The position numbers and the translations under genes are program-made. From the NCBI GenBank assembly GCA_018814305.1, contig JAHJAA010000017.1, positions 1 to 64,000 on the forward strand: DNA of 64,000 nt, written 5' to 3'. Of the stretch, positions 1 through 64,000 are shown piece by piece. Position 1 is the first letter of the stretch. The number at the start of each line of letters is the position of its first letter. This stretch comes from Pseudomonadota bacterium (GTDB taxonomy: Bacteria > Desulfobacterota > Desulfobulbia > Desulfobulbales > JAGXFP01). The notes below the pieces were generated by a model that made no database searches, was not told where the DNA came from, and saw nothing but the letters and a program-made list of their open reading frames with translations.

Positions 1-38
1 CCTAGCTTGGTCTGGCGTGCCGCCAAAAGTCCACCTTT

Positions 39-266
39 TTAACCCGACCGGACTCCCTTGTCAAGTCTTTTTAAATCCTCATCAGACTTAATCTCCTTAA
101 CAACATCCCCCCGTTCGGGAGCGCCAAATATAGCCCGTTCCGCAGCATTGTCAACGTTTTCTTCGGACCATTCGAGCTTTTTATGTCCTGTACTTTTTAT
201 CTCTTTGACTTATCGCCTCTCCCATACCACAAGGAATGCAAATATGATATATCTACTGACGGCCAT
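39..266 (-). pseudogene. Small membrane-protein-like frame interrupted by one in-frame TAA
   Basis: Read on the minus strand, an ATG at 266 preceded by an AAGAGG-type ribosome site opens an 18-codon frame with a hydrophobic stretch (SRYIIFAFLVVW). It stops at TAA 212-210. The same frame then stays open for 56 codons with a charged, protein-like composition (WSEENVDNAAERAIFG, VVKEIKSDEDLKRL) and ends with TAA at 41-39. No ATG, GTG or TTG opens the second part early. This looks like a gene of about 74 codons, one membrane helix plus a hydrophilic tail, broken by a single nonsense codon. A real stop between two unrelated frames is the alternative. I do not recognise the family. Confidence 0.35.
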
Positions 267-674
267 AGCCTCTTGAGCCCCTTTTGCTTTTTAAAAATTC
301 ATCACCACCCGAAAGAATTGAAGATCTCCTTTTACCATTACATATAATCAACAAATCTTATGCATTTCCCCTTTTTTATTGACGGATTGAACTATTACAG
401 TTTTAATGTCGTGATTTTTTTCAAATGATTACCAATCTGGCCCAAACAATATAACATATCGTTTATTTTAGGTTTTTTTAGTCATTATCCAACTTCCGGT
501 ATCCTTAATACAACATACTGTCAACATCAACTACAGCAAAAGCATACAAGACTGACCGCCTTGAGTATCCTGATTGGTCGCAGAATTCGGTATCCATTCA
601 AGTTCCATTATACTATCATATTATGCTCAAACCGCATACTGCGGAAAAACTTATAAAAAAGACAGAGAGACCTC
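267..674. other. AT-rich intergenic region upstream of carA
   Basis: No gene is visible. The stretch is AT-rich and lies between the small minus-strand frame and carA, so it should hold divergent promoters, but I cannot point to one convincing -35/-10 pair. carA has a short purine-rich ribosome site (AGAGAG) just before its ATG at 675. Confidence 0.4.
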
Positions 675-1787
675 ATGAAAGCACTTCTCGCCTTGGAAGA
701 CGGTACGGTTTTCGAAGGACAATCATTCACCGGCCCAGGTGAAGTATTCGGCGAATTCGTCTTTAACACCGGGATGTCTGGCTACCAGGAAGTCCTTACC
801 GATCCTTCATATAAAGGCCAAATCATCACCATGACCTACCCGCTCATCGGCAACTATGGGGTAAACGATGAAGATATGGAATCTTTCCAGATTCACCCCG
901 AAGGATTCATTATCAAGGAATACAACGCCATCCCCAGTAACTTCCGCTCCACCGGGACCTTAGCCGACTTTCTCATAAAATATGGCATCCTAGGAATTGA
1001 AGGTGTCGACACCAGGGCATTGACTCGCCATATTCGGGTGGCTGGTGCCATGAAGGGCGTCATTTCCACCATTGACCTCAACCGAGACTCTTTGATCACC
1101 AAGGCCAAATCATCGCCCGGTCTGCTGGGTCGGGATCTGGTCAAGGAGGTCACCTGCGACACTCCTTATGGATGGGCGGGGAATACCGCAATTACTGGTG
1201 ACAACTTCTCCACTGCGGCTCCCGGGAATTACAAGGTTGTCGTCATTGACTATGGTTTGAAATTCAACCAGGCAAGGTTGCTTGCCGAGCGGGGCTGCCG
1301 GGTTCAGATCGTTCCAGCCGGGACTTCTGCTCAAACAATTTTAGCCATGAACCCTGACGGGATTTTTCTTTCGAACGGTCCAGGCGATCCCGCTGGTGTC
1401 GCCGGAGTGGTTGAGACAGTTCGTGAACTTCTCGGAAAAAAACCAATATTTGGCATCTGTCTCGGTCATCAGATTCTTGGGTTGGCCTATGGCGGATCGA
1501 CCTATAAATTAAAATTTGGTCACCGGGGTGCCAATCAACCGGTCAAGGATCTGACCACCGGAAAAATTGAGATCACTTCACAGAACCATGGTTTTTGTGT
1601 TGATATAGACAGTCTTGACAAAGACCATGTAGAAGTAACCCACGTAAACCTTAACGATAAGAGTGTTGAGGGTATGCGCCATAAACTGCATCCCGCCTTT
1701 TCAGTCCAATATCATCCGGAAAATGCGCCAGGCCCCCATGATTCGGTATATCTTTTCGACCGTTTCATCGAGATGATGAACAAATAG
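675..1787 (+). CDS. carA: Carbamoyl-phosphate synthase small (glutaminase) subunit
   Basis: Hydrolyses glutamine and channels ammonia to CarB for carbamoyl phosphate, feeding pyrimidine and arginine synthesis in the cytoplasm. The N-terminal CPSase small-chain domain (about residues 1-150, opening MKALLALEDGTVFEG) is followed by a class I glutamine amidotransferase domain. The nucleophile Cys262 lies in GICLGHQ, and the His347/Glu349 pair in QYHPEN. The length of 370 residues is usual for the family. carB starts 17 bp downstream, so the two are almost certainly one operon. The ATG at 675 is the only start that gives the conserved N-terminus. Confidence 0.98.
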   Translation: MKALLALEDGTVFEGQSFTGPGEVFGEFVFNTGMSGYQEVLTDPSYKGQIITMTYPLIGNYGVNDEDMESFQIHPEGFIIKEYNAIPSNFRSTGTLADFLIKYGILGIEGVDTRALTRHIRVAGAMKGVISTIDLNRDSLITKAKSSPGLLGRDLVKEVTCDTPYGWAGNTAITGDNFSTAAPGNYKVVVIDYGLKFNQARLLAERGCRVQIVPAGTSAQTILAMNPDGIFLSNGPGDPAGVAGVVETVRELLGKKPIFGICLGHQILGLAYGGSTYKLKFGHRGANQPVKDLTTGKIEITSQNHGFCVDIDSLDKDHVEVTHVNLNDKSVEGMRHKLHPAFSVQYHPENAPGPHDSVYLFDRFIEMMNK

Positions 1788-1804
1788 GAACAATGAGATA
1801 ACCC

Positions 1805-4800
1805 ATGCCCAAACGAACAGATATAAAGAAAATCCTTATTATCGGCTCCGGTCCGATCATAATCAGCCAGGCCTGTGAGTTTGACTATTCAGGAACCCAG
1901 GCGGTCAAGGCCCTCAAGGAAGAAGGATATGAAGTTGTCCTGATCAACTCCAATCCGGCTACCATTATGACCGATCCTGAAATAGCCGATCGAACTTACA
2001 TTGAGCCGATCACTCCCGAGATGATCGCCAAGATCATTGAGCAGGAACGCCCCGACGCCCTTTTGCCCACCCTTGGTGGCCAAACTGCCCTCAATACCGC
2101 CATCCAAGTGGCGGAAATGGGTATTCTTGAAAAATACGGGGTTGAGATGCTCGCCGCCAACGTGGAGGTGATCAACAAGGCAGAGAGCCGTGAACCGTTC
2201 CGGGCGGCCATGAAAAAAATCGGGCTGAATGTCCCGGAGAGCTCCATTGTCCACACCTTAGAAGAAGCCCGTGCGGCAATCGATGTCATAGGTTTCCCAA
2301 TCATCGTCCGACCAAGTTTCACCCTGGGCGGCACCGGAGGCGGGGTGGCCTATAACAGCCAGGAACTCGAAGCCCTCTGCACCGCCGGCCTTGATCTTTC
2401 TTTGAACACCGAGGTCATGTTGGAACGGAGTCTTTTGGGCTGGAAAGAATATGAACTTGAAGTCATGCGGGATCGGAATGATAATGTGGTAATCATCTGT
2501 TCCATCGAAAACATGGATGCCATGGGAGTCCATACCGGTGACTCCATTACAGTCGCCCCCATCCAGACCCTCTCCGACCGTGAGTATCAGATCATGCGGG
2601 ACGCCTCCATCGCCATCATCCGTGAAATCGGAGTTGAAACCGGCGGCTCCAATGTCCAGTTCGCGGTAAACCCAGTGGACGGAGAGATGATGGTCATTGA
2701 GATGAATCCCCGAGTTTCCAGAAGCTCGGCTCTAGCCTCAAAAGCCACTGGCTTTCCTATCGCCAAAATCGCCGCCAAACTTGCAGTCGGCTATACCCTG
2801 GATGAAATCCCCAACGATATTACTCGGGAAACATATGCCTCCTTTGAACCGACCATTGATTATTGTGTGGTTAAAATCCCCCGCTGGACCTTTGAAAAAT
2901 TTCCCGAAGCCAAGGATGTTCTTACCACTTCCATGAAGTCGGTCGGCGAAACTATGGCCATCGGCCGGACCTTCAAAGAGGCTTTTCAAAAAGGACTTCG
3001 TTCCCTGGAAATTGGGATCATGGGCTTTGGAGCCGATGCCAAATTTAATTTCAACAAGATGGATCAACTTGACCTGGAAAACGCACTGCGTACCCCTAGC
3101 TCAAAAAGGGTCTTCCATATATATGAAGGGTTACGGAGGGGAATGAGTGTCGAAGATATCTACAGTCTCTCTTTTATAGATCCGTGGTTCCTTAACAATC
3201 TGAAGCAGATTGTTGCAATGGAAGAGAATATCAGGGAAAAAGGTTTTTCCGGATTGGATCGGGATTTCCTATTTACAGCCAAACAGTATGGATACTCCGA
3301 CACACAACTAGCGTACTTAACCGGTACCAACGAGTCCGACATCAGGGAACTGCGTGAAAATCTTCAGGTCAAGGCAGTTTACAAGTTGGTTGACACCTGT
3401 GCTGCGGAGTTCGAGGCCTACACACCTTATTATTATTCGACCTACGAGCAGGAAGACGAATCACGCCCCACTGAAAGCAGAAAGGTGATGATCCTTGGAG
3501 GTGGCCCCAACAGAATCGGACAGGGCATTGAATTTGATTATTGCTGTGTTCATGCGGCCTTCGCCCTTAAAGAAATGGGAATCGAATCGATCATGGTCAA
3601 CTCTAACCCGGAAACGGTAAGCACTGACTATGACACCTCTGATCGCCTGTATTTTGAGCCACTGACCAAGGAAGACGTCCTCAATATCATTGAAAATGAA
3701 AAACCGGAAGGGGTTATCGTTCAGTTTGGTGGACAGACTCCATTGAATCTGGCAGTCCCCCTGGCCGAAGCCGGGGTCCCCATTTTAGGGACCTCACCTG
3801 ACTCCATTGACCGGGCTGAAGACCGTAAACGATTCCAGCAGTTTCTCCAAAAACTGAATTTGATCCAACCGGATAACGATACGGCCCGAACCTCTGAAGA
3901 GGCCTTGGCCATCGCTGCCAAGATCGGTTATCCGGTGGTGGTGAGGCCCTCATACGTTCTGGGCGGCAGGGCCATGCGAATCATATATAATGAAAAAGAT
4001 CTTCGTGGCTATATGACCACGGTGATTAATGTTTCCCCCGAACGCCCTATTCTCATCGACAAATTTCTGAAAGATGCTGTGGAAGTAGATGTTGATGCAA
4101 TCTGCGACGGAGAAACAACCGTAATCGGCGGGATAATGGAACACATTGAAGAGGCTGGAATCCACTCCGGTGACTCGGCCTGCGTACTGCCTCCCCATAC
4201 CCTTTCAACCGAGCTTCTGGAAAGGATCAAGGAGGCTACCCAGGCCATGGCCCTGGAACTCAAGGTCAAGGGCCTGATGAACATCCAGTTCGCGGTCAAG
4301 GAAAATATCCTCTACGTTCTTGAAGTAAATCCCCGGGCGTCAAGGACCATCCCCTTTGTCAGTAAAGCCACCGGGGTTCCCTTGGCCAAGCTGGCCACCA
4401 GAGTCATGATGGGAGAGAAACTTACCGACCTGGGTCTGACGACGGAGGTCAAGGTAACCCATCATGCGGTAAAGGAAGCGGTCTTCCCCTTTAATCGATT
4501 TGACAACGTCGACACCCTCCTTGGGCCGGAAATGAAATCAACCGGTGAAGTCATGGGGCTAGATGACTCAGTGGGTCTGGCCTTTGCCAAATCCCAGTTA
4601 GCCGCCGGCCAGAAGATTCCCGAATGCGGCAATGTCTTTATCAGTGTCCGTCACCCAGACAAGAACCTCATTATCCCTGTGGCACGTCAGTTGGTCGAAC
4701 TTGGTTTCAAGATCCTGGCGACGGCCGGGACAGCTGGTTTTCTCATTAAAGACGGAGTTGAATGCACCCAGGTCAATAAGATATCCGAAGGCCGCCCCCA

Positions 4801-5026
4801 TATTCGTGATAAAATTCAAGATCACGGCGTCCAATGGATTATCAACACCTCCATGGGCACCAGAACCACTGAAGACTCTTACATTATACGCAGAGCTGCT
4901 TTAGACTTCCACCTGCCATATACCACAACAATTGCAGGAGCAAAGGCCATGACCGAAGCCATCGCAGCCACCAGAAAGGCCTCCCTAAATGTAAAACCGG
5001 TTCAGGATTACTTCATCAAATCATGA
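1805..5026 (+). CDS. carB: Carbamoyl-phosphate synthase large subunit
   Basis: Catalyses carbamoyl phosphate formation from bicarbonate, ammonia and two ATP. At 1073 residues it is full length. It shows the family's internal duplication: two ATP-grasp halves, each opening with a similar glycine-rich stretch ([20 protein letters not shown] and [19 protein letters not shown]) and each containing an EVNPR/EMNPR metal-binding motif. An MGS-like allosteric domain at the C-terminus contains [11 protein letters not shown] and INTSMG. It follows carA directly. The pyrR gene for pyrimidine regulation lies far away at 51.2 kb. Nothing appears truncated. Confidence 0.98.
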
Positions 5027-5033
5027 AAAAAGG

Positions 5034-5108
5034 TTCATCCGTTTTTTAGTTTCTTGCTGGACTTTCCCTCTGGCAAAGCTTAATAATTGAATACTACGGA
5101 CGAACCTA
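5034..5108 (+). other. Long-range hairpin after carB
   Basis: AGGTTCATCCG (5034-5044) can pair with CGGACGAACCT (5098-5108), with one mismatch, around a 53-nt loop that holds a smaller TTGC/GGCAA stem. It sits just past the carB stop and well before ftsH. It could shape the 3' end of the carAB message or act as a leader element for ftsH. There is no proper U-tract after it, so it is not a standard intrinsic terminator. Confidence 0.3.
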
Positions 5109-5249
5109 CCGATTTGCTCTTGGACTCAATAGGTCTATCGCGTGGAGCTTGACTATGTTGTTTTTTTTTAAAATTGCCCTTATTTATATTGGGCTTACGC
5201 ACCATCGATCAACATATTTCCATTATGACAATTGTCCCGGGAGGACTCC

Positions 5250-7151
5250 TTGAATACCTTTTACAAAAACCTGTCTATGTGGCTGGTAATCGGCCTGACC
5301 ATGATTCTGTTGTTCAACCTGTTCAACAAGCAGCAAAGTCCCACAACTGAAATAAGTTACAGCGAGTTCATGACCAGTGTTGAATCAGGAGGCGTCTCCA
5401 ATGTTTCAATTGAAGGAAACGTCATTAGCGGGACGAATCAATCTGGCGGAATATTCAAGTCCATCGCCCCTCTGTCCGATTCTGAGTTGATTCCCGTCCT
5501 CCGAAAAAACGGGGTCAATATAAAAGTTAAGCCTCAGGAAGATACCCCTTGGTATCTCACCTTGCTCATCTCCTGGTTCCCCATGCTCCTCCTGATTGGA
5601 GTCTGGATTTTTTTTATGCGCCAGATGCAGGTTGGTGGCGGCAAAGCCATGTCTTTTGGCAAGAGCCGAGCCCGCTTAATGAACCGGGAAGAAATTAAGG
5701 TGACCTTTGAAGATGTGGCTGGTATTGAAGAAGCCAAGGAAGAGTTGTCCGAGATTATTGATTTCCTGAAAGACCCGAAGAAGTTCACAAAACTGGGGGG
5801 CAGAATCCCCAAAGGGGTCCTGCTGGCTGGGGCTCCTGGTACTGGCAAAACCCTCCTGGCCAAAGCCATTGCCGGCGAAGCCAATGTTCCATTTTTTTCA
5901 ATCAGTGGCTCTGATTTCGTGGAGATGTTTGTAGGGGTTGGGGCCTCCCGGGTTAGGGATCTTTTTATCCAAGGGAAAAAGAATGCCCCTTGTATCATCT
6001 TTATTGATGAAATTGATGCAGTTGGACGTCACCGTGGGGCTGGTCTCGGCGGCGGTCACGACGAACGGGAACAGACCTTGAATCAACTTCTGGTCGAAAT
6101 GGATGGGTTCGAAGCCAATGAAGGCGTTATTATTGTTTCCGCAACCAATCGCCCAGATGTACTTGATCCAGCCCTTCTCCGTCCGGGTCGATTTGACCGA
6201 CAGGTGATTGTTCCGATTCCAGATGTCAAAGGTCGGGAAAAAATTCTGGAAGTCCATGGCAAAAAGGTTCCTCTTGAAAGTGATGTTCAATGGGGGGTTA
6301 TCGCCCGCGGGACCCCGGGTTTTTCAGGTGCCGATTTGGAAAATATGGTAAACGAGGCCGCTCTCCTTGCCGCCCGATCCGCGGCTGAAAAAGTATCCAT
6401 GGAGCACCTGGAAAAGGCAAAAGACAAGGTCATGATGGGGGCAGAACGACGCAGTATGATCATCACTGTCAAAGAAAAAGGGATTACCGCCTATCATGAG
6501 GCGGGACATGCCCTGGTTACTCGACTGCTGCCGGACACCGACCCGCTGCACAAGGTCACCATCGTACCCCGTGGTCAGGCCCTTGGCCTAACCCAATCCC
6601 TGCCAATCGACGAAAAGCATACCTACCCCAAGACTTATTTGCTCAATAACATTCGCATTCTATTGGGTGGAAGGGTCGCCGAACAATTGATCTTTAACGA
6701 ACTGACCACTGGCTCTGGAAATGATATTGAAAGAGCCACCGACCTCGCCCGCAAAATGGTCTGCGAGTGGGGAATGAGCGAAAAAATGGGGCCCCTGACT
6801 TTTGGCAAAAAAGAAGAGCAGATTTTTTTGGGAAGGGAAATTTCACAACATCGAGACTACAGTGAAACTACAGCTGTGGAAATCGACCAGGAAGTGAAAA
6901 AAATGGTTATTGAGGCCAATGACCATGTGGTCCGACTACTCTCGGATAACATCGATGCCTTAAAATCTTTAGCTGAGGCCTTATTGGAAAAAGAGACCTT
7001 GGGCCCCGAAGATATTGATCAGGCCCTGGCTAATACCACTGCCGCCCCAAACCATCCGGTCGAACCAATTGACAAATCAATTGACGAAACAACTGTTGAA
7101 CCAGTAGTCGAACCTACTGAAGAACCAACCGTTGAACCTCTGACGGATTGA
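5250..7151 (+). CDS. ftsH: ATP-dependent zinc metalloprotease FtsH (copy 1)
   Basis: Membrane-bound AAA+ protease that degrades misfolded and regulatory proteins. I place the start at TTG 5250, because GGGAGGA lies 4 bp upstream and the resulting N-terminus ([15 protein letters not shown]) is typical; a TTG at 5232 would swallow that ribosome site. Two membrane helices flank a periplasmic domain (residues about 10-125). The AAA module follows, with Walker A GAPGTGKT (194-201), the pore loop [17 protein letters not shown] and Walker [12 protein letters not shown], then the zinc site HEAGH (416-420). The C-terminal tail is rich in Glu/Pro/Val/Thr and looks low-complexity. folP starts immediately downstream. 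A second, diverged FtsH is encoded at 44.8-46.6 kb. Confidence 0.97.
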
Positions 7152-7168
7152 TCCAGGGCGACAATCCC

Positions 7169-8029
7169 ATGTCCGCCGCTCCATCAACTGCCGGTGACTC
7201 ATTTGCCCTGAGTGCTTTGCCGCAGTTGATGGGAATCCTTAATGTCACGCCTGATTCTTTCTCGGATGGCGGCAAATTCACCTCCGAACACGACATTCTC
7301 TCACAGACGGAAAAACTCATTCGTGATGGAGCCGATATTCTTGATATCGGCGGAGAGTCAACTCGCCCCTTTGCCCCTCAGATATCTGTTGATGAAGAAA
7401 TCAGCAGAGTCATTCCGGCAATCACTGCTATAAGAAGAGTCTTTCCCGATATCCCTATCTCCATTGATACAACCAAGGCTGAAGTTGCCCGACGGGCCTT
7501 GGCTGCTGGGGCCACCATCGTCAATGATATCAGCGCCCTCCGCTTTGATCCATCCATGTCTAAAGTGGTCCTTACTGCCGGGTCACCGGTGATCCTCATG
7601 CATATGCAAGGATCACCCGGCAACATGCAAAACAATCCCATTTACGATGATGTCATCAGAGATATTAAGACATTTCTTTCCGCCCGGATCAACCAGGCGG
7701 TCTCCCTAGGCATTGATCGAAAAAAGATCATTATCGACCCAGGAATTGGATTCGGCAAAACCCTCGAACACAATCTGGTCATACTCAACCGGTTGAACGA
7801 ATTTCAAGATCTTGGTTGCCGCCTTTTAGTCGGTCACTCCCGCAAGTCCTTTATTGGCAAAATTCTTGGCTCCGACGTCACCGATCGGGATGTTCCCACA
7901 GCTGTCATCTCAGCTCTCTGCGCCATGAAGGGGGTGGACATCATCAGAGTCCACGATATCGAGACAACGGCTCAAGCCATAAAGCTTGCCATGGCCATCA
8001 AAACCACAGGGGGAAATATATCAGCATAG
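7169..8029 (+). CDS. folP: Dihydropteroate synthase
   Basis: Condenses p-aminobenzoate with 6-hydroxymethyl-dihydropterin pyrophosphate to give dihydropteroate in folate synthesis. It carries the two DHPS signatures, MGILNVTPDSFSDGG near the N-terminus and DIGGESTRP, as well as HMQG and GHSRKSFIG further along. I prefer ATG 7169. A TTG at 7148 overlapping the ftsH stop would add seven non-conserved residues. The ftsH-folP order is conserved in many proteobacteria. In many relatives a diadenylate cyclase gene follows; here a repeat element and a class I adenylate cyclase follow instead. Confidence 0.96.
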   Translation: MSAAPSTAGDSFALSALPQLMGILNVTPDSFSDGGKFTSEHDILSQTEKLIRDGADILDIGGESTRPFAPQISVDEEISRVIPAITAIRRVFPDIPISIDTTKAEVARRALAAGATIVNDISALRFDPSMSKVVLTAGSPVILMHMQGSPGNMQNNPIYDDVIRDIKTFLSARINQAVSLGIDRKKIIIDPGIGFGKTLEHNLVILNRLNEFQDLGCRLLVGHSRKSFIGKILGSDVTDRDVPTAVISALCAMKGVDIIRVHDIETTAQAIKLAMAIKTTGGNISA

Positions 8030-8143
8030 AATCTCCGCCTCTTCTTATTATTAAGAAGAATCCTCTGTTGGTACCCACCACCAACACAGAGTCCCCTTAG
8101 CCGAATCATATTTGACACCATTAAATCGGATCGCGTCTTTCCC

Positions 8144-8299
8144 TATGCTAGTTTCCATCCAGAAACGAGGATTTTGGGTCGAGAACAAGACGCGAGGGCG
8201 ACGAAAAAGCGGAGCGTACTTGAGTACGTGAGCATTTTTCGGCAACTGAGCAACGCAGCTACCGGGCAAAAAGACCGTTTCTGGATGGGAACTATGCTA
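8144..8299. repeat. 156-bp MITE/REP-like element with 24-bp terminal inverted repeats
   Basis: The left end (8144-8167) and right end (8276-8299) are near-perfect inverted copies around a core CGTTTCTGGATGG. Between them lies a second nested dyad: CGAAAAA (8198-8204) pairs with TTTTTCG near 8234-8241, around a palindromic GTACTTGAGTAC centre. No protein is encoded inside. The architecture resembles a miniature inverted-repeat element or a palindromic intergenic repeat. I have an impression that similar 'acgaaaaagcggagcgtac' palindromes are scattered in deltaproteobacterial genomes, but that needs a search. The rest of the folP-adenylate cyclase gap (8030-8397) holds no gene. Confidence 0.6.
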
Positions 8300-8397
8300 A
8301 ATCCCCCAGCCCATTGTACCGTTCACTGATTTACTATACGATAGTATTTACCTGACGAATCTTTCATCTTCAACCATTTCACCCCAGAGGATTTTTC

Positions 8398-10350
8398 TTG
8401 GAGAATCGTCTTCAACGATATCGTGAATACAACCGCGAACGTAAAATTAAAGCCATTGCCTTTAATTCCTCCAAGGCCGATTTTCTCTTTAAGATCGTTC
8501 CATTACTGCTTCACAGCAATTACCCGGATCTTCCCGGGTTCATTGATAATACTGCTTGTCCTTGCGGGATTTATCATCTGGAACCGAGAAAGCTGGTTGA
8601 TTCCGACCTCTTTCGGAAATATTTCCCGCACTCCTCTGCCCTCCACGAGAATACCCGCAACCCCTTTTCCCGGCACCCGATGATCCACTCCCTTAAAACA
8701 ATCGGGAGCATCGGCACCATCGCTCAGACTGAAAAATCGGATTGCGATTACTGGTTAAGTATTCGAGAATCTGAACTAGGCCCCGATGGATTCACCTTAC
8801 TTTACGAAAAATGTCAAAAAATCGAAGACTGGGCAGATAGCAAGGGCCATGAGCTCCATTTCTTTCTGATGGATATAGATCAAACACGCAAGAATACTTT
8901 TCAGTCTCTGGCTGATAAGGAATCAGCCGGCACTGCCCTCAAGATCCTCCTCAAGGACGAATTGTTTCGGACCCATATCCTCGTAGCGGGGAAAATGCTC
9001 TTGTGGTGGTTGATCCCACCCGGTTTAACCAGGGAAGGGTATCGAATCTATGTTGCCACTCTGCTCAAAACCAGGAACTTCAATCCGGAACTGTTTATCG
9101 ACCTTGGATATATGACGGATATCCCCCAAGCTGAGATATTCGGGGCCTGTCTTTGGCAGATGAATAAGGCATTGGACAGCCCCTTCAAATCGATTATTAA
9201 ATTTGCCTACCTTGAAATGCTGATGACCGACCGGGAACAACTGCTTCCGCTGTTCTCAGACCACTTAAAAACAATGGTCACTTTCCCGGAAGAACGATCA
9301 GTTTCTTCAGTCAACCTTCGAATTGCCTCAATTGATCCCTATCTCCTCATGGCGAGAGAAATTGTCGCTTTTTACCTTAGAAACCACAATGATGAGCAAA
9401 GAGCAGACTTGATCAGGGAATGTTTGTTTATGAAAACCTTGGAGGGAATGGCTTCACAGAAAAAATACGGCGATTCAGAAATTAGATTGAACCAGACCAA
9501 GGAATTCATGCGTTCATGGCAACTGCTCCCCGCAAACCCAAAGTATTTCTCCAGTTTTCTTGAATGGAAATTCAAAGATCTCGTTGATTTCGGGGAGACA
9601 GCTCACCAATACCTCATCGATACATACCGCCGCTTACGATCAACCTTCGCATCTTTCCATGGCAACCTGACCATTTCCGAAAAGGACATTTCTATTCTCG
9701 GACGAAAACTTTTCACTTTTTATGAAAAAAGACCGAACAAGATCGATTTCATCCGCAGCCTCTCCCGTGAGGCCATGGCCCAACAGAACATTACGTTTCA
9801 AGTTGAAATAGTGAATGGTAATTCGGTCCATTCAGCTCTGCAGGGCGGCAAAGAAAGGGAGAAGAACGTATCTACTTCCGACATTTTGATCGGACGCAAT
9901 TCAAACCCCATTAAATTGATGACCTGGCTGATCATCAATGGCATTCTCACTCCAAACACCCGGATAGAACTCTCCAAACACTCACTGGCTCTTAACCTCC
10001 ATGACCTCCAAGACTTAGCCGATAAAATAATAGGGTCCTTCCCACCGGTTAACTTCGGGAGAATTTCCGGTGAACATCTGTTGCAGGAAGAAGAGGTAAA
10101 GCAGGCTCTGGTGATTGTTAATTTTGAAAAAGCGAAGGATGTTTCAGAGAAAAATCTGCCAACTGCTATCATTACGTTTACCAGTTATGGTGAATATTTT
10201 TTCCAAACCATGACGACTCTGAGTCAATTAAAACAGGAATTGCAGCTTCTTTTAACCAGACATCTGGTCAGCCGATGGAACAATAACCTGGAGTACTTCA
10301 TCCCTCCCCAGCCAAGCTCACACCAGATTCGAAAACTGCTTTTCTCCTGA
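8398..10350 (+). CDS. Class I adenylate cyclase (CyaA family), short form
   Basis: Predicted to make cyclic AMP from ATP. The start is TTG 8398, with AGAGG 7 bp upstream. The N-terminal half follows enterobacterial CyaA closely. It has an LLxxNYPDLPGFID-like stretch (near residue 40), the nucleotidyltransferase motif GSIGTIAQTEKSDCDYWL (about 102-119), AGKMLLWWLIPP, FGACLWQMNKALDSPFKS (about 247-264) and IDPYLLMAREIVAFYLR. At 650 residues it lacks roughly the last 200 residues of the E. coli enzyme, the regulatory part that responds to the PTS, so control probably differs. It stands alone between the repeat element and the pyruvate oxidoreductase gene. The catalytic family assignment is firm; activity is inferred. 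Confidence 0.9.
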   Translation: MENRLQRYREYNRERKIKAIAFNSSKADFLFKIVPLLLHSNYPDLPGFIDNTACPCGIYHLEPRKLVDSDLFRKYFPHSSALHENTRNPFSRHPMIHSLKTIGSIGTIAQTEKSDCDYWLSIRESELGPDGFTLLYEKCQKIEDWADSKGHELHFFLMDIDQTRKNTFQSLADKESAGTALKILLKDELFRTHILVAGKMLLWWLIPPGLTREGYRIYVATLLKTRNFNPELFIDLGYMTDIPQAEIFGACLWQMNKALDSPFKSIIKFAYLEMLMTDREQLLPLFSDHLKTMVTFPEERSVSSVNLRIASIDPYLLMAREIVAFYLRNHNDEQRADLIRECLFMKTLEGMASQKKYGDSEIRLNQTKEFMRSWQLLPANPKYFSSFLEWKFKDLVDFGETAHQYLIDTYRRLRSTFASFHGNLTISEKDISILGRKLFTFYEKRPNKIDFIRSLSREAMAQQNITFQVEIVNGNSVHSALQGGKEREKNVSTSDILIGRNSNPIKLMTWLIINGILTPNTRIELSKHSLALNLHDLQDLADKIIGSFPPVNFGRISGEHLLQEEEVKQALVIVNFEKAKDVSEKNLPTAIITFTSYGEYFFQTMTTLSQLKQELQLLLTRHLVSRWNNNLEYFIPPQPSSHQIRKLLFS

Positions 10351-10584
10351 TTATTGCTAGGGAATACAAACCATACATACGACATAATTTTGTGGCTACT
10401 CATTCTTCACTATCCAACAAATAGTAACCCCGCGATATTTCCACATTTATAGTATTGATCTTCTAACTCGTTTCGAGTAATTTATCTGTTTAACCGCTCT
10501 TCTGCGGACCGCCGTATTTCTTCTTAAACCGTAAATCACATATAGTTTTTTATAAATCACTAACTGCTACGAAAGGAGAAACCC

Positions 10585-13500
10585 ATGTCCCGAAAAATGG
10601 TAACCATTGACGGTAACCAGGCCTGTACTCATGTGGCGTATGCCACCAGTGAGGTCATCACCATTTACCCGATCACGCCTTCATCACCGATGGCGGCCGA
10701 GGCTGACACCAAGGCCACGGCTAAACAAGAAAACATCTGGGGTTCCATTCCGGTGGTAACCCAAATGCAGTCCGAAGGAGGTGTCGCCGGCTCTCTGCAC
10801 GGTTCGCTGACCACCGGCGCCTTGTGCACCACCTTCACCGCCTCCCAGGGCCTGATGCTGATGCTCCCCAACATGTTCAAGATTGCCGGGGAGTTGACCC
10901 CAACGGTCTTTCATGTCACTGCCCGGTCCTTAGCCTATCAGGGGCTCTCCATTTTCGGCGACCACAGCGATGTCATGGCCGCCCGCCAAACCGGCTGGGC
11001 CATGCTATGCTCTCAGAACGTCCAGGAATGTCAGGATATGGCCCTGATCTCCACGCAAGCAGCCCTGCAAAGCCGCATTCCCTGTATGCATTTTTTCGAT
11101 GGATTCCGGACCTCCCATGAGATCCAGAAGATCGAGCAACTCACCTTCGATGATATGTCCAAGATGATTGACGAGAAACTGGTTACGGCCCACCGGCAGC
11201 GGGGCCTTTCACCGGACCACCCAATGATGCGCGGCACCGCCCAAAATCCGGACGTCTACTTCACCGGCCGCGAAACAGTCAACAAATACTACAATGCCTG
11301 TCCAGCCATCTATCAAAAGACCATGGACAAGTTCGCCAAACTGACCGGACGCCAGTATCATTTGTTTGATTATATTGGCTCTCCTAACGCTGAAGAAATT
11401 GTCATCATGATGGGTTCCGGCGCTGAAACCGTTGCAGCCACAGTCGAGCACCTGATCAAGAATAAGAAGAAGGTCGGTCTGGTTATCGTCCGCCTCTTCC
11501 GTCCCTTTGATTCTGCTGCTCTGGTCGATGCCCTGCCTAAGAACGTTAAAAAAATCACTGTTCTTGACCGCACCAAAGAACCCGGCAGCGCCGGTGAACC
11601 ACTCTACCTTGACATCCGCACCGCTGTTGGTGAGGCCGTTGAGGCAGGTACTCTTAAAAAGACCCCGATCATCTTGAGTGGCCGTTATGGACTGGGCTCA
11701 GCTGAGTTCACCCCGGCTATGGTCAAGGCAGTCTACGACAACATGGCTGCCAAGAAAGGCAAGAACCACTTCTGTGTCGGCCCCGATGACGACATCACCC
11801 GATCCAGCCTCAAGTATGATCCCTCCTTCAACATAGAGGGTAAGGACGTGGTCCGGGCCATGTTCTACGGCCTGGGTGCGGACGGCACCGTTGGTGCCAA
11901 CAAGAATACCATTAAGATCATTGGCACTGAAACTCCCAACAGCGCCCAAGGCTATTTTGTCTATGACTCCAAGAAGTCCGGCTCCATCACCACTAGCCAC
12001 CTGCGCTTTGGAAAGAACAAGATCGTTGCCCCATACCTGATCAGCAAGGCCAACTTCATAGCCTGTCATAATTTCACCTTTCTGGACAAATACGATATGG
12101 TCGGAAACCTTGAAGAAGGCGGTATTTTCCTCCTAACCACCACCTTCAACAAGGATGAAGTATGGAAACAACTTCCGTCAGTAGTTCAGAAAGACTTGAT
12201 TGCCAAGAAGGCTAAATTCTACATCATCGACGCCATCCATTTAGCTGAGGCCTTAGGTTTGGGAGCAAGGATCAATATGATCATGCAGACCGCCTTCTTC
12301 CTGATCTCCGGCATACTCTCACAAGATGAGGCAATTACGGCCATCAAGGGTGCCATCAAAAAGACCTACGGTAAAAAGGGCGATAAGGTTGTAGAGATGA
12401 ACTACGGAGCGGTTGACGCCGCAGTGACCAACATTGTCGAGGTCAAACTACCCAAGACAGCTGGCGGCCATGCCAAACCCCCGGTGGTACCGAACGATGC
12501 CCCGGCCTTTGTCAAGGAAGTTACCGCCAAGATGATTGAAGGTAAGGGCGACCAGATCAAAGTCTCCCAGATGCCCGATGACGGAACCTGGCCCACTGGG
12601 ACCACCCAATACGAAAAGCGTAATATTGCCGTTCATGTACCCGAATGGTTGCCTGAGAACTGCATCCAGTGCGCGCGTTGTTCGCTGGTTTGCCCCCATG
12701 CCGCCATCCGGATGAAAATCGTTAAAACTGCCGATCTTAAGAAAATCCCCAAGACCTTCAAGACCGTTGATGCAGTCGGTGCTCAGTTCAAGGGAAGAAA
12801 GGCTGCCATCCAGGTTTTCACCGAGGATTGCTGCGGTTGTACCCTCTGTGTCGACACCTGTCCTGCCAAGACCAAGGCCCTGCAGATGATCGACAACTCC
12901 GAAGCGCTTCGCGTTCAAGAGATCCCCAACGTTAAGTACTTCCTAGGCCTACCGGAAGTACCGAACAGCGATATCGACCCATCCACCGTCAAGGGCAGCC
13001 AGCTCAAGCAACCCCTGATGGAGTTCTCCGGCGCTTGTTCCGGCTGTGGCGAAACCCCGTACATCAAACTGGCTACCCAAATGTTCGGTGACCGAATGAT
13101 GATCGCCAACGCCACAGGTTGTTCTTCGATCTATGGTGGGAACCTCCCCACTACCCCTTACACCAAAAGGGCTGACGGACGTGGACCTTCATGGGCCAAC
13201 TCGCTGTTCGAGGATAATGCCGAATTTGGTCTGGGTATGCGTTATTCGGTCAATAAAATGGCCGCCCAAGCCGCCGAATTATTGGAAAAGGCCGTGGCCG
13301 AAAAACTGATAACCAAGAAGGTGGCCACCGACCTCACCACTGCCCCCCAAAAGAGCCAGGACGAGATCGAGGCCCAACGTGACCGGGTTGACAAACTCAA
13401 GAAGTCTCTTGCCAAGAGCAAGGCTAAAACCGCAACTCGTTTGATACCGGTTGCCGATTATCTGGTCAAAAAGTCGGTGTGGATCATCGGCGGCGATGGC

Positions 13501-14175
13501 TGGGCCTATGACATCGGTTACGGCGGTCTGGATCATGTGTTGGCCTCCGGAGAGAATGTCAACGTCTTGATCCTTGATACCGAGGTATACTCCAACACCG
13601 GGGGCCAGATGTCCAAATCAACACCGCGCGCCGCCACCGCCCAGTTCGCCGCCGGTGGCAAGAAGATGCCCAAGAAGGATATCGGGATGATCTTCTCCAC
13701 CTACGGCAACGTCTACGTAGCCAAGGTAGCCATGGGAGCCAACCCAATGCAGGTCGCTAAAGCCTTTGCCGAGGCCGAGGCCTATGATGGGCCGTCGCTG
13801 ATCATCGCATACTCGCATTGCATCAACCACGGGATCAATATGGCCAAGGGTTTCGACCAGCAAAAGAAGGCGGTCGAGTGCGGTCACTGGCCCCTTTATC
13901 GTTACAATCCGGAGTTGGAAGCGGAAGGCAAAAATCCTTTGCACATTGACTCCAAGGCACCGGCAATCCCATTTGCCGAATATGCCATGAACGAGAACCG
14001 CTATCGGATGTTGAAGATGATGAATCCGGAACATGCCGATGAGTTAATGGCCTTGTCCCAGAAGGACGTGGAAAAGGGGTGGAAGTTCCTGGAAGGCCGT
14101 TTTAAGTCCTTGGAACCTGAAACCACACCGGCCAAAGCACCAGCCAAAACACCGGCGAAGAGCAAGAAAAAATAA
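10585..14175 (+). CDS. nifJ: Pyruvate:ferredoxin (flavodoxin) oxidoreductase, single-chain
   Basis: Oxidises pyruvate and CoA to acetyl-CoA and CO2, reducing ferredoxin; a central enzyme of strict anaerobes. The start at 10585 has a strong AAGGAGAAA ribosome site. The domains are in the usual order: TPP/transketolase-like domain I with EVITIYPITPSSPMAAEAD (about 23-41), domains II and III, a 2x[4Fe-4S] ferredoxin domain (CIQCARCSLVCPHA and CCGCTLCVDTCP, about 690-760), and a TPP-binding domain with CSGCGETPY, NATGCSS and GDGWAYDIG, which also supply the proximal cluster cysteines. The C-terminus ends in an Ala/Pro/Lys-rich tail (KAPAKTPAKSKKK), which is unusual and probably unstructured. It is monocistronic, with a terminator downstream. 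Confidence 0.97.
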   Translation: MSRKMVTIDGNQACTHVAYATSEVITIYPITPSSPMAAEADTKATAKQENIWGSIPVVTQMQSEGGVAGSLHGSLTTGALCTTFTASQGLMLMLPNMFKIAGELTPTVFHVTARSLAYQGLSIFGDHSDVMAARQTGWAMLCSQNVQECQDMALISTQAALQSRIPCMHFFDGFRTSHEIQKIEQLTFDDMSKMIDEKLVTAHRQRGLSPDHPMMRGTAQNPDVYFTGRETVNKYYNACPAIYQKTMDKFAKLTGRQYHLFDYIGSPNAEEIVIMMGSGAETVAATVEHLIKNKKKVGLVIVRLFRPFDSAALVDALPKNVKKITVLDRTKEPGSAGEPLYLDIRTAVGEAVEAGTLKKTPIILSGRYGLGSAEFTPAMVKAVYDNMAAKKGKNHFCVGPDDDITRSSLKYDPSFNIEGKDVVRAMFYGLGADGTVGANKNTIKIIGTETPNSAQGYFVYDSKKSGSITTSHLRFGKNKIVAPYLISKANFIACHNFTFLDKYDMVGNLEEGGIFLLTTTFNKDEVWKQLPSVVQKDLIAKKAKFYIIDAIHLAEALGLGARINMIMQTAFFLISGILSQDEAITAIKGAIKKTYGKKGDKVVEMNYGAVDAAVTNIVEVKLPKTAGGHAKPPVVPNDAPAFVKEVTAKMIEGKGDQIKVSQMPDDGTWPTGTTQYEKRNIAVHVPEWLPENCIQCARCSLVCPHAAIRMKIVKTADLKKIPKTFKTVDAVGAQFKGRKAAIQVFTEDCCGCTLCVDTCPAKTKALQMIDNSEALRVQEIPNVKYFLGLPEVPNSDIDPSTVKGSQLKQPLMEFSGACSGCGETPYIKLATQMFGDRMMIANATGCSSIYGGNLPTTPYTKRADGRGPSWANSLFEDNAEFGLGMRYSVNKMAAQAAELLEKAVAEKLITKKVATDLTTAPQKSQDEIEAQRDRVDKLKKSLAKSKAKTATRLIPVADYLVKKSVWIIGGDGWAYDIGYGGLDHVLASGENVNVLILDTEVYSNTGGQMSKSTPRAATAQFAAGGKKMPKKDIGMIFSTYGNVYVAKVAMGANPMQVAKAFAEAEAYDGPSLIIAYSHCINHGINMAKGFDQQKKAVECGHWPLYRYNPELEAEGKNPLHIDSKAPAIPFAEYAMNENRYRMLKMMNPEHADELMALSQKDVEKGWKFLEGRFKSLEPETTPAKAPAKTPAKSKKK

Positions 14176-14199
14176 GCGCCCGATGCAGTGCTGACTTTC

Positions 14200-14230
14200 G
14201 GTGAGTCCCGGGTTTGATCCCGGGCTCGCC
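14200..14230 (+). other. Very stable GC-rich hairpin, tRNA T-arm-like
   Basis: GGTGAG and CTCGCC form an outer stem and CCCGGG/CCCGGG an inner stem around TTTGAT, 12 base pairs in all with one bulged T. The inner part resembles a tRNA T-arm plus 3' acceptor strand, but no matching D-arm or anticodon arm lies upstream. It sits between the oxidoreductase stop and its terminator. It may stabilise the mRNA 3' end or be a relic of a tRNA gene. Confidence 0.4.
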
Positions 14231-14240
14231 TCAGAAACCA

Positions 14241-14276
14241 AAAGGGTTTATGAGCTTTGGCCCATAAACCCTTTTT
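14241..14276 (+). terminator. Intrinsic terminator after the pyruvate oxidoreductase gene
   Basis: AAAGGGTTTATG pairs with CATAAACCCTTT and the hairpin runs into TTTTTT. It is placed to end the oxidoreductase transcript before wrbA. Confidence 0.85.
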
Positions 14277-14359
14277 TATTGCTTGATAGGTATCGTATCG
14301 GACGGATCAATGAAATTCATGGAATGAAGTTAAAAAACCATCAATCTTGAGGTGACGCA

Positions 14360-14971
14360 ATGAAAGTCTTGATCGTCTATTACTCGATGTATGGTCATAT
14401 CGCTAAGATGGCCCAGGCGATTGCGGAAGGAGCTCGATCTATTGAGGGGGCTGAGGTAAATGTAAGAAGAGTCCCGGAGACCTTGTCCAAAGAAGTTTTA
14501 GACAAGATGGGCGCCACCGAGGCGCAAAAGAATCAAATCAAGATACCGGTCGGTAACATTAATGATCTTGCTGAAGCCGATGCTATCATCTTCGGCACCC
14601 CGACCCGTTTCGGGAATATGTGTGGCCAGATGCGTCAATTTCTTGATTCAACAGGTGGCCTCTGGATGAACGGGTCATTGGTTGGCAAAGCGGGCAGCGT
14701 CTTCACAAGCTCTAATACCCAGCATGGCGGGCAGGAGTCCACCATTTTGAGTTTCCATATCACTCTCCTTCATCAAGGCATGGTAGTGGTCGGTCTCCCC
14801 TATTCTTTTAAGGGCCAAATGATCGGCACTGAGATCTCCGGGTGCTCCCCCTACGGTGCATCAACCGTGGCAGACCCCGATGGCAGCAGAACCCCCAGTG
14901 ACAACGAATTGGATGGAGCACGTTACCAAGGAGCCCACGTCGCAGGTATTGCTAAAAAGCTTTCTTCATAA
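14360..14971 (+). CDS. wrbA: NAD(P)H:quinone oxidoreductase, WrbA flavodoxin-like family
   Basis: FMN-dependent two-electron quinone reductase, thought to protect against oxidative stress. The 203 residues match the family length. The flavodoxin phosphate loop is [12 protein letters not shown] (about 7-18), followed by the family's [17 protein letters not shown] ([18 protein letters not shown]) and SNTQHGGQE motifs. The ribosome site GAGGTGA lies 6 bp before the ATG. It stands alone between two terminators and convergent to tyrS. Confidence 0.95.
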
Positions 14972-14992
14972 ACAACGGACCCTGAGCTCATA

Positions 14993-15031
14993 TAAAAAAA
15001 AAGGCGGCCTCTGTCGAGGCCGCCTTTTTTT
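14993..15031. terminator. Bidirectional terminator between wrbA and tyrS
   Basis: AAGGCGGCCT and AGGCCGCCTT form a perfect stem around CTGTCG, flanked by an A-tract on the left and a T-tract on the right. It can therefore end transcription of the two convergent genes from either side. Confidence 0.92.
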
Positions 15032-15047
15032 ACCTATTCTATGACAA

Positions 15048-16262
15048 CTAAGTAAAACTTACTCGGCAGAACCGTCTCTTGCCAACTTTCAACAAAACCT
15101 GCCCAACGGTTTTAAGCTCATAATCCTGATCTGTTACTTTCTCGCCATCAACGGTAACCGCATTTTGGCTAATCATCCTTCGTGCCTCGCCGGTTCCTTT
15201 CACCAAATCAACCTCAACCAGGAGTTTAGGGAGCCAGATCATGGGACCTTCCACCGGATATTTAATTTCTTGAATATCATCGGGCAAATCATGATTTCGA
15301 AAAACATTGTCAAAATTCTCTTCTGCTGCTGAAGCGGCATCTGTACCATGAAAACGACCAGTAATTTCCCTGGCCAATTGTTGCTTCACCGCCTTAGGAT
15401 GCATCCGCCCCTCGGTCATTTCAGTGGCGAGAGACTCTATTTCTGCTGCAGAAAGATCACTGAGCAATTCATAATAACGAAACATCAACGCATCGGATAC
15501 CGATAGAATTTTACCGTAAATATCGTTGGCCGATTCAGTTATCCCAATGTAATTTCCTAGGGATTTACTCATTTTATTGATGCCGTCTAATCCCTCCAAC
15601 AGGGGCATGGTCAAAACAGTTTGTGGCTCCTGTCCCCACACCTTCTGCAAGGTCCGTCCCATCAATACATTGAATAATTGATCAGTCCCCCCCAACTCCA
15701 CATCCGCATGAAGAGCAACGGAGTCGTAACCTTGAATCAGGGGATAAAGAAATTCATGGATGGAGATGGGACGATTATTTTCAAAACGCTCCTTAAAATC
15801 CTCCCTTTCCAGCATTCTAGCCACGGTCAACTGGGAGGCCAGCTTGATAAAGTCAAACGAGGTCATTTTTTCCAACCAATGGGAATTAAAAACAACCTCG
15901 GTCTTTTCCGGGTCAAGTATCTTAAAAATTTGCTCTTTATAGGTCTCCGCATTCCGTTTTACATCCTCAACAGTCAACGGTTTGCGGGTCTCTGACTTAC
16001 CAGTGGGATCACCGATCATACCGGTAAAATCACCAATCAGAAACTTAATATCATGACCGAGATCCTGGAAATGCTTGAGTTTTTGAATCAACACCGTATG
16101 ACCAAGATGCAGGTCTGGGGCCGTCGGATCAAATCCAGCTTTAATTTTCAGGGGGATACCGGTAGCGGCAGAGCGTTTCAGTTTCTCAGCCAACCCTTCC
16201 TCGGAAATCACATCGACCGCTCCCCGAACAAGGATAGCGATCTGTTCATCAATGGTCATCAT
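15048..16262 (-). CDS. tyrS: Tyrosyl-tRNA synthetase
   Basis: Charges tRNA-Tyr. The class I signatures are HLGH (in [13 protein letters not shown], about residue 50) and KMSKS (about 230). The C-terminus has an S4 RNA-binding domain ([21 protein letters not shown]). The length of 404 residues and the [10 protein letters not shown] context fit the TyrZ-like bacterial subgroup. Its ATG overlaps the rny stop by 4 bp (ATGA), so the two are translationally coupled in one operon. Confidence 0.97.
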
Positions 16263-17821
16263 TTTGCGTACTCAACAGCTCGAGTTTCCCGAATAACTGT
16301 TACCCGAATTTGTCCAGGGTAGGTCAAATCCTTTTCGATCTTTTTCGCAATATCACCACTTAAAACCACACTCTCGGTATCAGAAATTTCAGAACTGTTC
16401 ACCACAATTCGAATTTCCCGGCCGGCTTGAATGGCAAAGGCTTTATCAACTCCACTAAAAGACGTGGCTATATTTTCAAGATCCTCCAAACGTTTTACAT
16501 ATGACTCAAGCATTTCCTTCCGTGCCCCGGGACGAGCCCCAGACAGAGCATCGGCGGACTGGACGATAACATCAAGAATACCGTCAGGAGGGATATCCTC
16601 ATGGTGGGCAGCAATGGCATGGACAATTTCCGGTGATTCACCATATTTTTTAGCAAGGTCACGGCCGATGGCGGCATGGGTCCCTTCAATTTCATGGTCA
16701 ACCGCCTTCCCTATGTCATGGAGGAGTCCTGCACGTTTAGCGAGTTTCACATTAACTCCGAGCTCTGATGCAATCACCCCGGCAAGAAATGCGACCTCAA
16801 GTGAATGTTGTAAGACATTTTGTCCATAGCTGGTTCGGTATCGAAGTCGGCCCAACAGTTTAATTATTTCTATATTGACACCATGGGCCCCAACATCGAA
16901 AGTCGCCTGCTCACCGGCTTCACGCATGGAGACCTCAAGTTCCTCGGTGACCTTGATAACAATTTCCTCAATCCTGGCCGGATGAATCCTGCCATCGGTA
17001 ATCAGCCGCTCCAAGGACTGCCGGGCCACCTCCCGTCGAACCGGATTAAATCCGGAAAGAATGACTGCTTCCGGGGTATCATCGATAATGATATCAATAC
17101 CCGTAGCGGCCTCAATGGCTCTGATGTTACGACCCTCTCGACCGATGATCCGCCCCTTCATCTCTTCATTGGGTAGCGGGACGACGGAGACGGTCTTTTC
17201 AGCCACATAATCTCCGGCATAACGGGCGATGGCCAGGGCTATAATATTTTTAGCCTTCTTATCGGCCTCCATCTTGGTTTCATTCTCAATCCGAACCAAA
17301 GCCTTGGCCGCTTCCATCTTGGCTTCACTTTCTATGGACTCGGTAAGTAGACGCTTGGCCTCTTCCCTCGAAATACCGGAAATCTTTTCCAGTTTCAGCC
17401 GCTGTTCATCAATAACCTCTGAGAGTTCCTTCTTCTTCTGGAGAACACGATTTTCCTGTTTTACCGCGTGCTGTTCCCTTTTTAACAGTTCCATCTCTCG
17501 CTTATCAAGAAGATCGATTTTCCGTTCAATCTGATCAAGCTTCTGACCGAACCTCTTTTCTTCTTCAATGAGATCGGTCTTACGATGACGGATCTCATTC
17601 TCGGCCTCTACCTTAGCCTTATACGCATCATCCTTAATCTGAATAGATGCCTCTTTTTTTATCTGTTCAACCTCGGCAAGAGCGCCCTCTATCAATTTAC
17701 GGCCTTGCTCCTCAACACTATTTTGCCTTTTCTCTACAAGATTCTTTCTGAGAATAAACCCGATTATTAAACCGACCGCCGATGCAACCAGTATTGATGC
17801 AACAACAAACGACGTACTCAT
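16259..17821 (-). CDS. rny: Ribonuclease Y
   Basis: Membrane-anchored endoribonuclease that starts mRNA decay. I set the start at ATG 17821, because GGGAGGA lies 8 bp upstream and the product then opens [17 protein letters not shown], the expected anchor helix; a TTG at 17839 lies in front of that site. A long coiled coil follows (about 30-190, rich in Lys/Glu/Arg), then a KH domain ([17 protein letters not shown]) and an HD phosphohydrolase domain ([13 protein letters not shown]). The roughly 520 residues match the family. It is co-transcribed with tyrS. Confidence 0.97.
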
Positions 17822-18519
17822 TGAGACGTCCTCCCTCAAAGATTTATTAAAACAGTTAAGCGGTCATCAACATTGATGGACCGTTAACAGATTGCCATAT
17901 TGAACCAGGACATTATTTAATCCCAGTACTACTTTCGCTTTAGCGGGAAACCCGAGACGGTCTCAATGGCCAAAACGACAAATAGTAAAAAGAACCGACA
18001 CAGCGGTCCTTTTTACGACTATCCCGTAATCGAACAACACCCAGAGAATAATTTTCAGTAAAAAAAAACCATGAGATCTCCGTTTAGAACTCTTACGGAA
18101 CCTCAAAAGGATCTTCTTGAATAATACCAACGGTACGAAAGGGGAAATGTTCCCAGGGAAGGGAATAAGACACTTCAAGACATGACGGAAATAATAGCTT
18201 TATAGAAAGAAGGCTTTAGGAATTCAGCCTCCACTATTCCTTTAAACAACCGCCGAATCCGACGAGACAAAGCAGAAAGATCTTTACCAGTTGTATATAA
18301 ATAGGCGAAGACCCACCTTGCTTATTTCACTACAAATACCGGATTTATTACTCTCTCAACCGAGTTCTGCAAGTGGTTGAGTTCATTCATGTCTGAATAC
18401 CCTGGGGGAAAAAACCAACTACCACCCTTACGTTAAGCTGGAACCATCGCCCTCCTTTCCAAGCTTTTATATATATAAAATCCCAATGACAAAAAATTGC
18501 CGTGGATTATTAAACCGAT
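17822..18519. other. Long gene-poor gap between rny and the 6S RNA gene
   Basis: I find no convincing gene. A minus-strand frame of 48 codons (18321-18178) reads protein-like but has no start codon. The gap also holds a terminator-like hairpin (listed separately) and, near 18435-18466, a stem whose loop contains AGGAGGGCGATGG in the minus sense, a ribosome-site-like sequence before a 4-codon frame. The promoter of rny-tyrS should lie in the part nearest 17.9 kb. Confidence 0.5.
17985..18016. terminator. Probable bidirectional terminator hairpin
   Basis: GTAAAAAGAACCG pairs with CGGTCCTTTTTAC (one mismatch) around ACACAG, with A- and T-tracts inside the stem. It would separate transcripts coming from the 6S/zapA side from the rny operon. 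Confidence 0.6.
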
Positions 18520-18706
18520 AAATCCCCCACCAAGCCGTGTAAATAGGTTGTTAATACCGAACCTAACTATGTAGGTGGGCGTTACCCATAGCTTCATCTG
18601 GAATCTTGCAGAGCAAGTTTCCATCTTAAAGACCAGTGGAGTCACCCTTTTAAATAATGTTGGCTCGAAAACAACCTATTCATCACCAACAAGGCAGGGG
18701 AGATTT
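18520..18706 (-). ncRNA. ssrS: 6S RNA
   Basis: 6S RNA mimics an open promoter and sequesters the housekeeping RNA polymerase holoenzyme. On the minus strand a 187-nt segment folds into one long rod. Its 5' arm (AAATCTCCCCTGCC, then AATAGGTTGTT) pairs with the 3' arm (AACAACCTATT, then GGTGGGGGATTT), leaving internal bulges. The inner part contains GCCCACCTAC-ATAGT-TAGGTTCG, a hairpin typical of proteobacterial 6S RNAs. It lies 15 bp downstream of the zapA stop on the same strand, the zapA-ssrS order known from other proteobacteria. The end points are estimated from the pairing. It is not followed by fau in this window. Confidence 0.85.
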
Positions 18707-18721
18707 TGTATCATATCGTAA

Positions 18722-19000
18722 TCAATCAAATTCCTCAATTTTTTTAATTATATTCAAACCCAAGGAATCGATTTTATTACGATACGCTTCGAAATCCCTC
18801 TTCAGCTTTACATAACGACCGGCCATATTGAGGGTAGCAAGAATCACCGATTTCCCGGATGGGATAACGTTGGTTGCCGGACTGGTTTCCTCAAGATGTT
18901 TTTTCACCAAGGCAAGGATTTCCCGAACGTCTTCCTCTGGAGCGTCAGTATAGAGCGGATACTCTTGCCCGAACACTTCAAATTTAACCAGTCTCGCCAA
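18722..19000 (-). CDS. zapA: Cell division protein ZapA
   Basis: Cytoplasmic FtsZ-associated protein that bundles protofilaments at midcell. I choose TTG 19000: GGAG lies 7 bp upstream and the product opens MARLVKFEVFGQEYPLYTD, as family members do; an in-frame TTG at 19015 is less likely. The 92 residues comprise an N-terminal beta-rich head and a C-terminal helix (ILATLNMAGRYVKLKRDFEAY). It starts 19 bp after the upstream coiled-coil gene and is followed by the 6S RNA gene. Confidence 0.9.
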   Translation of the reverse strand: MARLVKFEVFGQEYPLYTDAPEEDVREILALVKKHLEETSPATNVIPSGKSVILATLNMAGRYVKLKRDFEAYRNKIDSLGLNIIKKIEEFD

Positions 19001-19018
19001 AGTCTTTCTCCACAAAAC

Positions 19019-19312
19019 CTAAAAGAGCGTTTTTTCCTCAATTCCGGTTACCTGCTGTCCGACGTCACTTTTCTTTTTAGAACTCACCAGCTCCCATCGA
19101 TCAATGGAATCAATCAAGCCGGATACTTTTTGCTGGACCTTACTCCTTTCTCCTTGCAAACTATCGACAACTCGACGCAACTCCTCGTTTTCATTCCTTT
19201 TTTCTTCAACCATCATTTCAAGTTTTGTTTTTTCATGGTGAAGTTCGTCAAGAGCCGCTATTAATTTTTCAACAGCACCTTCCAATCTGACCAAATCGTC
19301 TATCTGTTCCAT
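19019..19312 (-). CDS. ZapB-like coiled-coil protein
   Basis: A 97-residue protein that is almost entirely coiled coil (heptad-rich, DDLVRLEGAVEKLIAALDEL and the Glu/Lys-rich stretch that follows). It has no signal peptide. It directly precedes zapA on the same strand, which suggests a divisome role like ZapB (a ZapA-linked FtsZ-ring factor). The sequence itself is too low in information to prove orthology. The acidic/basic C-terminal third is not predicted to coil as strongly. Confidence 0.75.
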   Translation of the reverse strand: MEQIDDLVRLEGAVEKLIAALDELHHEKTKLEMMVEEKRNENEELRRVVDSLQGERSKVQQKVSGLIDSIDRWELVSSKKKSDVGQQVTGIEEKTLF

Positions 19313-19442
19313 CAGTATTCACCCACGTTTAATTAAAGATATATCAACAAAGACCGAATATTCGACCAATGGGCCATCAAACCTCAATGATTCAAAATAG
19401 CCCTTGGAGCATTAGACCTCAGTCAGATCGCAAAACTGATTA

Positions 19443-20471
19443 TTACAGGATATCATTCTCGTTATGAATGAGGTTTGAACGTACCATCGTGTGGCCCTCA
19501 ATTGTATCATGTTCCAAAAGGCAGAAAGGACCAATTATGGAGTGTGACCCAATTGAGCACCCCCTGATAATACAGTTTGCTTCAATACGACAATTTTGAC
19601 CGATCGATGTACCATGGGACAGGATAACATTCCCGCCGATCACTGTATCAGCACCAACCTCCACATCATCACTTATCCGAATCGTTTCCGGCTCAAGAAG
19701 AGTCACGCCGCTTTGCATCAGTTCAAGATTTCTTTTATCTCGAAGCGCTGAGGAGGCGAGGGCAAGTTCGTGCCGAGAGTTTACCCCCATGACTTCACAA
19801 AAATCAGTACACTCATAACGGTTAACAATATGCCCTTCGTTCCGGGCAACCGCAACCAAATCCGTTAAATAGTATTCGCCCTGGGCATTATCACGACCAA
19901 TTTCAAGAAGCCCGGACAACAAAAACCGACTATCCACACAGTATATTCCAGTGTTTATTTCACAAACGGTCAATTCATCGTTCTTGGCATCCTTATGCTC
20001 GACAATCCGACGAACTGAACCGTTATCATCACGAATAATCCGTCCGTAGTTGGTAGGATCACTCACAAATGAGGTCATAACCGTCAATACAGCAGAAGAT
20101 GATTCATGGGCACACACCAGCTCCTGCAAGGTTTCTGAGGTGATCAACGGTGTATCACCACAGAGGATCAACACATTGCCGACATGATTAGAGAGTGCGT
20201 TTTGGGCGGAAAGGACCGCATGGGCAGTACCTAACTGGCTCGATTGAATGGCGAACTCGACCTCATACTCATTCAGTGATTGCCTTAATTCATCCGCCTG
20301 ATAACCGACAACAACAATTATTCTATCGACCGTTAATGATCCAATGGCATTTAAAACGTGATGGATCATTGGTCGAAAAAAAACTTCATGAAGGACCTTG
20401 GGGTGGGCTGATTTCATTCTGGTGCCCTTGCCAGCAGCAAGAACAACGGCCAATATCTTCTTGGGGCTCAT
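19443..20471 (-). CDS. GlmU-type UDP-GlcNAc pyrophosphorylase lacking the acetyltransferase end
   Basis: The N-terminal nucleotidyltransferase domain is complete: LAAGKGTRMKS near residue 10, QLGTAHAV, LCGDTPLI, and EINTGIYC/GEYYLTD. It should make UDP-GlcNAc from GlcNAc-1-P and UTP for peptidoglycan and LPS. The left-handed beta-helix (from about 245) has only a few hexapeptide coils and ends at residue 342, whereas bifunctional GlmU runs to about 456. The acetyltransferase active-site region is therefore missing and acetylation of GlcN-1-P must come from elsewhere. The start ATG 20471 gives MSPKKILAVVLAAGKG; an upstream in-frame GTG (20489) is possible. The C-terminus looks natural, not frameshifted. 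Confidence 0.9.
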   Translation of the reverse strand: MSPKKILAVVLAAGKGTRMKSAHPKVLHEVFFRPMIHHVLNAIGSLTVDRIIVVVGYQADELRQSLNEYEVEFAIQSSQLGTAHAVLSAQNALSNHVGNVLILCGDTPLITSETLQELVCAHESSSAVLTVMTSFVSDPTNYGRIIRDDNGSVRRIVEHKDAKNDELTVCEINTGIYCVDSRFLLSGLLEIGRDNAQGEYYLTDLVAVARNEGHIVNRYECTDFCEVMGVNSRHELALASSALRDKRNLELMQSGVTLLEPETIRISDDVEVGADTVIGGNVILSHGTSIGQNCRIEANCIIRGCSIGSHSIIGPFCLLEHDTIEGHTMVRSNLIHNENDIL

Positions 20472-20756
20472 AAAATGAGAATACTCCACGAATAGGGATG
20501 AAAAGATTCCAACGGAAACATCACACGGTTATTCGCAAATGCTACCCCTGTCAAGAAGAAACCTAAAACAACACCACAACGACATTATTGTTTTCATAGG
20601 TGCCTCTTGCCAAATGACCTCCTAGCAAGATCAGGAGAAAAATATCCAGTGCAGAGACGATTTAACAATGAAGACATCACACAGGATATTTTTAACCGAG
20701 TAGAGCAGATGTTTATTTTATAAGAGGCTCAAAGATATCCAAATAGAGGCACCCAG

Positions 20757-20795
20757 TATTTAATGTTGACATCAACCACTTGGCAACATTAAATA
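20757..20795. promoter_or_regulatory. Perfect 12-bp inverted repeat, possible operator
   Basis: TATTTAATGTTG (20757-20768) is exactly repeated in reverse complement as CAACATTAAATA (20784-20795) across a 15-bp spacer. It lies about 100 bp upstream of the likely -35 box of the beta-propeller gene and 285 bp from the GlmU start. An activator or silencer site is the simplest reading. Confidence 0.45.
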
Positions 20796-20897
20796 TTAAA
20801 AATCAATTGATGAAACAAAAATCTACTTAAGTTTTCCCTTTAATTATTAAACTCCCCTCACCCAAATACTTTAAAAAACTTCCCTATGATATATTTC

Positions 20898-20926
20898 TTG
20901 ACATAGACTCGATAGAGACGTAATCA
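20898..20926 (+). promoter_or_regulatory. Likely sigma70-type promoter of the beta-propeller gene
   Basis: A perfect TTGACA -35 box (20898-20903), a 17-bp spacer and TAATCA as the -10 (20921-20926). The start codon is about 85 bp downstream. Confidence 0.6.
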
Positions 20927-21011
20927 AGGATTGTACCACGATGTAGTACTTTTGTTAAGCGAGTTGCATGGCAGGATTGAGATATCCAAATTTTAATCAC
21001 CGGAGAAGGAC

Positions 21012-22100
21012 ATGAACAAGAAACTGGCAAAAATGGCTTTATCCCTGACTGTTGCTCTTGGAGCAACTTTACTTCTGGGCGCAACACCCAGCGCATCAGC
21101 AGATGATAACGGTGTTGCAATCGAAGCAAAGTTCGGACCTACCTTTAATGCGATTGCGTATATCGCCGGGCATGGCGGCCATCTTGCCATAATCGACCTC
21201 AGAACATTGCGGGCACCGGATAATCTCGATAAAGATCGAATTGTTTTGACTGAAGCCGGTTCGGAGATGGAAGGCATCATCGCCGGGATGAGTTTCGAGG
21301 AGATTAAAAAGTCTGGTGGCAGCCATGGCCAGGCACTGGTCAAGGAAGGTGATAAAAAATATCTGGTCGCCGGGACATTGGCCGGAGAAGTTTATAAGGT
21401 CGATGTAGCCACCGGAGAAAAAGAAGGCCCCTTCAAAGTCGGACAAAAATTCTGCGGAGCCATTACCGGCCCTGATGGGAACATTTACTTTGAAGACATG
21501 GCAGACGGCTACGTCTACGTCTGGGATTCACAAAAATTGAAGACCGTGGACAAAATGCCCGTCGGAATGGCGGTCTGCGGTATCCAGTGGACCAAGAACC
21601 TTGACAAAGCGTACATCTCAGACATGCCCACCGGAATCGTCTATGTCTACGACTGGAAAACCAAGAAAAAAATCAAAGAGATTAAAAGCCCCGATATGAC
21701 CTTTATCCATCAGATCAGAATGACTCCCGATGGCAAGGAACTCTGGGTCAGCGCACCCAATGAATTTGATCCCGGTTTGAAGCCAGGTACCCGCCGCAGT
21801 CAGGTTGTCATTATCGACACCGCAACCGATACAATCTCCAAAAGAATTACCCTCCCGGACGGTATCCGTCCCCATGACTTTGCCTTCACCGATGACGGCA
21901 CCTATGCCTTCCTTTCCTCTCGGACCTATGGCGATGACAGTCTCTTAAATATCATGGAAAGGAAGGATTTCAAGATAGTTAATCAGATCTCAGCATGTGC
22001 CGCCTGTCACAAGAAGAATGAAGTGGAAGTTGAAATGGACAATGGTTCACCGCTATTGTGTGGGATAGAAATTGACTGGAATCCTCCCCCAATCAAGTAA
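21012..22100 (+). CDS. Periplasmic YncE/NirF-like beta-propeller with one c-type haem motif
   Basis: A cleavable signal peptide (residues 1-30, ending ATPSASA) is followed by repeated blades typical of YVTN-type propellers (VWDSQKLKTVDKMPVGMAV, VYDWKTKKKIKEI, VVIIDTATDTISKRI). Near the C-terminus CAACH (329-333) is a canonical haem c site, so the protein is probably a periplasmic redox protein. Unpaired cysteines at 148, 189 and 350 could form disulfides. The ribosome site GGAGAAGGA precedes the ATG. It is monocistronic with its own promoter and terminator. Relatives include d1-haem and nitrite/sulfur-enzyme accessory propellers. The exact substrate cannot be told from sequence. Confidence 0.8.
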   Translation: MNKKLAKMALSLTVALGATLLLGATPSASADDNGVAIEAKFGPTFNAIAYIAGHGGHLAIIDLRTLRAPDNLDKDRIVLTEAGSEMEGIIAGMSFEEIKKSGGSHGQALVKEGDKKYLVAGTLAGEVYKVDVATGEKEGPFKVGQKFCGAITGPDGNIYFEDMADGYVYVWDSQKLKTVDKMPVGMAVCGIQWTKNLDKAYISDMPTGIVYVYDWKTKKKIKEIKSPDMTFIHQIRMTPDGKELWVSAPNEFDPGLKPGTRRSQVVIIDTATDTISKRITLPDGIRPHDFAFTDDGTYAFLSSRTYGDDSLLNIMERKDFKIVNQISACAACHKKNEVEVEMDNGSPLLCGIEIDWNPPPIK

Positions 22101-22130
22101 TAATCCTCAGAGGATCTGGACATTTGCACC

Positions 22131-22167
22131 GTGGGGCCGGGGAATTTATCCTTGGCCCCACCTTTTT
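22131..22167 (+). terminator. Intrinsic terminator after the beta-propeller gene
   Basis: GTGGGGCC pairs perfectly with GGCCCCAC, followed by CTTTTT. It isolates the propeller gene from the ABC operon. Confidence 0.85.
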
Positions 22168-22325
22168 GGGGATATATGATGGCAGAACCAGCACCGATTG
22201 CTGGAAACAGGTCTTGACATTCCCAACCAACAGTCCCTTAGTATCATCAGTGAATACGAAGACGATAAGGTCATTTATACTGGATCTAAGACTCTGACCG
22301 TCAACCTCGAGATTTTGCGGGAAAC

Positions 22326-23531
22326 ATGAAGAAATTTGCCCTTTACAAGCTAGCCATCTCAAATCTGCGGCGGAAAATGGTTCGATCCATCCTGCTGCTG
22401 CTCCTCGCAACTATCGTCTCCGGAACCTTATTGGGGGCAACAATATTTATTACCGGGATGAAAAACGCCCTGAATATAGGGACATATCGTCTTGGAGCCG
22501 ATGTCCTGGTGGTTCCCTCCGAGAATGAGGCACAAGCCCGTTCCGCCCTGCTCGCCGGGAAACCAACCAGCTTTTATATGAATAGCTCGGTGCTGGAGAA
22601 GATCAAAGAGGTCGAAGGTGTAGAAATCGCCTCCCCTCAATTGTTTATTGAACCTTCGTCCTTCACTTGCTGTTACAGTGTCGATCTCTTTTTGATCGCC
22701 ATTGACCCGGTCACTGATTTCACCGTCCGACCCTGGCTTAAAAACAACCAGCACCAATCGCTTCAAGGAAATCAGATTATCGCCGGACGCTCCCTACCGA
22801 TCATGACTGAGTCAGTTATCCCATTTTTCGGAACCCTTTTCACAGTAGTCGGAACCATGGAACCGACAGGAATGAATTTCTTTGATCAATCGATTTTCAT
22901 GACCATGGATGCGGCCTATGCAATGGCAGAAAACTCCATTACTAAATCCATGCAACCCCTCAAATTAGAAAAAGGGATAATTTCGGCTGTTATGGTCAAA
23001 ACCGATGGCGTCATCAATCCCGACCGGGTAGCCACCAGGATCATGTATGCTCTAGATGGAGTCAAGGCCATCGCTTCAGATGAGGTCATCAGTACGGTTC
23101 GCAAACAACTCTCCGGCCTGCTAACCGGGATTATGACGGTGAGCATGGTCCTCTGGGCAATGGCCCTATTTATGATCGGATTCGCCTTTTATATGATTGT
23201 CAACGAACGCCAACGAGAACTTGGCATGCTTCGCGCTATGGGGGCCAAGAGACAGCACATCTTTTTATTGATCGTTTTCGAAGCGGTTATCATTACTTTT
23301 AGTGGCGGTCTTGCCGGGTTAGGAGTCGGCTTTGGGATGTTATTTGCCCTCCAGGAAAAAATCCAACAAAGCCTTCAACTCCCTTACATTCTGCCTCCAC
23401 CGGCGGTGGTTCGCGAACTCGTTGCCGCCTCACTGATTTTCTCAATTTGTACCGGGCTCCTGTCCTCGCTTATACCAGCATCCCTGGCCAGTCGCTTGGA
23501 ACCGTACGAGGCCATTCGTAAAGGTGAATAA
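22326..23531 (+). CDS. ABC transporter permease, FtsX/MacB type
   Basis: Inner-membrane permease of 401 residues. It has a first helix near 20-42 (ILLLLLATIVSGTLLGATIF), a large periplasmic domain (about 45-265), then three helices in the C-terminal FtsX core (TGIMTVSMVLWAMALFMIGF, IFLLIVFEAVIITFSGGLAG, and the last near 370). The motif NERQRELGMLRAMGAKRQ is diagnostic of the MacB/LolC group. These systems usually move lipids or lipoproteins, or drive periplasmic events by mechanotransmission. It shares an operon with the TPR protein and the ATPase that follow. Its ATG overlaps the TGA of a short upstream frame. Confidence 0.9.
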   Translation: MKKFALYKLAISNLRRKMVRSILLLLLATIVSGTLLGATIFITGMKNALNIGTYRLGADVLVVPSENEAQARSALLAGKPTSFYMNSSVLEKIKEVEGVEIASPQLFIEPSSFTCCYSVDLFLIAIDPVTDFTVRPWLKNNQHQSLQGNQIIAGRSLPIMTESVIPFFGTLFTVVGTMEPTGMNFFDQSIFMTMDAAYAMAENSITKSMQPLKLEKGIISAVMVKTDGVINPDRVATRIMYALDGVKAIASDEVISTVRKQLSGLLTGIMTVSMVLWAMALFMIGFAFYMIVNERQRELGMLRAMGAKRQHIFLLIVFEAVIITFSGGLAGLGVGFGMLFALQEKIQQSLQLPYILPPPAVVRELVAASLIFSICTGLLSSLIPASLASRLEPYEAIRKGE

Positions 23532-23561
23532 AAATCGTATTCCATCACCCCGGAAAAACCA

Positions 23562-24206
23562 ATGAAGAATATCGCTCTGTACTATACCGCCATTGCAATC
23601 CTCCTCTGCGGATTAAGCACCCTTAGCGCCACCGGATGCAATCGCCGGGACACGACAAAAAAACCAGTGGCTGAAACCACCGAGGCGGCCATCAACGAGT
23701 ACTCCCATGAAAGTCTCTTGGGGGAAGTGTTGCAACAGATTCAAGATAGTCCCAAAAACAGCCAGGCCTATTATCATCTCGCCGATCTCTACGAGCGGCA
23801 GGGACGATATCAACAGGCAATTGAAGCATATCAACAGGTAATCCGTTTAGATCCGGACAAAGAGTACACCTACTTTAAGCTTGGCACGGCCTACAGCAGA
23901 CTGGATCAACCTGAAAAAGCGGTGGATGTTTTACTTGAAGCAGCCAAACGTCTGCCCAACAACCCGATTGTCATGAATAATCTGGCCATCGTTTATGGCA
24001 AACTCGGTAAACTTGACGAGGAGGTCGTTGCCTTACAGAAGGCCCTTGAACTCAGGCCCAAATATGCCTCGGCCCGCTTCAATCTGGCAATAACCCTCAT
24101 AAAGAAAAATGATCTGGACGGAGCCCGGGCGCAGTATGAAGTTCTCAACAAGATAGACCGGACCATGGCTCAAGAACTCAAAAAACGCATCGACCGGGTT
24201 CAATAG
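23562..24206 (+). CDS. Periplasmic TPR-repeat protein, possibly a lipoprotein
   Basis: An N-terminal secretion signal (IALYYTAIAILLCGLSTLSA) ends at Cys26 in SATGC, a weak lipobox. At least four tetratricopeptide units follow (for example AYYHLADLYERQGRYQQAIE, YFKLGTAYSRLDQPEKAVD, VMNNLAIVYGKLGKLDEEV, ASARFNLAITLIKKNDLDG). It is likely a scaffold on the periplasmic face working with the neighbouring ABC permease/ATPase. It sits 30 bp after the permease stop. Confidence 0.85.
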   Translation: MKNIALYYTAIAILLCGLSTLSATGCNRRDTTKKPVAETTEAAINEYSHESLLGEVLQQIQDSPKNSQAYYHLADLYERQGRYQQAIEAYQQVIRLDPDKEYTYFKLGTAYSRLDQPEKAVDVLLEAAKRLPNNPIVMNNLAIVYGKLGKLDEEVVALQKALELRPKYASARFNLAITLIKKNDLDGARAQYEVLNKIDRTMAQELKKRIDRVQ

Positions 24207-24304
24207 TTTTCCCCACAGGGAAAAACCTTAACAAAGAAGTCCAGTGAAAGCTACCTCCAGGTTCCTGGTGGTGGAACCTCACTTGCGATTTCATAGAGGT
24301 TGTT

Positions 24305-24970
24305 ATGATTCAGACAATAAATCTCTGCAAATCATACCGGATCAGCGGACAAGTTATCAAAGCGGCAGACCGAGTGAATATCTCCATTAGCACAGGGGAA
24401 CTGGTTGCCATTATCGGTCACTCGGGCAGCGGAAAAACAACACTGCTTAGCCTCCTGGGCGGCTTAACCAAACCCGACTCCGGGCAGGTCTTGATCGAAG
24501 ACCTTAACTTATGGTCCATGAACGATTCTCGCCTCGCCCAACTCCGCAATAAACGATTCGGTTTTATTTATCAGTTTGCCAGTCTGATCCCGACCTTGAC
24601 TGCCCTGGAAAATCTCTACCTGCCAACAGCGTTCGGTAAAGGATATGATGATCTAAAAAACCGGGCTATGGACCTCCTCCAAAAGGTGGGTATGAACGAC
24701 AAGGCCGATTTCTATCCCTCACAACTATCCGGCGGGCAACAACGGCGAGTATCCATAGCAAGGGCTTTTATCAATAATCCGGAAATCATCCTGGCCGATG
24801 AACCAACCGGCGACCTTGATGAAGAAACCGAAGCGGAGATCATCGATCTTTTCAAGACCATGAATCAAGAGCGGGGAACAACCTTTATTATCGTCACCCA
24901 CAATAAAAGCATCGCCCAACAAGCCCAAAGAAACTTCTCCATGAGAGATGGTGATCTGCAGGAAAACTGA
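24305..24970 (+). CDS. ABC transporter ATPase, LolD/MacB type
   Basis: Cytoplasmic ATPase subunit of 221 residues. It shows Walker A GHSGSGKTT (about 39-47), the ABC signature LSGGQQRR, Walker B IILADEPTGDLDEE and the switch His in VTHNK. The short length and the DEPTGDLD motif place it in the MacB/LolD/FtsE family. It pairs with the FtsX-type permease encoded at 22326-23531, forming a three-gene unit with the TPR protein between. A second, unrelated set of the same class is encoded at 28.3-31.5 kb. Confidence 0.93.
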   Translation: MIQTINLCKSYRISGQVIKAADRVNISISTGELVAIIGHSGSGKTTLLSLLGGLTKPDSGQVLIEDLNLWSMNDSRLAQLRNKRFGFIYQFASLIPTLTALENLYLPTAFGKGYDDLKNRAMDLLQKVGMNDKADFYPSQLSGGQQRRVSIARAFINNPEIILADEPTGDLDEETEAEIIDLFKTMNQERGTTFIIVTHNKSIAQQAQRNFSMRDGDLQEN

Positions 24971-25169
24971 TCTTTAGGCAGAATCTTCGACCCAACATTC
25001 TGAAAAAGGACCGTATGCCCCTGACTGTTTTAACCGTATACCTCATCTGGGAGCAAAAGATCTCATCCTGACCACGAGTAAACGCAATAAATAAGTTAGG
25101 GATGATCCAGAAAACGATCCGCTGCTCCACGGAACTCTCATTCCTGTTATTTCCATGCTTCAAACAATT

Positions 25170-26450
25170 TCACGCCGCTCCGATTGAATTACCATCGTTG
25201 GTTAGTTGCTCCTCAATCCTCAGGAGTTGATTGTATTTGGCCAAACGATCAGTGCGGCTGGCCGATCCGGTTTTTATCAATCCGGCACCGGTCGCCACAG
25301 CCAGGTCGGCGATAAAAGCATCACTCGTTTCTCCAGACCGATGACTGATGATACAGCGTAATCCTGCATCATAGGCAATCGCCATGGTCTCCAGGGTTTC
25401 CGTCAAGGTCCCGATCTGGTTGACTTTGATCAAGACGGCATTTGCCTGTTTCTTGATAATCCCTTCCTTAAGAATATTAGGATTGGTCACGAAAAGGTCA
25501 TCACCGATGATCAAAATTCGATTGCCGAGCTTTTGGGTAAGCCGCGGCCAACCTTCGCCATCCTGCTCGGCTAGACCATCCTCGATGGAAAACAGGGGAT
25601 ATCGCTCAACGAGATCGGTATAATAATCGATCATCTGATTGGTTGAGAACTCCCGGCCCTCCATATGATAGTGCCCATTCCGGTAAAATTCTGAGCTCGC
25701 CGCATCAAGAGCCAGGAATATATCCCGACCTGGTTGATAGTGTGCCTCTTCGATTGCCTGGAGGATCAATTGGATTGCCTGATCATGGGAATCAAGAGAG
25801 GGAGCAAAGCCACCTTCATCCCCTACATTGGTGGAAAGGTTGCGACCAGCCAAGACCTTTTTCAAACGATGAAAGACCTCGACCCCAGCCCGCAAATTTT
25901 CCGAAAATGAGGCCTGAAGCTGTGGAACAATCATGAACTCCTGGATATCGAGATTATTGGCGGCATGCTGGCCACCATTGATGATATTCATCATCGGGAA
26001 AGGTAATACCAGAAGTCCTGCCTTATTCGGAGCAGACAACACTTCATGGAGATAACGATACAGCGGCAGTCCGGTGCCCAAGGCCCCAACCCGACAGGCA
26101 GCCAGGCTCACCGCAAGGATTGCGTTGGCGCCGAGACTGCTCTTATCTTCAGTCCCGTCGAGGGCACACATGGCGTGATCAAGATCGGACTGGTGAGTGG
26201 GATCCATCCCAATGAGATGAGGGGCTATCTTTTCTTTAACCGAGGCCACAGCCCTGCGAACGGATTTTCCGTTATAATAGTTTGGATCACCGTCGCGTAA
26301 CTCAAGGGCCTCACGCGTTCCAGTGGAAGCACCGGAGGGAACCGCAGCGCGACCAAGATGTCCCCCATCGGTAATAACATCCGCTTCAACCGTTGGGTTG
26401 CCCCGGGAATCCAGAATCTGCCGGGCCTTCACTGCGATAATTTTTGCCAT
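25170..26450 (-). CDS. eno: Enolase
   Basis: Interconverts 2-phosphoglycerate and phosphoenolpyruvate. The 426 residues match the family. It contains [17 protein letters not shown] (about 8-24), the SGASTG loop, [22 protein letters not shown], the catalytic-Lys region ([13 protein letters not shown]) and the signature IISHRSGET. It is the first gene of the - strand block, with no operon partner. The start ATG 26450 has a GGAGA-type ribosome site. Confidence 0.98.
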
Positions 26451-26558
26451 GGGAATCTCCTGTATCCTTCGGAAGGGAATAATGTTGGGAACGGACCATC
26501 ATTACTTATTAACAAATTAGTTATAGTAAGGACAAGCATAGACCCCTGCTGAGCCAAT

Positions 26559-26591
26559 AAAAAAAGCCGGAGGGTATTTCCCCCCCGGCTT
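26559..26591 (-). terminator. Intrinsic terminator of the small membrane-protein gene
   Basis: GCCGG pairs with CCGGC (with extra pairs inside, GGG/CCC). In the minus sense the stem is followed by a seven-T tract (A-run at 26559-26565 on the + strand). Confidence 0.85.
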
Positions 26592-26621
26592 ATAACAAAC
26601 CTAAAAAATATTCAGATGATT

Positions 26622-26840
26622 TCACATACCGACTATCGCTGTAAACCAACTTTTAAACAAGGCAATGGGGCCACCACTGCTGGCCATGGCACTAAAGAGG
26701 CAGGCAACAGCCCAAATCCCGACCAGCCCTGAAACAACACCCATGGTGATCAAGCTTCCCCTTGAAACAGCGTCCGAATCAGTGCGGGATGAAACTTCAA
26801 CACGGTTTCTATTATCGGTTCTATCTTTAACGCCATCCAT
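26622..26840 (-). CDS. Small single-helix membrane protein, unknown function
   Basis: 72 residues from ATG 26840, preceded by GGGGAA. The N-terminal half is polar (Arg/Asp/Ser-rich). The C-terminal half is hydrophobic (MGVVSGLVGIWAVACLFSAM), followed by ASSGGPIALFKSWFTAIVGM, which could form a second short amphipathic helix. It has its own terminator, which supports a real gene. I do not recognise the family. The gap to the barrel gene (26841-27132) shows nothing. Confidence 0.7.
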   Translation of the reverse strand: MDGVKDRTDNRNRVEVSSRTDSDAVSRGSLITMGVVSGLVGIWAVACLFSAMASSGGPIALFKSWFTAIVGM

Positions 26841-27132
26841 TGTTCTTCCCCTTTTTTGGTTTCTCAACTATTTTTGCGGCCAAACATCAACTGTTCTTTA
26901 CATCTAGCCAAAATCGTGCCAATAAAAACAAACTTGACAATTCAAACAGTTAGCAAACAAACCTCCCGAGTACCATGCCAATCTGACCGCCCGATTTGCC
27001 AAAATGACATGGATTGATGAAGAAGCTTTGCCTAAAGTTAAAAACGGTTATGAAAAAAATTTTGGTCCTACGGAAAAACAAAAGGGAAGTGGTCGAGAGA
27101 GGGTAATACTATCGCCTTTTGACTCCATCGTC

Positions 27133-28350
27133 TCAGAAAAACACCCGGTATTCCAAGAGGATACTGCGGGGGGTGTCTGTAAACTGGCTCCCATTCTCTC
27201 CAATGCTTGAGCTGGTATTCAGCGGGAGGAAAATGGTCGCAGTAAGATCTACCTCGTCGGCTAGAGAATATAGTAAATTTGCCGCCACCAGCCCTGAATG
27301 ATCAGAAAGGTTTATCAAAGTCAAGAGGGTAGCGTTCAACAGCGGAGTGATCTCATACCCCAGGCCGATCCCACCATGATGCCGACCGGAATAACCTGAT
27401 TCGACCGGATCATTATTTGAAAACACTTTGCTCATCAGATACTCTGTACGCCAATTCAAGCGGGAAGTGACTTGCCTATCAAGACCGAAGACAACATTCA
27501 GTTGAGCCGGGTATCCGTCCATGCCTGAGTCGATATAATTCCCTTCACTCCGTAGACCGTAATGACCGGCAATCTCACCCTGGAACCCCCATCCCAACAG
27601 ATACCGGTCATGAACTTTTCCCCCAAGAAACGTCATTTGAAATCCGCCTGTTTCAAAGGAATAACGACCCAGCATACTCGTCTGTGACCAGTCTGGAGTC
27701 TGGCTCCAACCGGTGGAGCTGGCCGGGTCTGCTTCGTAGGCCAGTACTCCGATCAGGTCCACTTGAGATAAGGGATTTAACCGAAGATTCAACCGAACTC
27801 CGTCGACCCCGGGCTTATACATCCGAAAAAAAGTCTGGGGCTGAAAAGGGGCAAATAGATCGTTTGGAGAATAATAAAAGGTGGTGGCCAGGTTAATCGG
27901 CTGCCGCCCCGCCGTGAAATCAAAACGACCAGATGACAACTGGCAGGTAAACGAATCGATCAAGAGCACACTCCGAGAATCTCCTCCCTCATCAACACTC
28001 CCGGCAAAGAGGCTGCTCCGCTCCACATCCCAAAGGTTTTTACCGGCGGTACTTGTCACAGGGGCAAGGCTGTACGAAGATTCAAGAAGATTGATGGAAA
28101 AGCGAAAAGATTCATTGCCCGCTCGGACCAATACCCTAAAATCTTCCGCCCAGGCGATTTGATCTCTTTTATGATATGATCCGGTGTCTGGATACACCAG
28201 ATATCCAGTTCCGATCTTGAAAAAAACCTGTAGATCATCAAACCTTATAGGATCGCTTGCGTTCACCGAAAATGGCCAAGCCAATCCCCACATTACAACC
28301 ACGAGTCCGGCGACCATCAAAGCAGGAAGGCCGGTTTTCAATGCTTTCAC
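27133..28350 (-). CDS. Outer-membrane beta-barrel protein
   Basis: A signal peptide (residues 1-32, hydrophobic core LPALMVAGLVVVMWGLAW, ending VNASD) is followed by about 370 residues of alternating polar/aromatic strands with Tyr/Phe/Gly-rich turns. The protein ends in LLEYRVFF; a terminal Phe is the outer-membrane sorting signal. It resembles porin-like/DUF1302-type barrels in texture. Its ATG overlaps the stop of the ABC ATPase by 4 bp, so it belongs to the envelope ABC operon and may be its outer-membrane exit or target. The substrate is unknown. Confidence 0.8.
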   Translation of the reverse strand: MKALKTGLPALMVAGLVVVMWGLAWPFSVNASDPIRFDDLQVFFKIGTGYLVYPDTGSYHKRDQIAWAEDFRVLVRAGNESFRFSINLLESSYSLAPVTSTAGKNLWDVERSSLFAGSVDEGGDSRSVLLIDSFTCQLSSGRFDFTAGRQPINLATTFYYSPNDLFAPFQPQTFFRMYKPGVDGVRLNLRLNPLSQVDLIGVLAYEADPASSTGWSQTPDWSQTSMLGRYSFETGGFQMTFLGGKVHDRYLLGWGFQGEIAGHYGLRSEGNYIDSGMDGYPAQLNVVFGLDRQVTSRLNWRTEYLMSKVFSNNDPVESGYSGRHHGGIGLGYEITPLLNATLLTLINLSDHSGLVAANLLYSLADEVDLTATIFLPLNTSSSIGENGSQFTDTPRSILLEYRVFF

Positions 28351-29036
28351 CGCCGAACCTCATCTCCGGTGAGTTGTCCATCGGTAAGCCGAATCAGACG
28401 ATGGGCTCGATCCATAACCCGTTGATCATGGGTTGAAAAAAGAAACGTAATCCGTTTTTCATCATTGAGCTTTTCCATCAATCCAAGCAGACCGTCGGCC
28501 GTGGTGGTATCAACATTGGCAGTTGGTTCATCGGCGAGAACCACTGCTGGTTCGGGACAAATGGCCCGGGCTATGGCCACCCGCTGCTGCTGCCCACCAG
28601 ACAACTCGTCTGGGCGGCGATTAGCCAACCCGGCAAGCCCAACCTCATCTAAAATTGTCATGGTTCGATCATAACGTTCTTTGGCAGGCACTCCTTGCAA
28701 AGCCAGGACAAATTCGGCATTTTCATAGGCAGTCAGCACCGGAACCAAATTATAGGCCTGAAACACAAACCCGATCCGATCCCGCCGCAATCGTGACAAC
28801 TGAGTTCGATTCAACAAGGCCAGATCATTTCCCTCCAACAGGATAGTTCCCTGGGAAGGTTCATCAAGGGCGCCGATCAGATTCAGGACAGTAGTCTTGC
28901 CGGATCCGGAAGGCCCGCAGAGGGCAGAAAATTCGCCCAGGGCCAAACCCAGGGTCAAATCCTGCACTGCATGGACCTGGACCTTCCCCTGCTGATAAAT
29001 TTTAGTTACGTTCCGTAATTGAATCAAGTTTTCCAT
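28347..29036 (-). CDS. ABC transporter ATPase, LolD/MacB type (second set)
   Basis: 229 residues. Walker A GPSGSGKTT (about 40-48), signature LSGGQQQRVAIARA, Walker B VVLADEPTANVD, switch His in STHDQRV. It belongs to the lipoprotein/macrolide-type ABC class. It lies 7 bp after the preceding permease gene and overlaps the barrel gene. It would energise the two FtsX-type permeases encoded just upstream. Confidence 0.94.
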   Translation of the reverse strand: MENLIQLRNVTKIYQQGKVQVHAVQDLTLGLALGEFSALCGPSGSGKTTVLNLIGALDEPSQGTILLEGNDLALLNRTQLSRLRRDRIGFVFQAYNLVPVLTAYENAEFVLALQGVPAKERYDRTMTILDEVGLAGLANRRPDELSGGQQQRVAIARAICPEPAVVLADEPTANVDTTTADGLLGLMEKLNDEKRITFLFSTHDQRVMDRAHRLIRLTDGQLTGDEVRR

Positions 29037-29043
29037 TGCTTCC

Positions 29044-30291
29044 TCAAATACCCCTGATACTGGCCAAGGGGGGCACCCTCCCGGCTTTGATCGCGGGGAA
29101 AATTCCGGCCAGCAGGGTCAGAATGAAGACCCCGGCCAGGATTCCTATCACACTTTCTTTGAAGAGCCGGAACTTCATCACCGGATCAACCAACACTCCG
29201 CTCGTACTGTAATCCTGGCCAATCTGGCTGCTGAAGTCTATCCCGGTTCCTGCCATATAGATATACCATGGGGTGGTGATCACCGCCCCGAGAAAAAGCC
29301 CGAGCAGACCAATCATCAGCGACTCAACCATCACCATGATCACTACCTGCACCGGTGACATCCCCAAAGCCATCATCATTCCGAATTCCCTGGTCCGTTC
29401 CATCACACTCATCAACAAGGTATTGAGAATTCCTGCAGCAATCAGCAAACCAACCAGAAACTGCATCAGATAGTTACCTGCCCGATCGATGGCGATCAAA
29501 CCAGCCAAATCAGCTTGGGTCTCAGCCCAGGTTAAAATCTCGTAACCCGTTTGTTGAAGGCTTCCGATCAATTTCTGACGAACCAGGTCGGCCCCTCGCT
29601 GGTCCCAAATAAGAACCGAAATCAGCGAGGCATCTCCAGCATCATAACCGAGCAGTCGTCGGAGACGATTAATGGGCAAAAGCACCACCGAACTATCCAC
29701 CATATCCTCACCGGTCTGGAAGATTCCACTGACCCGGCTCATCCCACTGACCAGGTCACCCTTCCGGTCGGTGAGAGTATAAATTAATTTCTTGCCCAGT
29801 CGAAGATTGAGTTTTTCCGCCATTTTCGCCCCGATCAACGCCCCGGTTGATTCAGAATCAGCCGGTAATATCCCCTGGATGATGGACCGGATGAACAAGT
29901 TATGTTCAGGTCGTTCCTGTAAAGGATGAACACCGATCACCTGACCACCGATACTCTTAACCCCGGCGGCAAACATGGCCTGCCCCGCTATCCGGACATA
30001 GGCATTTTCCACCTCATGGTTGCTAAGGACCTGCCGCCGAAGCTCTTCAGCGGCAACCAGTCGACGGGTTAAAGTTGGAGTATCGTTATAACCCTTGGCG
30101 GCAATGGTCACATGGCCAAATCCCATGGTGGCGCTGCTGTTAATCATGTTGGTATAGGTGTAGTCCCCGGAGGCAGTGAAGGTAACTGAAAGCAGAACCC
30201 CAAAAGCCACTGAAAAGGCAGTAATAAGGGTTCGTCGACGGTTGCGGAGCAGATTCCGCCAGGCGATGAATACGATTCTCATAAAACCCAT
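29044..30291 (-). CDS. ABC transporter permease, FtsX/LolE type
   Basis: About 415 residues starting at ATG 30291 (GGTGA 4 bp upstream, straddling the end of the previous gene). An in-frame TTG at 30318 is possible but overlaps more. It has a first helix near 20-40 (TLITAFSVAFGVLLSVTF), a periplasmic domain to about 260, and a three-helix FtsX core with MERTREFGMMMALGMSPVQ. It pairs with the permease before it as a LolC/LolE-like heterodimer. Confidence 0.9.
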   Translation of the reverse strand: MGFMRIVFIAWRNLLRNRRRTLITAFSVAFGVLLSVTFTASGDYTYTNMINSSATMGFGHVTIAAKGYNDTPTLTRRLVAAEELRRQVLSNHEVENAYVRIAGQAMFAAGVKSIGGQVIGVHPLQERPEHNLFIRSIIQGILPADSESTGALIGAKMAEKLNLRLGKKLIYTLTDRKGDLVSGMSRVSGIFQTGEDMVDSSVVLLPINRLRRLLGYDAGDASLISVLIWDQRGADLVRQKLIGSLQQTGYEILTWAETQADLAGLIAIDRAGNYLMQFLVGLLIAAGILNTLLMSVMERTREFGMMMALGMSPVQVVIMVMVESLMIGLLGLFLGAVITTPWYIYMAGTGIDFSSQIGQDYSTSGVLVDPVMKFRLFKESVIGILAGVFILTLLAGIFPAIKAGRVPPLASIRGI

Positions 30292-30295
30292 GGCG

Positions 30296-31519
30296 TCACC
30301 GATGATGGATTGCAGCAAGAGGTTTCAATAAGGCAGCCTTGGTCGCCGGATAGATGATCGACAACATGGCCACAACCATCAACACCACTATGGGATCGAC
30401 CACAGCCTTAACCGAAACCCGGCAATACCAAAGAGGGTCAAGGGCTATCCCGGCAATTGAAGCAGAGGAAGACGCTAGGCCGGTGAGATCAAGGGGATGG
30501 GTTTCAAAATAGAGTGACAAAGGAATCCCGGCGGCCAGGGCAATGATCGAGGCAAAAACAACCTGCAGAAAACTCTCAATTGCAATCAGGCTGAAGATCT
30601 GCCAGGGCGGTACCCCCAGGGCCTTAACCACCCCGAACTCATGGATCCGCTCAAATACCCCCATCAACATCCCGTTCAAGGTAAGAATCCCCACCGCTGA
30701 GTAGGTGATAACCAACATCAACAACAGGGAGTAACGGGACATATCAATAACCCTGGCCACCACCGGTTGCAACTCCCGCCAGTTTTTAACCTCTAAATCC
30801 GGCACCAGATTCTGAATTTGCTGAGTATGATCGGCCAGACTGTAAGTATCATCGGGAGAACGAATAGCGATTTCATGGACTCCATCGGGCAAAACCATCA
30901 ACTTTCGAAAAACCTCATCCAGGAAAAAGACTCCAGACCGATCGATGGATTCATTGATCGATTTCAAAACACCTCGAACCCGATACAGTTCGTTGGCCAT
31001 TGAGCCGTCACCGGCCTGGGAAACCACCACCAATTCATCCCCTACTACAAGCCCCAGGGCCTTGGCCAACCGCCGGCCTACAACCACCCCCTCGGGATCA
31101 TCGCCATTGAGCCATTTTCCTGCCAAAAGATGCCGATGAATTTCTGTGACCAAACGCTCACGATCCGGATCAATACCACGCAGCATAATACCGACAGAAG
31201 AGGCATGGGCGGCAGCCAGTCCAACGCCGAAGAGTCGAGGTGCGGCCTGGTATCCGTTGGCCTGAAGGCGGTTCAGCACTTCCACTTCTTGGGTGATCAT
31301 CGTGTAGAGATCAGGATCATCACGATATTCTGGAGCATGGACCTGAAACTGCCCACTCTCCATCACCGTAGCGTTCTGCTCAGTGGTATGGAGGAGTCCT
31401 TCCATCAAGGCGGCGTAAAAAATCATGATAAAACCGGCAAACCCCATGGCGCCAATCATGATAAAACTCCGCTGCCGACTGCGCCAGAGACTTCTGAACG
31501 CCCAGGTAAAAATATTCAA
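30296..31519 (-). CDS. ABC transporter permease, FtsX/LolC type
   Basis: 407 residues, start TTG 31519 with GGGG 7 bp upstream. The order is the same as in its partner: helix 1 (FIMIGAMGFAGFIMIFYAAL), a periplasmic domain, then helices with MGVFERIHEFGVVKALGVPP. It is the first permease of a two-permease set, which argues for a LolCDE-like complex and not a MacB homodimer. It starts about 80 bp after the heptanucleotide repeat. Confidence 0.9.
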   Translation of the reverse strand: MNIFTWAFRSLWRSRQRSFIMIGAMGFAGFIMIFYAALMEGLLHTTEQNATVMESGQFQVHAPEYRDDPDLYTMITQEVEVLNRLQANGYQAAPRLFGVGLAAAHASSVGIMLRGIDPDRERLVTEIHRHLLAGKWLNGDDPEGVVVGRRLAKALGLVVGDELVVVSQAGDGSMANELYRVRGVLKSINESIDRSGVFFLDEVFRKLMVLPDGVHEIAIRSPDDTYSLADHTQQIQNLVPDLEVKNWRELQPVVARVIDMSRYSLLLMLVITYSAVGILTLNGMLMGVFERIHEFGVVKALGVPPWQIFSLIAIESFLQVVFASIIALAAGIPLSLYFETHPLDLTGLASSSASIAGIALDPLWYCRVSVKAVVDPIVVLMVVAMLSIIYPATKAALLKPLAAIHHR

Positions 31520-31598
31520 ACTAAAACCCCGTTGTTTGAAAGAGATACGAATAGGGAGTGAGTTGTCGGTAGAGATTCTTTCGGGCCTGCTTTACCCC

Positions 31599-31633
31599 TC
31601 TCCTCTCTCCTCTCTCCTCTCTCCTCTCTCCTC
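31599..31633. repeat. Five perfect copies of a 7-bp repeat (TCTCCTC)
   Basis: TCTCCTC is repeated exactly five times. In the minus sense, that of the surrounding operon, it reads GAGGAGA, a purine-rich ribosome-site-like unit. It lies 80 bp before the first permease start and 46 bp after the LolA-like stop. Copy-number change by slippage could alter leader length or secondary structure. Confidence 0.9.
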
Positions 31634-31679
31634 TCACATCATTAAACCAACAAAACCAGTCCAACCAAGGCAACCAGTT

Positions 31680-32465
31680 TCACTGCCGTCTCAGTTGCTG
31701 CAGCGAAAAAAACGATTCCGGGACCAAAACACCGAACCGAATGTCTTCGTAAATCAATTCGGTATATTCATCGGGTTCTTCAGTAGGCACCACCCGAAGA
31801 CGCGCGGGGAGGGTCCTCCCACCCATTTCAACAAAATCACTAAATGTTACGGTCCGAACCAAGGAGAGATCTTCGTCGTAGTATAAGGAAACCAGAGGCA
31901 GATATGATTCAGCCAAAACGGTGATCACTACCCGTCCCCAGACCACCGGAGCTTCAGGCTTGGGTTCCAGAATAAATTCCAGAATGGAACGACCTTCCCG
32001 ATCTCCTTCGAAACCAAGTCTCGGGATGTAATCATCAGCCATCCTCGACTCTTTGACCAGATCATCATTAGTGAAATGACTCCCCATCCACGATCCCATC
32101 ATCATCCCCGAGGTCAACCGAATGGTGCGGTCGGTTTTCGGAAGGTAGGTGTAAATCACATTCCCTGATTTGAGGGTCGCAGTTCCCTTTTCTTTTTGTG
32201 GAGAGACAATCCTCACCAATGAATAATTCTTTCCCAGGGTCCAGTTCTGCATGGTAACTGTCCTCCGGTAATTGGCGGTCACAACCCGCATGGTTACCGT
32301 GCTCTCTGACGAATCAGCCCGCCAAAGATCATCAATCAGGTCAAGAATCAAACGAGCCCTGACCTCATCATCAGTGGTGGTGGCAAAAGACATCGAAGCC
32401 CAAGTCAGGGACAGAACCACCATAAGGAAAAGCAGGAAGGCAACATGATTCAATTTTAAATTCAT
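31680..32465 (-). CDS. LolA-like outer-membrane lipoprotein-sorting protein
   Basis: I take ATG 32465 (CTTGGAGC just upstream) as the start, giving a signal peptide (HVAFLLFLMVVLSLTWASMSFA) and a mature protein of about 235 residues. The LolA/LolB-type fold is suggested by the half-barrel pattern and family phrases such as KGTATLKSGNVIYTYLPKTD and GSWMGSHFTNDDLVKES, typical of the COG2834 group. It heads the operon with two permeases, the ATPase and a barrel. It is therefore a good candidate for the periplasmic carrier of that system. The true cargo (lipoprotein, lipid or other) is not shown by sequence. Confidence 0.87.
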   Translation of the reverse strand: MNLKLNHVAFLLFLMVVLSLTWASMSFATTTDDEVRARLILDLIDDLWRADSSESTVTMRVVTANYRRTVTMQNWTLGKNYSLVRIVSPQKEKGTATLKSGNVIYTYLPKTDRTIRLTSGMMMGSWMGSHFTNDDLVKESRMADDYIPRLGFEGDREGRSILEFILEPKPEAPVVWGRVVITVLAESYLPLVSLYYDEDLSLVRTVTFSDFVEMGGRTLPARLRVVPTEEPDEYTELIYEDIRFGVLVPESFFSLQQLRRQ

Positions 32466-32570
32466 GATCGCTCCAAGGAGACGATAAATAGTCTTAACTC
32501 CATTCTGATTATATCCTACCAAATTCAATTAAAGAAAGGATAGGTCGAATACTCGTTCAGGATCCCCCAA

Positions 32571-32606
32571 AAAAAAAGCCGCCCCGGAGAGTATCCGGGG
32601 CGGCTT
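32571..32606 (-). terminator. Intrinsic terminator after the six-haem cytochrome gene
   Basis: GCCGCCCCGG pairs perfectly with CCGGGGCGGC around AGAGTAT. In the minus sense it is followed by a run of nine or more T. It also separates the cytochrome gene from the LolA-like operon. Confidence 0.92.
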
Positions 32607-32641
32607 AAATTCTTCAATCCTACTGTATTAATATATCATGA

Positions 32642-34111
32642 TCATTGGGGCTCATCATGGCAGAGATCACACTCCTGCTTAATAACCTTGCCACTGCTGT
32701 CCTCGTGCTCTTCATCATGGCAGCGGAAGCATCCGAATGTAGTATCAGCGAATTGATAATTGCCGTAATCTTCTGAACGGTGGCCCAAATGTCCCTGGTA
32801 GGTTCCCCAGACAACTCTGGTTTCGGGCCAGCAGTTGGCAAGATACCCTTCGGCCAGATACCGTCCGGTCTTTTCAATATCAGCCCGATACTGCTCAACA
32901 TCATCCCCATGGCGTTTGTACTGAAGCTCCATGAGAACACTGCCGATTTTTGCATCAGCCTCTTCCCGAGTGGCGTAGTCGCCGGTGATTGCGGTGAGGG
33001 AATCTTCCCTGATCCCTGGGATGTCACGGCTGATAACTCTGCTCAACAGACCAAAGTCGACCACCTGCTCAGGCATATCATAGATATGGGTCGGACGGTT
33101 ATGGCAATCGATGCAGTCCATAACCCGCCATTCACCAGCCTCTCCCTCCGGAATTTCCGCTCCAGTCTTGACGAATTCGTCACGACTGCCATCGGGACGC
33201 TTAACCTGAACCTTGACAATATCAGTACGAGCGGCATCAGTGGCCAGATATCGAACCTCTACATCCTTGGACACATGCCAATGAATACCCTCAAACTTAT
33301 CATTCTCTGGATTACGTCCACCGATATGGAGTGCAATTTCCGTGACCGCAGGTTCTGCAAGATCATCATTATAAAAATGTTTAAAGATCTTTACTTTCTT
33401 ACCATGGAATTTATCAGGCCAATGGCAGTGTTCGCAGGTATCTCGAGCCGGGCGAAGGTGTTCAACCGGGGCGGGGATCGGCTTGGAGTAGCTGTCGGTC
33501 AACACGGCGGCAACCTGACGGAGTCCGGAAATCTTGGCCCGAACAAACCATTGGGCGCCGGGGCCGATATGGCATTCCACACAGGCCACATTGGAATGGG
33601 CTGACCTCTGATAGACGGTGTATTCAGGAGCCATAACCTGATGGCAGACCTGACCGCAAAAGTATGGAGAATCGGTGAAATGATATCCTTCGTAACCAAT
33701 AATACCGAGAACGCAGACATTGATGACCGTCAAAACAATAAATACAATCATGAACTTCCGATGTCGATGGTCGCTCAGATTGATGTGCAGATGTTCACGG
33801 GGGATCCCAAATCTATGCCACTGACGTCGGCGGAGAAAACCAGCGATGGGGATCAGCAAAAGGCCGGTAACCATACCCCCGGGAAGGATCATATAGGTGA
33901 AAATATTGGCGTAGGGATTTTCAATCAACCCCAGCATATCGAAGATCACCCCAATAACCATCAAGGTAATACTGACCGTGGTCAGAGTCACTCCCATAAG
34001 TCCCAAAGGTGAACGCCACATTCCCCTAATAATGTATCCCCAGGGTCCCTTGCCTAATTTCTCATCGGCCAGGTTTACGTTTTCCGTCCGATTGTTGTCA
34101 CTGTCAGCCAT
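32642..34111 (-). CDS. NapC/NirT-type membrane cytochrome c with six haem motifs (paralog 1)
   Basis: 489 residues from ATG 34111 (GGAG upstream). Three membrane helices occupy about 38-60, 70-92 and 119-140. The haem sites are CGQVCH (152-157, an unusual CX3CH), CVECH (177-181), CEHCH (226-230), CIDCH (333-337), CFRCH (461-465) and CDLCH (481-485). The NapC/NirT family oxidises quinol and passes electrons to periplasmic partners. The extra C-terminal haems go beyond the tetrahaem NapC core. A paralog with the same motif order is encoded at 43248-44723. A MerR-type regulator gene lies 88 bp upstream in the same direction. Confidence 0.9.
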   Translation of the reverse strand: MADSDNNRTENVNLADEKLGKGPWGYIIRGMWRSPLGLMGVTLTTVSITLMVIGVIFDMLGLIENPYANIFTYMILPGGMVTGLLLIPIAGFLRRRQWHRFGIPREHLHINLSDHRHRKFMIVFIVLTVINVCVLGIIGYEGYHFTDSPYFCGQVCHQVMAPEYTVYQRSAHSNVACVECHIGPGAQWFVRAKISGLRQVAAVLTDSYSKPIPAPVEHLRPARDTCEHCHWPDKFHGKKVKIFKHFYNDDLAEPAVTEIALHIGGRNPENDKFEGIHWHVSKDVEVRYLATDAARTDIVKVQVKRPDGSRDEFVKTGAEIPEGEAGEWRVMDCIDCHNRPTHIYDMPEQVVDFGLLSRVISRDIPGIREDSLTAITGDYATREEADAKIGSVLMELQYKRHGDDVEQYRADIEKTGRYLAEGYLANCWPETRVVWGTYQGHLGHRSEDYGNYQFADTTFGCFRCHDEEHEDSSGKVIKQECDLCHDEPQ

Positions 34112-34199
34112 TACAACCACTCCTTATCAAATATTAACCCTAACAATTGAAACTTCGGGACGAGACCTACCTCGACCGAAAAAAAGAAGAAATTCTATA

Positions 34200-34631
34200 C
34201 TATTTTTCTTTTTCGGCAACAACTTCTTCAACTTCTTTCATTGCCCTGACAAATATTTCACACTGATCACACCGGTTGCGATCCTTTCGACACATATCGC
34301 CGGCACGCTGCCAGCAAGGGGCGACCCGGTCGACAAAGGCGGTACATTGTCCTCGAATTTCTTCAGGACAATTTTTGATTTCCCAGCAGGGAGTGAGTTC
34401 CAATAATTTTTTCACCCCGGGAATACTGATTCCCTCTTCATGAATAAGTTTGCGTAAACACTTGACCCAGTCAATATCATCATCTGAAAAAAAACGTTTA
34501 TTCCCCTGCCGGGCAGGTTTGAGGAGTTTTTCTTCTTCATAGATTCGTAATGTCCGGGGATGAACATCGAGAAGTTTTGCAGCAACACTAATCGGATAAA
34601 TCGGCTTACCATGTCTCTCTGTCATACTCAT
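34200..34631 (-). CDS. MerR-family regulator with a C-terminal two-CW cysteine cluster
   Basis: 143 residues. A MerR winged helix-turn-helix (about 10-78: YPISVAAKLLDVHPRTLRIYE, then RFFSDDDIDWVKCLRKL) is HspR-like. The C-terminal part holds seven cysteines: CWEIKNC (82, 88), Cys96, CW (106) and 114, 121, 124. This is the pattern of the 'two-CW' domain seen in deltaproteobacterial proteins, suited to a metal, Fe-S or redox sensor. It lies just upstream of the six-haem cytochrome gene. Its own promoter contains a dyad that is echoed before the NrfD operon. Confidence 0.88.
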   Translation of the reverse strand: MSMTERHGKPIYPISVAAKLLDVHPRTLRIYEEEKLLKPARQGNKRFFSDDDIDWVKCLRKLIHEEGISIPGVKKLLELTPCWEIKNCPEEIRGQCTAFVDRVAPCWQRAGDMCRKDRNRCDQCEIFVRAMKEVEEVVAEKEK

Positions 34632-34690
34632 GTTGTATCACTTTGAAATAACTAACTATTTAAGAAATAAACCCAATAAAATTGAGCTCG

Positions 34691-34719
34691 CTAATATAAC
34701 ACATTGTGTCATAATTCAA
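34691..34719 (-). promoter_or_regulatory. MerR-gene promoter with a dyad in the spacer
   Basis: Read on the minus strand: TTGAAT (34719-34714), a 17-bp spacer, TATTAG (34696-34691). The spacer contains the dyad ACACA-A-TGTGT (34709-34699). Location between -35 and -10 is the classic MerR-family operator position and suggests autoregulation. The 9-bp core CACAATGTG is shared, up to its central base, with the site at 36871-36885. Confidence 0.5.
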
Positions 34720-34769
34720 ATAAAAAAAACCTGGCTGTTTTGAATAAACATCGCAATAAACCAAGCACG

Positions 34770-36545
34770 TCAATTCCGTTTCTGCCAACGACCCATGACA
34801 ATTGAACCAATTGCAGCTACGCACCCGAAAGAAAGAACACTCAGAACCAAAGGAAGCCCATGTCCCTTAAAAAGATCCAGAATAAAAGAGTTAATCCCCC
34901 CAACAACCCCAAAAAGTACTGCTATCCCGATATATTCAGAATTACGGAGACGACCTCCCAAAACGAGCATAATTATCGCGGCACAGTTTATAATAATTGA
35001 ATGGCCGCATTTTATTGCATTTTCAGGATCAGTGAGGAGGTTGGTCAGAACAAGATCAAGGGCCATGGTGGTTACAAAATAGAGTCCGACAAGACCACAG
35101 AGAAAGAGAGCCAGAGATGAAAAATCTTTCCCGTCAATTTTCTTAAAAAAACTTCCGTCAGGTGGCGGATTTTTACGGCACCAAAGATATTGGATCATAC
35201 TGAAAATCGACAGGGATATTGCTGCGGGGAAGGCGGCAATAGTTGCCTCGGGAGCAACAGAAAAGATCTTTGCCGAAAGACCAATGATAACAATAATTAT
35301 CTGATAGAGATATGAGATAAAGCGGAGTGATCCGCTCCGACATCGACCGGAAAGAACCAGAAGCCCGTAAGCAACCGGAGACCAGACCATAACTGCCCAA
35401 CCAAGTCCACCGGTAAGATCAGTAAGCCCCAGGGTCAGCATCAGAGCACCAGCAGCAAAGGCCCCACCGATACCGGCCCAACGGTCAGACGCTCCACGGG
35501 TCGCCAGATGCCATCCCAGCAGGAATTGAACCATGGCAAGAATAATAGCCGCCAATCCAAAAATCCGATTCATTTCCCAGGCATTGACCACCACCACCCG
35601 TCCAGCCAGGAAAATCAGGGCCATGGTTGCACTGGGCAGCAGAACATCAAAGGGGATAATAATTTCTTTCCCCAGATATTTTCGCAGGGTATGAACAAAC
35701 GACAGAAGGCCCAATAAGGCCAATGACGGCAGAAACCACGGCAGCATAAGATCGGAAGGAAGTTGTTGGCCCCGCAACAATGGCATCACGATCTTAAATG
35801 ACCAGAAGAACCAGAAAAGGAGAATAAATCCGGCAACAGGCCATTTCAATCCGGTCGTGACCTTCCACTCTGATGCGGCGATGGCTACAGCCATCGCCAT
35901 CAATAACAACATGGCACCTGCCGGAAAAATCAACCGGGGGAAGTTAAAAATAAAGACGGAAAGCCCGACCCCGATTACGACAATGGTTAAAAAACGAGCT
36001 GCTTTAGCACGGAGACTAATTAAGCTGCACACTCCCAACGCGGTGAACAGAAGCCCATAGGCCAAATGGTATGAAATGGTATTGAATCTTTGAGTGCCTT
36101 CAATAACAATACTGAGGAGTAACAAATAGCCGGAAACGGAAAAAATCGGGGCTAAAACCTTTTGACGGGCATACAACCATCCGCCAACTCCTATTAAAGC
36201 GATGACATAGAATAAGCCGAGATATGTACCTGTCCTCAAATCTATCGACCCATTATCGGTTACCGTCCTCAACAGTAGTGCAAAAACCAGGATAAAACTC
36301 ACCGTGGCCAGCTTTTGCAGCAAGGCTCCCTTGGCTACCCAGGCACCTATCCCAATATCACCGTCATTATTACCTTGTGCACTGATGGAGATATCAGCAG
36401 TATTTTTGGTGATATTACCCAGTGGTGCTTCACTTTTTTCCAAGCGCGCAACCCGATTTAACAAATCATCAAATTTACGCTGTAAGACAATCAAATCATG
36501 AGAGATTCTATCCATTTCAGCCAATTGTCTTTCTACAAGTCCCAT
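34770..36545 (-). CDS. Polytopic membrane protein, DUF2339-like
   Basis: About 591 residues from ATG 36545 (GGTGG upstream). The N-terminus has a short coiled coil (ERQLAEMDRISHDLIVLQRK), then a Gly/Asp-rich linker and at least a dozen hydrophobic helices to the C-terminus, which ends in a basic tail (WQKRN). The layout, coiled coil plus many helices without obvious polar catalytic motifs, matches the DUF2339 group of unknown function. It starts divergently from the tetrahaem/NrfD operon. Confidence 0.75.
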   Translation of the reverse strand: MGLVERQLAEMDRISHDLIVLQRKFDDLLNRVARLEKSEAPLGNITKNTADISISAQGNNDGDIGIGAWVAKGALLQKLATVSFILVFALLLRTVTDNGSIDLRTGTYLGLFYVIALIGVGGWLYARQKVLAPIFSVSGYLLLLSIVIEGTQRFNTISYHLAYGLLFTALGVCSLISLRAKAARFLTIVVIGVGLSVFIFNFPRLIFPAGAMLLLMAMAVAIAASEWKVTTGLKWPVAGFILLFWFFWSFKIVMPLLRGQQLPSDLMLPWFLPSLALLGLLSFVHTLRKYLGKEIIIPFDVLLPSATMALIFLAGRVVVVNAWEMNRIFGLAAIILAMVQFLLGWHLATRGASDRWAGIGGAFAAGALMLTLGLTDLTGGLGWAVMVWSPVAYGLLVLSGRCRSGSLRFISYLYQIIIVIIGLSAKIFSVAPEATIAAFPAAISLSIFSMIQYLWCRKNPPPDGSFFKKIDGKDFSSLALFLCGLVGLYFVTTMALDLVLTNLLTDPENAIKCGHSIIINCAAIIMLVLGGRLRNSEYIGIAVLFGVVGGINSFILDLFKGHGLPLVLSVLSFGCVAAIGSIVMGRWQKRN

Positions 36546-36860
36546 TCGCACCACCTTTGGGTAAAAACTACTCAACAAGACAAAATTACACTAATATATG
36601 GAAGATTACCGGAACCCTAAACCCTCGGCAGACGTTAAGGCTTGATCTTCCCAAAAGCATTACCACCCATCCTGAAATTAAAAACATTCCGGGTCAAAAC
36701 CACGGATACTTCTACTCACAAATGCTACAACTAAGGATCGAAGGGTTGGATAAAATGCTAAACCAGTGTTTTTTTGAGGATACCTTATACATCAAGCATC
36801 TCGACCCACCGAGTCACTATTAATTTTGCACTTTATTTCTCGACCGACCTAAATATGCAC
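36546..36860. other. Divergent intergenic region before the NrfD operon
   Basis: The full gap runs to 37025. A plus-strand frame that ends near 36823 is mostly antisense to the DUF2339-like gene and has no supported start. No other gene is seen. A probable promoter/operator lies at 36861-36889 (separate entry). The operon's start has a GGAGG site. Confidence 0.45.
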
Positions 36861-36889
36861 TTGCCCCGAATACCACATTGTGGTAGAAA
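36861..36889 (+). promoter_or_regulatory. Predicted promoter/operator of the tetrahaem-NrfD operon
   Basis: TTGCCC (36861-36866), a 17-bp spacer and TAGAAA (36884-36889) make a weak promoter. The perfect 7+1+7 dyad TACCACATTGTGGTA (36871-36885) fills the spacer. Its core CACATTGTG matches the dyad in the MerR-gene promoter. A transcript from here would have a leader of about 130 nt before the tetrahaem start. Confidence 0.5.
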
Positions 36890-37025
36890 ATAGCATTATG
36901 AAAATCCACTGTCAACACGAAATCACCTACCCTTTACCGGAATATTCTTTCTCCGGTCCTTAAAAGTTATTTTACTTAATTGTAGTTGTTTAATCTGAAG
37001 AGTTCTCGTACTGGAGGTTACCTGA

Positions 37026-37499
37026 ATGAAAAATCATGTTTTACGCCCTTTATGGGTGGTGTTGGGAGCAATAGCCTTGCTCCTCCTGGTTAGATATTTC
37101 ATGGTCCCGGCAGACTTCGGGGTCCATGGAGAGAGTTTCAAACTGTCCTTTCATCGACTGAGTAATGTTGATGATTGGCGGAATTTCACCGTGAAGTACA
37201 AAGGCAACACCCTGTGTATTGAGTGTCATGAAGAAAATGTCGAGGCCCACGCCAACTCAGCCCACGCCATTATTCAGTGTGAAAACTGTCACGGCCCTGC
37301 AGAGAACCACCCCGACAATCCGGAAAGTCTAGCCTTAGACACCAGCCGGGAGCTTTGTCTTCGATGCCACGCCGACCTCCCTTACCCGTCGTCGACCGCC
37401 AGAAACCAGATCCCCCCAATTGACCCAAATAAACACAATCCCGGCTCGGCTTGCGTTCAATGCCATAATCCCCACAATCCGGAACTGGAGGTAGGTTGA
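37026..37499 (+). CDS. Tetrahaem cytochrome c, membrane-anchored
   Basis: 157 residues. An N-terminal helix (8-28, VVLGAIALLLLVRYF) probably remains as an anchor. Four CXXCH motifs follow at 64-68 (CIECH), 85-89 (CENCH), 111-115 (CLRCH) and 143-147 (CVQCH). It starts the operon, and its stop overlaps the next start (ATGA-type, 37496). In CISM-type modules (DsrJOP, Qrc, Nrf) such a cytochrome links the Fe-S/NrfD pair to periplasmic donors or acceptors. Confidence 0.92.
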   Translation: MKNHVLRPLWVVLGAIALLLLVRYFMVPADFGVHGESFKLSFHRLSNVDDWRNFTVKYKGNTLCIECHEENVEAHANSAHAIIQCENCHGPAENHPDNPESLALDTSRELCLRCHADLPYPSSTARNQIPPIDPNKHNPGSACVQCHNPHNPELEVG

Positions 37500-38278
37500 T
37501 GAGTTGCTCACGAAGAAAATTTCTCAAATCCACCCTAAAGGGGACCCTGGCAGCATCCGTTCCCCTTTCGGCCTTCCGTTTTCTTAGCCCGGCGGAAAGC
37601 AGGGCCGCTACAGAAAGCACTGGAACCCCTGGAACCCGCTGGGGTTTTATAGTCGACACCAACAAATGTGTCGGATGTGGTTTTTGCGTCAAGGCCTGCA
37701 AAAAAGAAAATGAAGTGCCCTATGATGCCCCCGTCACCCGCACCTGGGTTGAACGATACGTTGTAACCCGTGACGGCAAGGACTATATCGACTCTCCCAT
37801 GGGTGGTCGCGATGGATTTACCGACCCCAAGATTCGTGGTGAGGAGATCCCGCCGGAGGAAATCACCAAGGCCTTTTTCGTTCCAAAACTCTGCAACCAA
37901 TGCGAAAATCCGCCCTGTGTCCAGGTCTGTCCGGTTGGTGCCACCTACCAAACCGGTGACGGGGTCGTATTAGTTGATCGGTCCTGGTGTATTGGTTGTG
38001 GATATTGCATCATGGCCTGTCCTTACGGCGTGCGCTTTTTCCATCCCGTATACAGGGTGGCGGAAAAATGCACCTTCTGCTATCACCGAATCAGTAAGGG
38101 CATGAAAACGGCCTGTGTCGATGCCTGCCCTTTCGGAGCAAGACAAATCGGCAATCTTCTTGATCCAGAAGATCCCGTTGCCCAAATCGTCCAAACCCAA
38201 CGGGTAGCGGTTTTGAAAGATGAATATGGCACCAAGCCTCAGGTCTTTTATATCGGCCTGGATAAAAACGTGAGGTAA
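37496..38278 (+). CDS. Tat-exported ferredoxin-like Fe-S subunit (DsrO/NrfC/HybA type)
   Basis: 260 residues. A twin-arginine signal SRRKFLK (about 5-11) and a hydrophobic stretch precede four [4Fe-4S] sites: CVGCGFCVKACKKEN, CNQCENPPCVQVCPVGA, CIGCGYCIMACPYG and CTFCYHRISKG...CVDACPFGA. It should sit on the periplasmic face, relaying electrons between the tetrahaem cytochrome and the NrfD-like membrane subunit. No molybdopterin subunit is encoded nearby. Confidence 0.93.
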   Translation: MMSCSRRKFLKSTLKGTLAASVPLSAFRFLSPAESRAATESTGTPGTRWGFIVDTNKCVGCGFCVKACKKENEVPYDAPVTRTWVERYVVTRDGKDYIDSPMGGRDGFTDPKIRGEEIPPEEITKAFFVPKLCNQCENPPCVQVCPVGATYQTGDGVVLVDRSWCIGCGYCIMACPYGVRFFHPVYRVAEKCTFCYHRISKGMKTACVDACPFGARQIGNLLDPEDPVAQIVQTQRVAVLKDEYGTKPQVFYIGLDKNVR

Positions 38279-38282
38279 AAAA

Positions 38283-39533
38283 ATGACACCAGAACTCTTT
38301 GTCCACGGCCTGGAATGGACTGAAAAATCTCTCTATGTCTATCCCAATGAATTTATCTACTGGAGCATCCAGATCGTTATGTATCCTTACATGACGGGTC
38401 TGGTGGCCGGTGCCTTTGTTCTCTCATCCCTCTATCATGTTTTCGGTCAGCAAGATCTGAAAGATATGGCCCGGTTTTCCCTGGTCTTTTCGCTCTGCCT
38501 CTTGCCCGTCGCCATGATGCCACTTCAATTCCACCTGCAACAACCCCTCCGGGGTATTGAAGTCATGTTTACCCCCCACTTCACCTCCGCCATCGCCGCC
38601 TTCGGCATCGTTTTTTCCACCTACGCCGTTATCGTTATGAGCGAAATATGGTTTGTCTATCGAACGTATTTTGTCGAACAAATCGGCGAGTTAAAAAACG
38701 ACACCTCCGCGGCTGGTTCGATCAAACGTTGGATCTATATCATCCTTGCTCTGGGGGCCAGCGATCTCAGCGACAAGGCTGTGGCCAAAGACAAGAAAGC
38801 CGTCAAGATTCTCGCCGGGATCGGTATTCCCGTTGCCGGTTTTCTCCACGGATATGCAGGTTTTATTTTCGGTTCGGTTAAGGCAAATGCCCTGTGGATG
38901 AGTCCATTGATGCCGGTTATCTTTATCATGTCGGCAGTGGTCTCTGGTATTGCACTCTGTATGCTGACCTATATCATTATTATGGAATGGAAAAAGTTCC
39001 AAGCCGTTCTGGCCCGAGGCAAAGGCGATGAAACCGTCCTGCTCCTCCGCGGGGTCGAAATGGATGTCATGACCAAGACCGCCCGTTATCTGATTATGTT
39101 TCTGGTCGCCGCCATTTCTCTTGAGATGCTCGATCTCATCTTCCGGGGATATACGGCCATGAAATCATGGGATATCCTTCGCTCCGTCATGTTCCATGAA
39201 GATTTCGTGAAAATTTTTGTTCTGCAATACGGTCTTGGCAACTTGGTTCCCTTCATCATGCTGCTCATTCCTGGACTCACGATACGCCGAACTGTAATCG
39301 CTCTCTGCCTCGTTCTTTTCGGGGTTTTCATGATGCGGTGGAACGTGGTTATCGGCGGTCAGGCCTTTTCCCTGTCTTTTGCTGGATTCATGCATTATCA
39401 CCTGCCGATCATTCCCCACAACCTTGAGACCTTCAAGGAAGGCCTTTTCGGCGCCTTGACCGTAGCAGCAACTCCGTTTGTTCTGTTCTGGGGAATAAAT
39501 AAACTCCTCCCATCTCTGGACTTGAAACATTAA
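38283..39533 (+). CDS. NrfD/PsrC-like quinone-interacting membrane subunit
   Basis: 416 residues with about ten membrane helices, starting 4 bp after the Fe-S gene. It contains polar residues within helices typical of the NrfD family (for example LPVAMMPLQFHLQQPLRG, HGYAGFIFGSVKANALW, MHYHLPIIPHN). Its expected job is menaquinone/menaquinol exchange with the Fe-S partner. The set tetrahaem-FeS-NrfD equals the DsrJOP layout without DsrMK. A terminator closes the operon. Confidence 0.92.
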   Translation: MTPELFVHGLEWTEKSLYVYPNEFIYWSIQIVMYPYMTGLVAGAFVLSSLYHVFGQQDLKDMARFSLVFSLCLLPVAMMPLQFHLQQPLRGIEVMFTPHFTSAIAAFGIVFSTYAVIVMSEIWFVYRTYFVEQIGELKNDTSAAGSIKRWIYIILALGASDLSDKAVAKDKKAVKILAGIGIPVAGFLHGYAGFIFGSVKANALWMSPLMPVIFIMSAVVSGIALCMLTYIIIMEWKKFQAVLARGKGDETVLLLRGVEMDVMTKTARYLIMFLVAAISLEMLDLIFRGYTAMKSWDILRSVMFHEDFVKIFVLQYGLGNLVPFIMLLIPGLTIRRTVIALCLVLFGVFMMRWNVVIGGQAFSLSFAGFMHYHLPIIPHNLETFKEGLFGALTVAATPFVLFWGINKLLPSLDLKH

Positions 39534-39592
39534 CCAATAACAGGAATTCTCTTTTCCCATCCAGCAAAGAGATCCCCCTGGCCAATAAAAAA

Positions 39593-39625
39593 GCGGCTCG
39601 CAGTGAATGCGAGCCGCTTTTTTTG
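39593..39625. terminator. Bidirectional terminator after the NrfD-like gene
   Basis: GCGGCTCGC pairs with GCGAGCCGC around AGTGAAT, with TTTTTTT on the right and AAAAAA on the left. It can serve both the NrfD operon and the convergent response-regulator gene. Confidence 0.92.
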
Positions 39626-39666
39626 TGGATATTTTTTCTACGCCATCTACCGATCAGGTACTAATC

Positions 39667-40329
39667 TCATTTTTGATCAATCCTATCCATAATACCAGGA
39701 TACAATTTCCGAGCGCAATCCGGGCAAATCCCGTGACTGAATTCGGCCTGGGACCGACTACTGATATACTCCTCAATCCTGTTCCAATACCCTTTATCAT
39801 CCTTGATCCGCTTGCACGAGGCACATATCGGCAAAAGACCGTGCAGAGTATCAATACAGGCCAAGGCTTCCTCCAGTTCCATATTCCGTTTTTCCAATTC
39901 CTTATTCAGGATCATGATTCTATTCATATCTTCAAACCGGGCCACAGCAATATAAATTGCCCTTTCCAAATCATTCCGCTTGGGTGGTTTTACCAGATAG
40001 GCTGCTACCCCAACCATGCTGGCCTTTCGGATTAGTTCCTTGGATTCGTATGAGGTCAATATCACGACCGGGGTGGGGCATCTCTTTCTGATTAACCGGG
40101 CGGCCTCCAGACCATCCGTATCAGGCATCATAATATCCATCAACACCACGTCAGGTTTCAAAGCACAGACCATATCAATGCCGGTCATTCCGTCACGAGC
40201 ACACCCAACAACCTCGAACCCGCCACCATTTAATGTTTGCCTGATTGTACCTGTAACCACAGGATTATCATCCACAATGACCACTCGTAGAGTTTCATTT
40301 CTCATTTCAGTCATTCCCGGCATAAGCAT
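39667..40329 (-). CDS. Response regulator with a Cys-rich C-terminal domain
   Basis: 220 residues; several in-frame ATGs near the start, of which 40329 has GAGAGA upstream. The receiver domain has acidic DD near the N-terminus, phospho-acceptor Asp in VVLMDIMMPDTDG, Thr in LTSYE and Lys in LVKPPKR. A coiled linker leads to LPICASCKRIKDDKGYWN and FSHGICPDCARKLYP, a four-Cys motif common in deltaproteobacterial sensor and regulator proteins. No DNA-binding domain is seen. The partner kinase is not adjacent (an orphan kinase lies at 49.8-51.2 kb). Confidence 0.9.
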   Translation of the reverse strand: MLMPGMTEMRNETLRVVIVDDNPVVTGTIRQTLNGGGFEVVGCARDGMTGIDMVCALKPDVVLMDIMMPDTDGLEAARLIRKRCPTPVVILTSYESKELIRKASMVGVAAYLVKPPKRNDLERAIYIAVARFEDMNRIMILNKELEKRNMELEEALACIDTLHGLLPICASCKRIKDDKGYWNRIEEYISSRSQAEFSHGICPDCARKLYPGIMDRIDQK

Positions 40330-40851
40330 TAATCTCTCACAAAATTGTCGCTTACGTAAAAGTCACGCACCTGACATTTATCACCGAACTACGAATGGGG
40401 TCCGGTCGACTAAAGTATATAGATTTTTCGAATGTTAAAAAGCCCAACCGAGACCTTTTAAAAAGCCCTATCGGTAAATCCATGTCATCATATAATGTTC
40501 AGAGATGTCAAGCCAAAATACCCGAAAAACTATCAAATAATATCCATCAGGTGCAACGCAAAAAACTGACAAGAAGGGACATCGCCCGAAGAGAAACCCT
40601 TCGAGAAATGCTAGGGGATATTAATACCTTATGAGTACTTTTGGGTGTTTCAGACAAGGCTCTATATAAACAGTTTGCGTTAACAGCCTAGCACCTACGA
40701 TCAAGGTACTTAATTTGCTTTCCATCATATCTGGGTTCAAAAGTAATTCACAGTTCAGATAACCCACACCGCGTCATCCGTATTCATGCTCCCACTTATG
40801 TTTGGAAAGTGTGCAACAAAGGGGAAATGCGCAATAAAAGCCCTACCAATA
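40330..40851. other. Intergenic region upstream of the response-regulator gene
   Basis: Besides a doubtful 50-codon plus-strand frame (40482-40634, listed separately) and the promoter that the response-regulator gene must have, I see nothing here. Confidence 0.4.
40482..40634 (+). CDS. Doubtful small basic protein
   Basis: 50 codons from ATG 40482. The product is basic and helical in its C-terminal half (QRKKLTRRDIARRETLREML). There is no good ribosome site, and an upstream in-frame start (40395) would also work. The frame could be real because the composition is protein-like, but I have no homologue in mind. Confidence 0.25.
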   Translation: MSSYNVQRCQAKIPEKLSNNIHQVQRKKLTRRDIARRETLREMLGDINTL

Positions 40852-40883
40852 AACCAATGAACCAATGAACCAATGAACCAATG
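40852..40883. repeat. Four perfect copies of AACCAATG
   Basis: An 8-bp unit is repeated four times in tandem, beginning 36 bp beyond the stop codon of the TPR membrane protein and reaching to within 5 bp of it. It is of the slippage-prone type. In the minus sense the unit reads CATTGGTT. Confidence 0.9.
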
Positions 40884-40887
40884 AACA

Positions 40888-43011
40888 TCAATAATACTTT
40901 TTATCCTTAGTTTCATGGTTACCCATGTTCTTGTTGACAACAAACCAATTGCCGCTCTGTCGATCAAAGGCATAGGTTAACTCATATAGAAAATACATCC
41001 CGGTCGTACTTTTCTTTTCATACGACCGTGCCATAATTGAAAAGAGCAGTCGCGATGGATCATTACCGACAAGAACAATCTCCGGATTTAAGAATACCGT
41101 AGAATTATCAAGGCTAAAGGCCTTGCGAAGAATGCCCTTATAGCGTTCTTCCAACTCATCTTTTTTACCATTGATAAAAATCCTCTCTTTAACCTCTCCA
41201 ATCATTTTATCCGCTTCATTTTGGAAGACAGCAAAATCTTCATCTTCGGCATAGGGTGACGTTTTGATCAATTCAATCACTTTAGCAAAACTACCTCCAG
41301 CCTTAGCCAGATCATCAACTTTTCTCTGTTGTTCGGCTTGGGCAAAGGTCTTTTGGACGGTTCCAAGGGTGATCATCTTCACAGCCTGAGTCTTATTTTT
41401 TGCAGCTTGCGCCATTCCATCCAGATCAGTCACCCCAAACTCGGAGGCCATTACAAATGCCTTCTGGTAGGAATCGACCGCTTTCGACCACTGTGAAGCG
41501 ACAAAAGCCTGATCAGCGAGCTGAAGAAGAGCAGACACCCGTGCCTTGGAAATGGATTTTTCTAGAATAGCGGCAAGCCCTGACGGTGGAGGTGATAATA
41601 CTTGAGTGTAGTTCAGAGCATCCTGATAGAACAAGACCGCTTGGTCATAATTCCCTTCTTTAAACAAACGATCTCCGGCGGCCATCTTTTGCTCAAGGAC
41701 GGCCATCCTTGTGGTATGTTCAACTTTTGCCAAAGATTTGGCAATAGAACCCACTCCATCAAGACCACCCACTTTCAACATAGAGTCAGCCTGGGCCAGC
41801 AATTCCAAGGCACCGGTCAAATCACCTTTATCTTTTCGCTCCTGTCCCTGTGAGATCAATTCTTTAACAATCCCAGCCTGACCCTTTTTCTTGGAGGCTT
41901 TCACTGAGATCATGGACTCGGCAAAATAGGCCTGATCATGATTACTGATCAAACTTTCTACTTCTTCATATTTTCGAACAGCGTCACTGAATCGACCAGC
42001 CCCTAAAAGCTGATCAGCCTCTTCGATCATTTTCTTAGATTGAACAACTCCTTCAACCGATTCTTTCGGGACATATTGACCATCTACCAGCAGATTTCCA
42101 CTTGCCCCCTGTACGACTTGTTCAGAACTGCGAACCTTATCAATCTTGGCTAACAGTTGAAGCTTGTCCTCGCGGGAAAAAATTCTCACTCCAGCCAGTT
42201 TATCAACGATACGGTCACACTCAGCCAAAGCTTCCTGGTACTTATGTTGAGCCAGATACATTTCGACTTGCTGCCACTGATTATTGGCTGCGTTATAAAC
42301 AAAAAACTCGAAGACACTATAGGCCAATATCATAACAATACCGAGCCCGACAGCGGCAACAATCTTAACCAGATTCTTCTTGAAAGCTGCTTTCCTGCGC
42401 AAGACATCCTTCTTTTTACGAATGGAAACTTCCAACTTCCCAACATTCTCATCATGGGGATAAACTTCTTTAAAGGTGTCGAGAAGCTCTCGGGCTTTGG
42501 CAAGATCTTCCTTAATCAGCGCCGCCTCAATTCCAAACAGATATGCCTCGTATTGATCCTTGGAACTCTTCAATGCAGCAATATCTTCCCGAAGGCCCGG
42601 ATAGTCGGGAATAAGTCTACTGGCCTCTTCCAGCATATTGAGAGCACCACTGTTTCCAGTTTTTGGAAGACTCCTGGCCTCTTCAATGAGTTTGGTAACT
42701 CGGGAGTTTCTTTCGGCAAGATCCTTTCCCAAGACCATCCTGGTCGTCACATCATAATTCTCAGGGAGGTCCTGGATCAACTGATGGGCACGATGAACCC
42801 TACCCTCCTGGTAGAGGTTGTTGATTTGCCCGAAAACTTCATCAAGTTTTTCAATGGCATCTTCTCGAAGAAAAATCTCATTATCAAGTTCAGGATAGTC
42901 AGGAGCGATATCCAGAGCCTGACGTAACATGCCCAAGGCCTTCTGCAGGCTTGTACCGGTGAGTTCTTTTGCCTCAGAAACGAGTTGCACTGCCTTTTCA
43001 TGCTGGTTCAT
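40888..43011 (-). CDS. Large TPR-type membrane protein, unknown function
   Basis: 707 residues of mostly helical, tetratricopeptide-like repeats (for example EAKELTGTSLQKALGMLRQA, GNYDQAVLFYQDALNY, SQWSKAVDSYQKAFVMA). A single hydrophobic helix near 224-245 (IVAAVGLGIVMILAYSVFEFF) splits a cytoplasmic N-terminal repeat domain from a large C-terminal one. There is no signal peptide. The C-terminal 90 residues (FLNPEIVLVGNDPSRLLFSI onward) look globular. It stands between the response regulator and the second six-haem cytochrome, with no close partner. Confidence 0.85.
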   Translation of the reverse strand: MNQHEKAVQLVSEAKELTGTSLQKALGMLRQALDIAPDYPELDNEIFLREDAIEKLDEVFGQINNLYQEGRVHRAHQLIQDLPENYDVTTRMVLGKDLAERNSRVTKLIEEARSLPKTGNSGALNMLEEASRLIPDYPGLREDIAALKSSKDQYEAYLFGIEAALIKEDLAKARELLDTFKEVYPHDENVGKLEVSIRKKKDVLRRKAAFKKNLVKIVAAVGLGIVMILAYSVFEFFVYNAANNQWQQVEMYLAQHKYQEALAECDRIVDKLAGVRIFSREDKLQLLAKIDKVRSSEQVVQGASGNLLVDGQYVPKESVEGVVQSKKMIEEADQLLGAGRFSDAVRKYEEVESLISNHDQAYFAESMISVKASKKKGQAGIVKELISQGQERKDKGDLTGALELLAQADSMLKVGGLDGVGSIAKSLAKVEHTTRMAVLEQKMAAGDRLFKEGNYDQAVLFYQDALNYTQVLSPPPSGLAAILEKSISKARVSALLQLADQAFVASQWSKAVDSYQKAFVMASEFGVTDLDGMAQAAKNKTQAVKMITLGTVQKTFAQAEQQRKVDDLAKAGGSFAKVIELIKTSPYAEDEDFAVFQNEADKMIGEVKERIFINGKKDELEERYKGILRKAFSLDNSTVFLNPEIVLVGNDPSRLLFSIMARSYEKKSTTGMYFLYELTYAFDRQSGNWFVVNKNMGNHETKDKKYY

Positions 43012-43221
43012 GATCTGCCTTAAAAGAAGGAACTTCGGGGTAAGAATCTAATAAACACTCTTGAATTGACCATCGAATCATCTCTCTTGAAATGTCGATT
43101 CCATGGCGGAATTTAGGATAGCCACAATTTATATTTGCGCATATTTGCCTAAATATAACTACATTAATCCATTATTTTAAACAAATTCAAGAAGTTGTCA
43201 ATATTATCCTGAATAGTCACA

Positions 43222-43260
43222 GGGTGTTAAATAGTTTCGGATGGAAACTATTTAACACCC
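43222..43260. other. Perfect 17-bp hairpin overlapping the cytochrome stop codon
   Basis: GGGTGTTAAATAGTTTC is exactly repeated as its reverse complement (43244-43260) across a 5-nt loop. The cytochrome's TAA (43250-43248, minus) lies inside the stem. No T-tract follows in the minus sense, so it is not a classic terminator. mRNA 3'-end protection or a protein-binding dyad are alternatives. Confidence 0.6.
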
Positions 43261-44723
43261 TTATCACCATACAACAAATTCATGATTGCCGGATCTTTCT
43301 CATGATCGGCTAGAACCACATGACAGAGATCACAACCATTGGGAATAACCCGTCCCGCCTCTGTACGATGATTCCCCTCATGACACCGGAAACAGCCCCC
43401 ACCCTGCCGGTGCCCAAGGGTGCTCCCATAGGTTCCCCAATCGACATTCATTTCAGGGAAAACATTTTCCGAATAGGCCCGACCAATACCGGCAATGGCC
43501 CTGGATAATTGCTCCCACTGGAGCTGATATACCCGTGGTTCATTATCCCGATACCATGATTCAATTCGAACGGCGATGGCCTTCAGCGCCTCGGTCTGTG
43601 AGGAATATTCCAGACGAAGAGCTTCAACCGCTTGCCTTTTAATAAATGGCAGCTCGGACGAAATCAGTCCCTCGATCATTTTTTGGTCAATGGCCTCCTC
43701 CGGGGCCAGAAAGATGTGGGTAGGTCGATTATGACAATCAAGGCAGTCCATCAAGCGGAAGTCCTCAGAGGCCGGACCCTTCGGTGAAGTGTAATCACCA
43801 GTTGAAGAGAAAATAATTTCACTCCCGTCATGGTCGATCAATTTCACTTTCGTTATGGAATCGCCATCATCTGAACTCTGAAAATAAACATGATGATTAG
43901 GAGAGACATGCCAATGGATTCCCTGGGCAGCACCGGTACGATACCCTCCACTACCGACTTTCATCAAGAGCACCGTCCGGACCACGGTATTCTTTTCATC
44001 GGGCAGATATGAATCCTTCAGATATAATTTTGCGCCATGAAACATTTCCGGGCGGTGGCATTTTTCACAGACATTTCGATTGGGTCGCAATGATTTAATA
44101 GGCGTTTTCAAAGGACGATCAAAGCTGTTAAAAAGGGTAGAAAAAATCTGTTTTATACCCGACACCTTGGCCTTGGTGAACAGACCTGCATTTTCATCAA
44201 TGTGGCATTCGACACAGGATACCCTGGAATGGGGAGAATTTTGATGGGTGATATATTCCGGTTCCATCACCACGTGACAAAATTGGCCGCAAAAGCTAAC
44301 CGTTTCCGTGTATTTGTAGCCGGAAACAGAAACAACCAGAACAACCAGGGTGGTCAATGCCATAAGAAAAGAGGAGAGATAGATCAATTTACGAACCCTG
44401 GTAAATCGGCCCGGCATGCTCAATTGATCTTTGATATACTCCAAGGTAAAGAGACCAATTGCCTCCTTGTCCTTAAAAAAAAGAACCCCGATCACGGCGG
44501 TGGCCAAACCGGCCATGAAGATCGGTCCCATGACCATATAAATCAAAAAACCAAAATAGGGGTTTTCGGCCCCGCCCTTCATATCGAGAATGGCTGAAAT
44601 AACCAAAACAGGTAAAACCACTCCGGAGATGACCGACCCAGCCATGGCTACCCGACTGCTGGCCAGGGTTTTGATCAGATCTTTAATAAGCGTTGAAGAG
44701 GTGTCTAACACCTGCTTTCTCAT
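43248..44723 (-). CDS. NapC/NirT-type membrane cytochrome c with six haem motifs (paralog 2)
   Basis: 491 residues, with three membrane helices (about 27-47, 58-82, 113-135) and the same haem order as paralog 1: CGQFCH (145-150, CX3CH), CVECH (170-174), CEKCH (219-223), CLDCH (327-331), CFRCH (444-448), CDLCH (464-468). The EPEYITHQNSPHSRVSCVEC stretch corresponds to APEYTVYQRSAHSNVACVEC in paralog 1. The two share a clear ancestor but have diverged, which suggests different donors or conditions. The gene is monocistronic. Confidence 0.9.
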   Translation of the reverse strand: MRKQVLDTSSTLIKDLIKTLASSRVAMAGSVISGVVLPVLVISAILDMKGGAENPYFGFLIYMVMGPIFMAGLATAVIGVLFFKDKEAIGLFTLEYIKDQLSMPGRFTRVRKLIYLSSFLMALTTLVVLVVSVSGYKYTETVSFCGQFCHVVMEPEYITHQNSPHSRVSCVECHIDENAGLFTKAKVSGIKQIFSTLFNSFDRPLKTPIKSLRPNRNVCEKCHRPEMFHGAKLYLKDSYLPDEKNTVVRTVLLMKVGSGGYRTGAAQGIHWHVSPNHHVYFQSSDDGDSITKVKLIDHDGSEIIFSSTGDYTSPKGPASEDFRLMDCLDCHNRPTHIFLAPEEAIDQKMIEGLISSELPFIKRQAVEALRLEYSSQTEALKAIAVRIESWYRDNEPRVYQLQWEQLSRAIAGIGRAYSENVFPEMNVDWGTYGSTLGHRQGGGCFRCHEGNHRTEAGRVIPNGCDLCHVVLADHEKDPAIMNLLYGDKGVK

Positions 44724-44788
44724 AGACTACTCCAAAGCGTTATAGAGCCTAATAATTTGAAAGGTAGAAGAAACAACGGGACATGCCC

Positions 44789-46609
44789 TTACAGGGAGCA
44801 TTCCTCTGCCCCGCTCACATCTTCACCGGCCTTCTTCCTGACGGCACAATTATAAATAATATCAAGTTCTTCACGGTCCAGGGTCTCAGCCTCCAGCAGA
44901 ATCTGACTCAACTGCTCTAAAAACTGCTTTTCCTTTTGGAGCAGAAGAACCGCATCACTATAACAGTCCTCCACCAATTTCTTGATTTCTTCATCAAGGA
45001 GGCGAGCCGTCTGCTCACTGTAATTCCGAATCACCGCAGGTCCGCCTAAGAAGCTATCCTGCCCTTGTACAAAGGCCAGAGGACCTACCACATCACTCAT
45101 CCCCCAGGCACAGACCATGTTGGTGGCGATCCCGATGGCCTGCTGGAGATCCCCCTCGGCCCCGGTAGTTCGTTGCATCATCAGAATTTCCTCCGCCGCT
45201 CTCCCCCCCATCAAAATAGTAATTCGGCTGCGGAGGTACTCCCTGCTATAGGCATGCCGATCCTGAAGGGGAAGCTGTTGAGTATGCCCCATGGCTCTCC
45301 CCCTGGGGATGATGGTGATCTTGTGGAGAGGATCAGCCTCTGGGATAAATTTGGCAACGATGGCGTGACCCGCTTCATGGACAGCCATGGTCCTTTTATC
45401 CTTCTGACTAATGACCAGACCCTTGCGCTCCACGCCCATGAGAATCCGGTCCTTGGCCATATCAAAATCGCCCTGATTAATGGAGTTTTTATCGGTACGT
45501 CCAGCGATGAGCGCCGCTTCATTAACCAGACTGCACAACTCGGCACCGGTAAATCCAGGAGTACTCCGAGCCACTTCCTGAAGGTCAACACTGGCATCCA
45601 GAGGGACATTCCGGGTGTGGACTTTGAGAATCTTCTGCCTCCCCTTGATGTCGGGTGGAAGGATATTGATTATCCGGTCAAAACGTCCCGGTCGGAGCAA
45701 AGCAGGATCGAGAATATCCGGTCTGTTGGTGGCAGCCAACACGATGATGTTATCGTCCGAACCAAAGCCATCCATCTCGACCAAAAGGGCGTTTAAGGTC
45801 TGCCCTCGCTCTTCCTGACCGCCGGCACTCCCTGAACCTCCACGATGACCACCCACCGCGTCGATTTCGTCGATGAAGATAATGCAGGGTTTATTTTTCT
45901 TCGCCTCCTTGAACAGTTCACGAACCCGAGAGGCTCCTACCCCAACAAACATTTCCACAAAATCGGAACCGCTGATGCTGAAAAAAGGAACCCCCGCCTC
46001 ACCGGCAATTGCCCTGGCCAACAAGGTCTTCCCCGTTCCAGGTGGTCCCTGGAACAATACGCCTTTGGGAATTACCGCACCCAACCGATTATATTTACGG
46101 GGATTCTGCATGAAATCCACCAGTTCCAAAAGTTCCCCCTTGGCCTCTGGTATCCCGGTTACATCGCGGAAGGTAACCTGACGTCCGGATTTGGCAAAGG
46201 AGGCCTTATCCCGGGCAAAATCTGAAACTTCTCCGGCGGTTTGCCGACGGATCATCATGAACCAGACCAATAGGACAAGCGCCACTGGAATCAGCAGATT
46301 CAGAAGATTCCAAAAGGCGGAACGCCCCTCATTCCGGCCATAAATTTTGACCTTTTTTTCAAGGAGAAGCGGAAGAATCTGCTGGACATCAGGTACATAG
46401 GTAGCAAATTCACGATGGTAGGTATCGGTGTAGGCAAGCTCCCCTCCCTGAAATTTTACTTCAACCACCTCGCCGTTTTGAACCGCCGTCAAAAAATCCC
46501 AATAGGCCATATCCGGCTGGCTCTCTTCCAGTTGCCAGAAGATGTACCCTGAACCACCGACCAGAGCCAGTAATCCCAGAACAAATATCACTCTTATAAA
46601 GTTTGCCAT
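44789..46609 (-). CDS. ftsH: ATP-dependent zinc metalloprotease FtsH (copy 2)
   Basis: 606 residues, clearly FtsH. It has an N-terminal helix ([20 protein letters not shown]), a short periplasmic domain, helix 2 ([16 protein letters not shown]), Walker A GPPGTGKT, pore loop [28 protein letters not shown] and HEAGH (411-415). It lacks the Pro/Glu/Val-rich tail of copy 1 and differs in the periplasmic domain. Having two FtsH genes suggests specialised substrates. A 65-bp gap separates its stop from the six-haem cytochrome gene. Confidence 0.96.
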
Positions 46610-46799
46610 ATGTACTGTTCTCTCTTCCTGAAGGTATCCCTAGTGTTACAAAACCGGCCACCAGGATAATAACTGTCCAGCTACAGCACCTGGGTTGTGT
46701 CCCATTGTCACTTCGAGCTGGATATTTACCCAGGATCATTTTTCCATCACTTTTTAGCAGTGTATTCAATCCTGCGAGAAGCTTCAACTAGAAGCGTGA

Positions 46800-48989
46800 T
46801 TATTGCAAACCATGGAGGTAATTGAAAGTTCCACCACCATCGCCGGACCTGCCGATCTTTACCTTATGAAAAAAATCATCAATGAACCGACTGCTCAACC
46901 GGATATAGCTGAAGTCAATTATCATAACGGAAATTCCCAGGCTGGGTAATTCAGCCGCTGAAGAGAGCAGCGAAAACGGTCGACTCGGCATGGCCAGGGT
47001 ATAATCCCAGCGTTGCTTAAGGACAAAAGATTCCCCCTTCGGACTCTGGAATGCCCGGTCAAACTGGAGGGGAGCACCGGTATAACGAGCGGTAAATAGC
47101 GGTGGAAAGCCATAGACGACTAATCCCTTGCGAACGGATGGGCAGGTACCGGACAATGAGGCAATATTCTCCCGATCGGTTTCGATGGAGAGCACGGCCA
47201 ATTCTATCCCCAACTCATTAAGCCCCTGGAGTCCGCAGCGGTTTAATATATTCAGCTGATAGTCGGAGAAAAGACGGACCTTCTTACCTGTAAAAAACCC
47301 GAACTGTCCCGAATGACCGATCTGCCATTCACGGTATCCTTTATTGATCAACTCGGTAATAGTGCGCCGATAAAAATCAATTTTCTCACCATTAATCAGA
47401 GGAGGAAGTGCCCACACGACCCGGTCAAACAAAGGACCGTTTTTTTTCATCCGGGCAAATCCTCTCCAGGATTCCTCCGAGAGAATTACCACGACCTTTG
47501 CCGGGAGGGCGGGGAAGTGCTGGAGGAGAATCCGGTGATCATCTGATTTCACCCACCATTCCAAAGGAAAGAGTGATTTCCCTTGACGCCCCGACCTGAC
47601 TCCAGGAGATACTGGCCCGCCTCGAGAAGCCCCCCCCTTGGCAGGAAGCAAGGACAAAATCTTACCAGCGCGAGCCGTCAGGGAAATTTTCTTGACCCTG
47701 GCCGCAAATTTTTCCGGGCGAATTTTACTTACTGAGTCACGTCCCCGGCGGGTGGACAGATCTACCTTATAGATACTGTCACCGGGATCAGCCAGGCCAG
47801 GAAGTTCGATCGACACGGTTTTACCTGATTCAGCTCGTAAAACCCCTTGCCGGCCGAGCCGAATTGCTTTCAAGGCAAATCCTTGCCGTTCGCCAGATTT
47901 TTCCTGATGGAGCCGAACCCGATCACCCTCATTGATTGTCCCCTTCAGGGTAATAGTTGCCCACCCGGCACGGACGGCCTGAACCTTCCCCAGAAAAATC
48001 CCGATATTCCCGGAATGATGAGAGGTTATCAAATCGACGGGAGCTCTTCCCGGGAAAAACCCCCGGGTTGGTTTACGGCCCATGGCATCATCAAGTAAAC
48101 CACGAGCCTCGGCCAATATGGCAGGATCATTCCGCTCATTATCCAGCATCAGCCGATAGGCTTTGACCACAGCCCCCACATAATGGGCACTTCGCATTCG
48201 CCCTTCAATCTTCAGAGAAACAATCCCGGCCAGCCGAAGTTGATCGATCAAATCAATTGACTGCAAATCGTTCATAGAAAACAAATACCCGGCCCCACTC
48301 CCCTTCCCCCGACCTTGCCAGGTATATCGACGTCGGCAGGGCTGGACGCAACGTCCTCGCAAACCACTGCGCCCTCCTTGGAAGCTGCTGAACTGGCAGA
48401 GTCCGGAATAACTGAAACACATGGCACCGTGCCCGAACACCTCAAGTTCAACCGAGGTCTCCCGGGCAATGGCTTTAATCTCATCCAGGGTCAATTCACG
48501 GGGTAAAACCACCCGCGAAAAACCCAACTCGGCCAGCTGTTGCACAACCATCGTGTTATGCGCCGCAGTCAGAGTGCTGGCGTGAATCCGCAGGGTTGGA
48601 AAATGCTTTCGCAGAATATAAGCAAGCCCCAGATCCTGGATAATCAGAGCATCCGGGTGCAGGGTCTCCAGCAGAACCAACTGTTTAACCACATCATCAA
48701 TTTCTCCCTCCTTTACCAGACTGTTCATGGCAAGATAGAGTTTCACCCCTGAGCCATGGGCAAAATCGATCATAGCTGCAATCTCAGACGGAGAAAAATG
48801 ACGGGCCGGTTCCCGGGCATTAAAGTGTGGGGCACCGATATAGACTGCATCGGCACCATTATCGACAGCAGCCTCAAACGCTTCCAAAGTACCGGCCGGC
48901 GCCAATAATTCCATTTTTGCCGGAAGACGCTGGGAACCTCGCTCTCGACCCGGGCTGATACTTCCCTTCTTGAGTGTCTTTGTCTTCAT
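46800..48989 (-). CDS. U32 family peptidase-like protein (RlhA/TrhP-type RNA hydroxylation)
   Basis: 729 residues from ATG 48989, which overlaps the rhomboid stop (ATGA) with GGTGATGGA upstream. The start region reads ELLAPAGTLEAFEAAVDNGADAVY, the U32 opening. The U32 signature EVFGHGAMCFSYSGLCQFSS and the following cysteines (GRCVQPCRR) mark the Fe-S-binding part. E. coli relatives with this architecture hydroxylate 23S rRNA (RlhA) or tRNA uridine (TrhP) using prephenate; a DUF3656-like long C-terminus fits RlhA best. 'Peptidase' is a historical name. The rest of the C-terminus is less conserved. Confidence 0.88.
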   Translation of the reverse strand: MKTKTLKKGSISPGRERGSQRLPAKMELLAPAGTLEAFEAAVDNGADAVYIGAPHFNAREPARHFSPSEIAAMIDFAHGSGVKLYLAMNSLVKEGEIDDVVKQLVLLETLHPDALIIQDLGLAYILRKHFPTLRIHASTLTAAHNTMVVQQLAELGFSRVVLPRELTLDEIKAIARETSVELEVFGHGAMCFSYSGLCQFSSFQGGRSGLRGRCVQPCRRRYTWQGRGKGSGAGYLFSMNDLQSIDLIDQLRLAGIVSLKIEGRMRSAHYVGAVVKAYRLMLDNERNDPAILAEARGLLDDAMGRKPTRGFFPGRAPVDLITSHHSGNIGIFLGKVQAVRAGWATITLKGTINEGDRVRLHQEKSGERQGFALKAIRLGRQGVLRAESGKTVSIELPGLADPGDSIYKVDLSTRRGRDSVSKIRPEKFAARVKKISLTARAGKILSLLPAKGGASRGGPVSPGVRSGRQGKSLFPLEWWVKSDDHRILLQHFPALPAKVVVILSEESWRGFARMKKNGPLFDRVVWALPPLINGEKIDFYRRTITELINKGYREWQIGHSGQFGFFTGKKVRLFSDYQLNILNRCGLQGLNELGIELAVLSIETDRENIASLSGTCPSVRKGLVVYGFPPLFTARYTGAPLQFDRAFQSPKGESFVLKQRWDYTLAMPSRPFSLLSSAAELPSLGISVMIIDFSYIRLSSRFIDDFFHKVKIGRSGDGGGTFNYLHGLQ

Positions 48990-49726
48990 TCCATCACCAG
49001 CAAACCCGACACCATTTTTTGCCACAAGGAAGACCTTCTTCGACCAGAGGTTTTACGACGAAAGCGGAAAAAATGAATCAAAAGCAGTCCGGCGGTAAAT
49101 CCACCAACATGGGCCCACCAGGCCACCCCGCCATGGGTGCCGACCTGATCGCCCAGCAATGACACCGACCCCCTCAGAAGCTGCAGGGCCAACCACAAAC
49201 CGAGAAAAACAAAGGCCGGGATTTCAATAAAATAAAAAAAGATAAACAGGGGAATCAAGGTCAAAATCCTCGCCCGTGGATACAAAAAGATATAGGCCCC
49301 AAGGACTCCTGAAATCGCACCACTGGCGCCAATCATTGGGACCGGTGAGGCAGGTGTGGCCATGGCCTGGGCCGTGACCGAACATACCCCACAAAGAAGA
49401 TAAAACACAAGGTAGCGTAGATGTCCCATACTGTCTTCAACATTGTCGCCAAAGATCCAGAGCATCCACATATTCGACAAGAGATGCAACAAGCCACCAT
49501 GGAGGAACATGGAAGAGAAAACAGGAAAAAATCGCCCTGGGCCAAGAGGATCCAGGGTTTGCACAGCAACAAAGCGAGCTGGGACGAACCCGTACTGGAA
49601 GAGAAATCCGTCCAACCCAGGTCCCAGTTGAACCTCATAAAAAAAGCAGAGACAGTTGACCAGAATCAACCAGATGTTCACAGCCGGAAAGATTCGGGCT
49701 GGAATATTATCTTTGAGAGGAAACAT
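48986..49726 (-). CDS. Rhomboid-family intramembrane serine protease
   Basis: 246 residues with about six helices. The catalytic Ser is in GASGAISG and the His in WWAHVGGFTAG. The early helix contains the typical HGGLLHLLSNMWMLWIFG. A cytoplasmic basic tail (FRFRRKTSGRRRSS) follows. The next gene, of the U32 family, overlaps by 4 bp. The histidine-kinase gene ends 30 bp upstream, so all three are probably one operon. Confidence 0.92.
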   Translation of the reverse strand: MFPLKDNIPARIFPAVNIWLILVNCLCFFYEVQLGPGLDGFLFQYGFVPARFVAVQTLDPLGPGRFFPVFSSMFLHGGLLHLLSNMWMLWIFGDNVEDSMGHLRYLVFYLLCGVCSVTAQAMATPASPVPMIGASGAISGVLGAYIFLYPRARILTLIPLFIFFYFIEIPAFVFLGLWLALQLLRGSVSLLGDQVGTHGGVAWWAHVGGFTAGLLLIHFFRFRRKTSGRRRSSLWQKMVSGLLVME

Positions 49727-49756
49727 GGGATTTTGGGAAAAGAGGGTCTCATCCGC

Positions 49757-51160
49757 TCAGGACAAGTTCCTCTTTTCAAGATCCTCCCATGGATGTGGGA
49801 GTGGTAAAATAAAATAAAAGTTATTCCCTTCTTCCGTGGTTTCGCAACCGACCACACCACCGTGGATTTCAATAACCTGCTTGATAAAAGAAAGGCCATG
49901 GCCGCTACCGGACTTATCTCCACAGTTTGATCCGCGCCGCCCATCCTGGAAAATAAGTCCAAGTTCCTCAGAGGCGATATGGGGCCCGGTTGTGAAGACA
50001 TTGAATTTGATCCCATCCCGCCCTGGGCCAAAAAAATTACCCATAAAGGTGCGGCCAAAGGCCATGACCTTCCGAGGCCTTCCCTCACGGGTCAAGATCA
50101 CCTCGGTGTACTTGACCGCATTTGAAAAAAGGTTGGCATAAACCTGGGAAAGCAGTCCGATATCAACACTTAAAGGAACGGTCTCTTCATCCATATCCCC
50201 AGGGAATTCGACGGTTATGCCGTTTCGGCTCATGCGATTAAGATAATTTTCCAACTGCGGGAGGATGATTTCATCTTCAACTTGGCAGGGACGAGCCTTT
50301 AACACCAGATGGCCCTGTTTAAAATGTTCCCGACGGAGCAGACTCTCCAGAAAAAGGGAGGTGGTGGCATGATGATCGAGCAAATGACGGTGGTTATCGG
50401 CCATCTGTCGGTGCAAATCAGCGAGGCGCTCCCGCGTAGTTTCACACTCCGTTCCACCACCAGAGGCGGTCAACTCACCAAGGATCTCATCAAGAGCTTT
50501 AATGTTTTTCCGCATCCCGTTAAATAAATGCAAAAAATACATATTCGGAATGATCACGTTATGCTCAATGTCCACCACCAAACTATTAATAAATTTCAGA
50601 TGGCGAATATTCTGCTGCACAAGTCTGCGATTGTGGAGTTTGTAGGCGATCCGATTGGCATACTTATTAAAAAAGAAAAGATCGCTGGCCAAAAGGGCTT
50701 CAGAGGGGAAAATCTCAAGAACTCCCATCTTGCGGATTTCCAGAGATTCTCCGACCAGGCCTTCGGATGACTGGGCCTTGCGAGTGATGGGGACAAACCA
50801 TGACCCATTTAAGGAGTGCGGTTCATCGGTTAATCGAACATGGGAAGGAGCTGGAGGATGGAGACTGTCATACCCCTCTACCGAGTCACAAACCATCATT
50901 AATTCATGGCCGGAATCTTCTTCGCCCAAGAGATAAAGACGGACATCAACCCCGAGAAAAACCTTGGGAGCTACGACACTGATCCGGTAAAAATCCGGTA
51001 GTGAAAGAAATTCCTGGGAGAGGTCGAAGAAGGTCTTTAAAAGATCATTCTGTTTACGGGTAAAATCATAGGATTGATAATCCTGCTTTTTCTCAAGGAT
51101 TCGCTGGTACAAGCGATTGAGGTCAGGAGTGGGAGTCGATTCGATCTGACCATTAGGCAT
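49757..51160 (-). CDS. Cytoplasmic sensor histidine kinase with GAF-like N-terminus
   Basis: About 467 residues from ATG 51160 (GGAGGGTGA upstream; an in-frame TTG lies at 51178). There are no membrane helices. A sensing region of roughly 200 residues looks GAF-like. The helical section contains IEHNVIIPNMYF, a divergent phospho-acceptor-like box. The HATPase domain has the N-box QVYANLFSNAVKYTE, FQDGRRGSN and GSGHGLSFIKQVIEIHGG. Since the His box is atypical, autophosphorylation is not certain. It might pair with the orphan response regulator at 39.7 kb, but that is a guess. Confidence 0.85.
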   Translation of the reverse strand: MPNGQIESTPTPDLNRLYQRILEKKQDYQSYDFTRKQNDLLKTFFDLSQEFLSLPDFYRISVVAPKVFLGVDVRLYLLGEEDSGHELMMVCDSVEGYDSLHPPAPSHVRLTDEPHSLNGSWFVPITRKAQSSEGLVGESLEIRKMGVLEIFPSEALLASDLFFFNKYANRIAYKLHNRRLVQQNIRHLKFINSLVVDIEHNVIIPNMYFLHLFNGMRKNIKALDEILGELTASGGGTECETTRERLADLHRQMADNHRHLLDHHATTSLFLESLLRREHFKQGHLVLKARPCQVEDEIILPQLENYLNRMSRNGITVEFPGDMDEETVPLSVDIGLLSQVYANLFSNAVKYTEVILTREGRPRKVMAFGRTFMGNFFGPGRDGIKFNVFTTGPHIASEELGLIFQDGRRGSNCGDKSGSGHGLSFIKQVIEIHGGVVGCETTEEGNNFYFILPLPHPWEDLEKRNLS

Positions 51161-51211
51161 AAAATTCACCCTCCACAAAGAACCCTAAACCGGAAAAAGT
51201 CACTGGCGATA

Positions 51212-51760
51212 TCACTTTAAAGGGGAGGAATCAAGCACGACCTCATCGACCCCGGAATGCTCCCGCAACAAAACATCAATCCTCTCGTTCCCCTCGACAC
51301 TCAGATGCATCCCGACGAAATCGGGCTGGATCGGCAATTCCCTGCCGCCCCGATCAATGAGAACCGCCAGCTGGATAGACCGAGGGCGGCCGAAATCCAT
51401 AATGGCGTCCATCGCCGCCCGAATGGTCCGACCGGTAAAGAGGACATCGTCCACCACCACCAGGGTACAGTTTTCAACGGAAAACCCGAGATCGGTCATC
51501 TTGACCACAGGACTCTGGGTGGCAAGGCTCCAATCGTCACGGTACAGTGAGATATCAAGGGTCCCCAGGGGAATCTGTACCGACTCACGTTCCTCAATCA
51601 TCCCCCGCAAACGCTGGGCCAAAAAAACCCCACCGGTATGAATCCCGACAATAGCCAGATTTTCAAGATCACGGTTTCGCTCAACGATCTGTAAGGCGAC
51701 TCGAGACAAGGACCGATCGATATCCTCGGCTAACATCACTCTCTGCTGGTCTTGTTTCAA
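51212..51760 (-). CDS. pyrR: Pyrimidine regulatory protein / uracil phosphoribosyltransferase PyrR
   Basis: 182 residues. The PRPP-binding loop is VVVDDVLFTGRTIRAAMDA, with LGTLDISLYRDD ahead of it, both PyrR signatures. PyrR proteins bind pyr mRNA leaders (in Gram-positives) and/or convert uracil and PRPP to UMP. No clear PyrR binding loop was found before carA, so the enzyme role is safer here. The start is TTG 51760 (GGAG 7 bp upstream), overlapping the purN stop. Confidence 0.94.
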   Translation of the reverse strand: MKQDQQRVMLAEDIDRSLSRVALQIVERNRDLENLAIVGIHTGGVFLAQRLRGMIEERESVQIPLGTLDISLYRDDWSLATQSPVVKMTDLGFSVENCTLVVVDDVLFTGRTIRAAMDAIMDFGRPRSIQLAVLIDRGGRELPIQPDFVGMHLSVEGNERIDVLLREHSGVDEVVLDSSPLK

Positions 51761-52347
51761 AGACTTTCTCCACGGTTGATTTTATTCCAAAATGAATCCA
51801 CTCCTCGGTGGTGAACGAGATTGATCGCCTCAGGATAGGCTTCACATTCGGCAGCAAAAACCCTGGATGCAATATCCTCGGCGGTATCTTCTTCTCCTAC
51901 CGGAACACAGTGTTGGACCACAATCGGCCCCTCGTCGTACACCTCATTGGCGAAATGCACCGTACACCCGCTGACCTTAACCCCGCGGGCTTTGACTGCC
52001 CGATGGACGCGCATACCATAGAACCCGGATCCACAAAAGGAGGGGATCAATGAGGGATGGATATTAAGAACCGCCCTTCGTAACTCGGCTGGTGGTTCAT
52101 AGAGTTTAAGAAAACCGGCGAGGAGCACCAAATCGATTCCATGATCAGCCAAAATCACGTTAATGTCACTATTTTTTCCGGCATGAAAGGCCGGATAACC
52201 GTAATTAACCGCTTTTTTAAGACCAAGGGCCGTTGGGGTGTTTGCAACCACAACCCCAATGCTCCCCTGCATGGTACCCTGTTGAATTCTCTCGTGAAAA
52301 TTATCAAGAGTCCGGCCACTGCCGGATAAAAGAACCGCCATATTCAT
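51757..52347 (-). CDS. purN: Phosphoribosylglycinamide formyltransferase-like (PurN family)
   Basis: Transfers a formyl group from 10-formyl-THF to GAR in purine synthesis. 196 residues from ATG 52347 (GGTGA upstream). It shows VLLSGSGRTLDN, LLAGFLKLY, the catalytic NIHPSLIPSF, and an Asp-containing EVYDEGPIVVQ loop. NIHPSLIPSFCGSGFYG departs from the usual NIHPSLLPKYPGLHTH, so it is a divergent subfamily; a related formyltransferase cannot be excluded. It overlaps pyrR and follows the IMP cyclohydrolase gene. Confidence 0.85.
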   Translation of the reverse strand: MNMAVLLSGSGRTLDNFHERIQQGTMQGSIGVVVANTPTALGLKKAVNYGYPAFHAGKNSDINVILADHGIDLVLLAGFLKLYEPPAELRRAVLNIHPSLIPSFCGSGFYGMRVHRAVKARGVKVSGCTVHFANEVYDEGPIVVQHCVPVGEEDTAEDIASRVFAAECEAYPEAINLVHHRGVDSFWNKINRGESL

Positions 52348-52421
52348 AGTTTCACCGACCGGTGGATTCCACCAGCCCCCTTCACACATTTATTTCATCA
52401 ACACCCATTCCAAGGATATCA

Positions 52422-53036
52422 TCATTTAAAAGAAATCTCAGAGTCAACATCTACCTGATCGAGCCAGGCCGAGATTGCGGTATCATAACGACTGGTCAGG
52501 GCAAAAACCTTGGCGGCCAAACGGAATCTGGTTTTCAAGGTGGTATTGCCGGTTTCCTTCATCTCTTTGAGAACTTGAGGATAATCAACCGGGTCCACCA
52601 GAACGGTAACATCCTGATAATTCTTGGCCGAGGCCCGAAGCATGGTGGGACCGCCGATGTCGATATTTTCAATGGCGTGGGCCAGGGTGCAGCCGGGATC
52701 TGCAGTAGCCTTATCAAAGGCATACAGATTGACCGCCACCAGATCAATTGCCTGCAGACCATGGGCCTTCATTTGGGCTAAGTGATCCGGATTGCTTTTC
52801 TGGGCAAGTATTCCACCATGGACCTTGGGATGAAGGGTCTTAACCCGCCCATCCAACATTTCGGGAAAACCTGTAAATTCAGAAACATCCATGACCTTAA
52901 TTCCACTTTCCCGCATCTTCTTGGCGGTTCCTCCGGTGGACAGAATCTCAACCCCCATATCCTCCAGGGCCCGAGCAAACTCTTCTATACCAGATTTATC
53001 GGTAAGACTAATCAAAGCTCTTTCTATTTTTTTCAT
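52422..53036 (-). CDS. Stand-alone IMP cyclohydrolase (N-terminal PurH domain)
   Basis: 204 residues that match only the first (MGS-like cyclohydrolase) domain of Pur[56 protein letters not shown] and [15 protein letters not shown]. The AICAR transformylase domain (about 300 more residues) is absent, with a natural stop and purN next. The transformylase must be encoded elsewhere (separate or PurP-type). The gene should close the ring of FAICAR to IMP. Confidence 0.92.
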
Positions 53037-53178
53037 CGATTACTCCTCCAGCAATTATTTCGTTTCATCAAACCCTTCAACCAAGTCATCAGGATTTTAC
53101 ATAACTTGGTTCCTTAATAAGAATAGAAGAGCAAAGGCAGGCGAAATGGGCCTTCCCTCTTAGAGAGACCTATTCCCA

Positions 53179-53574
53179 CTACTCTCCTTTAACAAAACGA
53201 CGAATCAACCGGCGATCCCGTTTACCAGGACGTCGATCAGGCTTTACCACCAGGGCGTTTTCAAGTTTCCGCCGGGCTTGAGCTTCTTCTCGGGCCACGA
53301 GGCTTGCCACCGTTTCTTCATAAAGGGCGCTGGCTTCCTTGAACGGCCCGCGGCGCGAACTTAGAGCAAGCACCGTAACGACAAATTCTTCGAGACCACG
53401 GGTAATGCGCATTTCATCACCCGGCAATACCATCCTGGAGGGCTTCACCCGTCCACCGTTCACATGGACATGTCCGCCCTGTACTGCCTGGGAGGCCAGC
53501 CCCCTGGTCTTAAAAAACCTGGCAGCCCAGAGCCATTTATCAAGTCTGACTCCGGCCTCACCCGCTCCGTTCAA
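53179..53574 (-). CDS. hslR: Hsp15-like S4 RNA-binding protein
   Basis: 131 residues, start TTG 53574 (GAGG 7 bp upstream). The S4 domain opens VRLDKWLWAARFFKTRGLAS, then GGHVHVNGGRVKPSR. A basic C-terminal tail (KPDRRPGKRDRRLIRRF) follows. In E. coli, Hsp15 binds free 50S subunits carrying stalled peptidyl-tRNA and helps recycle them. It is monocistronic. Confidence 0.9.
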   Translation of the reverse strand: MNGAGEAGVRLDKWLWAARFFKTRGLASQAVQGGHVHVNGGRVKPSRMVLPGDEMRITRGLEEFVVTVLALSSRRGPFKEASALYEETVASLVAREEAQARRKLENALVVKPDRRPGKRDRRLIRRFVKGE

Positions 53575-53605
53575 CAGAGAACCTCATTTTACAAATAAAA
53601 ATTTA

Positions 53606-53910
53606 AAACGTGGGGACTTAGGACTCTGACCCACATGCCCCTCTTCAAAGTCCTCTGCAAAAGAGGAAATAAGGTGGATGCTTTCCACCAAAAATGTTTC
53701 TTACCACATTCATCTAACTTCTTCCACCTCTCCATATTACTTAATGCAAACCCAACGTGTGCTCGTCACTGGACAAGGTCTTCAAAAAAAGGTATCTTCA
53801 CCTGACTTTTCTGATAGTCAAGAAAAGGGAATGACCATCTCGCCCATGCAGCATGAGGACCGAGCCAGAAAGCCCGCCTCTCCATGGCTAACATGAACAC
53901 CCTTGGCATA
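53606..53910 (+). other. Structured leader region upstream of the folE2 unit
   Basis: The gap from 53575 to 53937 has no gene on either strand that I trust. It contains several hairpins, for example CCTCTT/AAGAGG near 53641-53668 and GGTGGA/TCCACC near 53675-53692. A late segment around 53857-53880 (GAGCCAGAAAGCCCGCCT) resembles the 3' end of a cobalamin riboswitch. The other conserved boxes of that riboswitch are not convincing. Confidence 0.35.
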
Positions 53911-53937
53911 CTGACCTCTGATATCTTAAGGAGAGAG

Positions 53938-54030
53938 ATGGCGCCGAATGGTTATCCAATCATGAATACTCTTAAAATGATGAGCTCCACGATGAAAATG
54001 ATGTTTCACCAAGCCCAGGGAAGACCCTGA
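53938..54030 (+). CDS. Met-rich 30-residue leader peptide / small protein before folE2
   Basis: ATG 53938 has an excellent ribosome site (TTAAGGAGAGAG). The frame runs 30 codons and stops at TGA 54030, one base before the folE2 ATG. Seven residues are Met, clustered as TLKMMSSTMKMMFH. folE2's own ribosome site is weak, so the leader is well placed to control it by translational coupling. I do not recognise the sequence. Confidence 0.55.
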   Translation: MAPNGYPIMNTLKMMSSTMKMMFHQAQGRP

Positions 54031-54031
54031 G

Positions 54032-54769
54032 ATGAAACTATCCAGTGTGGGGATAGAAGACATCAAGTTCCCAGTAAAAATCCGCCAAAAAAAAGGTGGC
54101 CATCAACAGACCGTGGCCGAAGTCAATCTCCGGGTTGACATGCCCCGCTCATCCCGCGATTCCTGTATCACTATCATCACAACCGTCCTCAACAAGTATC
54201 AGGATGACCTCAGCGTGACGGTTTTCCCCCAGCTTCTCAGCGAGATCAAGGACGAACTCAAGGCCGAATCCGCCCATATGGAAATGACCTTTCCTTATTT
54301 TATTGAAAAGAAGGCCCCGGTCAGTGGCACTGCCAGTCTTATGGAATATAAATGCTGCTTCACCGGAGGCATCGACCGTCAACACGACCTGATAATCTCA
54401 GTTTGGGTTCCCGTCACAACCCTCTGCCCCTGCTCCAAGGAGATCAGTGAATGCGGGGCCCATAACCAGAGGGCCGAGGTCAATTTCAATGTTCGCTACC
54501 AGGGATTTATCTGGGTAGAGGACCTGATCACCCTGGTCGAATCCACGGCTTCCTGTGAGGTTTTTGCTTTGCTTAAAAGGCCCGACGAAAAGTATGTTAC
54601 CGAACGGGCCTTCAATAACCCAATGTTTGTAGAAGATGTGGTCCGCAGGGTGGCGGAACAGGCCCTGACCCTCCCGGATATCAGCTGGTTTTCGGTCGGC
54701 GTGGAAAGCTTTGAATCGATTCACAAACACAGCGCCTATGCCTTTGTGGACAGTACCGAACTCCGTTGA
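54032..54769 (+). CDS. folE2: GTP cyclohydrolase FolE2 (type IB)
   Basis: Converts GTP to 7,8-dihydroneopterin triphosphate, the first step of folate/pterin synthesis and of queuosine precursor supply. 245 residues; typical motifs are VTTLCPCSKEISECGAHNQRAEV (metal-binding Cys/His region), SVGVESFESIHKHSAYAFV and EDVVRRVAEQ. FolE2 enzymes use several divalent metals and often replace zinc-dependent FolE1. The folP gene for a later step lies at 7.2 kb. A Met-rich leader frame abuts its start. Confidence 0.96.
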   Translation: MKLSSVGIEDIKFPVKIRQKKGGHQQTVAEVNLRVDMPRSSRDSCITIITTVLNKYQDDLSVTVFPQLLSEIKDELKAESAHMEMTFPYFIEKKAPVSGTASLMEYKCCFTGGIDRQHDLIISVWVPVTTLCPCSKEISECGAHNQRAEVNFNVRYQGFIWVEDLITLVESTASCEVFALLKRPDEKYVTERAFNNPMFVEDVVRRVAEQALTLPDISWFSVGVESFESIHKHSAYAFVDSTELR

Positions 54770-54905
54770 CAACATCCCGAACGGGCTGGTAAAGCGCTAC
54801 CCTTTTCGGCGAGTTCCTAACCATATTTCTTGACATTAAGCACTGTTCACCTTACTCTCAATTGAAGTATAACTACTCAACCATCTTAATAAGGAGAGGA
54901 ACACG

Positions 54906-55220
54906 ATGAAAACGGTACATATGATTCTACTCACGGCAGCAATTTTGGTGGGAACGGGAGGAATGGTAATCGCGGGAGAATCCTCCGTCGAACTCGGTAA
55001 AAAACTTTTCAATGACCCGACCCTCGGCGGCTCAACCAATCCGAAAAGTTGCAATACCTGCCACCCGGACGGCAAAGACCTGGAAAAAGCCGCGAGCAAG
55101 TCAAGCTTGAGTTCCACCATCAATAACTGTATCAAAAGCGCTCTAAATGGCGAAAAAGTCGATGGTCGCTCGGTGGAAATGCGCTCGCTGAAGATGTATA
55201 TTGAATCACTGGCAAAATAA
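54906..55220 (+). CDS. Small periplasmic monohaem cytochrome c
   Basis: 104 residues. A signal peptide (MILLTAAILVGTGGMVIAG) precedes a haem motif CNTCH (about 53-57) in NPKSCNTCHPDGKDLEK. The distal Met ligand is not certain; SVEMRSLKMYIESLAK near the end supplies candidates. The AAGGAGAGG ribosome site is strong. It is an electron carrier, possibly for one of the multihaem proteins encoded in this window. A hairpin follows. Confidence 0.9.
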   Translation: MKTVHMILLTAAILVGTGGMVIAGESSVELGKKLFNDPTLGGSTNPKSCNTCHPDGKDLEKAASKSSLSSTINNCIKSALNGEKVDGRSVEMRSLKMYIESLAK

Positions 55221-55232
55221 AAGTGCCCAAAT

Positions 55233-55274
55233 AAATATGAGGAAATCGTCTTTCGGGGCGGTTTCCTCATATTT
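55233..55274 (+). terminator. Strong hairpin after the monohaem cytochrome gene
   Basis: AAATATGAGGAAA pairs perfectly with TTTCCTCATATTT, with a CG step and CTTTCGGGG loop inside. It ends in TTT but lacks a long T-tract. A terminator is likely. Confidence 0.7.
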
Positions 55275-55307
55275 CTCAACACCAGTCCACTTCCTTCCCC
55301 GTTGTAT

Positions 55308-56264
55308 TTATTGTCCACCAATTACCTTGGGAGCAAGGCTCTCATCTTGAATCGATTTTTGAACGGATTCCGGGTCCGGGGCTGGAAACATCCGAATAAC
55401 AATCCCGGTAACCCGCTCCCCCTTACCACCCTTTACGACCAAAGCAGAGAAGCCAACATCATCCGCTCCCTGATTGAAGATTCCAGCGGGAGGGCTCCCC
55501 TGGCCGGCATTTTCGACCCCACTGGCAATCAAGGCCTCAGCTGAGTCGAGCCCATAGGCTCCGATGAGATCTCCCGGCACCGGCCTCCCGCCACCGATTT
55601 CTTTTCTGGCTACAAGATAAACGGACTGACCGGCAGCCACATAGAGTAAAAAATCACCGTCCTGACCAGTCGGTCTACTGAGAAAATCCGGGCGAACCTG
55701 TTTCAATGAAGCTTTTCCTAAAACAAGAACCCCTGGGACCGATTCTCCAGAGATCCCGTTGACCACCCTTCCTCCGATACTAAAGAGATTCTCCTCTCCC
55801 TGGAAAAGACTCTCCAAGGTGGATCCCTCAATAATTCCGACATCGAGTGGTGCATCCGAAACTATAAAGCGACGCAGGCTCCCCTGATCATCACCGGCAA
55901 AATAGATGGTTTCACCACTCCTTGGAGGTCCGGGGGGAGCTCCCGGTCGACGCAGCAGTATCCCCATATAATATGAGCCATAAACCAACGAGGCATTAAA
56001 GCGCCCCAACAGATCAGCTCTGACTATGGCGTCTGGAACCCGTCGCATCCCCTCTCCCAAAACGGGAAGCCCTTTCTCGATATTAAAAAACGAGACAATC
56101 CCCAAGGATACAGGATGCTTTTCCGCAACCACAACCCCATTCAAACGCCCGATACTTTTTTTCACACTGTCGACCTGATCGGCGTGAACGGTCACGGCAA
56201 ACACGATCAATGAAATAAGGATTTGTGAGATAAATCTTCCTGTCACAACAATCATTCTAACCAT
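55308..56264 (-). CDS. Exported carboxypeptidase-regulatory-like domain protein
   Basis: 318 residues counting from ATG 56264 (56309 and 56255 are alternative starts). A signal peptide (RFISQILISLIVFAVTVHA) precedes an Ig-like region with phrases such as ISGESVPGVLVLGKASLK and GQDGDFLLYVAAGQSVYLVA, characteristic of carboxypeptidase-regulatory-like domains. It has no enzymatic motif. It is convergent to the monohaem cytochrome gene. Cell-envelope binding or structural roles are typical. Confidence 0.75.
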   Translation of the reverse strand: MVRMIVVTGRFISQILISLIVFAVTVHADQVDSVKKSIGRLNGVVVAEKHPVSLGIVSFFNIEKGLPVLGEGMRRVPDAIVRADLLGRFNASLVYGSYYMGILLRRPGAPPGPPRSGETIYFAGDDQGSLRRFIVSDAPLDVGIIEGSTLESLFQGEENLFSIGGRVVNGISGESVPGVLVLGKASLKQVRPDFLSRPTGQDGDFLLYVAAGQSVYLVARKEIGGGRPVPGDLIGAYGLDSAEALIASGVENAGQGSPPAGIFNQGADDVGFSALVVKGGKGERVTGIVIRMFPAPDPESVQKSIQDESLAPKVIGGQ

Positions 56265-56468
56265 ACGATACAGTCTCCGCAAGACGACCTTACATATCTC
56301 AACCCCCATTTATTCAATGATAGGGGGGATAAAGTGCCTGACATCCTCAAATTTTAATCTTTCTTTTTCAGGGTATTTGGTTCATTATACGACCTTCAAA
56401 AGGATGGAAATAAACGATAGGAATGGACCAGACCGGACACCACCAATTACTGAAGAGGACCTCGGGCA

Positions 56469-57683
56469 ATGCATCCTGATCTGATGCGCAAAATCGATTA
56501 CTATATCGGTATCCCCCTGACCTTTTTGGCCACGCTCCTCATGAAGGGATGCCGTCTGTTCCGATCCCCCGCTCAACCCAAGCCCGATAAAATTCTTTTT
56601 ATTGAACTATCGGAGATGGGTTCTACCATATTGGCAGATCCCGCCATGAGGAAGGCCCAGCAATGCTTCAAGGGACAACTTTTCTTTGTAATTTTCAAAA
56701 AAAACCGTCCAAGCCTGAATCTTCTGCATACAGTCCCTGAAGAAAATATCTTCTGCATCAGAGAAACCAGCCTCTTCACAATTTGTTCCGACCTGATTCG
56801 TTTTACTTTCTGGTGCCGACGCCAAAAAATCGACACGACGGTTGATCTCGAGTTGTTCTCACGTTTTTCAGCACTTCTCGCCTGGCTTTCCGGGGCGGCC
56901 AATCGAAGCGGCTTCCATGCTTTTCATAATGAAGGCCTCTATCGAGGTGACATCCTGACCCACAAGGTGGCCTACAACCCCCACCTCCATATTGCCAAGA
57001 ATTTCATCGCATTGGTGAACGCCCTCAATACCGACCGACCCCAAGTCCCCTATTCCAAAACCCTGATTGAGGATCAGGAACTGACCTTGCCGATCCGCAC
57101 CTTCAAGACTGCCGACAAGATTCGAATGCAGGCCAAGATTACAGAGCTTTATCAGCCCTTGGCTGATAAACCCGAAACCAAGATCGTGCTGATTAACCCA
57201 AACTCCAGTGAACTCCTCCCCCAGCGCCGCTGGCCACAAGAAAAGTATATAACCCTCACCACCGTAATCCTTGAATTCACCGCCGACTGTATCGTGTTGA
57301 TTACCGGCTCGCTGGAGGAATGGCGTGGATCTCAGGCCCTGGTGGAACAGGTTAACAATCCCCGCTGTCTCAATTTCACCGGCACGCTCGAACTGGAAGA
57401 ATTACCGCTCCTTTATGACCTTGCGACTCTGTTAATCACCAACGACTCTGGACCAGGGCATTTTTCGGCGGTAACCCGGATGCCGACCATAGTCCTTTTT
57501 GGACCGGAGACTCCTGCGCTCTACGGTTCCCTGGGGAATTTCATCCCAGTATATGCAGGACTTGCCTGTTCGCCTTGCGTCAACGCCGCCAATCATCGCA
57601 AGACTCCATGCACCGACAATGTCTGCATGCAGGTTATCCACCCGGAAGAGGTCTTTGCCAAGGCTAAACCATTTCTTTTGTAA
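56469..57683 (+). CDS. Glycosyltransferase family 9 (heptosyltransferase-like)
   Basis: 404 residues. The family's GT-B fold has a nucleotide-sugar pocket around INPNSSELLPQRRWPQEKY (about 240-258), GTLELEELPLLYDLATLL and TNDSGPGHFSA (about 322-332). Cysteines near the end (CSPCVNAANHRKTPC) match many heptosyltransferases. It probably adds a sugar to LPS core or a related glycan. The start ATG 56469 has a GAGG upstream. Its last 20 bp overlap the 3' end of the flippase-like gene on the other strand. Confidence 0.88.
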   Translation: MHPDLMRKIDYYIGIPLTFLATLLMKGCRLFRSPAQPKPDKILFIELSEMGSTILADPAMRKAQQCFKGQLFFVIFKKNRPSLNLLHTVPEENIFCIRETSLFTICSDLIRFTFWCRRQKIDTTVDLELFSRFSALLAWLSGAANRSGFHAFHNEGLYRGDILTHKVAYNPHLHIAKNFIALVNALNTDRPQVPYSKTLIEDQELTLPIRTFKTADKIRMQAKITELYQPLADKPETKIVLINPNSSELLPQRRWPQEKYITLTTVILEFTADCIVLITGSLEEWRGSQALVEQVNNPRCLNFTGTLELEELPLLYDLATLLITNDSGPGHFSAVTRMPTIVLFGPETPALYGSLGNFIPVYAGLACSPCVNAANHRKTPCTDNVCMQVIHPEEVFAKAKPFLL

Positions 57684-58755
57684 CCTGGCTTTCTCCCAGA
57701 TTGCCTACTTCGCCTTCCATTTCCGCCATTCCCTCGGCCATCCCCCTCCGAGTGTTTTTATCTGCCTTGAGAAAAATCACCCCCCCCGGCAATCCGCAGA
57801 GGAAGAGGCTCAAACGATAGAGGAGCGCCATGGCCAGGATCTTCTGGGAGTCCCCCGCCGTACTGAAAAAGTACAAAAAAAGCTCCTCCATCACTCCGAC
57901 TCCCCCCGGGGTTACCGGAACAGCAGTCATGATCAAAATAAGAGGTAAATATATGAAAAAATGGAACCAGCGAAGATCAATCTCAAGACTCAGACCAATC
58001 ATCATAACCGAGAGGACGAACGCAGTAACAATAAGAAGAGAATAAAAAAACACCGGAAGCAAGAGCCCCTTGACATGACGATGGCGGTGCATGGCGAGGC
58101 GAATCGTTTCCAATTGCCTCGAAAATGGCAGTAAAGCGATGAGCCTGACAAATTTTTCAGATTGATTCAGTTTGGCATTCAAGGCCAGGAACAGAATCAG
58201 GCCAAGTGCTCCTCCCAGAATAAATACAGCGTAGACTGGTTGTTTTAAGGCCACCGAATCCGCATTTCCAAAAATCAACAGGCCACAAAGCATGAACATT
58301 GAGACAATGACCATCATCACTAACCCGGAAAACCGATTGGCAAAAATGCTGACGACACCGGCCCCCCTCTTTCCACTGTAGCGCATAATATAATAGGCCT
58401 TCACCAGATCCCCGCCCATGGCCCCCGGCAAAAAGTGGTTAAAAAATTCCCCCAAGAAAGAAAGCCGATACAGGCTCCTACGCTCCAGACTGATCCCCTG
58501 AACTATCATCAGTAGCCGCCACCGTTCCGCCGCAAGTAGAATGGTCAGGAGTTGCAGGGCCACGGCAAGCAGGTAATAAACAGGGTGAAAGCTGCTTAGG
58601 CAGGAAAGGAGCCCCGGCCGGATATTCACCTCTCCCCCAGGGGTGATCGATTCATAATCTCGCCAATGGACCTGATTCCCGATCCAGGCCAGAAGAGAGA
58701 ACATGATCGCCATCTTAACGGCGAAGATCAGCTTTCTGCGAACGTTCGAAGACAA
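57664..58755 (-). CDS. Flippase-like membrane protein (UPF0104/YbhN, LPG synthase TM family)
   Basis: 363 residues with about eight membrane helices and the family phrases FFNHFLPGAMGGDLVKAYY and VPVTPGGVGVMEELFLYF. Related proteins are LPG-synthase membrane halves or polyprenyl-lipid flippases. It is convergent with GT9, overlapping by 20 bp at the tails. It belongs functionally with the sugar cluster. Confidence 0.88.
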   Translation of the reverse strand: MSSNVRRKLIFAVKMAIMFSLLAWIGNQVHWRDYESITPGGEVNIRPGLLSCLSSFHPVYYLLAVALQLLTILLAAERWRLLMIVQGISLERRSLYRLSFLGEFFNHFLPGAMGGDLVKAYYIMRYSGKRGAGVVSIFANRFSGLVMMVIVSMFMLCGLLIFGNADSVALKQPVYAVFILGGALGLILFLALNAKLNQSEKFVRLIALLPFSRQLETIRLAMHRHRHVKGLLLPVFFYSLLIVTAFVLSVMMIGLSLEIDLRWFHFFIYLPLILIMTAVPVTPGGVGVMEELFLYFFSTAGDSQKILAMALLYRLSLFLCGLPGGVIFLKADKNTRRGMAEGMAEMEGEVGNLGESQVTKEMV

Positions 58756-58902
58756 TTCCCCCCCCTTTTGAATTGACTCAGCCCGAGCCCGAATAAAAGT
58801 TATCCGTTGGAAGTCTTTAGAGTTTCAAGAAAAAAACAATACAATAAACAATCGAGACGAAATCCAGATAACCGGGTTATCACCCCTAGCATCCTGTCTC
58901 AA

Positions 58903-60720
58903 CTATTTCTTGTGTCGGATCAAAAACCAGGAAGTTATGACCCCGAAAATTAATACCCCGATAAGGCTAAACAAGCTCATCAAATTTGCCACTTTCTGAC
59001 GGGTGGAAATCCGATGCGAAAATGGACGAAAACTGACAAAATGCTCAAGCTCACTTCGCTGATCGAGTTGAAAATGATCACCAGGTCTACATTGATTTTC
59101 GTTTGGGTAAAGATAACAGGCAGGATTTTTCATATTAAACACCCCGGCATCCATGGAAAGAACCGGTCCGGGATGACTGGTTTTAAAGGGAAGAAATTCC
59201 AGTTTATAGCCAAACATCGGCTCATAACAGTGGAGTTGCGAATTGCCGAAGACCAAAGCATCATTTCGGTTTTTGATCAAATTTGTCCCCCCGACTCCAT
59301 TCATCGGAATGGTCAGATTTTTGATCACCGGTGGCTTTCCGGCGCCTTCGATTCTTGAGTACCCCGCCAGAACCAGCCCGGGATCATAACCCTGAACATC
59401 ATAAAATCCCTTCTCCGTCATCAGATTCTGGCCGAGGATTATGATAATCGAGACAACGACTATTGGGAGTTGGAACTTATTCAGATAGATATTCTTTTCG
59501 AGAACAAGGCAACTTAACAAGATAAAGAAAGGGATATAGATAATAAACCACCTGAGAAAATTACTCAGGCTCTTGATCAGGGGTACCGATTTCAGAAAAT
59601 GGTTCCAGTCCGGGGAATAATAATTCAACCCCAACGGGATAAACAGCAAGAGGAGAATCAGACTCAACAGAACAAGATGAACTGGCTGCAATAACTTTCT
59701 TAACGTTCCCGGTCGACCGAAAGGACTGAGTACAAAAGCCTGGATGATGAGCATAAAGGGAATGACCGACAACCCATACTCAAGTTCATGTCTGCCCAAG
59801 GGAAACTCGTTATTAACCACAATCCCTGCAGCATCGACTCCACCACCACCCAACGCCAGAACCCGAAAGATCAGCACCAACAGCGAACCAAGACCGGGAA
59901 CCCCCGGCAAACGATATGAATCCCTTTGAAAATTCTCCAAAAAAGATAACGCCGCTACCAATTTCACTCCGGAAAGAGCAAGTGAGAGAAGCACTGCCAG
60001 GCCAAAACAAATCAGAAATCGGCTGACCAACCTCCCGGCCTCCTGATCTCCATACGCCCGAACCAAACCCATAAGAATGACGGTAATCAATGAAGGGATC
60101 AAAAGCTGGGTCATCCCGGACATGAACATGTAGGCGATTAAAACCCCGGAAATAACCACTCCAGTTGTGGCTTTCATCCGGTCAAGCAGAGCCTCCCCCT
60201 GATTTTCTCGCAATAACAGCCAGGCCAGCCAGGGGATAAGCATAAAGGAGTGAAATTCCATGTGACCAATAATGAATCGATAGGTATAAAGTCCGTTGAA
60301 TAAAAAGAGGGTGCCACCAAGCAGACCGATGACCCGGCTGGTGGCAAATATTCTGGTCAGTAGAAGGAAGAATCCCCAAAACCCCAAAGCGGCAAAGAGG
60401 AAAAAGGTCCAGCGAACACTGGTCAATGGATCAACCAGAAAGGTCAAAAACTGGCTTACGGAAAAATAGAATGCTGCAGGATTTGCCAAGAGCGGCATTC
60501 CCCCGCAAAAAGATGGAGTAAACCATGGCACCGAAAAAAGGCCATTATTCAAGTACCAATAAAAACCATCCAGCAGCATTGGCAGATTATAGGAATAATC
60601 ATGGCCAAGTTTGCCTTGAGCATTGGGCAGGAATTGACTAAACAGAACAAAATGAAAACTAATCAGCAGCCATCCGACTAGGGTGAAACCCCATTTTTTA
60701 TGCAAAAGCACCCTGATCAT
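58903..60720 (-). CDS. Multi-helix membrane protein, GT-C/YfhO-like
   Basis: 605 residues. About eleven helices extend from WGFTLVGWLLISFHFVLFSQ onward. HDYSYNLPMLLDGFYWY after the first helix may act as the acidic site found in lipid-linked glycosyltransferases. The C-terminal section before the last helix is periplasmic. The last helix is followed by WFLIRHKK. It is not close enough to a named family for me to give a donor, but the surroundings point to cell-surface glycan. Confidence 0.72.
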   Translation of the reverse strand: MIRVLLHKKWGFTLVGWLLISFHFVLFSQFLPNAQGKLGHDYSYNLPMLLDGFYWYLNNGLFSVPWFTPSFCGGMPLLANPAAFYFSVSQFLTFLVDPLTSVRWTFFLFAALGFWGFFLLLTRIFATSRVIGLLGGTLFLFNGLYTYRFIIGHMEFHSFMLIPWLAWLLLRENQGEALLDRMKATTGVVISGVLIAYMFMSGMTQLLIPSLITVILMGLVRAYGDQEAGRLVSRFLICFGLAVLLSLALSGVKLVAALSFLENFQRDSYRLPGVPGLGSLLVLIFRVLALGGGGVDAAGIVVNNEFPLGRHELEYGLSVIPFMLIIQAFVLSPFGRPGTLRKLLQPVHLVLLSLILLLLFIPLGLNYYSPDWNHFLKSVPLIKSLSNFLRWFIIYIPFFILLSCLVLEKNIYLNKFQLPIVVVSIIIILGQNLMTEKGFYDVQGYDPGLVLAGYSRIEGAGKPPVIKNLTIPMNGVGGTNLIKNRNDALVFGNSQLHCYEPMFGYKLEFLPFKTSHPGPVLSMDAGVFNMKNPACYLYPNENQCRPGDHFQLDQRSELEHFVSFRPFSHRISTRQKVANLMSLFSLIGVLIFGVITSWFLIRHKK

Positions 60721-60741
60721 TCATCTTAACCCATAATTTCA

Positions 60742-61509
60742 ATGACTCAACAACTCACCCAAAACCGACCGGTGGTCAGTATAGTCCTCCCGACCTTTAA
60801 TGAAAAGGGGAATATAGAACGGTTGATCGAGACCTTATGCTCCCTCCTTTCCATGCCGGTGGAATATATCGTGGTTGACGATGATTCACCCGATGGCACG
60901 GCCGAGGCAGTTGACGCCATGATCCCGTTCAACCCGAATATCCGGTTGGTTGTCAGAAAAGACCAGCGAGGTCTGGTCAGTGCCCTCCAACGGGGGATCG
61001 ATGAAAGTCGAGGTGAGATCATTGTCTGGATGGACTGTGATTTTTCGCTACCGCCGGAAAAGGTCCCCGAACTGATCTCAATGATTCTCGATGAAGGCTA
61101 TGACGTTGCCATCGGATCACGATATATCCCCGGCGGCGCCGATGAGACCGAAGGTCTTCAGGGCTGGGTGGTTCTTTGCCAGAAAGTGGCCACGTCAATG
61201 CTGAACCAGTTGACCCGCTTGATAATGCAGACCGACTTTCATGACTGGACCAGCGGGTTTATCGCCATCAAGTCTTCAATCATTAAACAGATCCCCCTGC
61301 ATGGTGATTACGGAGAATATTTCATTCTGATGATGGCCCGTTTAATCCATGACGGCAGGAAATGGGTCGAGGTCCCCTATCGCAATGTTCCCAGGACCAT
61401 AGGGTCATCCAAAACAGCGGGGACATTTTTGGGACTCTTCATCCGCGGAATTCGATACTACATCCATATCTTCAAGGCCTGGCGGGTTAAAAACAGTCAA
61501 CGTCGATAA
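60742..61509 (+). CDS. Polyprenol-phosphate sugar synthase (DPM1-like, GT2)
   Basis: 255 residues: a GT-A transferase with VSIVLPTFNEKGNIERLIE (about 11-29), DDDSPDGT (about 47-54) and DCDFSLPPEKVPELI (about 93-107). This pattern is DPM1-type, loading mannose or another hexose on undecaprenyl phosphate for membrane transferases. Divergent from the GT-C-like gene by 21 bp, so they probably share control and a lipid-sugar donor/acceptor link is plausible. Confidence 0.9.
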   Translation: MTQQLTQNRPVVSIVLPTFNEKGNIERLIETLCSLLSMPVEYIVVDDDSPDGTAEAVDAMIPFNPNIRLVVRKDQRGLVSALQRGIDESRGEIIVWMDCDFSLPPEKVPELISMILDEGYDVAIGSRYIPGGADETEGLQGWVVLCQKVATSMLNQLTRLIMQTDFHDWTSGFIAIKSSIIKQIPLHGDYGEYFILMMARLIHDGRKWVEVPYRNVPRTIGSSKTAGTFLGLFIRGIRYYIHIFKAWRVKNSQRR

Positions 61510-61696
61510 CTACGGACCTTCTTCAGGACGTCACCACCCATGGATGTTTTCCCATAAAAGTATGCTGGAAGCTGCTGTTCAACCCGAGGCCCAACCATAA
61601 TCCGAGATACCGTTCGCATCTTCCCGCTGTCTGCTTTATACTATTCTGGATCATTAGTAATAATTAATACAATCACTCTACCTACTTATCGGACAA

Positions 61697-62809
61697 ATGA
61701 TACCAGTCAACACTCCTCTTCTGAACGGCAACGAAAAACGCTATCTCAATGAATGTATCGATTCCGGCTGGATCTCTTGTGACGGCCCATTTGTCGACCG
61801 TTTCGAGCGTGAATTTGCTGCCTTCAACGGTAGACATTACGGCATTGCCGTAGCCAATGGCAGCGCCGCTTTAGACGTTGCCGTAGCCGCCTTGAGCATT
61901 CAACCGGGTGATGAGGTGATCATGCCCACCTTCACAATCATCTCCTGTGCCCAGGCGGTAGTGAGGTCCGGTGGCATTCCAATCCTGGTGGATAGCGATC
62001 CCCTGGACTGGAATATGACTGTCGAAGCGATCGAGGAGAAAATCACCCAGCGGACCAAAGCGATCATGGCGGTCCATATGTATGGTCTTCCCTCAGATAT
62101 GGAAAAAATATGTGCCCTTGCCGAAAAGTACCATCTCAAGGTAATCGAAGACGCTGCCCAGGCCATCGGCCAGACCTGTAACGGGAAGCGATGCGGCAGC
62201 TTCGGCCAGGCAAGTGTTTTCAGTTTTTACCCGAATAAACACATTACCACCGGCGAAGGTGGTATGGTACTCACCGACGATGAGCAATTGGCTGAAAGAT
62301 GTCGGAGCTTTCGGAACCTCTGTTTCCAAAAAAAACAACGGTTCGTCCATGAGGAACTCGGCTGGAATTACCGAATGACCAATCTCCAAGCCGCTGTCGG
62401 TTGCGCCCAACTTGAGCAGCTCAACGACCATCTTGACCGAAAAAGGGCGATTGGCGGGCTCTATCAAAGGATATTGACAGACCTCCCCGTCCAGCGCCCC
62501 TTACCCGAAACCAGACTTGCTAAAAATCTTTACTGGGCCTACGGACTTGTCCTGGGAAAAGAGTATCCCGGCAATGCGGCTCAGGTCATGGCACGACTGG
62601 CTGATCATGGAATCGGTTCCAGGCCGTTTTTCTGGCCCATCCATCAACAACCGGTATTCAAAAAAATGGGGCTTTTTGATCAACTCCACCTGCCGGTGGC
62701 AGAAAATCTGGCGCAAAGAGGTTTCTATCTTCCCTCTGGCCTTGCCTTGACCGATCATGAAATTGAGCAGACTGGGGAAGTTTTACGAAAAATTCTGACC
62801 GAACCATAA
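61697..62809 (+). CDS. DegT/DnrJ/EryC1/StrS-family PLP aminotransferase
   Basis: 370 residues. Lys181 in FSFYPNKHITTGEGGM is the expected PLP lysine, and EDAAQAIG with GSFG precede it. These enzymes aminate nucleotide-bound keto-sugars (for example the perosamine, bacillosamine or QuiNAc types). The C-terminal FFWPIHQQP and LPVAENLAQRGFYLPSG are typical. The methyltransferase gene starts 6 bp after its stop, so they are co-transcribed. Confidence 0.93.
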   Translation: MIPVNTPLLNGNEKRYLNECIDSGWISCDGPFVDRFEREFAAFNGRHYGIAVANGSAALDVAVAALSIQPGDEVIMPTFTIISCAQAVVRSGGIPILVDSDPLDWNMTVEAIEEKITQRTKAIMAVHMYGLPSDMEKICALAEKYHLKVIEDAAQAIGQTCNGKRCGSFGQASVFSFYPNKHITTGEGGMVLTDDEQLAERCRSFRNLCFQKKQRFVHEELGWNYRMTNLQAAVGCAQLEQLNDHLDRKRAIGGLYQRILTDLPVQRPLPETRLAKNLYWAYGLVLGKEYPGNAAQVMARLADHGIGSRPFFWPIHQQPVFKKMGLFDQLHLPVAENLAQRGFYLPSGLALTDHEIEQTGEVLRKILTEP

Positions 62810-62815
62810 AAAGCC

Positions 62816-63586
62816 ATGGATACCGTCTTTCAAAAATACGCCACCTACTATGATCTACTCAACCGGGAGAAAGATTACGAAGGGGAAATCGACTATCTTC
62901 TCGCCCTCCACGGCAGATATTCCAGTACCATCCCCAACCAAATCCTGAATCTGGGCTGCGGCACCGGCCTCCATGACCTGAATTTGGCCCGCAGGGGCTA
63001 CCAGATCCTGGGAGTCGACCGCTCCGAGACCATGCTGGCCATGGCGGCAGCAGCGGCTATTAATGCCCCCGATCCCCAGCCGCAATTTCTCCAAGCGGAT
63101 ATCACCGAGCTCAACCTGACAAAATCATTTGACCTGGTCATTTCTCTCTTTCATGTAATCAGTTACCAGACCGCCACTCGTGATCTTCTGGCCACCTTCT
63201 CAACGGCGGCATCCCACCTGCCTCCGACCGGCCTCTTTCTCTTTGATTTCTGGTTCGGTCCCGCCGTCCTCCATCAAAAACCGGAAGTTCGGATCAAGCG
63301 AGCCGAAGACACTTCCTATCGGATCCGTCGGATCACCGAACCGGTTCTCCATGTGGATCGCAATACAGTGGATGTAAATTTTGAGGTAGAAGTCTTCGAC
63401 AAAGCCACAACCGCCACGGAAACGCTTCGCGAAACCCACACCATGCGCTATCTCTTTCTCCCAGAGATTGAAGACCTGCTTCATCGGGCGGGACTCTCTC
63501 TACTCACCGCCGAAGAATGGCTGAGTGGAAAACAGCCTGACCTGAACACCTGGAATGTCTGTTGCGTTGCCCAAAAAAAACCATGA
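62816..63586 (+). CDS. Class I SAM-dependent methyltransferase
   Basis: 256 residues. Motif I ILNLGCGTGLHDL (about 43-55) and GVDRSE are the SAM-binding signatures. LFHVISYQTATRDLLATFS and GLFLFDFWFGPAVLHQKP further match sugar- or small-molecule methyltransferases found in surface-glycan clusters. The actual methyl acceptor cannot be read from sequence. Confidence 0.87.
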   Translation: MDTVFQKYATYYDLLNREKDYEGEIDYLLALHGRYSSTIPNQILNLGCGTGLHDLNLARRGYQILGVDRSETMLAMAAAAAINAPDPQPQFLQADITELNLTKSFDLVISLFHVISYQTATRDLLATFSTAASHLPPTGLFLFDFWFGPAVLHQKPEVRIKRAEDTSYRIRRITEPVLHVDRNTVDVNFEVEVFDKATTATETLRETHTMRYLFLPEIEDLLHRAGLSLLTAEEWLSGKQPDLNTWNVCCVAQKKP

Positions 63587-63605
63587 TTTTTTCAAGGCTT
63601 CATGA

Positions 63606-64000
63606 ATGCTGAACCGTTTATGGCAATACCTGGATATTCGACAAAGCCGCTATCGCCAACGGCCACCGGCTTCCCTGCCTATTCTGCTTTTCTGGGTGAC
63701 GGATCGCTGTAATCTTCGCTGCCGGATGTGTGGTGACCAATGGCGGGTTGAGCTTCAGCATGACCGCTCCCCACTGACCATGCCCGAAATCAGCCGGGTA
63801 ATCGATAGCGCGCGACGATTAAAAACCCTGATCATTTCCCTCACCGGCGGCGAGCCCCTGCTTCATCCGGGGATTTTCGACATTCTCGACCTGATCCGCA
63901 ATGCCGGGATCAGTGCCAACATGTGCACCAATGGGACCCTGTTGACCGAAGATCTGGTCAAACGCCTGGCCCGGACATCTTTAAAATCCATTTCCGTCTC
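63606..64000 (+). CDS. Radical SAM protein (5' part; cut by the window end)
   Basis: The start ATG 63606 has an AAGG site upstream. 131 codons are present with no stop. CNLRCRMC (about 37-44) is the CX3CX2C cluster ligand set, and GGEP near residue 80 contacts SAM. DILDLIRNAGISANMCTNGT also matches the radical SAM/SPASM group. Position after the methyltransferase gene suggests a role in the same surface-glycan or modification cluster. The remainder lies beyond the window. Confidence 0.9.
   Translation, partial: MLNRLWQYLDIRQSRYRQRPPASLPILLFWVTDRCNLRCRMCGDQWRVELQHDRSPLTMPEISRVIDSARRLKTLIISLTGGEPLLHPGIFDILDLIRNAGISANMCTNGTLLTEDLVKRLARTSLKSISV

Follow-up and report, generated by a model that had tools for sequence, protein, structure and literature searches.

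A 6S RNA gene in its order's usual place between zapA and rny, and a candidate RNA element in the gap that follows it

Results

A 6S RNA gene lies downstream of zapA

The locus of interest lies in a 64 kb stretch of DNA, analysed as a whole and referred to here as the window. Read along the minus strand, it consists of a zapB-like gene, zapA, a 6S RNA gene (ssrS), a long non-coding gap and rny. All of these genes are co-oriented, and zapA is directly upstream of 6S (Table 1).

Table 1. Features of the 6S region of the window, ordered along the minus strand
Feature	Position	Strand	Basis
zapB-like gene	19019..19312	minus	Pfam PF06005, 31.1 bits, just below cut-off 31.5
zapA	18722..19015	minus	Pfam PF05164 (ZapA), 45.6 bits, E 9e-12
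Promoter-like TTGAGG-17-TATGAT, weak	18710..18738	minus	9/12 consensus matches; start would fall near 18703
6S RNA gene (ssrS), full length	18520..18703	minus	RF00013 match, fold, single copy in genome
T1, imperfect hairpin then TTTATATATAT, terminator-like, just after 6S	18467..18508	minus	Fold; same layout in relatives
ATATA..GGAGG motif, start of putative element 2	18451..18476	minus	Motif counts in loci
Element 2, putative non-coding	18293..18470	minus	Position and flanking signals
T2, terminator-like hairpin AGGTGGGTCTTCGCCT + ATTTATATA	18294..18318	minus	Same position class in relatives
Strong 13-bp terminator-like hairpin, ~165 nt upstream of rny	17985..18016	minus	Site search
rny (RNase Y)	16259..17821	minus	Pfam RNase_Y_N (E 7e-48), KH_1, HD

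A sequence-only reading of this DNA had proposed a 6S RNA gene downstream of zapA, with a covariance-model search as the check. In that search (cmscan), RF00013 is the sole gathering-level match in the window: it runs from 18703 to 18520 on the minus strand, covers model positions 1–187 of 187 without truncation, and scores 64.5 bits against a cut-off of 46.4 (E 1.9e-10). Both the identity of the RNA and its position next to zapA are thus borne out. The bounds first proposed, 18520–18706 (187 nt), stand at the 18520 end, while at the other end the model match is three bases shorter. 6S is present in a single copy in the genome of the window. Matches that pass the cut-off come from 50 of 58 genomes, the window's own counted, and from 180 of 218 genomes of the order.

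The 6S strand folds with a minimum free energy of -75.8 kcal/mol, against -47.1 +/- 4.3 in 200 dinucleotide shuffles (z -6.6; no shuffle did as well). A z-score of -11.3 had been obtained from 40 shuffles; since 40-shuffle scores are noisy, -6.6 is used here. The predicted fold is rod-like, with the 5' and 3' ends paired with each other, as the earlier reading had described. The strands of the central bubble are aligned by the RF00013 model, and the minimum-energy fold pairs part of them. By folding energy the window 6S ranks 21st among 109 6S RNAs of the order and so is not extreme overall. Its covariance score counts somewhat against it, being lower than that of many members of the phylum, which reach 124.8 bits.

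Two internal segments were inspected more closely. Firstly, AATAGGTTGTT (18680–18670) is paired with AACAACCTATT (18552–18542) in the predicted fold, giving 11 uninterrupted Watson-Crick pairs in the closing stem where the RF00013 model has an internal loop. This is the longest such helix among the 109 6S RNAs of the order (next longest 9, commonest 5). The pairing put forward as an identifier of 6S is therefore real, but it is peculiar to the window copy rather than diagnostic. Secondly, the central-bubble strand CCCACCTAC...TAGGTTCG, also cited in the earlier reading, is typical of 6S: a loose form of the pattern occurs in 107 of the 109 RNAs, and GCCCACC in 84.

We are practically certain that 18703–18520 encodes the 6S RNA of a member of the Desulfobulbales and that the gene has the order's usual zapB-zapA-6S-rny neighbourhood. 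Its 6S status follows from sequence and structure membership, single copy and conserved neighbours. It shares with 6S RNA (SsrS, RF00013) a covariance match over the full length of the model, a rod-like fold, the occurrence as one gene copy downstream of zapA and a central-bubble strand with GCCCACC...AGGTTC. It differs in (i) the perfect 11-bp helix that stands in the closing stem in place of an internal loop, and (ii) the presence of rny, instead of fau, as the next gene. That the locus encodes some rod-like RNA other than 6S is hardly credible: the score is moderate and an inner helix so long and perfect is not typical, but the model is matched over its full length above a curated cut-off, and relatives have their 6S at this very locus.

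6S RNAs fold into a rod whose central bubble mimics an open promoter. They bind the RNA polymerase holoenzyme carrying the housekeeping sigma factor once growth stops, and come off again as the polymerase transcribes a short product RNA from them. By analogy, and from its family membership, we infer that the window 6S would bind the housekeeping holoenzyme at growth arrest and be released via a product RNA.

rny, rather than fau, follows 6S

Because the rny start is placed at the ATG at 17821, which is preceded by a GGGAGG site, the 6S-rny gap measures 698 nt; the open frame extends to a TTG at 17839, leaving 680 nt to the start of the longest frame. This agrees with the earlier estimate of about 700 bp without a gene. 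The zapA-6S-fau synteny is not found in the window, where rny is next downstream, and the fau-family genes of the genome lie on contigs 5 and 22, away from 6S. In E. coli, ssrS is followed by fau (ygfA). The window is alike in that a co-oriented protein gene comes after 6S, and unlike in that this gene is rny and lies beyond a non-coding gap.

In relatives, too, rny is the usual gene after 6S. Of 30 loci of the order (29 relatives plus the window), 29 have rny downstream of 6S and one is cut off by its contig end just past 6S; ZapA is found in 29. Over a wider set of 109 order loci, rny is downstream of 6S in 103, at a distance of 242–1035 nt (median 531); a match to rny is absent from the stretch fetched in the other six. 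Outside the order, the best 30 of 109 6S matches in the phylum, taken by score, have rny downstream in all 30 cases (at some loci only ~110–150 nt away) and a ZapA recognisable by tblastn in nine. When 17 named rny loci were searched instead, 6S was above the cut-off in four (three Desulfobulbales, one Desulfarculaceae) and not in the other 13, Geomonas and Desulfuromonas among them; Desulforhopalus singaporensis is one species with a 6S locus. The nearest RNase Y relatives are those of Desulfocapsa, Desulforhopalus, Desulfopila and Desulfurivibrio, all of which we take to belong to the order Desulfobulbales.

Since rny comes after 6S in nearly all of these order and phylum loci, the absence of fau, which the earlier reading had correctly observed and set against other bacteria, is ordinary here and the norm of the lineage. 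Barrick 2005 and Wehner 2014 may treat delta-proteobacterial synteny. PMC9130861 states that no single 6S synteny is valid across all bacteria, and places ygfA/fau beside 6S in alpha- and gamma-proteobacteria and in only some beta- and delta-proteobacteria and Firmicutes.

Elsewhere in the window, two other pairs of genes were noted. The genes at 5232–7151 and 44789–46609 read, from their translations, as FtsH-like membrane proteases. Those at 32642–34120 and 43248–44723 encode two long proteins that resemble each other and carry several CxxCH-type motifs; by eye they look like cytochromes of the NapC/NrfH kind.

A conserved promoter is not seen directly upstream of 6S

Promoter-like sites are no more frequent in the region than chance would have it (two found, 3.3 expected in shuffles). 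One of them, TTGAGG-17-TATGAT, is well placed to be the 6S promoter. It is not relied on, because the signal is not conserved directly upstream of 6S across the 109 order loci and because its TTGAGG lies within the coding end of zapA. The absence of a conserved 6S promoter is compatible with co-transcription from zapBA.

The 6S-rny gap is conserved within genera and families

A nucleotide alignment of the 6S-rny gap across the order contains no well-conserved columns; conservation becomes visible only within genera or families. We compared 43 within-genus pairs from 18 genera, setting the best 100-nt stretch of the gap against the third-codon identity of rny. The gap stretch was the more conserved in 42 of the 42 measurable pairs, a comparison inflated by the choice of the best of many windows. 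Column permutation, which controls for this inflation, gave p <= 0.03 in 41 of the 43 pairs (exceptions 0.08 and 0.23). The best stretch begins 7–235 nt past 6S.

No open reading frame is shared within the gap: in eight of nine genus groups, the longest in-phase frame common to all members is 9–21 codons on the 6S strand and 10–33 codons on the opposite strand. The exception, genus g20, has frames of 54 and 58 codons in two nearly identical loci. A coding reading of the gap was rejected on these grounds. That the conserved stretch is a short-protein gene is thus improbable; by eye, a stop-free frame does span the conserved core in genus g22, but one g22 member carries a 1-nt indel in that core.

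Known RNA families do not account for the gap. At gathering score, Rfam 15 contains no family besides 6S that matches the window, and neither tRNA nor tmRNA was found within its 64 kb. A search of 20 related loci against Rfam with E up to 1 gave one sub-threshold match besides 6S. The candidates seen, a rimP leader and a snoRNA, are sub-threshold and were taken as chance; the rimP-leader match (RF01770; 17947–18045), at 27.2 bits, is far under the cut-off of 47. Among the papers listed in literature searches, none has a title or abstract opening on an RNA between 6S and rny.

Terminator-like signals recur at two places. Just after 6S, many loci contain a hairpin that runs into TTTANATATA or a stretch of T; in this first (T1) zone, 32 of 107 loci have a canonical terminator on the 6S strand, compared with four on the opposite strand and 5.2 in shuffled sequence. 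In the second (T2) zone, 110–300 nt past 6S, they occur in 24 of 107 loci, compared with five and 10.0, respectively. Families f12, f4 and f3 have a conserved hairpin, CCTGA..TCAGG, with a T-rich TTTAYATATA-like tail in the second zone. The gap of the relatives holds a conserved non-coding element of ~100–200 nt between two terminator-like hairpins.

Covariation points to a three-helix RNA in family f12

A covariance model, R1, was built from 12 loci of family f12. On its own 12 training rows, covariation is weak (19 and 22 of 500 shuffles did as well, by two measures). When R1 was run on 97 other loci with E up to 10, it gave five matches, in families f12, f4 and f3; all are on the 6S strand and within the 6S-rny gap, and three are weak (E 0.04–0.28). 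Within f12, R1 matches 29 of 34 loci, including 15 of 20 newly fetched ones, and leaves five unmatched. Across 395 genomes of the phylum it matches in only three, all of family f12.

In the 29 matched f12 rows, both partners of a pair have changed in 37 cells; shuffles give 13.6 +/- 3.1, and none of 500 did as well (phylogeny uncorrected). In this alignment, which was fitted to R1, true partners pair in 86.9% of cells, compared with 20–50% when partners are slid by 1–3 columns. Both-sided changes in helices A and B exceed those of shuffles and of slid partners. RNAalifold, run on the same rows, recovers helix A and the terminal hairpin but not helix B; of the 10 pairs that it predicts, 6 show changes on both sides. 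According to this model, the gap element in family f12 is a three-helix RNA with covariation.

Folding energy gives the structural argument no support. Over 101 loci, the element has a mean z of -0.91, unremarkable beside the -0.83 of the 200 nt that end the gap (Wilcoxon, element against rest of gap, p 0.25).

The putative copy of the element in the window

In the window, the T2 hairpin proper lies at 18318–18303, and terminator-like sites in the region number four, against 1.8 expected in shuffles. The ATATA..GGAGG motif, a pattern composed after the sequences had been inspected, occurs in 13 of 109 loci from ten genera, including all three of the window's family; the following 110 nt contain it in one of 109 loci, and 0.8 are expected in shuffles. 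Three loci were usable in the window's family, since two of its genomes have no match to 6S or zapA. Between the other two loci of the family, conservation is high (0.94 in the best stretch), but both align poorly with the window.

R1 does not match the window copy, with E up to 10 in the window's locus, nor does it match elsewhere in the window's genome, and the fold of element 2 is ordinary (z +0.98). A hairpin A drawn by eye in the window is missing from the minimum-energy fold, and was therefore left off the list of parts. The last 200 nt of the window gap fold unusually well (z -5.4, 40 shuffles); no conservation of the strong hairpin at 17985–18016 was seen. Position, ATATA..GGAGG and the T2 hairpin suggest that the window copy is homologous to the element of other families.

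Separately, two loci outside the order, each with a short gap after 6S, show by eye a long stem around ATATAAA..GGAGGTAAA, which is possibly a relative of the window motif.

Discussion

The gap element of the relatives most likely acts as an RNA transcribed from the same strand as 6S and rny. As to the kind of RNA, two readings stand nearly level.

According to the first, element 2 is a small RNA in its own right, produced by read-through from 6S or from a promoter of its own, and ending at T2. We consider this quite possible, if somewhat short of even. In both zones the 6S strand has an excess of terminator-like sites, which points this way, as does the hairpin with its TTTAYATATA-like tail in f12, f4 and f3. 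On the other hand, most loci have no canonical terminator at either place, no 6S promoter is conserved, the sole same-strand promoter-like site in the window is the 6S one, and the element's fold z is unremarkable.

Alternatively, and still tentatively, element 2 may belong to a long leader of rny: a single transcript would run from 6S through the element into rny, with T1/T2 or cleavage of the leader by RNase Y setting the level of RNase Y. The constant adjacency of 6S and rny in the phylum loci (the best 30 of 109), with the short distances at some of them, is in keeping with such a transcript, and so is the strong hairpin that precedes rny in the window; the conserved part, however, adjoins 6S and not rny. 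A precedent exists in Bacillus subtilis, where, as PMC10303841 describes, RNase Y cleaves the 5' UTR of its own rny mRNA and thereby regulates itself. In the window, too, a non-coding stretch precedes rny, but with 6S upstream and the conserved part beside 6S. The Bacillus leader is a different one, likened to this stretch by position and not by sequence, and cleavage here would be by analogy.

A third reading, in which the conservation acts at the level of DNA only, as promoters or binding sites for rny, is unlikely. It would fit the ordinary folding energies of the element, but in helices A and B of family f12 pairs change on both sides more often than in shuffles or with slid partners, which argues against it.

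Returning to the element as an RNA, we would give even chances to the following proposal: that Desulfobulbales, including the genome of the window, carry an undescribed RNA immediately past 6S and ahead of rny, with a terminator near 6S, then a helix A that varies, a helix B and a hairpin that ends it, conserved within genera to about the degree of 6S, which may couple 6S synthesis to the level of RNase Y or be a separate regulatory RNA.

The window 6S itself is one further member of a known family, and in the phylum loci examined the usual neighbour of 6S is rny, not fau. Should the gap element prove to be an RNA, a new conserved RNA would stand between 6S, which restrains RNA polymerase, and rny, which encodes a main RNA-decay enzyme.
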